Positions 1-64,000 of a DNA stretch of 64,000 nt are shown piece after piece. Within the stretch, counting starts at the first letter, position 1, and every line of letters starts with the position of its first letter. The DNA is from Isoetes taiwanensis (taxonomy: Eukaryota; Streptophyta; Lycopodiopsida; Isoetales; Isoetaceae). The notes beneath the pieces were generated by a model. That model saw only the letters and a program-made list of their open reading frames with translations. It made no database searches and was not told the origin of the DNA. The DNA lies in assembly GCA_021234155.1 (NCBI GenBank), contig JAJEKV010000005.1, positions 4,156,952 through 4,220,951 on the forward strand, given 5' to 3'. Both the position numbers and the translations under genes were made by a program.

Positions 1-139
1 ATGTGACATTATTAACGGCATCCTGCATCTGATGTTAGATCATACCTTCAGATGTCATAACATGCGAGATCGCCTATGTCCTCTAACGCGACTTTCTGAC
101 ATGTACATACACATTTATTTCATGTGATGATGTATACCA

Positions 140-305
140 GCATGCCGTATCGTAAAGATTTATTATCAAGCACGGTTTTTCCTCGAACTCTTCGCCAGGC
201 TTTTAACCTACGTTAATCAAGCTCGCCGGCCCTTTTCCGCCATCCCATAGGGCCGATTGGTCTCAAAGTGGGACCATAAAAACTATTCTATTCTATTCTA
301 TTCTA
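140..305 (+). repeat. SINE-like element copy 1, (TATTC)n tail
   Basis: The block ends in a TATTC microsatellite at 284-305. The sequence just upstream (GAGACCAAT reading, then a short A run) aligns with the reverse complement of the copies near 2.4 kb and 59.8 kb. It is diverged but colinear, including the shared TTTTTCC and TTTTAA blocks. The 5' border is uncertain. It is a probable non-autonomous retroelement whose 3' end is a short microsatellite. Confidence 0.5.
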
Positions 306-742
306 AAAACTCTTTCCATGCCAATTCATTATACTATCAGACAGGTCAAAAGGACAATTATAAAAGGACCTATTTAATAACACATCCTAAGCTTATCTAT
401 CAACAAACCAATGATAGTATAAAGTCATGCATAGGGTGATGGTAGAATGGAGGTAGAATATGGTTCACACAGTCTCTCATGCACTTTGAAGAAAGTAAAA
501 GTATTGGAATAAAATGACAAAAAATAAAATAAAGCATGAGAAAACAATGGATCATTAGATGGAGAACCAAAGGAGACACACCTCGGCAAACACTGAAAAA
601 TGAAACGTGACCCAGACAATCGTCAACTTTCAAAGTCCTCTAGATGAACTTGGGAATCAACACTTTATTGAATCATTCAAAGGTCTCCAGAATGCTTTGA
701 TATTATGCATTTCAATTAAACTGATCTCGGACATCTCTTTTG
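306..742. other. AT-rich DNA without a recognisable gene
   Basis: Short open frames exist on the minus strand near 400-630, but they are low-complexity, phenylalanine/serine-rich and match no family I know. I see no splice-supported exon. Confidence 0.6.
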
Positions 743-1880
743 CATGGAGTTAACCAAATGGCTATTTTGTACCGTTTTTGCCAAGAAAGATGACTAAAGT
801 AAATGGAAAAATCACTCAAATCTTTTATTGCCCAAGTGGACTTCTAGGTTGAATAGCCAAACCTCCACCTCGAGGCAGCTCCATTAGAACATCAGTTAGC
901 TAAACCTAAGAAAGGGTGGGGTTGGAAAAATCACCAAGTAGGGTTCAAATTGAATAGATTAGCCTAGAGGCCGACACCAATTTTGTAAGAACTTTTAAAA
1001 ATCACCAAGTAGGGTTCAAAGTTTAAATTATTAAAGTATGAAGTCGAAGCATCAAAAGAGATGATCACATTAAAAAAACTATCTACTTTGTTTTTCGAGT
1101 TTTGAAGATTTATGTATGTTTGTCTTAATTTATGTCTTCGTTGCCTATTTGTGTCAAGGAAGTTATAACAATGATTATAAAATTGTCATTTATACTAGAT
1201 TACGTTGATTGCTATCTATTGATTTGCATTGTAATAACAATCTTTATATAATAATGTTATATTGTATTGGATTTGGATAAAGACCACGGAATAAATTACT
1301 AATCGCGTATTTCCTATTAGCCATAATGGCTTTAGATAAACTTGCCTCTGATTAATCCCCAAAACTTTATGTGGTTTAGCTAAACTCTACATATTTTCCC
1401 TCTCATACTTTCTCATCTTTAGCTAAACTAGCTCGGAATTCATCCCAAAAATTTCTGTAGTATGGTCAATGAAAAACATTACACTAAAAATTACTATACT
1501 TTTTTCAATTATTTCTATTTACTTTTAGTCATTTTCTTTATAGAAACATTCTAAAACAATGCCAGTTAGCTAAGTCTAGGCCTCAAATTATTCCATAGAC
1601 GTTAGAAATTAAATTACTAATCATATATTTCTTATAAACTAGAACAATGTAAGCTAGACTATTTCTAAAGTTTCTATGGTTTAACTAAACAATACAAAAG
1701 TTCACTCCCTTACTTTCTAGCATTTAGCTAAAGAGATCACATGTTGATATGGGTGCGAAAAAAGTTAAGCTAAAATTATTATTTTTTTCCCGATTTTGTC
1801 CATTTACTTTAGCCAATATTTTGTGAAAACATGCTAAAACATTGCCAAATAGCTAAATTTAGCCCTTAAATTATTCCATG
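743..1880. repeat. TIR element relic with internal duplications
   Basis: The block begins CATGGAGTTAACC and ends TTATTCCATG, so its ends are short inverted repeats (CATGGA). Motifs reading TTTAGCTAAAC recur through it. Two roughly 290-bp internal units (about 1,285-1,605 and 1,608-1,880) resemble each other; both start near AATTACTAAT and end AATTATTCCAT. A 23-bp direct repeat lies at 927-949 and 998-1,020. The 750-905 segment matches, inverted, the right part of the element at 29.0-29.8 kb. No coding capacity is seen. A MITE-like or rearranged element is inferred. Confidence 0.5.
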
Positions 1881-1984
1881 ATCAAGACCTCATTTGAATG
1901 ACTGAGATCATCTGATTGAATCTAAAGGCCAAGATTTATCACACTACTTTCCACCACTATGATTGGTCATGCTTTTATCTCTTA

Positions 1985-2345
1985 AGGGGAAAGGGAAAAG
2001 GAAAAAAGGAAAAGGAAAACGGATGAGGAAAGGGGGAGACACATGGAAAAGAGGAAAAGAGGGGGAGGGGAATGAGGAAGGAAAAGATGGAAGGAAGGAA
2101 GGACTGGAATGGAAGGAATGGAAGAAAGGAAGGAAAGAGGGTGGAATGGAGGAAGGAAGGAAAAGGAAGGAAGAGTGGAAATGAACATTGGAAAAAGAAA
2201 TGGAAAGAATGGAAAGGGTGGAATGGAATGGACTGGAACGGAAGAAGGAATGAAGGAAGGGGAAGGAGGAAGGAAGGAAGGAAGGAAGGAAATGGAAAGG
2301 AATGGAATGGAAAGGAAATGGAGGGCAAATCTGGAACAAAGAAAA
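1985..2345. repeat. Polypurine (GGAA-rich) tract
   Basis: About 360 bp is almost pure purine on the plus strand, built from GGAAGGAATGGAA-like words. Several long open frames cross it on both strands, but their Lys/Glu/Gly or Pro/Ser/Phe translations simply mirror the repeat. Such tracts can form triplex DNA. Confidence 0.9.
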
Positions 2346-2400
2346 GAAGGAAAAGAAAAACCAGTTTAAATAAGCAAGTTAGAAACTTCAGCTTCGGCCA

Positions 2401-2578
2401 AGAATAGAATATCAGCTTAACGCCCACGAGACCACACAAAGTCATTGACCCATGTACAATGGGCTAGTATAATCATTACTACTAGATTAAAAACCTCTAC
2501 CGAAGGTTTTCAAGGGAAAACTCCTTTATGTGAATGATGATACTGCATGTTTATTTAATGACTACTGAGGGTGGTTTA
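2401..2578 (-). repeat. SINE-like element copy 2
   Basis: The plus strand shows a short GAATA remnant, then TTAACGCCCACGAGACC, then ACAATGGGCTAGTATAATC, and a downstream block ending near GACTACTGAGGG. Every block recurs in the same order in the copy at 59,801-60,005. The microsatellite side is the 3' end, so the element is in minus orientation. Confidence 0.65.
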
Positions 2579-2729
2579 GTCAAACCTATTTTGGCAGTAC
2601 TTAAATGAGAAAAGATTCCATGATTCATACCTAAAACAGTACTTCTAGAAGCCTTAATGATGAACATAATTGAAGCCATTTGGACATAGCTAAGTTCTAA
2701 TTTGGCTACTATAATTTGATTTATGGATA

Positions 2730-2800
2730 AATAGATAGATAGATAGATAGGTTTTTTAACATCCACGGAGACCAAATTGGCCATGGAAGCCCAAAGGTAC
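2730..2800 (-). repeat. SINE-like 3' fragment with (GATA)n tail
   Basis: A GATA microsatellite (2,730-2,750) is followed by a T run, AACATCCACGGAGACCAA and a GGCCATGG block. This is the same 3' end as copies 2 and 4, but with a different microsatellite. The rest of the body is absent or too diverged. Confidence 0.6.
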
Positions 2801-4270
2801 AAAAAACATAATGCTAATGATAATGGTAATTTTGTGCTATTTGAATTATCTAAACATCTAATCCAAGGATTGGAAGGCCATTGTTCTAAAATGATTGTTG
2901 CATCTCCTCTGTACACCACCCATTTCTTTTAAAGGCGGGTTGCCCTCACCTTGTGAAGGTCCTTCTAACGGTTACACAATTGAAGAGGGAAGAGGTCCTT
3001 CTATACTGAGAAATTAGTACCCCTGAGATGATTGCCACGCTGAAGAACATGGTGGCAGCTAAGAGCACCTTGAAACCTAACCAAAAGATATTGAGGATGA
3101 TCATGTCTTGCCGCTTCCACCGGAGTAGCAAAGACAACCTTCAGCAACCTTCACATGCATGACTTGGTAGTAACAGACACTTAGGCAGCTTGCTCCTATT
3201 CGCTAGCTTGGCATTGCAGCTTTTGGTCTACTAGGGAATGTGGAGATGTCTGTACTTCCCCCTCAACATATTCCCTTTTTCATGTTTGCACTCACTCCTC
3301 CACACAGGATTTCTGTTGTAGCGGTAATACTGACTCTATTGTTGTACTGGAGCAGCATTTGTTCCTATATATAGGCCATCAGTGTCGGAGACCAAGGCTT
3401 TTATTAACAGTAACAATTGTGCCCATTTCACAATACACACGATCATACATGTGGCTATCATCCCTCCCTCAAAATGAATAGTTTATACATGATCATGAAC
3501 GCTAGACGGAAAACATTGAACTTGGAGGTCTAGAGCACTTTGGAGATCCTCCCAATCTTGGAAGGTAAATGTGTCAGACCTAATCTGGCTGTTGAGGACT
3601 TAGTTGTAGACCATCCTCTCTAAGTTGTCCTTACCTTCCATTTATATCAACTATAGATTACACATAGAAATAATTTGGTTGAATTGGGGGCTAGGGAGAT
3701 GCAACTTTATCTAAAAGGTATGACCATAGGTGGGGAAAGCATCTACGTCTATATCTTAAAGCATGAAATTATGCCGTTCTAACAAAAATTAATATTGAAT
3801 CCATGCAAAGAAAACATGTATGCATGTGAGGATGACAAAAATAATGCACGTCTTCATAGTTTTTTGTAGGACCAAATAACGTGGCGTGGTTGCTAGTAAG
3901 GGGCTTTCATATTGTCGAGCTGGAGGTTGATAGGGGTTTTGAGGATTGGATATTTTTTAGATATGACTTATATGTATTTAATGCAAGCTTGTGGCTTTGC
4001 AAAAGTAGACAATGACGGAGTTATAGTTGCTACAATGCGTGCTTGAGAGATATTATGGACCATATCTGATACATGATAGGTGATATTCCAATGCGTTGAT
4101 TACAATGCCCCAGTTTGTTTTATTGTGCATCCATTGATTCAACAACGTTGGAAATTGGCTAGAGTCTTCATAATTGCCAGCTTGGTATGACTCAAGCTAT
4201 TTGTCAATATGGGAGGCTTTCTAGCTAAAGTTTTTGTTGGGACGATCAAATAGAGCTCTTTGCCAAAAAG
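2801..4270. other. No gene recognised
   Basis: The region is AT-rich. A short plus-strand reading frame around 3,018-3,140 has a lysine/asparagine-rich, exon-like composition, but no family could be named. The last few hundred bases may be the diverged upstream part of the LINE fragment that follows. Confidence 0.5.
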
Positions 4271-4620
4271 TTGCTAATTCTCTACAACCTAATCTACCAC
4301 AACCAAAAGATATGTTGGTGTGGGTTTGTCACCAGAATGTTAAGGATTGCAGAGATGCTTGTTGATGTTGACATTCTTTTTCCTTCTAATAAGTGGCAAA
4401 TTCAATCCCTTCATCCTCAATGGAAACAAATGTGGACTTGGCCATGGGATAAGCTACTTCATCCAAAATGATAGTACTTTAGTAGCACATTCTTCACATA
4501 CGTCTCTACTTAATGTGCTTGTCCATATAATTGACTCTAGAGTGTCAACTATGTATCCATTGCAAACGGGAAACTAAGACCATTGGGCATTGTTTCTTCA
4601 TGTGTAGCTATCTTAGACAT
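4271..4620 (+). pseudogene. LINE reverse-transcriptase C-terminal fragment (zf-RVT region)
   Basis: Two overlapping frames translate to pieces that align with the LINE at 61.3-62.1 kb. Shared are a VWVCHQ/VWGCHQ block, PSNKWQIQ versus PSNRWHLQ, PQWKQMWTW versus PQWKSVWIW, and DKLLHP versus DTLLHP. In plant L1-type elements this stretch lies between the polymerase domain and the terminal zinc-binding motif. A second frame continues with a weak match to the His/Cys block (DHWALFLHV). Frames change at least twice and stops interrupt it, so it is dead. It sits on the strand opposite to the 61-kb copy. Confidence 0.65.
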
Positions 4621-5030
4621 GTGCCCGCAAGTGTCGTATCTCCGGCGATCACCGCAAAGCCCAAAGAAACTTCGTGTTACTAGTACCTATTAAATTATAA
4701 AAAGCTGCTTTCCAAGATTAGCCTAGTTTGTTTCGAATCATTAGGATAAAAAGAAGAAGATCGGTGATCGCTAAAGCCGCCTATATGTGGCGATGATCTT
4801 TGTTCTACAACGCGGGTTTTCTCAAGGTAAGATTAAGTTAAGGCTTCACCATTGTTCTTCACTTGCCCATCATAAGAAGTGCTTCATCTTTGAGGTGTAT
4901 TCCGACGTATTTACGTGATGTTATAAGAGCTTCTAATTTCAATCTTTGATATCCTTTCAGACTTTATTCCCATGTGCATCTTTACTTATATCATGGCTTC
5001 GTTAAATAAAGCTCTATCATTCCTGCCAGG

Positions 5031-5119
5031 AAATAAATATTGCAATTTGTTCATGTAAATATATCATATGCCCTTCAACAAAATAAATATTGCAATTTGT
5101 TCATGTAAATATATCATAT
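5031..5119. repeat. Direct repeat, 39 bp twice
   Basis: Positions 5,031-5,069 and 5,081-5,119 are identical (start AAATAAATATTGC, end ATATATCATAT). They are separated by 11 bp, which suggests a recent local duplication. Confidence 0.9.
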
Positions 5120-5594
5120 CACAATTTGCACCTCTATTTTTTTCTTCTTGTGTGAATGTTGTACATAGCATAGCCAAAAAGCATACTTTAAGATAGATAT
5201 ATATTCCTAAAGGATAAAGTAGTTAAGAATAGTTGTTGTTATCCTGGTCTTCTACATCTTTTAGACCGAAAGGAACAAGAGAAACTATTAACACACTTGC
5301 TTCTTTGTCCTTTGTGAAAGGTTGGGGTTGTGAAATTGCTACAATTTCAACGAGGAATAGTAACTACTTTTTGCCAAGAGCTAGTGGCTTACAAGGCTAT
5401 CATGCCTTATGGACACAAAATTATCTATATATGAAGCTTCTAAAGTACGAGAAATACTTTCGAATGAGCTTAAGGGATCTATAGGATCTAATTATTCAAA
5501 AGGAAGGCCTTACCTTGGCAAGAATGATCTTGGTTTTCAATGTTATCTTTGAACACCATGCATCCATGCATTTTTAATCTTGGTTGCCCTTAAA

Positions 5595-5616
5595 GGGTAA
5601 AAGCATGTTAGGGTAT
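5595..5616. repeat. Possible orphan transposon end
   Basis: The sequence matches 19 of 22 bases of the terminal inverted repeat that bounds the 50.4-59.7 kb element; the first 13 bases (GGGTAAAAGCATG) are identical. No matching second end or gene was found nearby, so it could be a solo end, a deleted copy or chance. Confidence 0.35.
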
Positions 5617-6440
5617 GCAAAAAGTTTGCAATCGATTACGGAGACGACATGTTCTTCGCCATCAACCATGCATCCAAACTCATCTCCTCAGAATCTCATA
5701 CAACCCCATAAGTCCGACCTCCAAATAGAATATTTGGCAACATATATCAAAAGTACACCCTCCAACCCTAGGGTTTGCCCTTCTGCCAATCCAAAAATTT
5801 CTCAACGAAATGACTGCTAAATAGCTGAGTTAGCTAAATGACTGCTAAATAGCTAGTCATGTGTTGTATTGTTCACACATTTAAAACAAATTGAATTTAG
5901 AATGCGGAGATAAGTGATTTTGTTATAGAACCCTTACTATATTTGGAACAATTGTGCAAATAAAACCATTTATGGAGACACCAAGGAGTCCTATATAATA
6001 TTGAACCTGACAGGGTAGTGCTCCTTGCCCCTCCTTGGTGCAAAGGCTTTTTGCTAAATGCAAATAAGATTTTCACACCTATGTGTGAGAGTGGTGTCAT
6101 AATTACATGATTTTAACTAACTGTGTAATTGTGTAATTTTATAGTAGCTTCCTTTACATAAGTTGCGTACCCTTAAGCATCATTTCTTTGGCCCTTGTCA
6201 TTAAGTATATGTTTTATATATTTTTTATAAAAGATTAACGGGTTCAACATCACTTTAGGCATACGCCCATGCATGTACATTGATGAACAACTATAGATAA
6301 TTGTTTAAATAATCATAATTGAAGTAAATCTGTGTATATAGCATGGGATTGTTATTCAAATACTCCAATGGCGGTAACGTTTTATAAACTTAATCATGTC
6401 GAACATAAACCATTGCATTAAAAATGATCTAATCAGATAT

Positions 6441-6557
6441 GTCATATCTTTCGCACGTGGAAATGATTGAAATAATTAAATTTGTGTATTACAAATGAGA
6501 CATATCTTTCGCACGTGGAAATGATTGAAATAAATAAATTTGTGTATTACAAATGAG
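6441..6557. repeat. Tandem duplication, 58-bp period
   Basis: Two nearly identical units carry CATATCTTTCGCACGTGG and end GTGTATTACAAATGAG. They differ at only a few positions. Confidence 0.9.
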
Positions 6558-7260
6558 GTGACAAGTTATTTTTTTTGTTGTAGAACCTTGTTGTAGCTTA
6601 CATAATTTACTTGAAACTATTGCAAGGCAAACCTTTTGACACATTTTTTCAAGACAACAAAGAATATATATATTTTCAACTCAAAATTGAGATGTCACAC
6701 TGTCGATGCTTTAGGTATATCTTGCAAGTCGCAACTATTATTTGCAACTTCCAAAAAATACCCAAAGCAATGACAGGATGGAGAAGGATTTGTCTCATAT
6801 CAAGAGGTTTGCCCCCTATCTTGAGACAAACTGAGAGAGTGCCCTAGACAATGTTTGCCATATCATCAGTAGCACATTTCTATAATATAACTTGAAATCC
6901 ATGGCTTCAATTTGGATGAAGTCTGTCACATTGGAAATTTCTCTCTTGCATATTTCTGGAGGTATAGCATTTGGATATGTTTGATAGGGCTATACATACC
7001 CAAAAAAAGGAGGAGGGGGGTTCAGAAGTGGTTATTACAATTTTTTTGGTCGGCAACATCTGTTTTAAAATAGGTTGAGATTTGAGACAGAATTTTCGAT
7101 AAATATTGATTAAAAATCTCCCTCTAAGATCGCTCTAATGCTTAACATATTTGATTAGGATTTCAAGGTTGCAATGACAAATTTATAGATGGGTTTGCTA
7201 GGATTTTGATTTTGTTACCTCTATTTGAGGAAATAGCAATAAAGAAAGAAAGAAAGAAGA

Positions 7261-9360
7261 ATGAATGATTTTTATCATCCACTGGTACTCAATCTACCAT
7301 GGGACCTAATGAAGGAGTGCAAAGAAACTGCTTACCGCCCGTTCAAAACCCCCAAGGATTTTTTGAGGGAAAAATCGTGGCGCACAAGAATGTCATTAAG
7401 CTGCATTGCATACATCATCATGAAATATATGTATATATGCATGTTGGCGGTAAAAGCCTATGCGATGAGCACTGATTCGCGAGATATTCATGACCTTCCT
7501 CGGCGGTAAGGATCCCAAAGATTCGCATTTTGAAGCCGCGGCTCTCAATGTCACATGCCAGCCGTGCCCCATCAACATTGATAGCATCCCATTTGGATCA
7601 TGTTGGGCGCCTTTGAGTGGTAAGGAGATTCATCCTCAATTACTCCCCATTTGGCAAAGATTAATAAAAGTTCCATTTCAAGCGCGGCTCACCAATCCAT
7701 CCGCCCATCTCACCAAGATAGGCCCCTCGTGGCAAATGGAGGCAATGACTCATACTTTCACAGGCAAAATGGCACGAGGTAGCATTGTGGGCCCCGCTCC
7801 AATATGGAATTTATGTGGCATTGCTAGTGCGGGATGCCTAATCCTTCATGGGCAACAACATCCCGTAGCACGTTGAGAAGCAAGCCGCCAAGATATTGGC
7901 TCAACCTATGGCGATTCAGCCAGGTGCACATGTATGCACTGCGGTTCGCGACGTTTCCATCTCTTCTCCTCCGCCAGCTCCTTCGAGGCCGCCGTCTCAT
8001 TGACATGATATAAGCTAAAGTTAGGAGATGAGCATTGTCCATATTGGACTATTCCAAAATAGACAATGTGGCGACAAGGGTCGCCTCCTCGATGAGGCAA
8101 GGCAAGAAACCCGCTCCTCAAGTAGGGGACTGTGGACCTACCCTAGTGCTTGTATCAATAAGACTTTTGCACTTGCTCCAAGTCATTCCGAATAGCGAGG
8201 GACACTATTGGGCCCCATACTTCTACGTATAAAGGATAGAGCTCCACTAAGACCTTGAGCAGTGTCTTGTGATGGGCCCAATCATAGAAGCTCGCTCTAT
8301 GACTATTATTCTGCATTGCATATAGTGCCTTCCAACCTCTTGTCACTTTCGTAGCCGTATGGATGTTTTCAGTGCATAATAGGAAGAAATTCCACTCTCA
8401 AATATTTGTATGTGGGTCCCACTTCCATAATGCATACCGATGGCGAAGGAGGATCACTCAGCTGGCGTGAGATGATATGAGGGCGCCTTAGACTTGGCGG
8501 GTTGGCCAGCGCATATCGATTCGCTTGGCGAGAATTTCCTCCACAAGTGCTCTTGCGGGATGATGGCACTGTATGCGATCCATTTGCAAATTACGAGTCA
8601 AAGATACCACATAGCCGTAGCGCCTACCATGCACATGACACGGTGTCATCACGATGTCCATTGGCCAAGCTCATACGCGGGGCGGGCTGCAATACATCAA
8701 TGGATCAGGATCAAATCTCATAGGTTGTTCTACCCCGGTCGCGTGCATTGAAGTCTCTAAGAATTATGACCTTTGCCCAGCTGCTTATCTTGATGTGTAT
8801 TTATCATATAGATCAACATAGGGTCGAGTCTATCCGCATCCAAGTGGGTGTGATAGATATTTGCTCTGCATGTAAGGAAGTAGCGGTAAGAGAGGAGTAC
8901 ACTCTTGTGATTTTGCACAATACACCCACAATTATCGGGTGTGCCTATCCATCTTGTATAGAAATTGACTGTGCAAGGCCGTTCGGTGTGCTGGGACCCC
9001 CCTTCCCCCTCCCTCCCAGGCCTTGCTTTCCTATGCAATTATTGAAGATTAGTAGCGGCATCTTTTGGCAAATGGTATCTTGTGTCCTACATGCTGTATT
9101 ACATACTTCTTTACAAAGATAAATGAATTGAAAAGAACACATCAGCGGCAAGTTTCTTGGTAAAAGACTTTTACAAATTTAAACACATGTATAAAGATTC
9201 AATCAAATGCACCAAACACTAACACCTATGTTGAGGTTGAACGCTCGTTGGAATGCATGCAACCTATCAACAAAAAGAAACATTCAAAGAAAAATCGACA
9301 ACAAAGAAATTATCAAACGTGAGCTTACAATTGTGGACCAAAGGTGAATCAACATCACGA
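7261..9360. other. GC-richer mosaic without a recognised gene
   Basis: The longest frame runs plus-strand 7,490-7,876 (128 codons); other frames lie at 8,494-8,751 and 8,748-9,122. None shows a domain, a splice-supported structure or similarity to other parts of the window that I could see. Antisense frames of similar length overlap, which argues against real coding. Decayed retroelement non-coding DNA is a guess. Confidence 0.4.
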
Positions 9361-9365
9361 CCTTA

Positions 9366-9373
<8 letters not shown>

Positions 9374-9401
<28 letters not shown>
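9374..9401. repeat. (GA)n microsatellite
   Basis: This is a perfect GA dinucleotide run preceded by an A tract. Confidence 0.95.
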
Positions 9402-11459
9402 CAATTCAGCATTTGAACTAGTAAACCTAAGACCGGACATACTGCCTCCGATCAATCCCTTGAGAATGTGTATACTACTACGATATAAGCATTTACGGCA
9501 TAGTATCCTTTACCTATATTTCCTTCTGATGTTAATAGGGCAAGGGCCAAAAGGTACATTGGGATTTTCAGCTTTTCGTTGATTACCCATTGTGCCTCTT
9601 ACACTCCGAGGTGCATGTTGCTCAGCCAAACTCGAATCCATGATCCTCTCAAGTGCAGTGGAAGTGCTTTTTAATTGATCATTGTCTAGAGGGAGAGAAT
9701 TTTTTTAGCAAAAGCGAGCAAAGGGGCCAGAATAGTAGCGAATGATGGTCCTATACCGTGGTCGAGACCCGTTAGGCCTTGATAGCCATTGAGGATATCT
9801 GAAACTAGCGATATTTATCAATGAAGTGCATCGGTAAGCTACCACCTTGATGCCAAGCCATGAAGCGGCGTGAGGAGCAACGTGTCTTGGGACTGAGGGT
9901 TTAGCATGTGGCGGAACCAGGCCTATCACCTACCGAAGTCACGGATCATAATTATCTGGCTTTGACGACCCTAGTTAGCGAGGAGGGTTTTGGGGAATGC
10001 AGCGAGCTCCAAATATGGCATAACAGGCCACATGTGTGGCGATAGAGCTTACACTACGACTTTGGAGCCACATAACTTTTCAACCCTAGATTTTTTTTAG
10101 GGCAATTTTGACAATAGCATATCGATTAGGTATCAATGATACCTTCATTAGAAGGAAATTTGGGAATCTCATTTCATCCCCAAGGAATCCTCCAATGGAA
10201 TGGCTATCCTCTATTAACTACAATTAATCTGACTTAACAAGCACCATTCTTTGTTGTTTTTCCCCCATAACTTTTGATCCACTTGTCAAAATGTTGCGGC
10301 GTTGTTGCATTAGATCTTGAATGAAAAGATCTTTCCAGCTGATATATGGTTATATGATGTATTTCAATATGGTCATATCGTTAACCTTAAAAATATGATT
10401 GCTGCTTATTTCTTATATATATTTATATAGTAAAAAGATGTATGAATGGAGTTTATCACTAGATAGATCTTGTGAAGACGAATCCATTACTTTCTAAAAA
10501 AAATTTGGAATTGGAGTTAGGATCAAAGTTATGATGAAAAAATAATACTACCGAAGTTAGTTGTTTGCATTAATTCTGAGGGCTGCCACATATCTTGGAA
10601 TGAGATATCTGGAGCTCTTCTCTTATTGGGCGGTTTAAAAAAGGTGACATGGCATTTTAAGCATCCCTTAATGGGACCAAAATGCTTGATCTCATTTTTT
10701 CCTCTAATACAGGTTGAACCAATTAGACCAATTTTTGACAATTCAACGTGTTCATGCCTCTTAAGTGGGCGAAACATGGCAGCCCTAGTGCCCTACCCAA
10801 GATATTTTTTGAGGGGAGGGCACTGGTTAGCTTGTAGATCCTCTTTCGTAATAAATACTTCCTTGAAATTATTGTTAAATTTTGCACATTTGCAGTCAAT
10901 GTCTCAATGCATGCATGTGGAGTATTTTTTGGCGGGGCAAAATAGGGGATGCTACGATGGAAGCATCGGATAAACATCGCATCGACTTCATATCTTAAGT
11001 CACGAGCACAAACTCTCAACACTAAAGCTTGGCATTATTTCTTAACAATAAGCTTCTATTTTTGCATTGTGGCAGTGTTGGGAAGATCTGAGCAAATCTC
11101 TACCGAGAGGGTTAAGCATTCACATGTTTCTAAGCACTTGAAACCACGTACCGCCAAATATTCGTAAGCAAATATTAAGTATTTGGAAAAGATGCACGCT
11201 CACGCTTGTAAAATGCAATCATTTACCATAGTTAAAAAACTCCAAAATGATGAGAAAGAGCTACACCTCTTGCTTTGAAGGTAAATCAAATGACTATGTT
11301 TGCTTCACATTTCTGCCACATTTCACGGAAGCACATGGCTTGAATAACATGGCCCGAGACCCTATGCTCTTTGTTTGCACAGTGGGGATGGCTTCATCCG
11401 TCAGTACTTGATGTATGCCTGCGAAGAAAAGAGAGAAAGAACCTACAAACCTCAGCATT
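9402..11459. other. No gene recognised
   Basis: Open frames near 9,705-9,929 (minus) and 10,626-11,022 (both strands) overlap antisense to each other and carry no recognisable motif. Base composition alternates between AT-rich and moderate GC, as in layered repeat insertions. Confidence 0.45.
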
Positions 11460-11690
11460 GCGGCTCCTACGCCCGCGGCCGTGCTCGAAAAAATATCTGA
11501 AATTTTTTTATTGCGTAATTCAACAAGTCTTTAACATTTGATATTTTTTATTTTCAATTCCGGCGGGAAAAGAATTTCTATATAGCGGAGCCGCTAGCCT
11601 GGCGGTGCACTCGCAGCTTCACGCTCGTCGCTGCACACCGGCTGGCGGAGCCGCCGAATTACCAGCGGAATCTCGCGGCCGGGAAAATTA
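11460..11690. repeat. GC-rich island with inverted repeats
   Basis: Two GC-rich patches flank an AT-rich core. Short complementary words face each other: GCGGCTCC against GGAGCCGC, and CGGTGCA against TGCACACCG around 11,603-11,640. The island is sharply richer in GC than its flanks. It could be a small hairpin-forming mobile element or a retroelement remnant; I cannot name one. Confidence 0.4.
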
Positions 11691-12089
11691 TCTAATATGA
11701 AATGCGGGCAAGCTAAGGGCATGGTCACATGAAGATATCACTTGGCCCGATTCCTTCATGCGACATCGCGCTCGCATGAATGTCAGTACACGAGCTCTAC
11801 ATGCGTTCTTCTTCTTCTAAGAACTCGGCGTTACTTATTTGTTCTCCGGATCTACCGTGTTGGATCCAAAGGATTCATGTTGAGCATGAATCCTTTCAAC
11901 TACAATAGAAATCGGTGGAAGATAAGAGCGTCAACATGGATTCTTTGTATGTTGCATAGCGGCATGTGACCTTTTGTGTGACCCTTTGTTTTGGTTTTGA
12001 CATCTAATGATCGATATGCGGGTCATGTGACCCGCCTAAAAAATCGCTCACACCTCTCCCCGATTGGGGTTATTAAATAAATTAGTGGA

Positions 12090-12400
12090 AACCCAGCAGG
12101 GGGTTCTATATGGAAACCCTTCGGATTTCCATATGAAATTGAAGGGTTTCAACGTTTTTTGGGTGAAGTATACCGTCAAGATGCTGACTAGAATTAAATT
12201 TAGCGTCTATTTTTTGAAGAAGCTTTGGATTTTTCTTGGCCGATTTTTCCTTCGAAATTGGCGATTGAAGATTCAAAGGAAGGGTTTCGGTTGTAAGGAT
12301 TCAAGGAAGTGTTTCGAGTGGCGATTTCCAGGAAAAAGGATTCGCAGGCGTTTGATTAATTCAAAATTCCGCAGGCGTTTGATGAATTCAAAATCCACAA
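12090..12400. repeat. GGAAACC/GGGTTTC-rich repeat cluster 1
   Basis: Words such as GGAAACCC, GAAGGGTTTC and GGAAGTGTTTCG recur in both orientations. At the end, a roughly 27-bp unit starting CGCAGGCGTTTGAT is repeated directly (about 12,341-12,393). The open frame at 12,064-12,405 is a by-product of this repeat structure. A larger cluster of the same words lies at 17.3-17.9 kb. Confidence 0.6.
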
Positions 12401-13042
12401 TTTAGTAGCATCAATCCACTCGTTGGCTTGAAAGGTAGAGAAATTTTCTACTTCCTGCAGTTTAATCACAAAGATCTTCTGATCTTACTTGATGATTCCA
12501 CGTAATTATCTAAAAGGTATTTGGGTCTAATACGTATGCTTCGGGAATCATTGAAACCGTATAAGCTTATCGGCAAAAACAGCGTGGGAGCTTAGTCCAA
12601 CTCTTGAGAGCCAACAAATGCGTCACGGTTGCGGGGCGGCTTCAAAGCCGAGAAATTAAACAAATGGTAAATTTTTCTTACTGTTTTAGGGTTCTTGAGC
12701 TTAACGTCGGCCGCGGAACCCTCAAATTTGGTGGATCTGCGGTAGTTGGGTATGTATTAAAGCAAGGAAGAAAATTGTGAGTATGGGATTTGTTGGGGTG
12801 TGGATTAATACCAATTCATCAATCCGATTCTTGTGGCAGTGCATTTATGGCAATCTTTGGATCATAGTATAAAAGGTGAGATCGGATCAAATGAAGCGGC
12901 TACCGCAGACGGTCGAGAGAAAAAAGTTTATTAACTCAGTTTTTTAATTGGCAAGTGCCGGTTCTTTACGTGCATCATATGCCGGATTTGCTATCACATT
13001 AATCAAGAGCTTATTTCCCATTTTTCCAGTCGAAGAGCCAAC

Positions 13043-13437
13043 ATGGCTCAGGTAAACTATAAATACCTTACGCCCATTGAATCAGCCAACCGCGAGGGAC
13101 CCTTCTTTTCGTTATAAATTTGATCGTGCATTTGTTACAGAATGGGGCCAATGGAATGCCTGAAGAAGAGCAACAATGATTTTATTGTAGGCATAGCGGA
13201 TTGCTCTGGAGGCGATTCAATTTCATCTTTCGCTGCGGAACTATAGTGCGAGACTATGGGCTCAAGTTGCTTTCACGGCTTTTTAGGCGGGATCTCAATT
13301 ACAGGCAATTCTGGGGAAGTGCTTGGGAAGGGTTGGGAAGAGGTTGCATAATCTATGCCATGTAAAGGATCAAATTACCCACTGTGAAACCGCCCTAGGT
13401 TTAATACTTAGGCTTTTGGGCGGCTTTATGCTTGAAT
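13043..13437 (+). pseudogene. Possible decayed spliced reading frame
   Basis: An ATG followed two codons later by a GT donor (CAG then GTAAAC) at about 13,043-13,049 could join an acceptor near 13,139 (TTGTTACAG). That gives a short Glu/Gln-rich start that ends at a TGA. A separate plus frame from about 13,198 runs with one internal TAG to the TGA near 13,440, and its composition is protein-like (RIALEAIQFHLS start). No domain is recognised and the pieces may not belong together. Confidence 0.25.
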
Positions 13438-13661
13438 GATGGCGGTGGCAACCCTAATGATGACTTATTGTCATTAGATCACACTTGAAAATGTAAGCAT
13501 GCTGCGAGGCGGGTGAAGGCTGTGCTGCGGATTCTATGATCAAATCAACCCGGAACTGGGTGATCTTTGGCCAGTTCACGTGATTTAATCAGCGAACGGG
13601 CAAGCTATTCATATCCCGAGAAAAGAGCGCGATTATCGCCTATTCGTATCGGAAGAACACG

Positions 13662-13723
13662 CGGTTATTACGCCCGAAAAGAGATATCATGCCGATTATT
13701 ACGCGCCAGAAGGATATCAAAAC
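13662..13723. repeat. Imperfect direct duplication, about 31 bp twice
   Basis: Two adjacent units read GTTATTACGCCCGAAAAG and GATTATTACGCGCCAGAAG, and each ends GATATCA. Confidence 0.75.
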
Positions 13724-16700
13724 CAAGCAGTTTAATTGTAGGTGTAAATAGTTGGTGGCCTTTGTGGCTCTGATTGCCTATTCTTTGGCATCTTGGCATG
13801 GTATTTTTACCAAGCACCATCGTAACAAAAAGATGCGGTTCTTTGGAATGATAATACATGGGCTATGAAAATAAAGCTCTCGATCTATTACAGCCAGACC
13901 CATCAATGGATTGCTTCCAATCCGATTTAGAGATATCACGTGTTCATGTAATACATTTAGAATATACGATTTATAATGTTTGTTTTAAGTTTGATATTTA
14001 GGAGAGAGCAGATTTGATATATAATGTCTTTTAAGTTTGATGTTATGCAGTGACTTAAAATCTGCGGCGTGTCTTTGAGCTGCAGCTTGGGCACAAAACT
14101 TCCAGAGTTAGACAAATTTCTCCATCCTAAGTCCATTATGGCTATTTTTGGATTTAATTAGGAGATAAACAATTGCATCTACTTCCTTCAAAGATTAGCT
14201 TAATTCCAACGAATAGATTTTGAATCCTTTTCATCTTGAGATACTTGAAGGTGGTAGCATTTATCAATTGGAAGGATCATCAATCCTTGCTGAAGTTTTA
14301 TTTCCATTAAAAAATATTGAAACACTTGGGTTTTGGAGCGATCAAACCCAAACTTTTACATGTAACAAGTTTGCATATTTAATGCAAAAGCACTCCAAAA
14401 GCAATTTTGTTGCATCTCTATTTCTTTTCATCATGTAAATAGTCATGGCAATAAGAAAAGCTTCATGGTGTTCTCTAGCGATATAAAAAAGGGCTGAACA
14501 TATTAAGCTTGAAGCCAAAAGGGCCATGGAAGCAGAGCCTTCTATATACATAGTAGATGCTATCTTGAGCGATCTTAGCACCTGGTCATAAACTAAATGT
14601 GAACTATGGAATCTCATTTACAATTATGATTTGTCTGATTGGAAGTTCTTGTATGTTGTCATAGTGGCAGAAATTTTACTTCCGGGTTTAGGGTTTTCTT
14701 TGTAATAGCAGTCTTTCTCAAGTATTTCAAATAAATTACACCTTATGGTTCTTTGTAATCTATTCATCACAGATATAGGCGGGGGATTAGAAGGCAGGCG
14801 GGGATCACATTAGGTAGCGCCACCAGAGTTCCATGAAGCCGATTAGGACATTCGGCGCTGACAGGTTAGTCCCCTCGTATAAGCCTAGGTTTTTAGTATA
14901 AGCTTAGGTTAGTTTTTGGATTAAGTAGTATAAGTTTAGGTTGGTCCATAGTGATAGCAAGGCTTGTCCGGATTTGTTCTCACTTCCCATTGAATGCGTG
15001 GGAAAGCGTAATATGCATCTAGATAAGTAGAGAAAACTTAATTTTTTTTTTGTCTATTGCTTTAGAGTTGTGTGAACTTAGAATTTTAGAATTCTTTGGG
15101 GCCCGAGCTCCATGGGTATTGGAGAATCGTCGAGCATTGATCCCCACCATCCACTGGGAGGACTCTACAAGGTCCCGGGATGAATAATTTTTGAGCTTTT
15201 GAGGTTGCACACACATACACGCCAGGGAGACGGGGTGGTGGGGTCTAGGTATGGATCTTGTGAAAAGCACCCACGAGGCGGCATAGGGAGGTACCATGGG
15301 TGAAACCGGCCGTGGTGCGTGGAATATCGAGGGACGAGGGCGGTGATGAGGAGGAGGGCAGCCGTGCAGGTAGGGACAGATGTGCGAGGCGGAGTATCTA
15401 GTATCCCACGGCGGAGGCGCAGCTTCTGACTAGAGTCCACAGGAGCCGGGTGAGTAAGCTGAGTGGGAGGGCATTGAGAGGCGGTAGAGGCTGAGGTAAG
15501 AGAGTAGAGGTAGGCCAAGGCGAAGGCCGGGGCAGAGGATAGGCACGATGGGGATGTAAGCTGAGTGAGAGAGTGTCGAGGAAGGCGGTGGCGATGGACC
15601 CCATTGGTGTGGAGGCTCACATGGAGGAACATGGGCTTATCACGCCTTATGCCTCCGGCAGGATTAAAGCGAAGATCGGTCATAAGGCATGGACATTTGT
15701 CGTATGACGGTCATGGCATTATAATATACCAGGCGATGTGAGACTTTCTATCTAGCGCGGTCTTTGTCGCACGGAGGATGGAGAAAACCCGGGCCGAGAG
15801 CAGGCCCCCTACGGTTGAGGCTAGACGGCTTTAGGCCTCGACAGTTACGTAGGATTACGAGGGAGATTGCCCACGACGCTCTGAGTGGCGGTACATAGTT
15901 TTTGTACCCATGTGCGGAGAGAAGGCAGCCCGAAGGGGTGAGGTGTTGGATCTTGTAGAGGCCTATGTCACGAGTTTCTATTGGTGGCAGGTAAGAGTTC
16001 TAGATCACGACATCGGTGGTTGGTTTACAGGAACCGCTGCATGAGGTTCACCATGTGTAAGTGCGTGATCATGTCTTTGTGTGGTATCACAATGCTTGTT
16101 TTCTGTTTATGCTTTGCATACATACGGGACTAATGGGCACTTGACATGCGGCGAGGATGCGATGAAGTGTGTTGCATGGACCCATTTCTGCAGCGGGCAT
16201 ACCTTTAAGTGGTGGATCCGGCACCTGACGGAAGTGTCGCCATCCTTGAATCCTTTATTCCGTGATACATATGGTCCAGCGGTGGATTGGAGGCGGAGAC
16301 TAAAGCGGTGTTTTTGGCCCATTAAGTGCATGGGTGAGTGTTAGTGGAATGTATGCCTTATTCTATGCATGTTTATATGTTTAGGGTAACATCTCTTTGT
16401 ATCATGATAGTTCCCATTGGTGGTTATGCGTCCTCGCTTTCGAGACCTTGGCGATTCTCCACCCTTGGGGACATCGAGATGTGCAAACATCACGGTTGTG
16501 TTTGATTCTGCGGGCATGGAAGTGGTGAAGCGTTGTACCATTGTCGGTGACAGGTATATAAATTGCTTGCTTGTAAGAATCCGGTGTGGAATGGATGTTT
16601 ATAATGCTAGATCCATATCTACGAGGATGGTAGGATTTACCTCTGATTAAGAGGGCATGGGGAGGTAGGATGGGCTTTTCGTTATCGGGCGTGGGCGTGC

Positions 16701-17329
16701 CTAGCGAGGTTGATGCAGCGGGTTCGCGCGGCGTCCGTGAAAGCTTTGACCATCGCGCAGCTTGTTGGCAAATAGTTTCTTTATTAGGATTACATTGATG
16801 GGACCTGCGTCTAGTCTTTCAGGTACATCACAATAAGGCACTTAATTTCTCTTCTTTTGCACATGATGACTTGGTATCCATACTAACACTTCACATGATT
16901 TTCTTTTTACTGGGATGAATTGGTTTAACCCTTCTCCTTGAATCGAGGAAGCGATAGAATATATCCCCTCTGCCTATTCTTCCGTTATTGTATGCATTGT
17001 GGCTTTCTCATATAGGCAGGGGTTATGACTCTATGTATCCAAAACACTTATACATTTATAAGTACTTTAGGTTTGCTTGCATTTATCAAATACTTAAGTT
17101 TGTTCTTTCATATTACATTTATCATTTACTTAAGTTTGTTTCTTTTTTTTCTTTTGGTCTCTTAGTACTGACGGAAGAATATTTTCAAAGAGACAAAGGT
17201 TATTACCGTCGAGATTATAAGCGAGCGCCGGTGCCATGATGCAGCAAGCAGCCAGAACATGCAACTTCACCGTATGCACTGTCGAGGTTTCCTAACTGCA
17301 TGTAGAGCCTAACCTATTTTCCACTCCTC
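13724..17329. other. No gene recognised; GC-richer 15.0-16.7 kb
   Basis: The 15.0-16.7 kb part is distinctly GC-richer. It contains a 172-codon minus frame (15,165-15,683) that is Pro/Ser/Thr/Leu-rich, overlaps another frame and has no motif. Three copies of AGTATAAG followed by a TAGGTT word lie at about 14,877-14,951. Around 17,040-17,150, ATTTATCA..TACTTAAGTTTG recurs. Nothing was firm enough to call a gene. Confidence 0.45.
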
Positions 17330-17860
17330 CATGTGAGGAAACCTAAACACAATTTTCCTCAATTTTGTGAAACCCTTCCTCCTATGGAAACCCTTTCAAT
17401 TTCCATTCACAGAAGTTAGGAAAGGTTTCTCCACTCAAATACAGGAATTTGAGTCAAATTTTTGGAATGGCAGTGCACCGATGGGGCGTCCATGCTTAAA
17501 TATAAAGGCGTAAATTGGCGGAAAGTGGCCATAAAGAAGGCTCGTGGTAAATATTTAAAATAAATACTTTTTGGCAGAGCCCTTCCATTTTCCATGGAAG
17601 CCTTCGACTTTTCCAATACTTCAGGAAACCCTTCAGGAAACTCCATGGAAACCCGCCAGGGTTTTAGTGGAAACGTGGGTTTCCAATTTACGGAAAGCGG
17701 GAAGGGTTTCCGCGGAAACCGCCAGGGTTTTATTGGAAACACGGAAGGTTTCCTAAAACCGGAAGAGTTTCCGCCAGAGAAAGCGAGAAGAATTTCGATA
17801 AACACCGGAAGGGTTTCCATTAAAACCCGGAAGGGTTTCCGTGGGAGGCCAACCAAATCG
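17330..17860. repeat. Self-complementary minisatellite, GGAAACCC/GGGTTTCC
   Basis: Dozens of short words reading GGAAACC or its complement GGTTTCC, often joined by CTTCC or CCGG, fill the region. They are densest at 17,600-17,850. Because the unit is nearly its own reverse complement, either strand could fold into serial hairpins. Two long frames on opposite strands (17,416-17,922 minus and 17,594-18,022 plus) result from the repeat and are not called as genes. Confidence 0.8.
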
Positions 17861-20800
17861 GGCGTACTTAGAACCATCGTAAAAAATGCGTGGCAATGTT
17901 TTTTTCTCGCATATCGCGCCATAACTTTTCAAAATACCAGAGTTCCTCTCATTTTGAAAGGGGACGGCGCCGTTGCTTGGGCTTCGATTTTGTGCTTGGG
18001 AGCTCGTCCGCCAGATTGCTGATTCCGTAGTGGCAGGTTGGATCTAGACTCATTTTGATTATGGGGAGTTGATTGTGCCAAACCCTAATCTCTGCAGAGG
18101 ATCTGGCATCTAGTCCTGCAATACCTGGCATTGCAACAGCTATTTACGTGAAGGGCCATGGTTGAAGACTTTCTTTTGCGTTTCTAGAGCTGCGAATTAA
18201 ATTACTTGCAGTACCGACATGAGCTCTTAGGCTGTCTCTGCCTTTTCCGATCTGCTCTCTGCTTTGTCAAGCGCAGGATGTGCTTAATTTGACATTAAAA
18301 AGCCCGATACAGGTTGGTTGGACATGTTGACAATCTTTCTTCTCTCTGGCATTTATCTTATTTGTATTTGGCTCCCTAGGATCTGCATCATAGATCTTTA
18401 TCTTATTTTGGATCCTCATCATAGACGTTGCTTTAATTCAAAATGGATGAATGACGTTTTAAATGCAAACAAACTGAAGGTACTAAGTTCCTTGAATTTA
18501 TGAAGTTTGCCTGATAAATCAAAGACGTGCCATGAACCTCGGGCAGGTTTGTAACAAGCAACAAGAAGCAATGATGGATTTATGACTGCAGAAAATACCA
18601 CCACAGTTTTACTCAATGTGCAAAGATATATTAGGTGTATCTAACAGGCCTTCCTAAGAGGTTCAGGCATTTAGACTGGCAACTATTCAGATGTTTGGTT
18701 TTACATAGTTGTATAGGATTTGAAAAATGAAAAGAGAAGTTAAGAAAGTAGCAGTTTACTTACAACCTTCCCAGAAAAACTTTCAAGATTTTTGCTTAAC
18801 CTTGTCCAAATAAAGCACTTGTCGAGCAGTTGAAGGTGCGGGCAGGCAGTACAGTCTCTATCATATTGTGGAGCTATTTTCTGGAATATAGACTGAAGAT
18901 CTCCTGTTGTGCTTTAATATTTTTAAAATTAAATGTATAATACAAGTAAGTCATAGCTCACATCAGCCAAAAGATGATTAATAGCAACTAAAATTGCTGT
19001 CTAACAAATTTAGCCTTTTCAAAACTGTTATTTTCATGTTTATGATAATTCAGGATACTGAAATTGTTATGAATGTGAGCATGAACATGTGGTTGGAAGA
19101 TCCATGTAAGAGTTGATTAAATGTGTTAAAACATACTGATTTCCGAGCTCATATTATGGAATAGAGAAACGTTTAAGGTCGAGCTAGCATTCATATTCTT
19201 GAGGTTCTTATTTACTGGATCACTGGCCTACCCCAGGAATTATGAACTGTCATGGGAATACCCCAAAGGTAATTGAGATAGTACAGAGGTCATTTGTAGG
19301 GTTGCAATGCAAGGCATGTTTTTCAGAATGACGGAGCACTTTTATCACTTCTGCATCATTGCTGTCATTTTGTTGTTGACAAACCTGAGCTTTTTTTAAA
19401 AGGTTTCTAAGTTATGACAGGATGTTTCTGGCTCCTATAAGGACAAGACTGGGTGAACAAAAAGGTCAGGATTATGAAGTTGCAGCCGAGGAAGTACTAT
19501 TTACATGGCTTCAAGCTTGACTTCTATTCAGGCATGAAAAAACTGATATCATGCTTTTTTTATACTTAACAGACATCTTTACGGAACAATCTTTATCCAA
19601 GTCAACAATAGATGCAACCTCAAGGACGAGCAGCAAGTTAACCATGCCCAGCCTTGGAATGAGAATGACACATGGACTATCAAACTAACCTCCAAAAATG
19701 AAGAATGGCGTACCAGTGCCTCTATTCTCATGATCACTTTTTATTTACCTGGGTATGTTACATATCACAATCAGATGTCACAAGCGAACTCGAATTCCTA
19801 CATTTTATGAAGCAGCTGCTGTTTTCTGAGGTGCCGAAAGGCTGTCACCTTGGTTTATATGATGTCTTAATATCCTCTTATTTCTGCAATCTTCTGCGGT
19901 GCCAAAGCTAACTTATGCAAATATGTTGTACTATTTTCTTTTCTTTTTGTTTCCACAAGTGGTAAGAATGTGTTTACATCCATTGGTTACTAGCATTTTA
20001 ATGCATACATTGTCATTTTGTTCATCTATCTTGCTTGCAAATAGAAAGCTTTACCTTTTTCTCTAGCACGTGGAGCTACATTTGATCGTTTAAGCCCTCC
20101 ACCAAAAGTTACTGATGCTGGGTACTCAAATCAACTTTAGATGTTCTGGTACGGAGCGGTCTTAAACCACCCATTTTGAGTCAACAAGGGTATCAATTTG
20201 GTTAGTCCATTTCGTGTTTAGCAGCATTATCATTACTGAATATGGGTTGATTTGATCCTCTAACCCTCCACAAAAAAGTTGCAGTCATATTTAGTTGCTC
20301 AAATCCAACTTTAGACGTTCGCAAAATTTTGAGCCAGTGTAGAAGCCCATGCACTTTGAGTCCAGAAGGGTATCAATTTGGTTAGTCCATCACTTTCTCA
20401 AATCAACTTTGAGGTGTTTTGCTTAGCATTATCAATTCTTTGAATATGGGTTGAAAGAGGGCAAACGACTCTTAGCATCAAAAGTCTTTATATGGTTGAC
20501 TTTACAGGAACCATGCTCCATGACCATTTCACATTTAAGTCCCACTAGTCCACCACCTGTTCGGAATACCAGTGGGCTAGCTGATTATATCACTTGCCAC
20601 TTGGGATATTTGACTGTCAAATATTCTTTGGCAGAATTTTGGACTCTAAGTCCACAGTTCCATATTGAATTCTTCTGCAAGAGACACGGTTGTTAACCCT
20701 TCAAGGGGCTATGTTTGAAAAACACATTATTAGAAAGTGGTCAATACGGGAGGCAATGGCCCTCCAAACCTTGCCTACACAATGTCCATAGGTTCGCAAT

Positions 20801-23637
20801 GCCTTTAAGCATGTTGGAAGGAGAAATGAGCCGTTTGACCAAGTGGAATGTGTAGGAATAGAGGTGCGCACAGGGCAATAATGAAGACCACAATTACCTA
20901 ATGCAGTATCTTGATGCATGCTTCTTTAGTAAGTTTTGGGATGTTGGAGCTTTGGAACTGGTGAAGACAGCACAATACAAAGCCCAGATTAATCCTACGC
21001 TTGTCAGGTGTCCACAACAGCATTTGCTAGTGCATTTGTTCATGAAGGCGTTATTATTACGCCGCGAAGGCATACCGTAGCGAAACCAGGGCAGACAGGC
21101 TGAGGATTCGGCGTAGATAGGATGTCAATGTTGCCAAGTAGTTGTTATTAAAGACGAGTGCCGCACTCTTCAAAATTGCCCAGCCTTTGGGCCTATCAGG
21201 GCAAGTTATGCCGGGTTGATTCTACCTAACCAATCGATGCATGTGATGTTGAAGGTGGCTTCAATGGGGTCCTAGCATGATACTGGCAAGAGGTAGTGGA
21301 CATGCGAACTCAGTTGAGTCCTCAGCCATTATATTAAAATGTATAAAATGTACATTTTATCAGCAAACCTATTATTATAAAAGGTTTTCTCACCGAAACT
21401 TAACCCAGGCGAATTTTATAAATCACAGACGATGGAAACATCTGTTGTATTCTTTGTTTGGTCTCCTTGGAGAAAAATTAGGGCCAGTATATTCCTTCAT
21501 AATAACGTACTCTTGAACTGAAACCCTAATGAAATGCTTGGTTGGAGAGGCAACACCATGAAAGGCTGACATATACTTGGCTCCACCATTTGACTTGTGT
21601 GGTTTTACAACCCTTTTTAATACGTACCAACTGTGAATGTCAAAGTTCCTCTCAATATAAGCACGCGTGCATGGTCGGTGGTAGGATCTCGCGATTTATG
21701 AATAAAATGACTACAGAATTCATGGTTTATTAAAACTCCCAACGGTAGCCTTGCATCTGAGAGGAATGTTTACTGCTACTTAACAATTCTTTTGTTTCTT
21801 TGTACAACCCAAGTTCAACTGAAAAATCTTCCAAGGGTAGAACAAAGTTCTCCGATGATAACCATTGCCTTTGTTTACAGTGATTATTTGATTATTGAAG
21901 GTTCTCCATGAGATTGTACACTGATTGGCTTAGATTACAGAACCCTAGTAGCATGAAGACCAACAAAGAACCGGAGCTAAAATTTACCATGAAATGGAGT
22001 AGAAATTATGACGACCATATAGGTTCGTGACAGAAACATGGACTTACAATTAACCAAGGGTAAACTTGGCCAAAGAGGTACGGATATACCGACCATCCTA
22101 AACTGGTAGTTGTAAAATTCATTTGTTTGTGTATACATCCTGAACTTTGATTTCTCAATGGTGTTGTAATGAGACGAGTCCAAAAGATGATGTAAAAGTT
22201 GGCAACAAATTGAATTAATGATTTTATCATGGAGTCCACCACTTCACTTAGGAGTGATGGTCATGATGAAAGAAATGTGTCATCTTAGAGAATGGTCCAA
22301 CAAGAAAACAAAGACTACTATGTTTATATATTTACACCATTTTATCTACTCGACCTTGATCCAGACTCCAAATTGAACTCAACTCCAATACCTCACGTTA
22401 TCATTGAGTAATTAACTTATTAACATAATTCTAAAATGCAAAGATGTGCATCTTATCAGCATTTGTTTGCTAGGGATGTAGAATATTTGGGTACTAGTTA
22501 GTGGGTATACTCAGTACTCAAAGGTATAAGTATGTAGAGCAGTCATCATTAGTGATTAACTTATTAACATAATGAGGATATTTGTCTTATCCAATATTTG
22601 ACGGCTTGTGTTCTCATCTTACATACAGATTCAGATATGAAATTGAATATGCTTTGGTTCATTCAACTTTGAATTCAAATGTGGAGGCTTTCTTTGGACA
22701 AGTACGTACTCATTTCCCATTTGTGTATAGCTTAAACCATTGAACAGCTTAAAGTGAGTGTACAAATTCCAGGATTTATAGCAGACATGCATTTGAGCTT
22801 TATGTACACCGAATTATCCCACAAACTCTGAGCCAATGCAAGGAAGAAGTGTGATATTACTAGGCATAAAATCTCAGCACTAACAGCAGGATTTCTTTTA
22901 CCATGTTATGTTGTTGTTAAGCGATGGACCCTAGCTTATAGCTTCAAGACCAGAGCATGGGTTTGCTGGAATGCTAAATAGCTGAATTTGAAGGAAATAG
23001 CTAACACTGTTCAGACAATAAGACTTGAATACAGACGAAGAAATTACTCAATGAATAACTTCTTACCCAATAGGCATTGTATGCAAACAAAAGGTGCATA
23101 TGGGACTGCAGTTCCATTTGATAAAATAGTAAGAGCAAAACAGCTCCGCCCAGAGATTGATACATGCGTGCGCTCGTATCTTTGGGCTCGATCTAGTTCT
23201 GGCTCCTTTCCAATAATTCCTAGTCTGTATCAGCAGTAGGTTGACCCTCGATTGCAAATCAAGCGTATGTATGATAATGTCTTGTATGGATGAATAAACA
23301 CTTAAGCTCCATGAAGTAAATATAGCGAGGTTCATTCCTGCAATGGTAGCTTCCTCAGAGCGCCCACTAAACCACTTTCAAGTAAAAAAATTCTGCATTT
23401 ACCCATGCAGTATTTGTCTATGTGAATATCAAGAGGTCTCATTATGCATTTCAATAATGTAACATATAACTGAACGTAAACATTTGAGGATACTGAATGA
23501 GATGTGCAGTCCCCTTCCTGCAGCACATAAAGCATGTCTCGTCTAAAAATGCAAAGTTTCTTGGTGTTTTACAACAAGGGATTATCCGGATTTATGTACA
23601 GCAGCTTCTGTGTGCAATGTAATAAAGGGATTAAAAT
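17861..23637. other. Intron- or spacer-like DNA with local duplications
   Basis: No coding block is convincing. A roughly 160-180-bp direct duplication spans about 20,095-20,440; both halves contain GGGTATCAATTTGGTTAG and GAATATGGGTTGA. A shorter duplication at about 22,400-22,600 shares ATTAACTTATTAACATAAT. The plus frame at 22,988-23,239 is open for 83 codons without a motif. T-rich tracts suggest intronic DNA of a large gene, possibly the exon-like blocks at 23.6-25.0 kb. Confidence 0.45.
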
Positions 23638-23642
23638 CTTAC

Positions 23643-25005
23643 CTCGAGATTGGAATTTCATATAGGCAGTGATATTGTACATAGATGTCCCGAAGGATAG
23701 TCCAAGCATCATCATATCAGTCTTGTGTTTGTGACAGCTTAAAGTATCACCTTCTGTTTGATACCCTTTAAGACCACAAAGGCAAAACAAAGAATTGGTT
23801 ACATCATTGATTTGAATATCTAACACAAATTACAGCCATAACTGCGTGGTGTGCATGCCAAGGCATACAACCATAAACAGAAAACACACAAAACTAACCT
23901 GCAGAATCCGGGTTAGAGATTGTGTTGGCTTCCATCAAATCAATCTGACTGTAGCCCCTTTCAAAAGTATCTTTCCTTTGACTTTGGGCTTTGGTGGTTC
24001 AGATCTGCATCATCAGCATCAAAGGGAACGGAAGCTTCTTCTACTACTCCATACTCATTTTCTGCTGGGTCTCAGCGTTTTGTTCGCCCGATCACTACAA
24101 CATTTGTAGGCGCTCTGAACTGCATGATGTTTCCATTTTCATAAAGTACTAACTGCGAGCTGTCATTAGAACTTCAGTAACCATAAGAGGTAATGATGGT
24201 GGTGGTGGCATTTGGTTTTAGGAGACCCTTCATCTAGCGTTTGGGAAAACATTATCCTACATGAACCCAATACTTTCATAAGCTTATCTTTTACAATAAC
24301 ACCGTGCCATATTCAAAACTTTAAAAGTATTGACTTTCAATCTGAGGGAAAAGACATGAATATCAAGGGAGAAGACATGGATATCGCTTGTGTAGGGTGT
24401 CCTGCCAGGTTATAGCTGCTTAAATCATGTGAACCTATTCTAAATGTAGCTCTTTTTCTCAATATCAGCCTACAGTTTATATATTTTGAAGAGTAGATTC
24501 TGATACTCGTGATTTCTAGCCAGAAAAGAAACCGATAGAGTGATTCCTAAAAGGTAGCTGATTGCTTCGAATTGTATTCAGTGTGAAACCCTAATACAAC
24601 TTTGAAATCCACTTGCTCGTCTCAGTAACCTACTTTAGGGCTATACCAAAACCATCTCATGAGGATATCTGACAAACTCGATAACCAAGTCCAAGATGTT
24701 TGTTGATATTCAAGAGAAAATAGTTAGATGAACACAATGCTAAAGCGCAGATCATCTAGATCCCAAGAATAAAAAAAAAACGCAGATGAGTCTTGCAAAA
24801 GCAGCAGACAACCACGGCAGCCAAATCCAATCCATTGCAAGAATGAATGAAAAATATAATCCACGAATTGCATAACAAGTTAAACAACGAATTTGCATGC
24901 GATTGGTTCATAATGGCATAATATGAAGCATCGAATGCGCAAAATATGCAAAGGAGAAGGAAAACATACCCTGTGAAAGCTGAAATCTGCAAACTTTCTG
25001 GACAT
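23643..25005 (-). pseudogene. Exon-like blocks of an unidentified, probably broken gene
   Basis: Three minus-strand blocks have exon features. At 25,005-24,970 an ATG opens twelve codons (MSRKFADFSFHR) ending at a GTATGT donor. At 24,159-23,899 an AG acceptor is followed by coding-like sequence (QLVLYENGNIMQFRA), then an in-frame TGA, then an acidic stretch (DPAENEYGVVEEAS) in the same frame. At about 23,770-23,643 a frame with LGLSFGTSMYNITAYM ends at CTCGAG before GTAAGA. Phases do not join directly, so exons are missing or the gene is decayed. The family is unknown to me. Confidence 0.3.
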
Positions 25006-25034
25006 AGCTGAAGATGAAGGGGCAAAAGCGGCCA

Positions 25035-26374
25035 CAAGGGGAGCTTTTAGAGGAGCTGGGACACCATGGTGAGATCGATCCGGGAGGCTGGTCTTCGGTC
25101 AAACCAGAGGGTTGGATTATAAAATATTCCTCAAGATTCTGTATCATGTCTCTATGAAATAGATGTTACATGCTTTTAACTTTTTGCAGTTCCAAGATCC
25201 CAAGCATTGTTCCTTTATGCCTTGCACAAGTGTCTTTCAAGGTTCTGCTGCATTTTTCTACAATACAACATTTTGTTTTTTTCCTAGTTGCTTTTATTCT
25301 ACTCCAGTTTATTCTATTCTATTCTATTCTTGCTAAAACAAGTTGGAAGCATACCTCCATACAGTACGATAAATGGTAGACCGTACCGTTCTAGTAATTG
25401 ATGTGGTGTCGAAATTGTTTGTAGCTGTGTAAGCAATTGTGTTCATATAGAGGACTCAAAGCTAATATATATCTATACCGCTTCTCCCATGGATATGATC
25501 TACTCCCCCACCTTATAGACATAAGTCCTTTTGGTGTGTCCTCACCCATCCGGGTCGGGACACCTGAGCGAGGAGCCAACCACGCTAGTGGCACACCATG
25601 CATCTAAACGCGCCCCCAGCGTAGATCAGAGTGGAATGAATAGAGAATGGTGCATACGGGTATCAACTTAGAGCTAATGGGCAAGCTTGCAGCCTAGATC
25701 ATTCAACATGTACCATCTTGAAAATTAAGGGTGAATGATGAGGGAGCAAAAGGAGTTTATAATGCACTATTTTGTTGCTTTGAAGATTTTACCAAGGGCA
25801 TTCGATCGGGTCCCAAGAAATAAGTTGGCAAAGTGGAGTTACTTAGAAGAACTCCCCAAACCACGTGCGTGAACATAAAGGGGTTGTTTTTGGGGCTTGT
25901 ACGTTTGTATACCTATGGTAAAATATACTTACTTTTTTATTTTGTGTTCTTCGTAGATTAACAAACAGGGGTGCTCTTGGCTGGGAACCAAGTATGGTAT
26001 GATATGGAAGAGAGCTTAGTGATTTGGCAACTTATTGGACATTTGCATATAAATATTGAAGCTTAATGTTCGAGATTGTGCACAAAGAATACGATAGACT
26101 CATATATTAAGCAAACATTATACTTCAATTCAATTTGAACATCAATTTTCTAGTAACTATTGTTATTTATCTATCTATCTATCTAATCTAATGTATATAT
26201 GTTCTTATGTTTTGTAAGCTTATCCGACCCGTTCATTGAGATCTATAGCTCCGCGTGGCTTTGGGGCGTATCCTATAGCTGAATGGCTTCAGGAGTTTCT
26301 ATATAGATTCTATATAGGCGATCCCTCACAGTCCCAGTTATTTAAGCATCTCGAGGTTGTTTTTGGGATATTGT
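25035..26374. other. No gene; contains (ATTCT)n and (TATC)n
   Basis: An ATTCT microsatellite lies at 25,309-25,330 without the SINE-like body seen at other copies. A TATC run lies at about 26,166-26,186. The 25,500-25,620 part is GC-richer and resembles repeat-derived sequence. No coding region is supported. Confidence 0.5.
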
Positions 26375-27060
26375 TCTAGCTAGAAGATTCTAAGAAGTTC
26401 TAGAAATGTCTAGAAGATTCTAAAATCTTCGAGATGAGGGGAATCTTCATATAATCTAAGGGAATCTCATGAAACTAAGGGAATGTAGGGGAATCTTCGT
26501 AAAATCTTGGGAATCTAGCAGTCTTCATAACATCTAGAAGAATCTCATAAAATCTACGGGAATCTATGGAATCTTATAAAATCTAAGGGAATCTTCATAG
26601 AATTTGAGAGAATCTCATAAAATTTGAGGGATCTCATAAATTCTGAGGGAATCTATGGGAATCTCCGTAGAAATATTATAGAATCTAAGGGAATCTAAGG
26701 GATTCTCATAAAATCTAAGGGGCTCTACATAATATCCTGAGGAATTAAGGGAATCTTATAAAATCTAAGAGAATCTGAGTGAATCTTGAGGAATATTTAT
26801 AGTATCTAAGGGAGCGCTTTGAAATCTAAGGGAATCTGAGAGAATCTTGGGAGAATCTATATAATATCTCCGAGGAAGAGTCCAGGAATAGAATCTCATA
26901 AAATCTAAGGAACATAAAAGGGGAATCACAAAGAGAGAATCTTCACTTAAAAATCTCCAAGAGAACCTAAGGGGGAATCTTTTAGCAGAATCTAAAAGGA
27001 ATCATGCAGAAATATAAAAAGGAATCTCACGAGAATCATATAGGATCTAAGGAATCTACC
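26375..27060. repeat. Degenerate minisatellite, about 20-bp unit
   Basis: About 30 imperfect copies of a unit near GGGAATCTCATAAAATCTAA run head to tail, with single-base and length variation. The left edge has related TCTAGAAGATTCTA words. The array is GA-rich on the plus strand. No open frame of note crosses it until its right edge. Confidence 0.85.
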
Positions 27061-27650
27061 TCAGCATGTGAGAATTACATAGATCTGGGTTCGGGATCAC
27101 CTGCAAGACAACCCTCTATGAGGACCCTTGGATCAAGAAGGCAAATCCTAGCAAAGTGTCAAGATTTTACAGGGCAGGAGAAAGAAAAGAAGGGAAACAA
27201 GCGAAACTCAAAAGACAATACTTAGGAATAAAACCATGAATATCCAGGTTAGAGTACGAAGACTCGTCAAGCGGAGAATGAAATGAAACAATACTAAATC
27301 TCATCTAAAAACTTCGGAATCTATCTCTCTTACGTATAATAATATAAGTACCAATGAAGCCATGGAAATACGGAAATGATAGATGGCCGGATCACCGGTC
27401 ACCAACTCTTTCCGGATCGCCTTCGACCGGGAATAGATAGATGGAAAATCTGGAGTCGCAGCTCACGGATCATGTGCGCTGATTTAAAGAAGGGAATCTT
27501 GAAGATGCCATCATTAGTGCACGGAATCTCGCTAAATTAGGGCGGGTACCAGGACACGTATTTTAATGTATGCGGCTCTCTTCTTTGATGCGGGCATGGA
27601 CTTCACGCATGGTCTTGTGAGGCATGTTGCTACACGATGCTTGGCTTTGG

Positions 27651-28481
27651 TCAATTGAAATACCCTACGGTCGGGAATAGTCTAGCGCACTTTGCCGCGG
27701 GACTAACTCCCATACCACCAAGAACAGATTGAGAGGGAAGCGAAACCTTTTCAATATCATCATATACTGTTGGCGAGGATGTGCCTGCGAGTGTCTTCTT
27801 TGGATTAGATCTTGCTGATCTGTTAGCATCAGCGGTATGTACTAATGGATGGTGATCGTCAATCGAAGCCCGGTGCGCCATGTCTTCAAAGGCGTGGAAG
27901 CCTGCGAGAATTATCTGGCATTCAATAAATATAGAGCAGTCTGATCAACATGCGGCGGCATTTTGGATTACAAAATAGATACAGGTGGTGTCGAGCAATT
28001 GAACATTGAAGAGCACTTTAAGTGCGCACAAAACCACCAGCGGCGATGATCGGCGGGTTGGGAAGGCGTGGCAACACGCTCCATAAATTGTGTGAGGCCC
28101 CGAACAGTACAGAAAGGAATTACGCCAACCACGTTGATTCGGGAATGTAGATTCAATTCGAGTTTGATCTCCTTCCTGCCATACATTGGGCGCACAAATG
28201 TATGGATCCTGAATCTGTAGATATATGGTGAGGGTCAATCGGCGTGACCAGCGAGCCTTGGTCAAAGAAAAATGCCAATCCAGTGAGATTGGCCGGCGTG
28301 GAAGTGCTCCCAATGACACATCACCAGTGTTGTGCGAGGAGACATCATTGGATTTCTTTGAGCTTGATCGGAGGTTCTGCCGAAGGAAATTCGGCATCAG
28401 GTTTGGCCTTAACATTCCAGTCAGAACATGGGAAGAATGTTGATAGGAGGAACATTCAATAGGGGCGGATCTCAATATCAA
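27651..28481 (-). other. Two unassigned minus-strand open frames
   Basis: Frames at 28,481-27,945 (178 codons, the longest in the window) and 27,881-27,651 (76 codons) are open. The shorter has a protein-like Ser/Thr/Pro/Asp mix (start MAHRASIDDHHP). The longer overlaps plus-strand frames of similar quality at 28,225-28,462, and its composition is not convincing. Neither shows a domain. They might be remnants of a retroelement gag region, but nothing proves that. Confidence 0.25.
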
Positions 28482-29031
28482 GATAGGCCGCAGAAGGCTG
28501 TTATAAAGGTCTTTATAAATATATCACGTACAAGCGGATCTCATTCTTCATGCAAGTTCTTACATACTTGCTCCAACGTTTCTGCTATTCAGAGGTGCAA
28601 ATGGTGAGCAAGTTCAGGCATGTACTCCACCTTAAAGGCATTGACCCTTGGCTGGTCATGAAGATATTTGTTCTCAGGCTGTAATAGCCATTTGGCATTT
28701 GGGTCAGCTAGGCACGGTGTGGAACGTCATCGAACTTTTTATGTGTGTCAGTCAAATAGAAGTCATGCATAACATACGGCAATGGTTGAACCAGTCGAAA
28801 AATAAAGAATTCAGCATCTTCACAAGGAATGAGTTGAAAAGAAGGCCTTTGTCTTCAATTGAGAGATCAGACCAGATGGTGATGAGATCTTTACTGGTGA
28901 CAAAATCGTGAAGGGTGTTGTTAGCAGAGAATCACTTGAGCATAAAAAAATATCTTCTATAAAGCACATAATCCAGATAGATCTGGGTTTTGGAAACTCA
29001 CCTGGAATGTGGACAGCTAAGGAAATGTAAG

Positions 29032-29785
29032 CATGGAATAAATTACTACTCTTATATTTTAGTGTAGCCAAAATAACTTTGGCTAAACTACCCTCAAATT
29101 GGAGCTTGATGTTTCTAGCACTTGGCTAAACTAGATGATTTTTCTCCATCACCGTTTCTTGGCTTTGGCTAAACTTCTAAAATATGGGAAGGCAAATGCT
29201 AGCCATCACATTAAAACAATTTTAAAAAGTCCAAGCTTTTGGACAAGGACATTGAATTTATATGATTTAATATATGGACAAAGTAAGCGTCAATCAACAT
29301 AATGTGGCATAATTGGCGAAATTAGGTCATTGTTATAACCTCCTTGATATAAAGAAGCAACAAAAGAACCCATGAAACATACATGAACACGTTCCCAAAA
29401 CTAAAAGGAAAAGGAAGTACATTGTTCCCTCTAGATATGATCAGCTACGTGAATGTGCTTCATATCTAGAATAAGAAATTAAAAACAAAAAATTGAACCT
29501 ATTTGGCCGAGTTTCTTAAATTTCCTCTTTATATCTTGGTGTCAAACATGTAAGCTAACCCATCACTTTTTTTCAAGCCCCATCTTTCTTAGGTTTGGCT
29601 AATCGTGTTCTAAGCGGGATTGTGGGGTGGAGGTTTGGCTATTCAGCCTAAATTCCGGCTTGAGAGCCAAAAAAAATTAATTTCAAAATTTTATTTTTTT
29701 GGCCTTTTTCATTTAGTTGTATTTTTCTTGGGAAAAAAGCTACAAAGTAGCCATTTGGCTAAAGTTGTGATTATTTTATTCCATG
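29032..29785. repeat. TIR element relic, 754 bp
   Basis: The block starts CATGGAATAAA (29,032) and ends with the exact reverse complement TTTATTCCATG (29,775-29,785). Inside, TTTGGCTAAAC words recur. The right third matches the inverted 750-905 segment near the start of the window (TTTCTTAGGTTTGGCTAA, GGTGGAGGTTTGGCTATTCA). No open frame encodes a transposase, so it is MITE-like. Confidence 0.6.
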
Positions 29786-32093
29786 GATAAGTCTCATGCT
29801 GATTATGAGCTTCATCCGGTACATTCGAGATGAAGCACCACTTCCACAAAGCTAGTGAACCATATCACAGATTTATTGTCTTTCAGTAGGAAAGTTGAAA
29901 GTTCTTGATCTGAGTGAGTAGCATGGAAAGGTGAAGGGGCGTGAGTGAGACACAACGACTGCGGACTAACTTAGTTACGTATCATCTATACGTTTCTGAG
30001 CCTCGTGGTACAGGTTTAAGGCCGTGACCTGTGTCTATCTTTATGCTTGGCCCTTCAAAGCAAATCGGAGATTTCTCCTTCGTGATGGCATGTTTGTTGG
30101 CGGGTTGCACTCATTTGCAAGCCATTAACCAAAGTCACGAGTCTTCGACGAGCTTGTCTTTTCATGATCCCGAGCTAGAGTTTGCATTGATAGTGGCTTG
30201 CAATTGAGCTTGCTAGTCTTCGGTGTAATACGTGTTTCTTGCTCGTTCTTGCTTGAAACCTCATGGTTCGGTAAAACATTATGCTTACTTTGAGCTTGCT
30301 TCAGTCCCCGAACCGGTGTTGGTGATGCGAAGATCTGCGTAGCAAGCGTAGTGGAATCCGGTATTATTTGATTCCATTGACTAGAGATATTCTTTGAGAT
30401 TCTGTGAAGTTTGAGCATGCAAAGAGGTAAAGATAGTTGTTGCTTGAACTATGTAGGTGGAATTTTGAGACTTGCAGAGAAATAGAGGCATCGGCATGGG
30501 ATTGGTGAGGAAGGAACATTGATAGCGGGGAGTGTGAAGCGTGGTTCTTCTTTGCGTGGCAATTTGTTGAGCATCAAGGTGGGCGTGGGGTTTGCTAAGG
30601 ATTCCCCGATGAGAGGATGGCCGAAGTGTATTAGACGGAAGCGAGTGCCTCAAGGTAATACGTGGAGGCGGCGGGTTAAGAACTGCGGATGATAATGGCT
30701 TAAGTGAGCACCCATAGCGATTCAATTTGGAGTCAGGAAGATTGGCTTAGCCGACTTCATGAAGAAGATCTTTGGAACAAAGATTTAGGGCCAATCAACA
30801 AAACTTATACTGGAATGGATGGCAGCAATGGGCTGTATTGGAAAAAAATGTTTTATTTGATGAAACTAGTAGTAATTTCTTGATGGAGTATCAGTAGAAC
30901 TCACCTCCACAAGAAATTTGTACAAGGATTAGAAAGTAGAATCGAGGCGATTGGCGATTGCGGATAAACGCATAAATTCGAAAAGCCTCACGGAACCAAA
31001 TTCTTTAATTAAGTCAGAAACCAGCGAAAGTGAATCAAGGGTGTAGAATGAATTGGAATGAGCGGTCGATGAGGCGTCGTAGTGATGTCACAGACAACTG
31101 ATTTGTACGATCTTGGGTGTGAAGTGAGTGTAATTAAGAGGGCAACTCGAGAATCCATGAGTTTAAAAAGAAAGGAGATGGCGGCGGCGGTCGAGAAGCG
31201 GTACAGCGACTAGATTTCTTGGCCGAGATGCTAGAGATCTCCGCGATTTTGCGTGATGAAGGTGGTGAATACAATGCGCGGGAATTGTCTCGAGTGGATT
31301 CGATATCCCGGTTGATAGGCATCAACTTATAAAGATGAAGAACCACGACATCTCTATGGATGGAAATTTTGGTACATAAATTCGGCGGAATACTTGAGAT
31401 CCAATGTCGGTATCGGGATGTCATCACGCACCTCATACTGACCACGAACGTAGTTTATATATGATCTTGTGGGCTTCGCGTTGCTCCAAACCAGGTAGCG
31501 AATTTTAGAGTGGGATTTTGTATGTAGGTGAGGCCCTTCGCGATTAAGTAAGGGCTATGCCTAATTCCACTAATGACTACTTCTCCTTTTTAATATAAGT
31601 AAGATGATATACTCAATCATGCATCTATGTGTCTTGACTTGTATACATTTGTGTTTGTGTAAGGTTTTGAAGAAAACTAAATGTGAGTGGGTAATGGAAG
31701 TCATCTAACTCGCAAGTTGAAACATACTTGGGTTTGGATCATGAAGAATTTGATAAGGGCCAACTTCCACTGGAAAAATTTTGTATACGGAATCATAAAG
31801 AAGAACTAAATCTTCTTCTGAAATATTTTTTGTTTTGATTTGTTTTGTCATGCGAGTTTTGGTACTTATTTGCCCAACAAGGAACTGCAGATAGGAATCT
31901 AAATTGAAGCTTATCTAATTCTTATGAGTGATGTGTATAGAAGCAAAGAGGATCATCGCGCTCTTAGCAAGTTGAAAGCGAAGAGATGGAAGAACGAACT
32001 CTGTAAGGCATTAAAGCTTCTTGGCCGCAAACCAGATTTTAAATGGCATCACGCCCACTGTAACTTGAAATCTTAGCAACTAGTGTTATAAAC
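29786..32093. other. Unassigned DNA downstream of the gypsy relic
   Basis: Minus frames at 30,125-30,418, 30,381-30,725 and 31,134-31,445 are open but have no recognised domain. The position just 3' of the integrase remnant suggests the decayed 3' region of that retroelement. I could not find a matching long terminal repeat on the other side. Confidence 0.35.
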
Positions 32094-32597
32094 CTATAAA
32101 AAAAGTAGGTAATTTTTTCGCATGTCGGTTAAGGCGTCACAAAATTTCTTCAAAATGTCGATGGGCATCTTATTGGTACTTTTAGCAAGGCCATTGCCTT
32201 GTGGATAATAAGGAGTGCTCTTTTGATGATGAATATGCAAGTAGTCCATCAATTCTTTGATCGCCTGAGTAATGAAATGAACACCTCGGTCATTGGCAAG
32301 TTCCGTGGGGCATTCAAAGCGTGCATTGACATCTTGTGATGTTATCGAAGTGCGATTTCGCCCATAATTGTATAATCGAGTGAACAAGTAATGTAGCGAG
32401 CATACTGGGAGTGTCAGCGAGGGGTAAATCCATAAGGTCCAATAAAATCCATTCCCCATTTCTTTGAAGAACGCGGTAAGCCCGGAGTTAAGGGTAGAGC
32501 ATCTGCGGGCCGTGGGTGAGTCCCATGCTGGCAGCGGACATCGCGATTGCGAGCATGAGCATAGGCATCTTTGAATATCATGCACCAGAAATAGCAA
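32094..32597 (-). pseudogene. gypsy integrase core fragment
   Basis: A 167-codon frame includes a degenerate start (KEMGNGFYWTLWIYP), then ANDRGVHFITQAIKELM and HHQKSTPYYPQGNG, standard gypsy integrase blocks. The second catalytic Asp is present in NDRG. At the third catalytic position the family usually has Glu in a GxAExTNK block; here it reads GLAKSTNK, so Glu is replaced by Lys. No HHCC zinc motif was seen. Integration activity is not expected. Confidence 0.8.
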
Positions 32598-32719
32598 GCT
32601 AGAAGGATTTTTCTTACCGTGTTATCACCATTAAAATGTCCTCACCAAGACCTTCATGGGTTTGGCGAACAATCCTGCAGGACTTCAAGAGGAAGAACGC
32701 GACACATGAAGCCATATCC

Positions 32720-33526
32720 TTAGCTTGCAGCTTGTAAAAGATGTCCGGCGACCATGGTATAGTCTGCATAAAACTTCACGAAGAGGCCTCGCGGCGTAAT
32801 GAAGCTTTCGGTGAGTGTGGGAACCTTCGGCGGTAATGCGCGGAGAAGATGTGTGATAGTCATAAGAACCAATGAAATTGGCGTGACTAAGAAAGAGTTG
32901 AGCATCAGGAAAAGTATCCGAAACACCGTGGGCGGGTCATCCAGTGTGGATCGTGAAAGATGATCGGGCCGACATGAGACTTGCCTGCTGTGAATGATTT
33001 CAAAAGAGAAACTCTTGGAGAAGTAGTACCCAGCGGGCAATCGTCCGTGGGGGTAGTCTTGTTGTCGAGATAGAAGCGAGCGATGATCAACAGAACGATT
33101 TTGCTACCCAATAAATAGTGCGTGAGGCTATTTGTACACGAAGATGAGTCCAAAATTACCTCACGTTACGGCCCAGAATAATTTTCTGGAAGAGGTTGAG
33201 TTCCACCTTGTATAAAACTATAAACAGGGATATATTGCAGAAAAGAAGCATTTTTTAATGACAAAAGCCGAAACATCAACATGGACATGAAATGGTTTGT
33301 CCCATTGAGGTGGAATAAAGACAGGAGCTTGAGTGAGTAGAACCTTTAATTTTTGAAACGTTGCATCCGCCTGGGGATTCCAAGCCCAAGAGGATTCATC
33401 ACCCATGAGTGTATGAATGGAATCCGCAATGGCAGCAAGTCCAGGAGTGAAGGTTGCATAATAATTTACTTTGTCAAGGAATGAACGTGTTTCCTTTATG
33501 TTGATGGGTGCTTGAGCTTTGAGCAC
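32720..33526 (-). pseudogene. gypsy RNase H region
   Basis: The frame from 33,526 reads ETRSFLDKVNYYATFTPGLA, then WNPQADATFQKLK and a QWDKPFHVHVDVSAF block, the usual start of gypsy RNase H (the D of HVDVSAF stands at the first catalytic position). Downstream pieces in two frames match LTHYLLGSK, the ARFYLDN strand and a GRxHVGPDHLSR-like block, here read as VSCRPDHLSRS. Stops and frameshifts separate them. Confidence 0.7.
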
Positions 33527-33529
33527 ACA

Positions 33530-34066
33530 GTTGATTTTTGCAGGGTCTATGGTAATGCCATCTTTACTAACAATGTGACCAAGAAGAACGCCTAAGGTGA
33601 CACAGAAAGTGCTCCGAATTCAAACTAATACCAGATTCATCATATTTTTGAAAAACCAACTCCAGTTTGTCGAGATGAGCATCTACGGAGCTGTAAGCAG
33701 AAAAGTCATATTGGGAATCTTGGAGAAAAGCATTTTCTTTCATATAGTCCTAAAAGACAGAAAGCATAATGCGTTGAAAAGTAGAAGGAGAGTTGGACAA
33801 TCCGAAGGGCACCACTTTGTAGGCAAAAGTGCCCCACGGCATGGTGAATGTAGTTTTGAACTGATCTTCACTTTTAATAGAAATTTGATTGTAGCCAGAG
33901 AAACCATCCATGAAGGAGTACATCTCATGCCTGCGACTTCTTCAAGAACTTGATCTGTGAAGGGTAGCGGAAAATGATCTCGTTCCGTGGACATATTGAG
34001 CTTTTTGTAATCTATGCAAACACGTATTTTGCCATTATGCTTGAGAGCAATAATAATTGGGCTCAC
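33530..34066 (-). pseudogene. gypsy reverse transcriptase, catalytic motif damaged
   Basis: The frame begins SPIIIALKHNGKIRVCIDY and continues with KKLN and DHFPLPFTDQVLEE, all hallmark gypsy RT blocks. Frameshifts follow, but translation across frames still yields the VPFGLSNSPSTFQRIM block and a LDKLELVFQKYDESGISLN block. Where the family has an aromatic-X-Asp-Asp catalytic motif, this copy reads QYDF, so one of the paired aspartates is lost. It cannot be active. Confidence 0.75.
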
Positions 34067-34657
34067 TCACTCAGAATGTTTGACCTCATAAATAAGTCCA
34101 GCAGCCAAAAGCTTATCAATTTTTGCTTTGACGTGGTCATGATAATTGGGGTTGAGCCTATACTATCGTTGCTAGATGGGGTGTGCATCTGGTTTGGTAG
34201 GAATGGTGAGTTCCCCCAATTCTTTTTTAATACCTCGTAAATCTTTGTAGCTCCACGCAAAGATGTGTTTGAATTTCTGGAAGAGACTGAGGGCACGAGC
34301 TTTATAAGTGGTGGGGAGGGCAGCCAACTGGATTGGTTGATTGTCTCCTAAATCAATAACTTCAACTTCCGGAGTTTGGATATGCGGAATGACTTCCGTG
34401 TCAGTGATCATATAAGCAGGAAGTTGGAATACCACGGGTGGTTTAGCACTCTGAGTAGAGAAAAATAGGGGTTGTTGAGTGGCATCAATTAAGGGTTGCT
34501 TCATGACAGCAGCAACTTCAACAATGCCGGTAAGAATGTCATCATCGTTGGGAATGTCAACACGCTGAATATGATTGCAAGGCGCAAGATAAGGATCAAG
34601 CAAGGAAGCCACAACCTGGTCTTGATCAAGGCACAAATGTCGCCCAAGGATCAACAT
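34057..34657 (-). pseudogene. gypsy pol: pre-RT segment and RT N-terminus
   Basis: The frame from 34,657 contains KHIFAWSYKDLRGI, the typical block preceding the polymerase in plant gypsy elements, followed by PDAHPI. After a stop, a shifted frame reads RLNPNYHDHVKAKIDKLLAAG and then IYEVKHSE, with a further stop before the SPIIIALKHNGKIRVCIDY block. The sequence upstream of 34,680 changes character, so the protease region is not identified. Confidence 0.75.
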
Positions 34658-34680
34658 ACTGGGGTGGGGAGGACAAGGTA

Positions 34681-35990
34681 AAACCAGCTGTGAGGGCTTG
34701 GGGCAGTAGGCTGGCTGGAAGTCCTCGAGTCACTATCAGTGATGCCACTGGGTGTGCTAGAGAGCCACGTGCCCCTCGATGACCTCCGCATCCGTGCCCA
34801 ACACTCCCCAACTTGTACACTTAGAGTTACCTCTAATCTCTAGATAACATGGCCTAGCATTTTTCTACTATAGTACTTCCAAACTATGGAATTTTATAAA
34901 TATAAGAAGTTCTGCATCCGCAAGGAGTTGTTCTTAACCCACAATCAGTTGTATATACTCCAGTTTTGAGATCACCCCATCTTTGATATGTAGAATAGGA
35001 ATAGCGACTTGAGAATGCGGCGTGAACATATGGCCATTAGCAAGGCAGTGTTATAAAGAGACGCGATAGAGTTGAGTTATGCCCAATTGTCTCGAAGTTT
35101 ATCTGTGATGAGGTTGGCAACACTACACTCCTGTCGCACATATTGATTAATTTGTTGATTCCCAACAATAGCATGGACGATGGGTGTAGAAGTGGTGACA
35201 TTACCGATACTTGTGGTGATTGACGGCTGATTTCATAGAGTCACCAGAAACCAGGGAAACTAGTATAGTGGAGAGACTAAGGAGAATCTTGATTTTGTAA
35301 AGCTCTTCTTGTAGCTCCAAGGAACATGAGCAAAGGATCGGCGAGGATCTAATGGAGTGCGGAGTGCACGAGGGCGTGTGAGAAACTTCCTTTAGAGTTC
35401 CGCCCGATGTAATGTTGGGATCACGGTGAGTCGTGAGGGATCTTAGGCGTGAAGGCGCTTCTGATGCTGATGGCGTATGATGGTAGATATTGGGAGAAGC
35501 GTCGCGTTTATACTTGAGACCATGGGAGCCGCTTGGAAGTAGATCTTGAATTGTGCATTCCCGAGACACGGCATAAATGGTGAAGCGACTACTCATAAGC
35601 GTCTAAACTGGTTTTGCCCGATTGGTTAAGGGCATGTCGGTTAAAGGAGCGTCCACGGTTGGCAATTGCTCGGAAGCGGGGCTGAGTTAGTCTTCATGGG
35701 GCAAGTATGACCGGAATACGTTAGACGGTAGGTCATGACTTGGTTTGTGATGCTTTCGAGAGGGCGACATAGTTCTAGTCAGGAGAAGATTATGAACCAT
35801 GGGGAACCCGTAGGTAGATCTTGAGTGTGCATTCCCGAGACACGGCATAAATGGGTAGGCGACTACTCATAAGCGTCTGACGGTTTTGCCAGTTGGTTAA
35901 GGAGCATATGTTAGGAAACACGTTACATCGTCCTTTGGCGGCTTGCATGACTTGAGAATACTTTGGTGAACACAGGCATATAAGGCATGA
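34681..35990 (-). other. Region upstream of gypsy pol, with a duplicated segment
   Basis: About 110 bp is present twice in direct orientation (about 35,530-35,640 and 35,800-35,907), sharing GCATTCCCGAGACACGGC and GACTACTCATAAGCGTCT. The minus frame 35,596-35,201 begins inside the first copy (MSSRFTIYAVSRECTIQDL) and would be the natural position for a gag-like start, but no gag motif is present. A foreign-looking GC-rich piece lies at about 34,640-34,815. Confidence 0.4.
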
Positions 35991-36591
35991 GCTTTGTCAG
36001 GATTCAGCGTCAAAATGGACCCAGCGTCTTGTTCCTCTTGAGGAATAGTATGAAGCGACAAAGCGGAGTTAAATTGATGTGCGTGAAGCGTAAGCGCCGT
36101 CGAGGGCATGTGCTGAGATGGCGGCATGAGACGGACCTACCTAATTGGATCGTTGAACCGGAGGATTCAAGGCTTGATAGATTTCTTCTTGAGCCTATTG
36201 ATCAAGAGCTGCAGATAGAGATGCGTGTTGGGGTAGCTGTGTTGAGGTGCGAGGCCGGTTTTCTTCGGTCTGGTAGAGGCCATATTACCATTGACAACCC
36301 ATAGTTGATGGCCGGTAGAGGCGGTGGCGGTTTGATTTGTTCCGGGAAGTTGTACTTGGACCTGAGGAAGTGGCAGGAAGGCTACGTCGATTGTTGGATA
36401 AACAGCAACAAGAAAAAATTAGTCGGTCACGGCAACAACGCAAGGTTTTCATCAAAAGGTACAAGGATGTGAGGAAGAAAAGAAGTGAGGCAATCCAGTA
36501 TCTTAACATTCCTCAAGTATTTCTATTCTCAAAAAATGCGCTATTGTGTGAGTTTTTGTCAGAAAAACTATTACATTATAGTTTCTTATAA
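35987..36591 (+). other. Unassigned plus-strand open frames
   Basis: Two frames (35,987-36,304 and 36,337-36,591) are charged and protein-like. The second contains RLRRLLDKQQQEKISRSR followed by a KDVRKKRSEAIQYL block. That last block vaguely resembles DVMKRRTQAIQY in the N-terminal part of transposase A, so this could be an upstream exon of transposase copy B about 2 kb away. The match is short and I treat it as a hint only. Confidence 0.3.
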
Positions 36592-36820
36592 TTTGTTTTC
36601 ATTTACGTTTCATTTACATATATGTGAACTCATTTGCTGCTCTTTGTTTACTTGTTTGATATGCATAACAATGCATGTAGCCTTTCAGTTTATTTTGCTT
36701 AATATATTATATAGTAAGCAAGGTTTATGAACCATGTGCACAAACTCTTGGGTGTTGATTTCATGTATAACTACCATTGACATTAATTAACATAACCTGG
36801 TAGGTCAACACATTTAAAAT

Positions 36821-37137
36821 TAAATCCCCTTAAAGCCCCTTGGTTTGGGTGCATATTTCACACGGGGTGACTCCGAACGCTTGAGTATTTGGATAGGCAT
36901 ATTCCACCTTATTCCTTAATCTGCAAATGCGTAAAGTTCCTCGTTTGTAGGTATGCAAGTACAAAATTTGCTATCTTGGCATAATAAGATTAAAAAATAC
37001 TAAGATTTCAAAGCGGAATACTATATGGTATTGATTTCTATCGTGCAAAATACAATTAGCAGGGCTCAAAAGCCTTTAAATCACCCCGTGTCAGCAGATA
37101 TGCACCCCAAACCAAAGGGGTTTAAAGAAATTTCTTT
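36821..37137. mobile_element. MITE with about 50-bp terminal inverted repeats
   Basis: The left arm (36,821-36,870) contains CCCCTTGGTTTGGGTGCATA and ends CACGGGGTGA. The right arm (37,081-37,133) is its reverse complement with a few changes (TCACCCCGTG, then TATGCACCCC, AAACCAAAGGGG). The 210-bp centre is AT-rich and non-coding. The flanks contain TTAAA on both sides, so a TTAA- or TA-type target is possible. The autonomous partner is not in the window. Confidence 0.75.
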
Positions 37138-37894
37138 AAATAATGTTGAACAATAATTATGTTAGTAATAATCAATAATGAATATATGATGATTGTTAAT
37201 GTCAATGGTTGTTATGTATTTGGGGGATTTAATTTTTATATATTTGGATGTTAATGGTTTGTGTTGCAAAATTTTGTATAGGACATAGGGAATAAAGTTA
37301 CCATAAAGATAGAGCAGATTGATCCCATTATTACGAAAGTCATAAAGTTTACAACACAAAGAAAACCCCTCTGTTATTATATACATAATGTGACGCTTCG
37401 CTACAACTATTTCTCTTCCCAATGACACCATTGTTTTATCCAATCCATATGATTTTGGATGCTCCATCTCTCTAAGCTTAAGGGTAATGCATGATTCACC
37501 TTACGGTTCGATTAAAGTTCAAACCTACAATATAAATGTATTCTTGTGGCCTTGTTTGACTGATCTGCATGACATGGAAAAGTGGAATAATCAAAACTTT
37601 ATTTATTAATGCATAAGAATCCGTTTATTGATTGAAGCTAAAGGCTGGCTACTATGAACAATCGGAAGCGAAATATCCAGAGTTGAAAGTAAGCGAGAGG
37701 GCCTAAACTTGGAATCTGCGGCAAATCATAGGAAGGAAACAAAAGGGGTTTTTGCAGCACTACATTGCTGAATCGAAACAATACGCCTTAAAAACATTAT
37801 ACTAGCGAAGAAACATTAAAACAAAATACCTTTGCTAGTAGGCAAAAACTCCATCGTGTGGTAGTAAAATCCCTTTCAGGCAATAAGAATCAGG
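37138..37894. other. AT-rich spacer, no gene
   Basis: The minus frame at 37,162-37,467 is hydrophobic and AT-driven without a motif. No other content was recognised. Confidence 0.5.
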
Positions 37895-37896
37895 AC

Positions 37897-38028
37897 ACAC
37901 ACACACATGCGCACACATGCACATGCACATGCACTTGCACTTGCACTTGCACTTGCATGCACAATACATGCATGCATATGAACATGCACATGCACATGCA
38001 CATGCACACTTGCACAGTGTTCATGCAC
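37897..38028. repeat. Alternating purine-pyrimidine repeats, (ACATGC)n and (ACTTGC)n
   Basis: A run of CA dinucleotides passes into hexamer repeats ACATGC, then ACTTGC, then ACATGC again. The plus-strand frame across it (Thr/His/Cys or Met/His) is a repeat artefact. Alternating CA/TG tracts of this kind favour Z-DNA. Confidence 0.9.
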
Positions 38029-38426
38029 AAACACATCTGAGAGAAAAGACAACAACCCTCAGTTGTTCAACCATATGAAAATCAATGACCCATAAAGGGT
38101 GCACTCTAGAAATACTATTTAGTACACCTCATGAATACAACAACTGAAATCTAGAAAAACCATATGAAAAAAGTGTATAAAAATCTAAAAGTAACACAAT
38201 TTATTATACTACTACATATTTATACGATATATGTACATAGTGTAAGGATGTAACATTAAATGTGCTATAAATTGATACTCTAACATATCTGCTGTACATA
38301 TGTAATGAAAATGTATAGAATTAATCATTCCTTTTTACATGTATAGCTTTTTATGTCTGGAATACATAGTGTTCTTATATCTTGGATATATAAGGTTTTC
38401 CATCTACAAAACTTCTCAATTGCCAG

Positions 38427-40358
38427 CGCAACTTTGCAACATCGAGGTTGGGCTATATGGAACTTTCTGCGAGAGGAGGAATTCAGATCTGAGGATATTG
38501 GTATTACAGAATGTTTGGGCCACCTAAAACCAAGTTGCATAAGAGCCCGAAGGCCGTTTTGTTGTATACGGGCGCAGAACCATGAGAATTTCAGGAAGCG
38601 CTTCAATTCTCACAGTGAAGTTTCACATCAATTCGGTACGTAAATGTGACATATGTGCTGGTACTACACCTGATGGAATTTGTTAGGCATAAAAGCATAC
38701 ATTTTGTAATGTTAGCACTCTTTGAAGAGAGATGATTTGTCAAAAGGAAGAAGGGGAAGGATGGGACAATTTGAAGTGCATTAAAGAGGATTGTAAAAAA
38801 TGTGGCAAACAAGAGATTGCCTTATGTCCAAAAGGGACCGATAAGAATAATGAAGATGATGTTAAATAGCAGGCTTACTGTTATATGGATGAAAAGTCAA
38901 GGAAGGGCACTTCTAGAAGACTAAGATTGGTGGAGAAGCAAACAAATGCTCTTTTCATGCTATCGGCTATGTTTGAGCACATGAAAAAGTTTGTGCATCA
39001 CAACTTTGCAGCTCATTGGCAGAGCAAGGAATTTAGGAGAAGCATTCAGGCTCTAATGATTTTGTGATATCAGCAGTAGACTTTGCAAAAAACTAAACTT
39101 TGCAACCCTTCAAGGAAGTGCAGTCTGAACAATGGAATGCAAACTAGATCGCTCTTTTGGTACACATGACTCTCTTCATGGTAAATAGTAAGTTGCAAAA
39201 GACTGTTTACTTATATATTTCTGACGGTAGAAGCCATGACACACATTTTCCATAGCATGCATTTCAACTTCATCTCCAATGGTTGAAAGAGAATTGTGGA
39301 TCTCACATATGGTATCATCTCGTGTGGTCGGATAGTTGTGCTGCTTAATTTAAATCTAGAAGATCATTCTATTCATTTGCAGGTACCATTGTTAGCATCA
39401 CATTCATACAATGGAGTTTCTCTGGATCAGAGCACGGAAAGGGGGAACAGGATGGATAGGCTGCCAAGGCCAAGCAACTCATGGCCAGTGAGCAAAGAAG
39501 AAAGCATGGGATCGAAATAAAGGTTGCTCATGATGCTTGTGTTGTTTTGAGAAACAAGAAACCTCAAGTTCGGAGAGTGTATTGGGAAGTGAAGATAGAT
39601 AGATAATATTTTAACGTCACGCCACTAGGCAGCATCCAACTGGACATGTGACCACACACCACACTACATTGCTTGGTTGGGCCCTGCCCCCAACTACTTT
39701 ACATTGCGTCTGTGGGTTTTGACACCCAACAGTTCAGAGTGCGATTCTGGGCGGTCTCGAACTCGAGACCTATAGTTGCTAGACCTAGTGTGTTACCACT
39801 AGACTAAACGCCCAGACGAAGGAGTATGAGATTAACAGGTCAAAGCCATATGATGTGCAACCCCTTCCTAGTGTCCAAAGCTGGCATTGTGTATCTTTCA
39901 TAAGTCCAGAAGACCCAAACTTATTGATGGTTAGACCATTATCTTGTTTTTGCAATGCCTTCATAAACTTCAAATGACAGGCATGCGAGTCTATTCAACA
40001 CTGTGGAAAGTGGACATTGAAGAAGCTAGACCCATGTGCACATGTTGAAGGTGCAGAATTGGATCAGAAACTGCAATGTTTGCAAATGAGGTAGTGGAGA
40101 TACATGATGTCATACAGTTTGGTGATAATTTTGCTTCTTTTGCTTGTGCCATACAATGTTCTTGCTTGCACAAGAGAGAAGCATGTGTTGGATCGAAATG
40201 TCATTGATGCTTACAAAAATGAGCATCATGCATGTGATACAGTCATATCAGTTTATTATTATTTGAAATTGCCAGAATGTCATAACGAATATAAGTTTTT
40301 GGAGGATAGAGAAGTACTGGTCTCAGTGGAGTCTGTTATTGGAGCTAATTCCCCTTGA
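38427..40358 (+). pseudogene. Transposase copy B (DDE-type, unclassified family)
   Basis: An upstream exon-like block (38,427-38,636) contains LKPSCIRARRPFCC and HENFRKRFNS and ends at a GTACGT donor. From 38,762 the order is LKCIKEDCKKCGK, KGTSRRLRLVE, then AVDFAKN (Asp at 39,079), EVQSEQW, ISDGRSHDTHF, VWSDSCAA (Asp at 39,331), SGSEHGKGEQDG (39,421-39,456), the Cys block RPLSCFCNAF, and a C-terminus YKFLEDREVLV ending at 40,358. The same blocks occur in order in gene A at 56.4-58.1 kb. Stops at 39,094, 39,145, 39,253, 39,346 and 39,457 interrupt one otherwise intact frame; a frameshift lies near 39,058. A SINE splits it at 39,595. I infer a transposase from the conserved acidic residues, the terminal inverted repeats around gene A and the copy number. 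Confidence 0.7.
39595..39817 (-). mobile_element. tRNA-derived SINE inserted in transposase copy B
   Basis: Read on the minus strand, the 223-bp element begins GTCTGGGCGTTTAG. Its head folds like a tRNA: CTGGGCG pairs with CGCCCAG, an A-box-like TAGTCTAGTGG follows, and GGTCTCGAGTTCGAGACC is a T-arm/B-box-like hairpin. The body ends GTGACGTTAAAAT and a tail of TATC repeats. GAAG flanks both sides (39,591-39,594 and 39,818-39,821), and the transposase frame resumes after it, as expected for an insertion. Confidence 0.85.
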
Positions 40359-40551
40359 AGCAGATAATTCACAGGATTAAAGGTGCTAGTGCAGCTTTTG
40401 CATTATTTGATGATGTGCATGAGATGTTGTAGGAAGTCTATCTGAAATGGTGGATGCCTTGATTAGATGAACCTTTGAATTTGCATAGGTTTGTAGTATG
40501 TTACATCTTCTTTTTTATTTATTTTAAGATGGGGTTGGGAACCATACCAAA

Positions 40552-40583
40552 GAACGCCGCATGTTACGCTGCATGCGGCGTTC
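40552..40583. other. Perfect hairpin, 12-bp stem
   Basis: GAACGCCGCATG and its exact complement CATGCGGCGTTC enclose an 8-base loop. It lies about 190 bp after the end of transposase copy B in otherwise AT-rich DNA. Its function is unknown. Confidence 0.85.
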
Positions 40584-41346
40584 CGTTTCAGTTTACATTT
40601 CCTCTTGCAGGATGATGATTGCTGGCATTCAATGTCGATTTTGAATTCTGTAATAGGAGAAGCGAGGATCTTTGGTTGCGGCATTCAATATGATTTTAGA
40701 GCAACCTTACGGTAGAGTCCAGAGGCATAGCCCAAAAAAATGGCTGATGAGATATATACCACCTCTACCAATATGTGGTATTCTCTTATGATTCTTATTT
40801 GGGCTTCCGTTCTCACTCACAACTGAAAGAATTTTATGTTTGCACAGGTTAAGGTGGAGGTTAGGCATTTTGAAATTCTTCCGAGGCGCAGCAGAGGTGT
40901 CCAAAATGATTATTAGAATCAGCCTTTGGTAATAGTTGTTAAGGCCATTTGATCCTCTCAGATTTTTGCAAATGGGTTCCTCTCAAATCTTCAAGAAGAC
41001 TCTTGCCGTATCTATGGTGGTTGTTTTCTTATTCCTTTGTTGCCCAGGCCGTCAGACCCATGGCTACCAGATTAGACATGGAGGTCGATAATCTTTCCTT
41101 TGCAAGCAGCAACAGGTTATGGATTTGGGCAAAACTCTTAGCTCTGTTACATGCTAGCCGGTCCTTTGTTTGCTGCCTAAAATACCCAATGTAGTGCCAA
41201 AAGCGGACCCTTAAAGTTTTGTGAGCAGGGGCCAAATAGGTAATTGCCACTTACCTAGCTAGAATTTCTAATGAAAATTTGCCATGCTATTATAGGGTGT
41301 TTTTGTGCGATAGGAATGATATTTGATATTTCGAACTGATGGCTTC
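40584..41346. other. No gene recognised
   Basis: Open frames on both strands at 40,949-41,250 overlap antisense and have no motif. The sequence looks like spacer between two mobile elements. Confidence 0.5.
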
Positions 41347-41349
41347 CAA

Positions 41350-44300
41350 CACTACAAGAGGATAAGCCTTTTGCGTCATTTTAATATCACTTGAAATCTA
41401 AAAACTATCGTGTGATATTAATAATGCTATTCAAGGCATGGTGATCCTATCAATGACGAAAATTTTAGCACCCATAATATCATTCATAGTATCCCAAATA
41501 CTGTCACAAATAATACTAGGACCCACAAGTGATACTATAGTTGTTGCTAGTAGCATCATAGGTAATAGCACATTTTATATCAATTTTATTACCAATAATT
41601 ACTATAGTTTGGGTAATGACCATACAAGTGTTACTAGTATGGCAATCATAGTATCAGTTATAGCATCATCTTTTATATCACACATATAATGGCAATAGTT
41701 ATATCAGTACTCATCGATGACACTATGTATGCTGCTACTAGCATCACGGATATTATCACAAGTTATATCATTCTTAATGACAATAATTCTTCCATTTATA
41801 AAATGAATATACAAGTGTTCTAGCTTACATCAAGTATAGTACCGCCTATAATATCATCTAATTCATTAATGTTTATGCCATTATTTACAAAATGATACTA
41901 TAGATGTTTCAATTAGAGACATCTATTACATTATTATTTTTGTCAATGTAGTATCACATATTGATTGGTATTTGTGTCATTGTCTCTTGGTATAGCATCG
42001 ATTTCCATGTCCCCCATTTTATAGCATCACAAGAAAATTCAGTTGCATAGGCAAAGCACAAAAAATAATATCATTAGCATGTTGAGAAGCCACAAATTCT
42101 GTCTTGTCTCTAATATATTCTTGTAGTATTATTTCGTATTTTATCACACCATCTAGGTTTTGTAGTTTATTTACTCGTAGAATTTGCAAGTGGGGCATGG
42201 GACATTTGGCATTTCAAATGTCAGTAAATTTTCCAAAGAACAAGACAGCAGGTGCAATACAAATACAAAATTAAATGTTGCAGAAAAGATTTTGGCAAAT
42301 TGCTAAGGTATGAGGTTTATGGCATCCTAATATGCTTGCAAAATAAAGAAGCATCTACATTTATCATTAATTAAGGGAAGGTGCCCATGAAGCACACTTA
42401 AGGGCAAAATCTTTATTAAGATGGATTCAAACAATTTTAACATCATATTTTAGTCGATTTTGGGAACTTAGCTTCATAACACAAAATTTGACATATTTTA
42501 ATAAATTTCAAGTCCTATATGAAGCTTCCAATCCTTATTGTTATTTTGATCGCATTAGACAATATGTGATCTTCAATAGCCCACCAAATTTTACACCCAT
42601 ATATATTGGGCCACAAATGCCCCAAAAGTTGAGACAATGGAAAAACAAAAAGGTGATAAAGAGGAGAAAAGTAGGTGTCTAAGGGACTACATAGGTAGGA
42701 AAAAAAATGGACGTTTAAAGGGAAGTGTGAAGGAAGGACACCCTCCCCTATTGTAAAAAGTGCATGAGCTTAATTATAAGGCAAGGCATGTTGCCACTTG
42801 TGCTCATATTTGCTAGAATATCTTTTGTACCCGATTTCAAAGTGCCTATTCTATTCTTAAGTTATTTTTCATTTACGGCAAGGGAATAGATGGCATCTAT
42901 GCATGTACATTTTGCCATATTTTACATTGCTGCGACTTGTTGCCTTGCATTGGTCGGAACTTCCGCATTGGTCGCCCTTTTTCAACATTTCTTCAAGCTT
43001 GTTGTTTGAAAATATAGTGGCCGTCCTATGGCGTTTTTTGCCGATTGTTTGTGAAATGGTTGGCTCTGGGACTATTCTTAAGCAGGTGTTTTTGACTTCC
43101 TTTGTTTTGTAGGATCACGGAACCAAGAGATGGGAGCGGCCCGGTGACCAATGGTGGGGATCTTGGTTCTTTCTTCTGAGGTTCAGGTTAGTGACGAATT
43201 TATCATAAAAAATGACAACCCTAATATTTAAGGTCTCTAGATGTTTTACATTTCCATTTTGACGTTGAGGTTTTGGTCTTTTTGCATAGCAGCCACTTGA
43301 TACAATCGTCATGTTCTACAACCACCATAGTATACTTGCTATTGTTATCCTTCTTGCTTTCAACAGTTTTTCAAGCATTGATTTGCTCTTGTTTCTAGTG
43401 GTGCATTGGCTACTTTAAGAGCAGTAGGTTCCGCATAACAAAGCTTGATGGTATTGTTTATGGAAAAAGAACATTGAGGATAACTTGCTTTATTACATCT
43501 TCATGTTTTAGCTCTGCCATCTCACATGCTAGCCATTTCTAAAATGTCTATCAAGTTTTGGTGCTGTCATATTCACAAAGCTTTGGATATAAGAAATTTA
43601 AAATGGATGGAATATTCCAATATCAACGCGGTTAAGGTTTCCCTTTCTATATACATTAAACTGTTTCAAATTAAAAGCACTTATGATTTTTGAACTTGAA
43701 CATACACCAGACCAAAATTTTGTACATTGATCAAATTTGATAGCAAGAACTTTGATATTTTAATCTTAATAAAATACGTTTTGAAAACTAACTTATACCC
43801 CTCTTGCTTACATCATCTACATGATACTTGAGTGTCAGACTCCCAATTTAAAATGGTGAAAAGACTTCTTCACTGGAGCATGAAGATGACTTCAGTTTTA
43901 GAGGAAATGAAGGCGTTGGTAGAAAAATACAGATGAGTTGGTTCAACTTTCTAGTTTTGTACAACTCTATAAAAGGTGTAACTTATACATCATTTTCTGA
44001 TCAAAATGCAGGACTTTTGGAAAAGCTCTTCATTCGAGGCTTCTTCTCGAACAAGTTCGTTGAAGCATTATAATAATATGTTAAATCATTTTATGACTCT
44101 GCTTTGAGCCTTTTGACTACATTTCAGGTCTTGATTTCTTGCAAGAATTTTGAGTTTACCATTGTACTTGAATGTTGTGAACAGGAAATAACATTATTCA
44201 TTTAGTGGGCTTGCAGCTAGACTCTTTAATCCTATGTTCACTTTCTGTTTATCTATTGTACTTATGAAATATCTACAAACAGTGGTGGTTCTTCAGGCTT

Positions 44301-45173
44301 GTTTGGGACTCGCCTCTAGAGGAACTGGCTAAAAATAAAAAATCAAAATAAGAAAATTTAATAATTTCATGAAACAATCACACAATCATACTATTAGAAA
44401 TTTCCAACTGATAATATATGTGATATCATAAAAAAGATTGTACATAAGACTATAAATTTGACACAATAAATTTCTACTTATGTACACATGATGTAAATTG
44501 TAACGTTGTATGTGCCATAGGCAATTTAAATGAAAAGACGTTATTATGACTCTATGAATGGTATACTTGCTAATCCTATACTTGGTATTATGTTTGACAC
44601 TATATGCCATAATTTTTGGGCCTATTGATGACAATATAGTTGATACCAGTCATGTTCATATTTTGACATTATAGATGACCCTAAATGTGGTACTATATTT
44701 GACACTATTGATGACCCTCACATGATACTATATGTGGCGCTGTTGATGACAATATAGTCATACTAGTAATGTTCATATTTTAACATTATAGATGACCCTA
44801 AACGTGGTACTATATTTGACACTATTAATGACCCTCCACATGATACTATATGGGGACTATTGATGACAATATAGTTGATGCTAGCCATGGTACATATGTT
44901 GACACTATAGATGACATAGTTCTAGCAATATAGTGATATTAATGATGATATACGAGTGGTGTTATAGGTGATACTACTATGTCAAGTTGAATGACACAAA
45001 CAATGATATTATTGTGGATGCTACAAATGATGTCATGAGTGACGATATCATTGATGCTATTTTATCAACGGGTTTAGTCACTCATTGTATCATTTTCAAG
45101 AAAATCTCAAAACATGATTTTAAGTATATAAATGATGAAACTAGTGGCTTAAATTGCCAATTCTCTTGTAGTG
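41350..45173. mobile_element. Non-autonomous CACTA (En/Spm-type) transposon, 3,824 bp
   Basis: The left end reads CACTACAAGAGGATAAG. The right end is the reverse complement of CACTACAAGAGAATTGG, so the first 11 terminal bases are identical. Both ends are flanked by CAA (41,347-41,349 and 45,174-45,176), the 3-bp target duplication expected for CACTA elements. Subterminal regions (about 41,400-42,000 and 44,530-45,100) are packed with short words reading GATACTAT, ATAGTATC and TGACACTAT, the usual transposase-binding layout. The interior has only short frames (for example 42,903-43,112 plus) and no TNP-like protein, so it depends on a partner elsewhere. Confidence 0.9.
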
Positions 45174-45213
45174 CAAAAAGATTAATAGCTCTTTATTCTA
45201 TGTGCAGGTAGTA

Positions 45214-45288
45214 TGTAGGAAAGGATGTGGCATAGCTATGTAAGGAAGGATACGGCATAGCTATGTAAGGAAGGATGCGGCATAACTA
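45214..45288. repeat. Tandem repeat, 25 bp three times
   Basis: Three adjacent units read TGTAAGGAAGGATACGGCAT plus AGCTA with small changes. The array begins 41 bp outside the CACTA right end. Confidence 0.9.
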
Positions 45289-48200
45289 TATTCTTCACTT
45301 ATCGCTTGAGCATGCTATGACCACTATATTACCAAGCCTAACCAAACCAAACATCACGTCTAAAGGAATTAGGCCCCGCTGACTGCATAAAATGGTTTGA
45401 GAAGCTATCTCTTTGCATGAAGTTTTGACTCTGATTTTTGCAAAGAGCTTGTAGTGATTATGGCGATGCAGCTGTTTCAACAATACGCTCAAACTTCAGG
45501 TATGACTGCTAACTTTCTGCCACTCTGTTATTCGATGCTTCAAATTCTTTTTTTTTTTATTGATAAAAGGACAGTCTGGCCTTTGGAGGAGATAAAGGAT
45601 GCACTCCTGCTGTCCTTATGCTATACTCATTGAAAATGCTACTGAAAATAATAGAAAATGATCTTTAGATTTAGAAATATTTGCATGCATATATGGTAAC
45701 ACGAATAAGTGTAAGCATTAGATTGACGAGTGAATGAAGCAAAGGCTGAAGAATTAAAGAAATAATTCTTATCTTAGAGTACTAACCAAAGTTTATGCAA
45801 CATGAGCTTGCATCCATGTACTCTGTTGCTTATAATTGTGCACATTTTTATGCATGTATGATCATTTACCTTGAGTGTGAAGAGTTCCCATCTTTGGTTT
45901 AGTGGGTAAACTTACTTCTGACTGCATAGAAGGAAGCAGGATATCCAAGTCGCTAAACTTAACTTTTTCTGGTCACACAGGGAATGGTATAATGAAGTAG
46001 GATATGCAAGTACACAATTTATTCTTACACTATATTGTTGCTCTATTTGATTTGCTTAATATGCATCCAATATAACCAAGCAGGCTTGCTTGGTTTTCTC
46101 CATGGTATTCTTCCTGCCTCTGTGCTATGTTGAATTTTTTTTCGTGAAATGCTTCCATTTTCTTACAGACAGGCACTGGGTCTATGTGCAGGTCATCATG
46201 TGTGCTTTGAGTTTTCATGGCTTCAAGATGATGGTTCTAAGATGCTTAACGTTTTCAGAGGTTCAATAGTACGGTTCTAAACTCCTCTCCTCTAGCTTTG
46301 CTTATTATTGCAAACTAAATATAACATTGCATGAAAATATCAATTATTGCTCATCTTGAGGTTTTCCTCAATGTGTTAGAATAAATTGTCAAAGCTTATA
46401 TATGGCTCAACTTTTTGTTCATTTTACAAATTGCCATTGTAGAGCAACAAATCAAATTCTTCCAAACTACCTTTTTATAGTTGTATGGTGTTGGTCTTTC
46501 CAATTGCATCTGATTAATATAGACATCTATTGACATACAACCATGTGGCAGGTGGCATTAGATTCTGGATGGGTTACTGGAAACAATTCAAAAGTCTACT
46601 AGATGAATACCCATGTAAAGTTATGAAGAAGGTACTACTAAATATGCTTTTTCTATAAACACTATAGAGTGCACAATAATTTATAGTGGCAAAGGTTTTC
46701 GTGGCCCTATATCCAGAGATTCCAGAGATCAAATTAACAAGACAGTGTTTGATACATAGGATATATCCTTTCCAGTGGTAGAAATTGCATGCTACACAAG
46801 CAATGGAGGAAAAATCTGTAATGCACATGGAGTCTAAAGTCATTGTCAAACATTTGTATTTTTATACTAAGCAATTTAACGGCTTGAATCATTTCTATTG
46901 CATTATTAGAATGAATTGTAAGAAGAATTTTATACTTGCACTATGCTCACTGCTATTGCAATGTCTCTTGCCAAAACAATTGATGAAAAATGCACCATTT
47001 ATATGATGCTTTTGAAAAAATATTAGTTCATTTTTGTCGAACTTGCCAATACGTTTGGCAGGAGAACCAGCTTCGGCATGTCTGGACAACAATTAATAGT
47101 GTAATAACAAAATTGAAGATATTTATGTACACGTTCAATTATATGCCTTTCTATATGCAATTTCAAAGGTTTTATGAATATCCCTTTTTTTTTTTTTCCT
47201 TTTTGCAAAACAAAAAGCCTTAGGAATCCAAATATTATTGCCGACACTAACTCATTATATGATCAAATTCAATAAGCTCATGATAGCTTCCTTATGCAAT
47301 CAATTTTGAGAGTACCTCAGTTTGCTGAATGTCATTTTAAATACGATACTATCTCAATTTGCTGAATGTCATCTCGATGCAATCAAATACGACACTACCT
47401 CAATTTGTTGAACATCATGTAGTCTAGGCCTATAGAACACTACCTCAATTTGTTGAACATCATGTAGTCTATCATTTAAAAGTTACTAATCCCACATTAT
47501 AGATCATCTCTGAAGTCCTCAAACACTATCTTGACATTTTTTAAGGAAGAGAACACACATACATAGTGAGGCTTGCCCCTATATACTTCCCCAACTAAAT
47601 GTAACCAATGCGTTTTGTAACACAAAATTTACCGTTGCCCCTCACCTACGTTTACAACTAAATATATAAATCACATATGAATATGTGCTAGCAAACTTAT
47701 AGAACCCCTTTTGCTCCCTCCCATTTCTTTTGTGGACTCGAGGATCTTACAAGGATGTTAATGTAGTTCATCTCTCTCCCTCTTTCCCTTCTATATATCT
47801 ATTAATGCATGTGCACGCACAAATAATGCACTTGCGCATCTTGATTTAGCATTTCATCTTTGAGCACGACTGCATCTATTGGCATTTTATTTCACATACA
47901 AACTTCAAGAATCGCGAGTGGTTTTTTTGGACGATTTGTTATTAATCATTGATAGTCTGCAAATGCCTCCATCTAATTGTTATCCATTCCACGTGTCCAT
48001 TGCAATATCCAACCTCCTTAAAGCCTTCGCATTTGACACTGAAACTTACACCTATGGACAAGATTACATTTATAATTTTTGTTCCTCATTACTTTAACCC
48101 ATTCCACACGTCCATAACAAATGCCTGGCGTCGCCGAGCACACGTTTCTAGTTTTTATTTATGTACTGGATATATGAAAATCAATTTCCATTCACTGTGT

Positions 48201-50401
48201 GAACTATCTTGTTTGTAAAAAAATTACAAGAAACACGTTGAACTTCAAATTGAAGACACAATAGTGCAAAAGGTACACAATTATAATTCTAAAGTAAAAG
48301 GTACGTTGTACATAATTAATAACTTAAGGAGCAGGCCTGATCACTATGTCATCTGGGACTTGGTATCTCATTACTATTTCATCATGTCAACCTTTCTCCC
48401 AACGGTTTTGAGGGTTTACATGTGCTTCAGCAATACCCTTGCTATTGGACATTCTCTAGCTATTGGAAGGCGGCCCCCCCTATTGGATATTCATGTACTT
48501 TTGGTACTCGTGGTCTCCCCCAATGAGTATGTAATAAACCTTGGACTGCAAGTAGATTTAGCAAATTGTCTCGGGTATCTGAATTATTCACTCTCTCAGT
48601 CACTTCCCAAAGCCCAGGAAGCATAGTATTGGACCTTGGATCAATCCTCATGAGCAACATATTGAGAATTTAAATTTGTTTCTTCTATATCAGTTGATTG
48701 AAGATCTACTTCAACTGGTTGAACAATTTGACACTTCTTTTGTAAATTATTCCTTACATCTACAAAGCATACACCATTATTAGTATATTATGTGAAAGCA
48801 TAATTGTATTGCATAAGTTAGATACATATTACATACATGAAGATGTGTCCGTGTCCTCGACTTTTTTACTATATGATGTACTAGCATACTCATCGTCATC
48901 CTGTACCCAACATTCTCACCTTCACTAGATTCTTCTAATATTGTAGATCTCTTCACTGTGATGCTAGGCTTGTTAACTAGTAGGCAACCTCTACTGCAAA
49001 ATCTCCATAAACTATCAATGTCTTCACCATATTGAGACTTTATACCTTGAATTACTATGTCATGGTATGCATGAGGGGTATCAAATTGATGCTTTTGAAT
49101 ATCTCTGGTAAGTCATTTGCATTCTTCAAGCCTATAAACCAGTCAAATAGCCAATATAAATCTTTGTCTTCACCAGCTAGCCTAGGATGCCAACATGGTA
49201 TGCAACAATAGCATTTCTCGTTGAAGATACATTTGAAAGGAAGGTCAGTTATCATAAGACATCTATTTCCATATGTACTCAAGGAGTGGAATATCCAAAG
49301 GGTAAAGATATAAATCATGCCCATGATTGACCTCTAAAGAGAGGGACCAACATCTACTGCTACCATAGATGAACTTAAATTTTGATATACCTTGCTTATA
49401 CAACTTGTCTACAATGGGGATACTGGACCCTGGTATCCCCCTTAAGAAAAATAGTAACAAAAGCACGACAGTGGCCAACAGCGACCAACTTCAAGCTTCC
49501 TCGATTTGCTCTGATCATTCCTCAAAAACATAGATTTGCTATTGAAATGGGTTTATATCACTTAGAACAGAATTTTGCATTCCATTTGGAGAAAGAAACT
49601 AAGATCACCAGGTCGAGGTCGTCAGACAGAAGGACGGAGTTTTCATGAGACAAGACTGGATTCTTACAGATAGATAGCCGAATTTCTATAGCAATAGGCC
49701 GGATTGAATGACCCAATCGACTATTCATGACAATTACAGGTTAAATCTACTAATTGACTCTAGCCGATGGATTCCACTTCCCGCTGCTTCAGAATCAGAA
49801 AAAGCAATCCAAATCTTCACAGAAGCAGAATTCCCACCTTTTCAAGTTCGCTTGCCAGATGGTCTGTCCCAGTCTGCCAGATGGTCTGTCCCAAATGGAT
49901 GCATCTGCTACAGGCTTAATTCCGCATAAACTGGTCCCAATCCAGTAGCTGTTACTGCTTCCTAGTTCGTGGCTGCCCTTTGATGGTGGTGAGCCACCCG
50001 ATTTAAATGTGCTCACTAAGCCATTTTCAGACTATTAATTTACTAAAATTTGCTTAAATTTTTAAAAGACCATCATCATGGCCCAAGGCCAGCTTGCTAC
50101 ATATTTACGACTTAGTTTTCTAGCTATTGAGGTAACTCAGAAGCAGATCAAAGCTACTGGGTTTGTTACATAAGATTTGAGCACGCACAAGTACATATAC
50201 TGAAAAAATATGCTTACATATTTAGGAATTTGTTGTCCACTGATATAACAATAATGGAATTCAAAACAATAATTGCAGGAGAAGCCATTGAGGTGGTACT
50301 ACCATTTTTTGCAGACTCTAAAACAAATATCACCAATGCATGATGGGCAAGGCCTTCAATTTGAACTGGGACCATAATTTAGTGGCATTTGCTAACAACA
50401 A
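45289..50401. other. AT-rich DNA without a supported gene
   Basis: Contents noted: four copies of a unit reading CTACCTCAATTTGTTGAACAT (or close variants) at about 47,310-47,471, and a 22-bp tandem duplication (CCAGATGGTCTGTCCCA) at about 49,853-49,893. Minus frames at 49,055-49,478 include a protein-like stretch (RLAGEDKDLYWLFDWFIGL) that I cannot assign; it may be a fragment of another mobile element. The plus frame at 49,382-49,648 overlaps these antisense. Confidence 0.45.
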
Positions 50402-50405
50402 TGCC

Positions 50406-50427
50406 GGGTAAAAGCATGAAAGGGTGT
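50406..50427 (+). repeat. Left terminal inverted repeat of the new element
   Basis: These 22 bases are identical to the reverse complement of 59,669-59,690. The next bases inside include GTACATATACAT, the first of the subterminal TACAT words. Confidence 0.9.
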
Positions 50428-50660
50428 CTATAAATGTAGCCCTTTTTGTACATATACATATGTACCGAATGCACATTTTTGGAATAACTGTCATCATGAC
50501 CAGCTAGTAACTGCCATGATTAATGGCTATCCACTACTCTGAACCCGCAATTATCGGATTTTGAAATTCTTTCCCAAATTCTTTCTTGGTTTGCCTCTCG
50601 TTCACTATCCCGCCCCTGCCTTCTCTGCTTGAATTCCGATCACGAATTCTTCATCTAGCT

Positions 50661-53600
50661 ATGGCCCCAAAACGCCCCCATGAGTGCTTGCTCATCACCA
50701 CATTAAGCAAGATGCCGGTGCTTCCGGCGGGGAATTTTACCTCAAGGAGTTTACGTTTGGGTTCTGAGGTGATCCAAGCCAAAGACCTCCGTGATAAACA
50801 TCACGAGGCCCACATACCCAACCTAGAGATGGTTATGAGCGAGGTATGGGGTGAAGCTCCAAAAAAAAGCAGACGCGAGGATTCAAGGAAGGGAGAATCC
50901 GGAACGCATGGAAAGATGATTTTTTAAATATTATGAATTGGTTTATGGCAAGAAACAGGTTACAAACCATTATATTTCAACCTATTTTGCGAGCATTTGC
51001 TCTTCACTTGAAGGGGCGGCTTGTTGATTGGATGGGCGTGGCTAGGACGCCAAAGATCTTGCCAAAACCCTCATTTCGGGCGTTCTGAGGACCCTACAAC
51101 AGGTAAATCCTCAACTATCAAACAGACATCGTATTGCGTGAGAATATTAGAGCCCCCGGGTTATTCTAGATCAGATGTTGACACAATAAAGCGATTACTT
51201 AAGCATGGGTTGGAGGAGAAAACTAACCTATTGAATGAAGTAGAAGCCTTTGGAAGAAAAAGGAGGGATGCATTGAAGGTCATCAGTAGGATTGAGGGTA
51301 GAAAGGATATGCTATCCAGAAGATCCGCAGCAGATCTGCTAGAAAATAGATGAGACAAAAAGCAGAATTTGACAAATTGTCCCAGGATCCTGCTGGAAAT
51401 CAAGTTATGTTCGGAGTGTTGAAGTACAAGTTGGAAGACTTGGTTATGAGTAGACATGATAAAGAACAGCACTCTTCTAAGCTAGAAATTGGTTTGCAGG
51501 AAGCAACTAAAGACATTGAAAGGCATGAAATCTCAATTGAACAAGCAAAGGAAAAACTTAATTGCATTGAATTGGTTCAGCAAAAAGGCATTCACAGATT
51601 TTGGATTTCATGGGGAGAGCAGGACCTATTGTTCTGCACCCGAGGCCCTACCCTGTAGGAGCTACTTCTATAGAGCAGTTCATCACATTCAGTTCATGTA
51701 CCTGTTGTGGCCAAGGCTTTGGCAAAACTGGTTTGTTGCTGCTAGCTCCATGCGAGAGATGCTTATTGCCTCTTACGCTTGTGTTATCAGTCCATGAAAG
51801 ACGCAATTGCATAAAAGGTTGCATCCGGGATGAGGGCATTGAATTCACTTGGTTTCCTACTTTGAAAGGTATGCATTGCTCTCAATTAATTTAAACTTAT
51901 ATTTCTCTTCATTCATATTTGTTATTGTAATCGCATAGTTCTACATGTATGGCTTTCGATTGCATTGCTATTCCTTGTACATGTATAACTTTCAAGTGTA
52001 TGCGTCTAGAAGCGAGGTACATAGGCATATATTTGCTTGTTTATTGATGCTTTTATTTTTGAGCTTGACTTGCAGTTGTATCAGTTGTACATGTCTCTAA
52101 TGGAGTCTACATCTGCAAATAGATGTACATGCATTTATCTTTAGAGTGCATCCGTAGATGGATTCATAAGTGTGCATTTTTACATATATGTGCTTTTTTT
52201 TTTGGCATAGATCTACATTCCCTAACCGGATACACGGGTACATCACGGTACATCTGGGTACATTGAGGTACCTCTATGTACATTGAGGAACATGTACATG
52301 TACATTTGGCTATAGTTAAATGTAGTTACGTTACATTTGGTACATTTTATATACATGAAATATACATGCTTGGCGAGAATGTACGGATATTTCTCATTAG
52401 TTCTGTTTTCATGTTCTTTTATGTCTATTGAAATTTAGATCATTTGTTTGTTTGCGCATGAGGTCGTTTCTATCCCGTAGCGGCTTTAATGGTCGATGTT
52501 CTTGAGCCATCTGCATCGACTCTCTTTACTGATTTTATTGAGCATAATAAGCAGACCGAATCAGTGGACCCTCAACCTTCCAGCTCGGATCACCAATGAC
52601 ATTTACAATTGCCGATGTAGAACCATACGCAACAGTGCCTCCTCGAACATGGCAAAGTGAAGTTGAGGAAATTGAGAGGATGGCACTTGAGAAAGCTAAA
52701 GCGTGGTGCGGTCGCGAGCCTTCAATGACTACTGCACCTGTAAACTCTTTCATCACCAAGTGCTAAATTAGTAATTGGAGAAGCTAAGAAAGATTCAACC
52801 ATCTCAAAGATCATCTTGGGTCCCGCCTACGGACCTTCTACGTAAAAGCTACAAAGGGCACTGATCCGCATTTTTAACCCGGGAGATAGCGGTGAAGAGG
52901 AAGCTGAATTGGTAGTTGAGTCCACTCCAAAGAGGAGGCAAAAGAATGCTGGTGATGGCACTCCAAAAGGAAAAAAAAGGCAAAATCTCCAAAGAACAAA
53001 AAAATGTCCTCCGAAAAGAAAATCTCCAGGCAAAAAAGTGCCACCACCACCTAGAAAGAGGTATGTCCAAGATGAACTAATTTTGTTAAACATCTCAGAT
53101 TTATGGTAATTAACCACATTTTTTTTGTACATAGGACACGATCCGCGGTAGTGAAGGAAGCTGATCCCTGATCCTTCCAGTCGGAACCGGAAGAGGATCT
53201 ACAAGCAAATATTGATGTGATAACAAATAAGGTGCAGCAGTCCTCAGAAGATGCTGAAGCAGGTGATGAATTTACAAGGTGAGTAATATACAATTGATTA
53301 CAATAGATATATTCTTTTGCTAATCTTTGTTGTTTCCTTATGCTTTAGTGAACCGACCGAAAAGGTTGGTTCCATTCACTCCTTATAGGGACCGTCCTCT
53401 CCTAAGCCCGCACCCTCTATCTTTCAAAGTGATGTTGACGAAGTTCTCACGGAAGTCGGACTTGACCTCTAAGATGGTAGATGTCTATGGGAGTTAGGCT
53501 AGCATTTCAACATATTTATGTTATTTCATTCCCTAAGTCACTCATCTTATGTATTAATATGTAATCTGGATTTGTGTGCAGGTACCTTTGTAGCAGTCTT

Positions 53601-54374
53601 CCATCTGATTGGAAACACAAGTTTTTTACGGTTCGACCGGACACCTTCCAGAATTTTGTGAATTCCCTCAAGAACAGGGGGGGCAGATGCACAGAACACA
53701 AACATAAAGGAAGGGCTGGATGGCATTTTGATTGCAAGATGCCAATACATATTTGTTCCAATTCTGCAAGGCCCAAATGTGGCATTGGCAATACTTGTGC
53801 TTGCTGGTCCACTGAAAAGCTCTTTTCCATCTATAGCTAGCCCAAGTATCTGACGATCCTCTGTCAAAGGCTATGTACCCGATGCTAAAGTGGTCCAGAA
53901 GTAAGTATGAGTTTCTGTTTTGTTTTTATGATTTGATTATTCTCATATTGCAATTTCTTATGCTTGATTTATTCTCACATTGCAATTTTGCAGGTTTCAT
54001 AAGCTTGTGATCAATAACATGATGCTCGGATCCAACAGCTTAAACCATGGTAGGAAGAACTTTGATGCTCCTGTGTTCTGTCCTAAAATGCGAGAAACTA
54101 GTACCGACAAACCCTTGCATGTACATTGTGGCTTACATGCACAAATTCATAGATGCCGTGGTTGATGCACACCCAAGCTCCATTTTTGTAAGTAGAACAT
54201 GTTATTTTCCCTATTAGTTATTTGTTGGTATAGTCCTCTAATACTTGTGCACCATGCGATGACACCCGTTGGTTCATCGATGCCTATGCCAAGTCACGGA
54301 GGGATCATCTAATGGAGGCATTAATTGTAGAAGGCGAGATGAATATACAAGCGGTTGTTCCTACACACGGGTAG
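50661..54374 (+). pseudogene. Gene D: coiled-coil, zinc-binding, basic protein with possible Ulp1-like tail
   Basis: An ATG at 50,661 (MAPKRPHECLL) opens the first block. Around 51,130-51,590 a charged, heptad-like region (GVLKYKLEDL, EATKDIERHEI) suggests a coiled coil. After a frameshift, 51,601-51,867 encodes FSSCTCCGQGFG with a second Cys pair (CERC) and further cysteines, a probable zinc site, ending at a GTATGC donor. Exon 52,597-53,060 is Lys/Arg/Pro-rich (TPKRRQKNAGDG), a likely nuclear signal. Introns 53,061-53,134 and 53,279-53,348 keep the reading frame. Stops sit at about 52,843, 53,169 and 53,386. Blocks at 53.6-54.2 kb (QYIFVPILQGPN; NPCMYIVAYM) weakly recall Ulp1/C48 SUMO proteases, but the catalytic His is not seen. 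The frame ends VVPTHG at 54,374. A second copy lies at 60.5-63.7 kb. Confidence 0.6.
52200..52370. repeat. TACAT-rich cluster 1 (in an intron of gene D)
   Basis: GGTACATC, TGTACATTGAGG and ACATGTACATGTACAT words cluster in non-coding DNA between two exon blocks of gene D. The same words recur at 56.1, 58.2-58.6 and 59.6 kb. Confidence 0.7.
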
Positions 54375-54595
54375 ATAGTCCCTTTGACTTGTTTGTAAAT
54401 TACAGTTTTGTATGAGCCATGCTCCGAGCTTCTTTGTACTCAATAAGTAATGAAAAAATTAATTTATTTGTCTCACTTACACCTGTGCAAATAACAATCG
54501 TGTAATTATCAATGTGTTTTCTCAATTGTGTGTCTGAAATGTAATTATAAATTGTGAATCTCAAGTGTTTTCTTGATGACAGGTGAATCATCTAA

Positions 54596-55862
54596 TTAGG
54601 GGAGAAAGCTCATTATCTTTGACTTAAATTACGTGTTGTTGGGCAAGAGTGCACAAGAATGAAAATATTAACTCAAGATACCAACAGATCCAGAAAGATG
54701 AGCTTCAATTTAATATAGGAAACAGGTTTTTTTACTGCAGGCCAGGGTTAGCATCACTGTTAGCATTTGTAAGAGAAGGGTTTGATGTTGCCATCTGGTC
54801 TTCACTCACTTCTAAAAATCTTCAACCAATTGTGGAAAATATTTGTGATGCTTTTTCCATAAAAGTCTGAAGTTTGTTTACACCGGGGCGATGTTGGACT
54901 CTCGCCACACAAACACCCTCTTGAACCTCAAAAGGGGTTGTTTGTGAAACCATTAGTCGTGGTATGGAAAGAGTACCCAGTACTATGGACATACACGATT
55001 ACGATCGACGACGAAAAGATACAAATCCACTTTGAATCTGGCAGGAAGCTACATATGTCCTTTCTCTTGGACACTGATCGATTAGCCGGTGACGATTGCT
55101 TGTCATGGAGCTCATTCCATGGCTTAATGGATTCAAAATGGCGAAGATGGTATAGTTTATGTGAAAGAGCATCCAATGACTAATGCGGCAGATGGCATAT
55201 CGGAGGCAGGTGGAACAGATTTTTCTTTGGCAAACTATGGCGAAACTTGGGTGCTCTCTTTGCCTAAATTTAGTCAATATCACGAGCAAGGAATGGAGAA
55301 ACTGCCATCATGTTATTGGCCTCTCGACCGGCCCATTGTTGGTACAGACTTTGGTGATGTACAAATTCAAATGTTATGAATATATGTATCAAAGTTTTTG
55401 TTCATTGCACTTGAGTACTCTGTTCTTCTTGTCTTTCTTATTGGTACAATTATGAGTGTGTATACATAATTAAGTGATCTTCATTTGCTTTGTAGATGAA
55501 TGGATGAAAACACAAAAGACTATTAAGAAACTAAGAGATAGAGTTCTCACTGCACCCGGAGGGTAATACAAACCAACACAAGCCGCAAGTACATAGGGTT
55601 GGGGACCGATTATCGCCTCTATATCTTTGCTGTTCTGAACTTTGGGAAAAGGTTGAGCAAATTGAAAATTATGAGGAACGAGCAACCATGAAAGGTATAT
55701 TGGCAGCAAATCACTTGTTGCACAACCCTTGGGGAAGGCACGTCCCTGAAGATCTCGGGCCATGTAGGATGGAAAGGTTTGCCGCTGGCACGTGCTATAG
55801 AAACCGCATGGACTCTTTTGCTTTAGAGGATATCTCTTCACCTCTCGGCGGGCGGAAGACAT
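54596..55862 (+). pseudogene. Gene E: FCP1/NIF-like HAD phosphatase, decayed
   Basis: The segment reads KLIIFDLNYVLL (Asp of the DxN nucleophile motif at 54,621), then FFYCRPGLASLLAFV, GFDVAIWSSLTSKNLQPIV (54,778-54,834), a KPLVVVWKEYP block and a TITIDDEK block (about 55,004). These follow the order of FCP1-homology phosphatases of plants (DLNGxL, CRPxLxxFL, FDVxIWSS, KxLxxVW, DD). Pieces lie in three frames, so there are frameshifts or unseen introns. Exon-like frames continue at 55,161-55,379, 55,494-55,564 and 55,590-55,862 (LWEKVEQIENYEERATMKG). The family removes phosphate from proteins such as RNA polymerase II tails; the target here is unknown. It follows gene D by about 220 bp. Confidence 0.6.
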
Positions 55863-56125
55863 GATGCAATAGTCATAAGATATCGCCCCCCTCTGACATT
55901 TTGAAGCTTGGTCATGAATTATGAGCCATGCTCATTTTTCGTGTGTGTTGTATTTATGTCTACAATATAAATATATCAACCATTTGTACATGAAAACCCT
56001 GTCCATTTCTTATCTTTGCCATGACTGAAACCATTTTTAATGTTTATGCAATTCAACTTTCTTGTGTTCAATTCTAATCAACTTACACTTAACAAATTTG
56101 TATAATATTTACGGAATGTACAACG

Positions 56126-56165
56126 ATGTACATAAGATGTACATTGTTGTACATCTTATGTACAT
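56126..56165. repeat. 18-bp-stem hairpin between converging genes
   Basis: ATGTACATAAGATGTACA (56,126-56,143) and its perfect complement (56,148-56,165) enclose a 4-base loop (TTGT). More TGTACAT words flank it. It lies between the 3' ends of genes E and A, so it may aid transcript ending, or it may be a repeat by-product. Confidence 0.9.
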
Positions 56166-56358
56166 TGATGTACATAATGCACTACAGTAGTAGTCCAGTT
56201 CTTTAGTTCTTATAACAAAATATTACAATATTTCGAGGAAAGTACTACGATCCGACTTAGTCCATGTCATCTACAATTCTTTGGAAGTTGTGATAACAAT
56301 GTCTCATGGACTTCATCCGGCAAGTGAAATCTTTGTGCTTGCCTCCTTCACTTGTGTT

Positions 56359-59300
56359 TTACTTTCTTGAATGGGATTCGAACCCCAATCACGCATTCTG
56401 CGGTACCAAAACATTCTTAGTAGGAAGCAGTTTATACTTATTGTGGCGGCACGGGATTAGTTCATAATATTGTCCTTCAATGACACTAGTGCCGCCAGAG
56501 TATTCATTTCCATAGTCATCAATTGAATCTTCTTCCTATGCATGCTTTTCCCCGGTGCACATGAGAACATAGTATGAAACACCTTCCACATTGTTCCGGT
56601 CTTTGCAAAAGACACAAATACATCTGAAACAGCTCTGATTGTCATCTAAACCAGCCTCGTCCTCTCCGACATACAAAACATCCACATCATTTTCAGCTTC
56701 AACACGAGAGGCAATATGATCTATGGGCTCCAAACTTTTAGAGACCATTCTCCACAATGTTTAATGTTCTCACAATTCAACCAATTGAAGTTAATGCAAG
56801 CATCACAAAAGCACGAGAGTGGTCTGCATAGCAACTTTGTTGGATCTCTTTGGGTTTATAGTTGACCGCGAGAATGTATCTGGCGAGTACCGTAAAGTCT
56901 TGCAATTGAATGCTTCTTTTTTGTTCACATCTGTTTTCCAACCTCCCAAAACACCCTTTCACAATCCGATTCCTTGGCCCTAAAACCGCACAAGCCGTTT
57001 TACTTTTTGCCACCGGCATGCCATTTTGTTTTCTCTGCTTTCGCTCTCAAGCCCGCGGCTTTGCTATACTAGCCTCGCCATCATGTGTGCCTTTCCCATG
57101 GCCAGATCCAAAGAAATTCCATATCACTCGAATTTTATTTTCAACATGGTATCTCTGATTCCATACCATGCCCGTCTTGATTTGAATTGAGATGCACAAC
57201 CATCCGACCACACATAATGAAGGTTTATGTGTCCACCTCCATTATTCTTAAGCCACCCCAAATGTAATTTAAAACCATGTTGCACAAAATGAGTGTCATG
57301 CTTCTGTCATCTGAAACATAGAAATGCACTTTGTTTTTTAAGCTTACCTTCTATTTTCATCATTGAAATATGGACCAAAATACTAATTTGATCGGGATTC
57401 CAATGCTCGGATTGCACTTCGTCCCTGGTTTCAATGTGTAGTTCTCTGCGCAAAGTCAACAACGTGAGACAACACACTATTATCCTGGAGTTTCTCAACA
57501 CATCTTTTAAAGCTGTTTGCTCTCGCCCGGTGTCTTTTGTAAAGTTATGATCTGTAAACTTAGCAAGCTGATTTTTCATGTTCTTTAACAAAACAGATGC
57601 TTTGTCATTCCGATCAACTAATCTAAGCCTTCTGGATGTACCTTTTTTGGATGGCTCATTGACATATGCATATACTTGCCGGTCCACATTCTTGAATTCC
57701 ATCTTCCTCGTTTGGGCCGATGTCTAATTTCTTCACTCCACATTCATCACATTAAGCCTTTGATGCATTTTAGTTTATGCCATTCATCCGTCACATATTT
57801 CTACCATAAGCTGTTGACCTCCACAAGATACTAACATTATCAAAAGTCTTCTTGTTTGCTTGACATACTCCATTGTTTTGCGGGGATGCCTGAACCGCTG
57901 CAGGCAAGTGCAATTAACATGTAGGGATCTCCTCATATCATTGAAGGCCTTTACATGCAGATCGCTTGCTCATGTTTGACACAACAACATGTGTTTCTCT
58001 CCTTCAATTTCCTTATGCAATCAGGTTTGGATACTTTCGAACTGTCGGGCGAATTTTGGTATCAGGATTCTGATATACAAACTGTTGATAAAGCTCAGAC
58101 TGCAATAACAAAAGCATTAAAGACCATGTTAGCAAAATGATGTCGGCAACCAGATGCCAAAAGAGTATTGAACTATACTATTGTACAATTAATGTATGTT
58201 CTATGTACATAAAATGTCCATCCAACAGTTCCACTGATCTGTTACTGTACATCTAATGTACATCTAATGTACATCAGTACATCTAATGTACAGCCAACAG
58301 TTCCACTGAACATCCAATGTACATCCAATGTACATCCAATGTACATCTAATTAATGTTCCAATATTAGTACATCACATTAATGTTACAATATTAGTACAA
58401 CTAATGTACATATGTCTGATTTGTTTGGCTTCATTACCTGAAAGTACACTAAAATGTAAAATGATGTAATTTTGATATTCAAGTACATGTAAATGCAGCT
58501 GCATGGACATGTAAGTGTTAATGGATGTACATCTAAAAAGTACCTAATAGCACATCACTGCAAGATTTCTGCTACTATGTAAACAATGTATAAATGTAAA
58601 CAATGTAAAATGCAATACATTTCATGAAAACCATTTGTATTCATTAACGGTCACTTTCGGACGTAACTAGAATGTACAGAAGAAAGTCATGAAAAAATTT
58701 TGGAAGAAAACATAATCTCCAAAACTGAATTGATTCAATTACAAGAGCAAACACAGTGAGATATCAAGGTATTGTATTGCTTGTGTTCTCCTCTTCATGA
58801 CATCTCAAACCTTTGGTGAAACTTTGGTATTGTCAAGCCAAAATTCCACGAACCTGACATTTGATTGAATCATCGATTCTATTTGATCTTGGCATCCTTC
58901 CCCTTAAAGCCCATACATTTGCTCCACTTAATGACATTATCTTCCTTCTTCTTTGCAGCTTTGGATAAATTTCTTGGTCAGATCTTTAGCAATTTTGAAG
59001 AAACATTCTTGTTTATATCTCCTTTTTTTCCAACAATCATTGATAACAGTGAATGTTTTGCAGCCAATTTATCTTTGCTATTAGCAGACTTTACTTCTTG
59101 AAGCCCATCTTTCAAGTTTCTGATCATTGATTTCATAACAATAACCCGGAAGGATTTCCAATTCTGAGGTTCGAAAACGAAAAAAAAGCACATCATCTTG
59201 CAACAAACGATCACAAAAACTAATCTTTGATCACGGGCCCGAAGCGTTTGCGGAATCGAGGATGCAATCCACCCGACACATCAACACGCTTCTTTATTTG

Positions 59301-59378
59301 TTTTGTGGCATAACACTGGCCAATGTCGGCATACTTGCGCTTAGAACCATCACTTCCATTGGAATTCTCACCCTCCAT
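56359..59378 (-). pseudogene. Gene A: putative DDE-type transposase of the element
   Basis: The chosen start (59,378, MEGENSNGSDG) precedes QIKKRVDVSGG. Further blocks are KHSLLSMIVGKKG, FWLDNTKVSPK with DVMKRRTQAIQY (about 58.8 kb), ELYQQF and KERNTCCCVKHEQ (about 58.1-58.0 kb), KGTSRRLRLVD (about 57,640), HVVDFAQ (about 57,455), EVQSEHWNPDQI (about 57,410), KHDTHFVQHGF, VWSDGCASQFKSRR (about 57,200), FFGSGHGKGTHDG (about 57,090), RPLSCFCDACINF with CENIKHCGEW (about 56.8 kb), VSYYVLMCTGEK, and YKLLPTKNVLV before the TAA at 56,359. The Asp in VVDFAQ, the Asp in WSDG and an acidic residue in GKGTHDG are candidate catalytic residues; the two Cys blocks probably bind zinc. Several frameshifts break it. 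The family recurs in seed-free plants as I recall, but I cannot name it. Confidence 0.7.
58190..58420. repeat. TGTACATCTAA/TGTACATCCAA minisatellite
   Basis: An 11-bp unit reading TGTACATCTAA or TGTACATCCAA repeats about nine times, interrupted twice by CCAACAGTTCCACTGA. It lies in a probable intron of gene A. Scattered TGTA words continue to about 58,620. Confidence 0.85.
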
Positions 59379-59668
59379 GAACAGATTGAAATTGATTTGT
59401 ATTTCTTGTAGATTCAATTGGCATGTGTTTGCTTCTGGAATTCGTTCGGTGTTAGATCACGTGAAAGGGGAATTTGAAAGGAGGGGCGGATCCATTCGGA
59501 ATTGGTTCGGTGGTTCAATGGTTAACCAAAATTTTTTTGGAATGTCGGGGATGATCTTGCAATCATTGCATATCTGACACAAAACGACAAACCATAGTAT
59601 CTTGATGTACATCTAAAATGTACCCCAAAAAAGCACAAATTCGTCCTTCAATTCAGTACGATGTACGT

Positions 59669-59690
59669 ACACCCTTTCATGCTTTTACCC
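59669..59690 (-). repeat. Right terminal inverted repeat of the new element
   Basis: This is the exact inverted copy of 50,406-50,427. It is followed immediately by TGCC. GTACGTACATCG lies just inside. Confidence 0.9.
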
Positions 59691-59800
59691 TGCCTTGTAG
59701 CCCTTTCAACTGCACTCCTGTCTGAGTGTCCCATATTATTAACATCAGGAGCTAATCTTTTATATGTTGCCCGATAAGTCAAACAAATTTACGAAGGGAA

Positions 59801-60005
59801 GAATAGAATAGAATAGAATAGAATAGAATAGTTTTTAACGTCCACGGAGACCAATAGGTCATGGGACCCATACAATGGGCTAGTACAATCATTACTACTA
59901 GGATTAAAAACCCACGCCTCGAAAGGTTTTCAAGGGAAAAACACCTTTGCGGTAATGATGATACTAGACAAGCGAGAGATAATGACTCTTGAGGGCTCGG
60001 TAATT
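59801..60005 (-). repeat. SINE-like element copy 4, (GAATA)6 tail
   Basis: Six GAATA units (59,801-59,830) precede TTTTTAACGTCCACGGAGACC, the conserved 3' end of the family, then CATACAATGGGCTAGTACAA and AGGTTTTCAAGGGAAAA. It aligns over about 180 bp with the copy at 2.4 kb. No clear tRNA head was found, unlike the 39.6-kb SINE, but the last 25 bp or so are shared with that SINE. Confidence 0.7.
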
Positions 60006-60539
60006 GCGACGTTTATCTAGAACCTCAAGTATGTATAATGCCAAGTCATGCACGGATGGTGCTCACGAGAAGTTGTGGAAGCGTGGAATGGAATGCTAAG
60101 GTCAAAAATGATTCGGACTATCTCAAAAGCGGGGGCAACCACGTAAGAGTATGGCTTTCATCTTCAATAACACATGGCGGCAGCGAGGCACATAGCCTCG
60201 CTTCGCGGCAATTCGCGGCGCTCCCATCTACCTGTCTCAATCCGTAGCCTGTGGGACCCCGTGCGAATTGATGCAATAGCTACAAGCTTGTTCCTGGACA
60301 ATGAAGCAAGCAAATAAGCTTGGGGCTTTGGTGCCAAGGTGGGATTTATGTGTGCATGATAATGACCAGTTTTCACTTGGGCCAAAGTAACTGCGTCCCA
60401 TATCTTTTGAGAAAAACGACCATTGAGATATTGTTGCAAAAGCTCGGGGATCGAAGCGGCAAGCATCGGGGCGATGCTCACGTTTGCCGCCTGATAGAAT
60501 AACCATGTACATCTCGCCATTTGGATGTCAATCTCGCCA
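60006..60539 (-). other. Possible degraded 3' part of gene D'
   Basis: The minus frames 60,520-60,164 and 60,512-60,237 overlap and are protein-like in part (PELLQQYLNGRFSQKIWDA). They follow directly on the exon of D' that ends near 60,540, so they may continue it. The alignment with the tail of gene D is not convincing. Confidence 0.3.
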
Positions 60540-63500
60540 CAATCGCCTGCTTCATATCTGTAGCCACATCCTCCACTGACTTTTCTTTAGTACTAGTTTT
60601 ATCTGTTCCTATCTTACATCAACATGTTTCTTCAATCTTTTCAATTGTATATCCAACAAAGGCCAGTTCTTCACTAGTCCCCTCTGTTTCTGCAAATAAT
60701 AATATGCATGAGCGTGCAAGAAGTAAATGCAATAAGTATTGCTACCTTATAATTTACCATTTAAAAATAGCATCTCAAGTTCGGTCTGATGACATGGCAT
60801 TGTAGAATTGGCACCTTCTGCACCTTGTCTACGACTGTTTTCTTTGGAGTGTCAAAGACCTCTACAACAGAATCTGTTTTTTTTTTTAGAGTGTCAAAAA
60901 CCGCTTCATTATTGTCCTCAGTCGCTAGTTCCACTACTACATGATCAGAAGCAACATAAACATTAAGAAAGTCTAGAAATTAGACTAATATGTGCACATA
61001 CCTGTATTGCCACATTCAACCCTTTGCTTCAGGAGCTCAATTGTTGTGCATATGATGCTACAATTGTAGCTTTGCTTGTGACAACTGTATCTATCATTAA
61101 AGTAATGAGCTCAATTTTCTTCCTTATAAAGTCCAAGCAAATTCATCTAAAATTAGTTACTTACTTGATGTTCCTTTTCCTTCTGTCTTATGCTCTGCTA
61201 TAGATGTCTTCAATGGGTTCGGAGGCAGCCTAGGCATCGGCGGGGTGGACTTATCATGCTTTCCTCCATAGTAATCATCTACACAACTTGAAAAATCAAG
61301 TGTCTTTGCTGGAGGATCTTTTTTTTTTTTTTTTTTTTTTTTTTTGAAGGACGACAAGCTTTATTCACCAACTAAAAATCAGATCAACATAAAATGCAAA
61401 GACAGGATTATAACCCCAGTGGACAAACCGATCCAACTGAGCACAACCACCTGCCTATGCGAAAAAATGAATCTGAAGGTAAGTATGCCAGATCAGTACT
61501 TTCTTCTCTTGATCAAGAGAAGAACAATTGTAAGCCATAACAATTTTATTTTGCGCCCACTGAAGAACAATCTCATCTGCAGTATCTACACCCTTAAAGA
61601 TAAACAACCTCCTTCTCTTCCAGATTGACTATAAAAGCCAGCCACATGCGAGATGAAAAGCTCGTTTCCGTAGTTTGGGCCAAGCATCAGGATAGATAGC
61701 AAGCAAAATTTGCTGGCTAGATCTAGACGTGCCAAATAGGGTCAACAACCAAGACCATGCCTGCCGAAGCCGCTCACACAAGAAAAAACAATGCTCAATA
61801 CTCTCAACCCTTCGCTGGCATAAAGGAGAGAGCTCTGAAATCCGATTATCCATTTTATGGACTAACTTGTTGACTCTGAGGCATCTATGGATCACTTGCC
61901 ACCACTGGGATGAAGCAGCGTATCCCATACCCATATCCAAACACTTTTCCATTGTGGCTGAGGGATCTGAAGATGCCACCTATTAGATGGAGGCAGGATT
62001 TCAGAATGCAAAAGCAATTTATACACAGAAGACACAAACCGCCCTGGCTGGATATCCTGATGGCAACCCCATACGACTATCTCAATCTGTGGACCTGCCT
62101 CCCATGACATGAGATGACCAGACTCATACCAATCTGCAATGCTGGAGGATCTGCTCTGCTTTTGCCTGCACCTGCATACAAAGTGAAATTGACATATAAA
62201 TAAAGAGACCATAACACATATCACATACCTTTCTCTGGCTTCTTTATATTACCCATTTCACCTGCAAGAATGAAAGCATTAACAACAATACCAGATGACT
62301 GAAAGAATACAGTGCCCACTATAAACTAAAAGCAGAATAGCAATGTACAATCCAATTCAAAATGTACTCAATGTAGCTGCATTGAAAAACTATGTATACT
62401 TTTATGTACCCAAATCCAAATGTAGAAGGCTTTCTAAAGAAAAGAATTCATAAGTGCATTCCATGTGGCTGTATTACATATATGCATTCAGAGCCACATG
62501 TAGAAAAGCTTCCTGAAAAATTGTTAACTGCATTCAAATGTATTATAGAGTACAATGGGTATCAAAATGTCCAGACCACATACTCATTATACCTATGTAC
62601 ACAATCTCTTACCTACTAATCCTATTTTCTTAGTACATAAACTAACTCCTCAATCATATCTGGCAACACTTACATCATGTACATTAATAATATGCACATA
62701 TGTGCTAACATGATGTTTACACCAGCCTAGAAAAGCAAAACGACTTTTTCCAGTCCTACATATCTTCACTTCAACCTGCATTTTAAAACCTAGATGTGAT
62801 TTAATATACCACAAAACTACTAATGCATAGCTTCTAATTAATATGCATCTACCATTTCTTATACTTGAATCGAGCAAGGACATGAAAGAAATATATTATG
62901 CATGTCATATTTTCCAGTAAGCCCCAATGCATGAGACAGATTCACATCCCATGTGCATCTTGGCACCATATAGTTGTTCCTCGTACTAGCAAGATAGGAG
63001 ATACATAATAGGCAGTAAGGATATACCACTGGGGAGGAACCAAAATACTGCTCACAATTTGTGCATGATTGAAAATTAGCATTTGGGTGCTCTGCAACTG
63101 AAACCAAAGAAAGATGAGGAGGCTGCAATTTAAGGACCAAGGAGTGATCTAAGAACTCCCTTAACTCTAAAATCTTTGTATCCCCCTCCTCAATTGGCTT
63201 TTTATTTGAGGACCTTACATCAATTTTAGAATCTAGCTGCCTCAACTGTAACGTTTTTGCTTCCACTTCCTTGTTAAGCTCAGCTAGATCTTGACACCGC
63301 TTGCTCTTCTGCGCAATTGCATCCTCCACCTTCCATTTTAAGTGCTCAAACCTCATAGCACTGCCGTCACTTTTATCCATCTGCTTTTGAAATTCCTACA
63401 ACTCTGGCATCAAATTCATATGTTAGTCTCGGCCTCACGGACCAACTATACTACTCTTTCCCCTTCCCTATACTTCGAAGTCTCGTATAGCTGCAGTCTT

Positions 63501-63745
63501 GTATCCTATAATTGCTGCATCTCCTTATATATGCCTTTCTTCAAAGAAGATCTGCTCTCAAGAAACAGATTCAAGTTGTCCAGATCTTCTTTTTTATAAA
63601 AGTTATCATAAGACTTTTGGCCCTTGGCATTGCTTGACTTCACAGTTATAAATTCAGTCAAAACCTCAGATTCTTTCGCCTTACTTTTAGCTGTGGTTGC
63701 TTTCTTCACATCATCCCAATTAACTAATTCATGGGGGTATGAGTG
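60540..63745 (-). pseudogene. Gene D': second copy of gene D, split by a LINE
   Basis: Blocks in order on the minus strand: HELVNWDDVKKATTAKSKA (about 63.7 kb, matching LVDWMGVARTPKILPK of gene D), YKKEDLDNLNLFLESRSSL, a coiled-coil stretch with FEHLKWKVEDAIAQKS (gene D: FGVLKYKLEDL), and the zinc block QSCTNCEQYFG with YCLLC (about 63.0 kb). Small exons at about 62,267-62,235 and 62,172-62,141 join in phase by GT-AG borders (GNIKKPEK to GAGKSRA). The latter exon continues at 61,319-61,170 (PPAKTLDFSSCVDDYYGG) after a LINE insertion and ends at a GTAAGT donor. Further blocks lie at about 60,950-60,780 (VVEVFDTPKKTVV, compare VVESTPKRR) and 60,690-60,540. In-frame stops occur, for example after EMQQL. 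Confidence 0.6.
61308..62152 (-). mobile_element. 5'-truncated L1-type LINE with 12-bp target duplications
   Basis: GCTGGAGGATCT occurs at 61,308-61,319 and 62,141-62,152. Between them, on the minus strand, lie about 820 bp of LINE 3' sequence ending in an uninterrupted poly(A) tract (a T run on the plus strand at about 61,320-61,345). The coding part (62,140-61,629) reads VVWGCHQDIQ, LPPSNRWHLQ, PQWKSVWIWVWDTLLHP, then MGYAASSQWWQVIHRC and SPLCQRRVESIEHCFFLC. The last is the zinc-binding C-terminal motif of L1-type reverse transcriptases (Cys-X2-Cys...His-X4-Cys type; here the first Cys pair is degenerate). About 290 bp of 3' untranslated sequence precedes the tail. The insertion disrupts gene D'. 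Confidence 0.92.
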
Positions 63746-63974
63746 CTCGTGTCCCTTGAGGATCATAAAGTTGCTGCAAGTATTGTTCCCACTGCTCATT
63801 AGTGATGTTCCCCGTAGGCTGGGCTGGCTTTCGAAGAACCTTGTGCCAAAAGGTTCTAGGATGGCTTTCCAACATGTAAAACATTTCCCTTTGATGACAT
63901 GCAATGTACTGAGATTTCTTTGCCATGTGGCATGTGGGCGCATTGCAGGATCTGTGATCTGGCGGAGCCGGCAT
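63745..63974 (-). pseudogene. LINE endonuclease-RT linker-like fragment
   Basis: An 81-codon minus frame contains HPRTFWHKVLRKPAQPTGNI followed by TNEQWEQYLQQLYDP. This resembles the linker of plant L1-type elements, where a conserved FWK..L block precedes the polymerase domain. It passes into a shifted frame belonging to gene D' at about 63,740. Whether it is an independent LINE relic or an upstream part of D' cannot be decided because the window ends here. Confidence 0.5.
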
Positions 63975-64000
63975 TTGTATTCCTTACACTCAGCATCAAA

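Follow-up and report, generated by a model that had tools for sequence, protein, structure and literature searches.

A dead multi-gene DNA transposon of Isoetes taiwanensis and its putative helper genes

The 64-kb window, i.e., the whole stretch of Isoetes taiwanensis DNA that was analysed, contains at positions 50406–59690 a segment with two opposed gene sets between inverted ends, which raises the questions of whether this is one mobile unit, to which lineage it belongs, and what its genes other than the transposase gene do. We find that the segment is a single DNA transposon of 9,285 bp, in all likelihood a cut-and-paste element with several genes that has long been dead, in which a transposase-like gene (A) is accompanied by two genes (D and E) that would encode helpers. 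For most named cut-and-paste elements, one or two genes have been described. In the present case, the order and orientation of three genes are kept over strongly diverged families within one plant genome, and the product of one of the three has the fold of RNA polymerase II CTD phosphatases, with an altered motif. A literature search on Isoetes transposons yielded nothing relevant.

Ends, target sites and copies

The terminal inverted repeats are exact over 22 bp, with GGGTAAAAGCATGAAAGGGTGT on the plus strand at 50406–50427 and its reverse complement at 59669–59690 (minus strand), and the 4-bp duplication TGCC abuts both outer edges (50402–50405 and 59691–59694), all as given in the preliminary description. 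When joined with a single TGCC, the flanks match at least 40 empty sites, which are paralogous and lie within a host repeat. The host genome contains 796 exact matches to the 22-mer (388 + 408) and none to its reversed version, the control, which rules out a chance pair of repeats as the explanation of these ends. The first 100 sites listed yield 25 end pairs, spaced by 252–265 bp in 10 cases (MITEs), by 9,131–9,751 bp in 13, and by more in the remaining 2. Perfect 4-bp duplications flank 14 of 15 full-length copies, that of the window among them, and 9 of 10 MITEs; all were picked for intact ends, and in each group the one exception has an imperfect duplication. The duplicated sequence varies among copies (e.g., ATCA, CTTT, GCAA). 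Shared sequence in the MITEs spans 37–49 bp of the left end and 45–78 bp of the right end.

The sequences show that the unit moved as a whole between its 22-bp inverted ends, making a 4-bp duplication of varied sequence, that it gave rise to non-autonomous derivatives of about 260 bp, and that, besides its close copies, there are diverged sister families in which the gene order is the same. The preliminary description had proposed one mobile unit, and the genome search bears this out through the shared ends, the duplications, the MITEs, the empty sites and the D-E-A order in other families; no copies of A, D and E with unrelated boundaries were encountered, and the ends do pair around this gene set elsewhere. 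All 15 full-length copies are decayed, with C-to-T change strongest at CG and CHG, and the copy in the window, which lacks any stop-free stretch of at least 170 aa, is evidently dead.

Genes of the element

The genes, all broken in the window, were delineated with, among other evidence, the majority reading of the 15 copies. As initially described, gene D starts 255 bp inside the left end (ATG at 50661), gene A starts 312 bp inside the right end (ATG at 59378), and the opposed gene sets converge on a hairpin (56116–56175) with 28-nt arms, 93% complementary, and a 4-nt loop. An Rfam search of the window gave no match.

Gene A (56260–59378, minus strand) is read from the majority sequence, an alignment and the long natural ORFs of sister copies, and its product has a Cys-rich N-terminal part followed by a predicted catalytic core (about 56990–57470). 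The protein is transposase-like, with a DDD pattern: the putative catalytic aspartates D9, D93 and D134 are invariant in four aligned sequences, the third acidic position being Asp, not Glu, and the Glu of the DGE motif is variable. Protein A would bind the ends and, through the DDD active site, cut and join DNA with a 4-bp stagger. A search of genome contigs with a DNA pattern of the catalytic motif hit two places, of which one (L032) shows no relative in its translation. The other (L033) is a homologue of A (hhalign probability 99.0, E 9.4e-18), an ORF of 690 aa on a contig of metagenomic origin. It is not flanked by any inverted ends that could be assigned to it, and its structure predicted from the single sequence has a mean pLDDT of 36, too low to confirm the fold of A. 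The profile of A detected no relative in genome contigs, and none was found in viral contigs with this profile, the motif pattern or the L033 protein. No Pfam family, those of integrases and transposases included, matches A or L033, and a PDB sequence search with both returned nothing useful.

Gene D (approximately 50661–53470, plus strand) consists of several exons, supported also by tblastn with the natural ORF of a sister copy (L028), and encodes a coiled coil (about 51160–51600), a RING-like cysteine block (about 51690–51870; weak RING-like Pfam matches in relatives) and a basic region (about 52900–53070). Between D and E, on the same strand, lies a weak Ulp1/C48-like stretch (53570–54190), recovered in the majority reading and by tblastn, which could either belong to the 3' end of D or form a gene of its own. 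The gene list of the preliminary description lacked this stretch, with which the element has three or four genes. The corresponding Pfam family, PF02902, matches one sister copy (L029) at 22.7 bits, barely above the cut-off of 20.7, and L028 at 19.0 bits, below it; the stretch in the window is 29% identical to L028 over 59 aa (E 1e-4).

Gene E (54596–55921, plus strand), identified in the majority reading, by Pfam, tblastn and alignment, encodes a NIF/FCP1-like domain. The majority reading matches NIF (PF03031, cut-off 21.8 bits) at 34.9 bits, a natural 221-aa piece of E from a sister copy (L027) at 50.7, and the proteins of two further families, typified by L037 and L038, at 75.9 and 78.2 bits, respectively; the closest solved structure by sequence is that of UBLCP1 (3shq, E 5.2e-6). 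E agrees with the NIF/FCP1 phosphatases in the fold signature but not in the catalytic motif. Where these phosphatases have DxD, all six aligned proteins other than L039 have DLN, DVN or DMN (FDLN in the window); L039, which looks like a cellular gene of the host, has DLD. The alignment indicates that the first Asp, in the nucleophile position, is retained and that Asn replaces the second one, which suggests that E binds a phosphorylated partner rather than acting as an ordinary phosphatase. Five of the six DxN proteins are encoded in or near a transposase gene, and the sixth (L038:122-805) outside the L038 unit.

Affiliation of the element

The preliminary description held that the element fits no superfamily that its author could name, which is not established: the combination of a 4-bp duplication with a DDD pattern in a non-seed plant agrees with the published descriptions of Sola. 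In these, Sola elements have a DDD transposase, 4-bp duplications, a size of mostly 2–9 kb and very variable ends, and occur in moss (PMC10741241; PMC9033089); they are also described as abundant in the fern Azolla (PMC6786969). The element in the window resembles the Sola1 elements of Physcomitrella and the fern Sola elements in the 4-bp duplication, the DDD pattern, the inverted ends, the size and the occurrence in a non-seed plant, as far as these features are published, and its host is a plant with a Dof finger and dynein heavy chains. The unit probably belongs to the Sola lineage or is related to it. The chances seem about even that it is simply an ordinary member of this superfamily, probably of the moss-type Sola1, with only the extra genes being unusual. 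The likeness is one of published description, the 4-bp target site duplication is a feature that Ginger also has, and the Sola passages in these papers name no accessory genes, whereas the element here has D, E and the Ulp1-like part.

It is possible, if less probable, that A and an animal-type protein share a lineage that has not been placed in any named superfamily. The lack of Pfam matches to A and L033, the location of the homologue on an unrelated contig and the constancy of the GGGT ends and of the D-E-A order are compatible with such a lineage, but many transposase families are missing from Pfam. Moreover, proteins like L033, which we take to be common in animal genomes, may already have a name in Repbase or Dfam. 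A more specific proposal, which we regard as rather doubtful, is a distinct unnamed lineage with D-E-A between GGGT ends, a RING-like and partly SUMO-protease-like helper, and a phosphatase-derived pseudo-enzyme that would act on host transcription or silencing and be common to this and a second transposon type of the same genome.

Helper genes across families

In two further families of the host genome (L037 type and L038 type), GGGT ends likewise enclose D, E and A with their order and opposed orientation unchanged, although the A proteins are only 28–46% identical to that of the sister subfamily. The 4-bp duplication is perfect in both sister-subfamily elements with both ends read, in five of seven such L037-type elements (imperfect in the other two) and in L038; at five further L038-type places, one end only was found. 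A capture of E by the subfamily in the window alone can be rejected, since E is present in other families. In the sister subfamily (L028-L030 with their extensions), tblastn did not detect E, nor was the Ulp1-like part found in L037-L041; hence neither is indispensable to every family.

This patchy distribution, and the frequent capture of genes by plant transposons noted in one source (PMC13317346), would fit D and E being passengers caught by chance, with no role in transposition. We consider this unlikely: order and strand are fixed across families despite the divergence of A, and the D and E frames remain long in the L037- and L038-type families, with the fold motifs of E kept at only 24–29% identity, whereas a chance passenger is expected to decay.

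The preferred reading is that D and E are helpers, D with its coiled coil, RING-like cysteines and, in the subfamily in the window, the Ulp1-like protease part, and E with the NIF/FCP1 fold and Asn at the second Asp; they would most likely act against host silencing or else as partners of the transposition complex. A host-interacting role, as originally suggested, is plausible for these proteins. A parallel is provided by the KIU/VANC-carrying MULEs (Vandal), in which an Ulp1-domain helper gene adjoins the transposase gene and VANC counters the silencing of related elements (PMC13317346); unlike the element here, these are non-TIR Mutator elements with longer duplications, and the available passages mention no NIF protein. 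An actual Ginger1 or Mutator/VANC-KIU type element, either of which can carry Ulp1, is extremely improbable and both memberships were rejected: Ginger1, although it likewise has 4-bp duplications and a transposase-associated Ulp1 domain, has TGTNR ends and CCGG or CCGT duplications, as opposed to GGGT ends, varied duplications and an Ulp1-like part not fused to A; Mutator duplications span 7–12 bp (as stated in PMC10741241), not 4 bp; and none of the integrase or transposase families in Pfam matches A.

Should the helpers act on silencing or transcription, a defined set of genes would be at hand for testing how large DNA transposons evade silencing in plants. Among the papers listed in our literature searches, none concerns an NIF-carrying transposon, which does not prove that none has been published. 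In the host genome, a phosphatase-like gene with a seemingly altered catalytic site looks like a recurring helper beside the transposase gene. When every listed match is taken (150 for NIF, 150 + 150 for A, 106 for D), 43 of the 106 D matches have an A match within 7 kb, with all 44 pairs on opposite strands (shifted controls: 1, 0, 2, 1, 0). NIF-domain genes, of which there are many in genomes like this, may include transposon genes, which calls for caution. Of the 150 listed NIF matches, 121 have no listed A neighbour, and the other 29 lie within 6 kb of one, in every case on opposite strands (shifted controls: 0, 1, 0, 0, 0).

Mobility, insertion sites and age

The window element (50406–59690, 9,285 bp) inserts precisely with a 4-bp duplication and has spread as a unit, accompanied by MITEs, and its genes D, E and A are associated in the host genome. 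The anatomy proposed in the preliminary description is present in the sequence, namely 22-bp ends, TGCC at both outer edges and a central hairpin, with D starting 255 bp inside one end and A 312 bp inside the other. The proposal of one mobile unit also held when the host genome (1.66 Gb, eukaryotic) was searched with the 22-bp end and with the joined flanks, which revealed many copies, 4-bp duplications and empty sites. Dynein_C matches above cut-off in this genome suggest a plant host with motile sperm, hence probably no flowering plant. The exact 22-mer occurs 796 times (reversed control, 0), and the first 100 of these places, the ones listed, include 25 head-to-tail end pairs, spaced 252–265 bp (10 pairs), 9,131–9,751 bp (13 pairs) and 13.6 and 20.6 kb (2 pairs). 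Of the 13 full-size pairs, 12 were examined, together with two otherwise known elements and all 10 short pairs, the whole set being selected for intact ends. In this set, perfectly matching 4-bp flanks surround 14 of 15 full-length copies, the window copy among them and L008 alone differing, as well as 9 of 10 short copies (all but L015), and the duplications vary in sequence among copies. The short copies have 37–49 bp of the left end and 45–78 bp of the right end in common with the window element and therefore are its MITEs.

When the flanks of the window element are fused around one TGCC (140 bp), the resulting sequence matches 40 places at 84–88% identity among the matches listed, each over 134–140 bp and unbroken across the join, which indicates that the element inserted in a repeat with empty copies elsewhere; these empty sites are paralogous, not allelic. 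A short AATAG tandem repeat lies within this host repeat just beyond the right end (59800–59830), and a Dof zinc finger encoded nearby (PF02701, 36.3 bits; cut-off 26.6) indicates a plant host. Elsewhere in the window (31–35 kb, minus strand), stop-free stretches resemble by eye remnants of a Ty3/Gypsy reverse transcriptase and integrase.

The copies are 88.3–92.8% identical to the window copy and 89–95% identical to each other, and none of the 15 full-length copies has an intact gene set. Relative to the majority base, C>T or G>A changes affect 11.8% of CG, 7.2% of CHG and 1.6% of CHH positions, as expected where plant DNA is methylated. The family is thus an old one that was silenced.

Gene association and sister families

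All matches listed in the genome searches (150 NIF, 106 D) were used for the association counts, which are lower bounds. An A match lies within 6 kb of 29 of the 150 listed NIF matches (0, 1, 0, 0 and 0 in five controls with shifted positions), on the opposite strand in 29/29 and downstream in 28/29. Likewise, 43 of the 106 listed D matches have an A match within 7 kb (controls 1, 0, 2, 1, 0; A matches taken from one of the two A searches that served for the NIF count), the listed D-A pairs being on opposite strands in 44/44 cases, with A downstream in 42/44, and 11 of the 106 have a NIF match within 5 kb (controls 1, 0, 0, 0, 0), E being downstream and on the strand of D in 10 of the 11. Both D and A are near seven listed NIF matches. 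No listed A neighbour was found for 121 of the 150 listed NIF matches, including all 37 best (>120 bits), which presumably are cellular genes. Part of the NIF match count of this genome is transposon genes. There are at least 150 NIF-domain matches, the strong ones clustering on host contigs C1018, C1078, C1060 and C1084.

Sister families of the element were found. The L028/L029 type (ends GGGTAGAAGCATGAAAGGGTG) holds D, a C48-like stretch and A, and E was not found in these elements by tblastn; 4-bp duplications (AAAT, AAGA) flank both elements with both ends read, while a third (L030/L036) yielded one end. The L037 type (7.4 kb; ends GGGYAAAAGTATG) holds D, E and A in the order and orientation of the window element; both ends were located in L037 and 6 of 9 further places, and the duplication is perfect in 5 of these 7 elements. 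The L038 type, 7.4 kb in length, has ends that are identical over 30 bp (GGGTGTAAATATGG...) and a duplication of CAAA; it likewise holds D, E and A in order, and at five further places one end only was located. The A protein of L028 is 28–46% identical, by segment, to those of L037 or L038. Near the right end of L028 (L028:9180–9900), a stretch inside the element reads by eye as Copia-like RNase H, as though a retrotransposon had landed at that point. Close to the window element, a diverged second D-type gene with a coiled coil and cysteine block (62862–64000, minus strand, continuing into L025:13–1490) represents a different family in fragmentary form; it is similar to D of L028, and its zinc part matches loci L013, L026 and L028.

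Gene A and classification

Natural long A frames are present in sister copies L026 (586 aa, without the stretch bearing the first Asp), L028 (600 aa), L029 (562 aa) and L030 (579 aa). Gene A matched no Pfam family. A degenerate motif pattern identified one relative outside the host genome, the 690-aa ORF L033. Tblastn aligns it with A along 411 aa at 23% identity (E 7e-23), the hhalign comparison with A has a probability of 99.0 (E 9.4e-18), and its structure was predicted at low confidence (pLDDT 36). Its contig is labelled as a bacterial MAG and may be eukaryotic, given that the protein resembles a family widespread in animals. Four aligned A-type sequences all keep D9, D57, D58, D93 and D134 (numbered as in the L028 core), within DFxEN, SDD, SDG and HGKGxxDG, and they do not all keep the Glu after D134, the last of these. 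From this alignment, D9, D93 and D134 would form a DDD triad in which 41 residues separate D93 from D134, and A would be a DDD transposase.

The 4-bp duplications of the window element and its putative DDD pattern correspond to features printed for Sola in three papers (PMC10741241, PMC9033089, PMC6786969), a likeness by description and not an assignment. Ginger1, defined in PMC2836005 by TGTNR ends and CCGG/CCGT duplications, and Mutator, defined in PMC10741241 by 7–12 bp duplications, were rejected because the window element lacks these features.

Putative helper genes D and E

In D, a coiled coil is followed by a cysteine block and then a basic region. RING-type Pfam models match the relatives under cut-off (zf-RING_2, E 0.00056 in L037), and an Ulp1/C48-like stretch comes next in the subfamily of the window element and its sister subfamily (PF02902: L029, 22.7 bits, cut-off 20.7; L028, 19.0 bits, under cut-off).

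The NIF/FCP1 profile (PF03031) recognises E with scores from 50.7 to 78.2 bits, and the solved structure that E matches is UBLCP1 (3shq, E 5.2e-6). All six aligned E-type proteins have a DxN motif (DLN, DVN or DMN), and the window copy likewise reads FDLN; DLD is found in L039, a cellular-looking gene of this genome. The first Asp serves HAD enzymes as nucleophile, and the second as acid/base. Because this second Asp of DxD is replaced, E probably has weak phosphatase activity or none, and it could still bind a phosphorylated partner.

We propose that D and E would be helpers of the element. An anti-silencing or transcription-related role of the two together is possible, somewhat short of an even chance; a role inside the transposition complex is somewhat less likely, and some other function, or none, accounts for the rest. 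The closest worked example of a transposon helper is VANC of Vandal elements, with an Ulp1 domain in some, which removes methylation from related elements, as described in passages of PMC13317346.

At two further loci, L040 and L041, a NIF gene with the motif DMN has different neighbours. The repeated, transposase-like gene adjoining L041 is weakly similar to DUF7869 (E 0.0005, under cut-off). When the first 47 of its 123 listed matches are used, 12 of the 150 listed NIF matches have it no more than 16 kb away (one shifted control gave 1), on the opposite strand in 12/12. We infer that this unit is a transposon, so that the same NIF helper may be present on a second transposon type.
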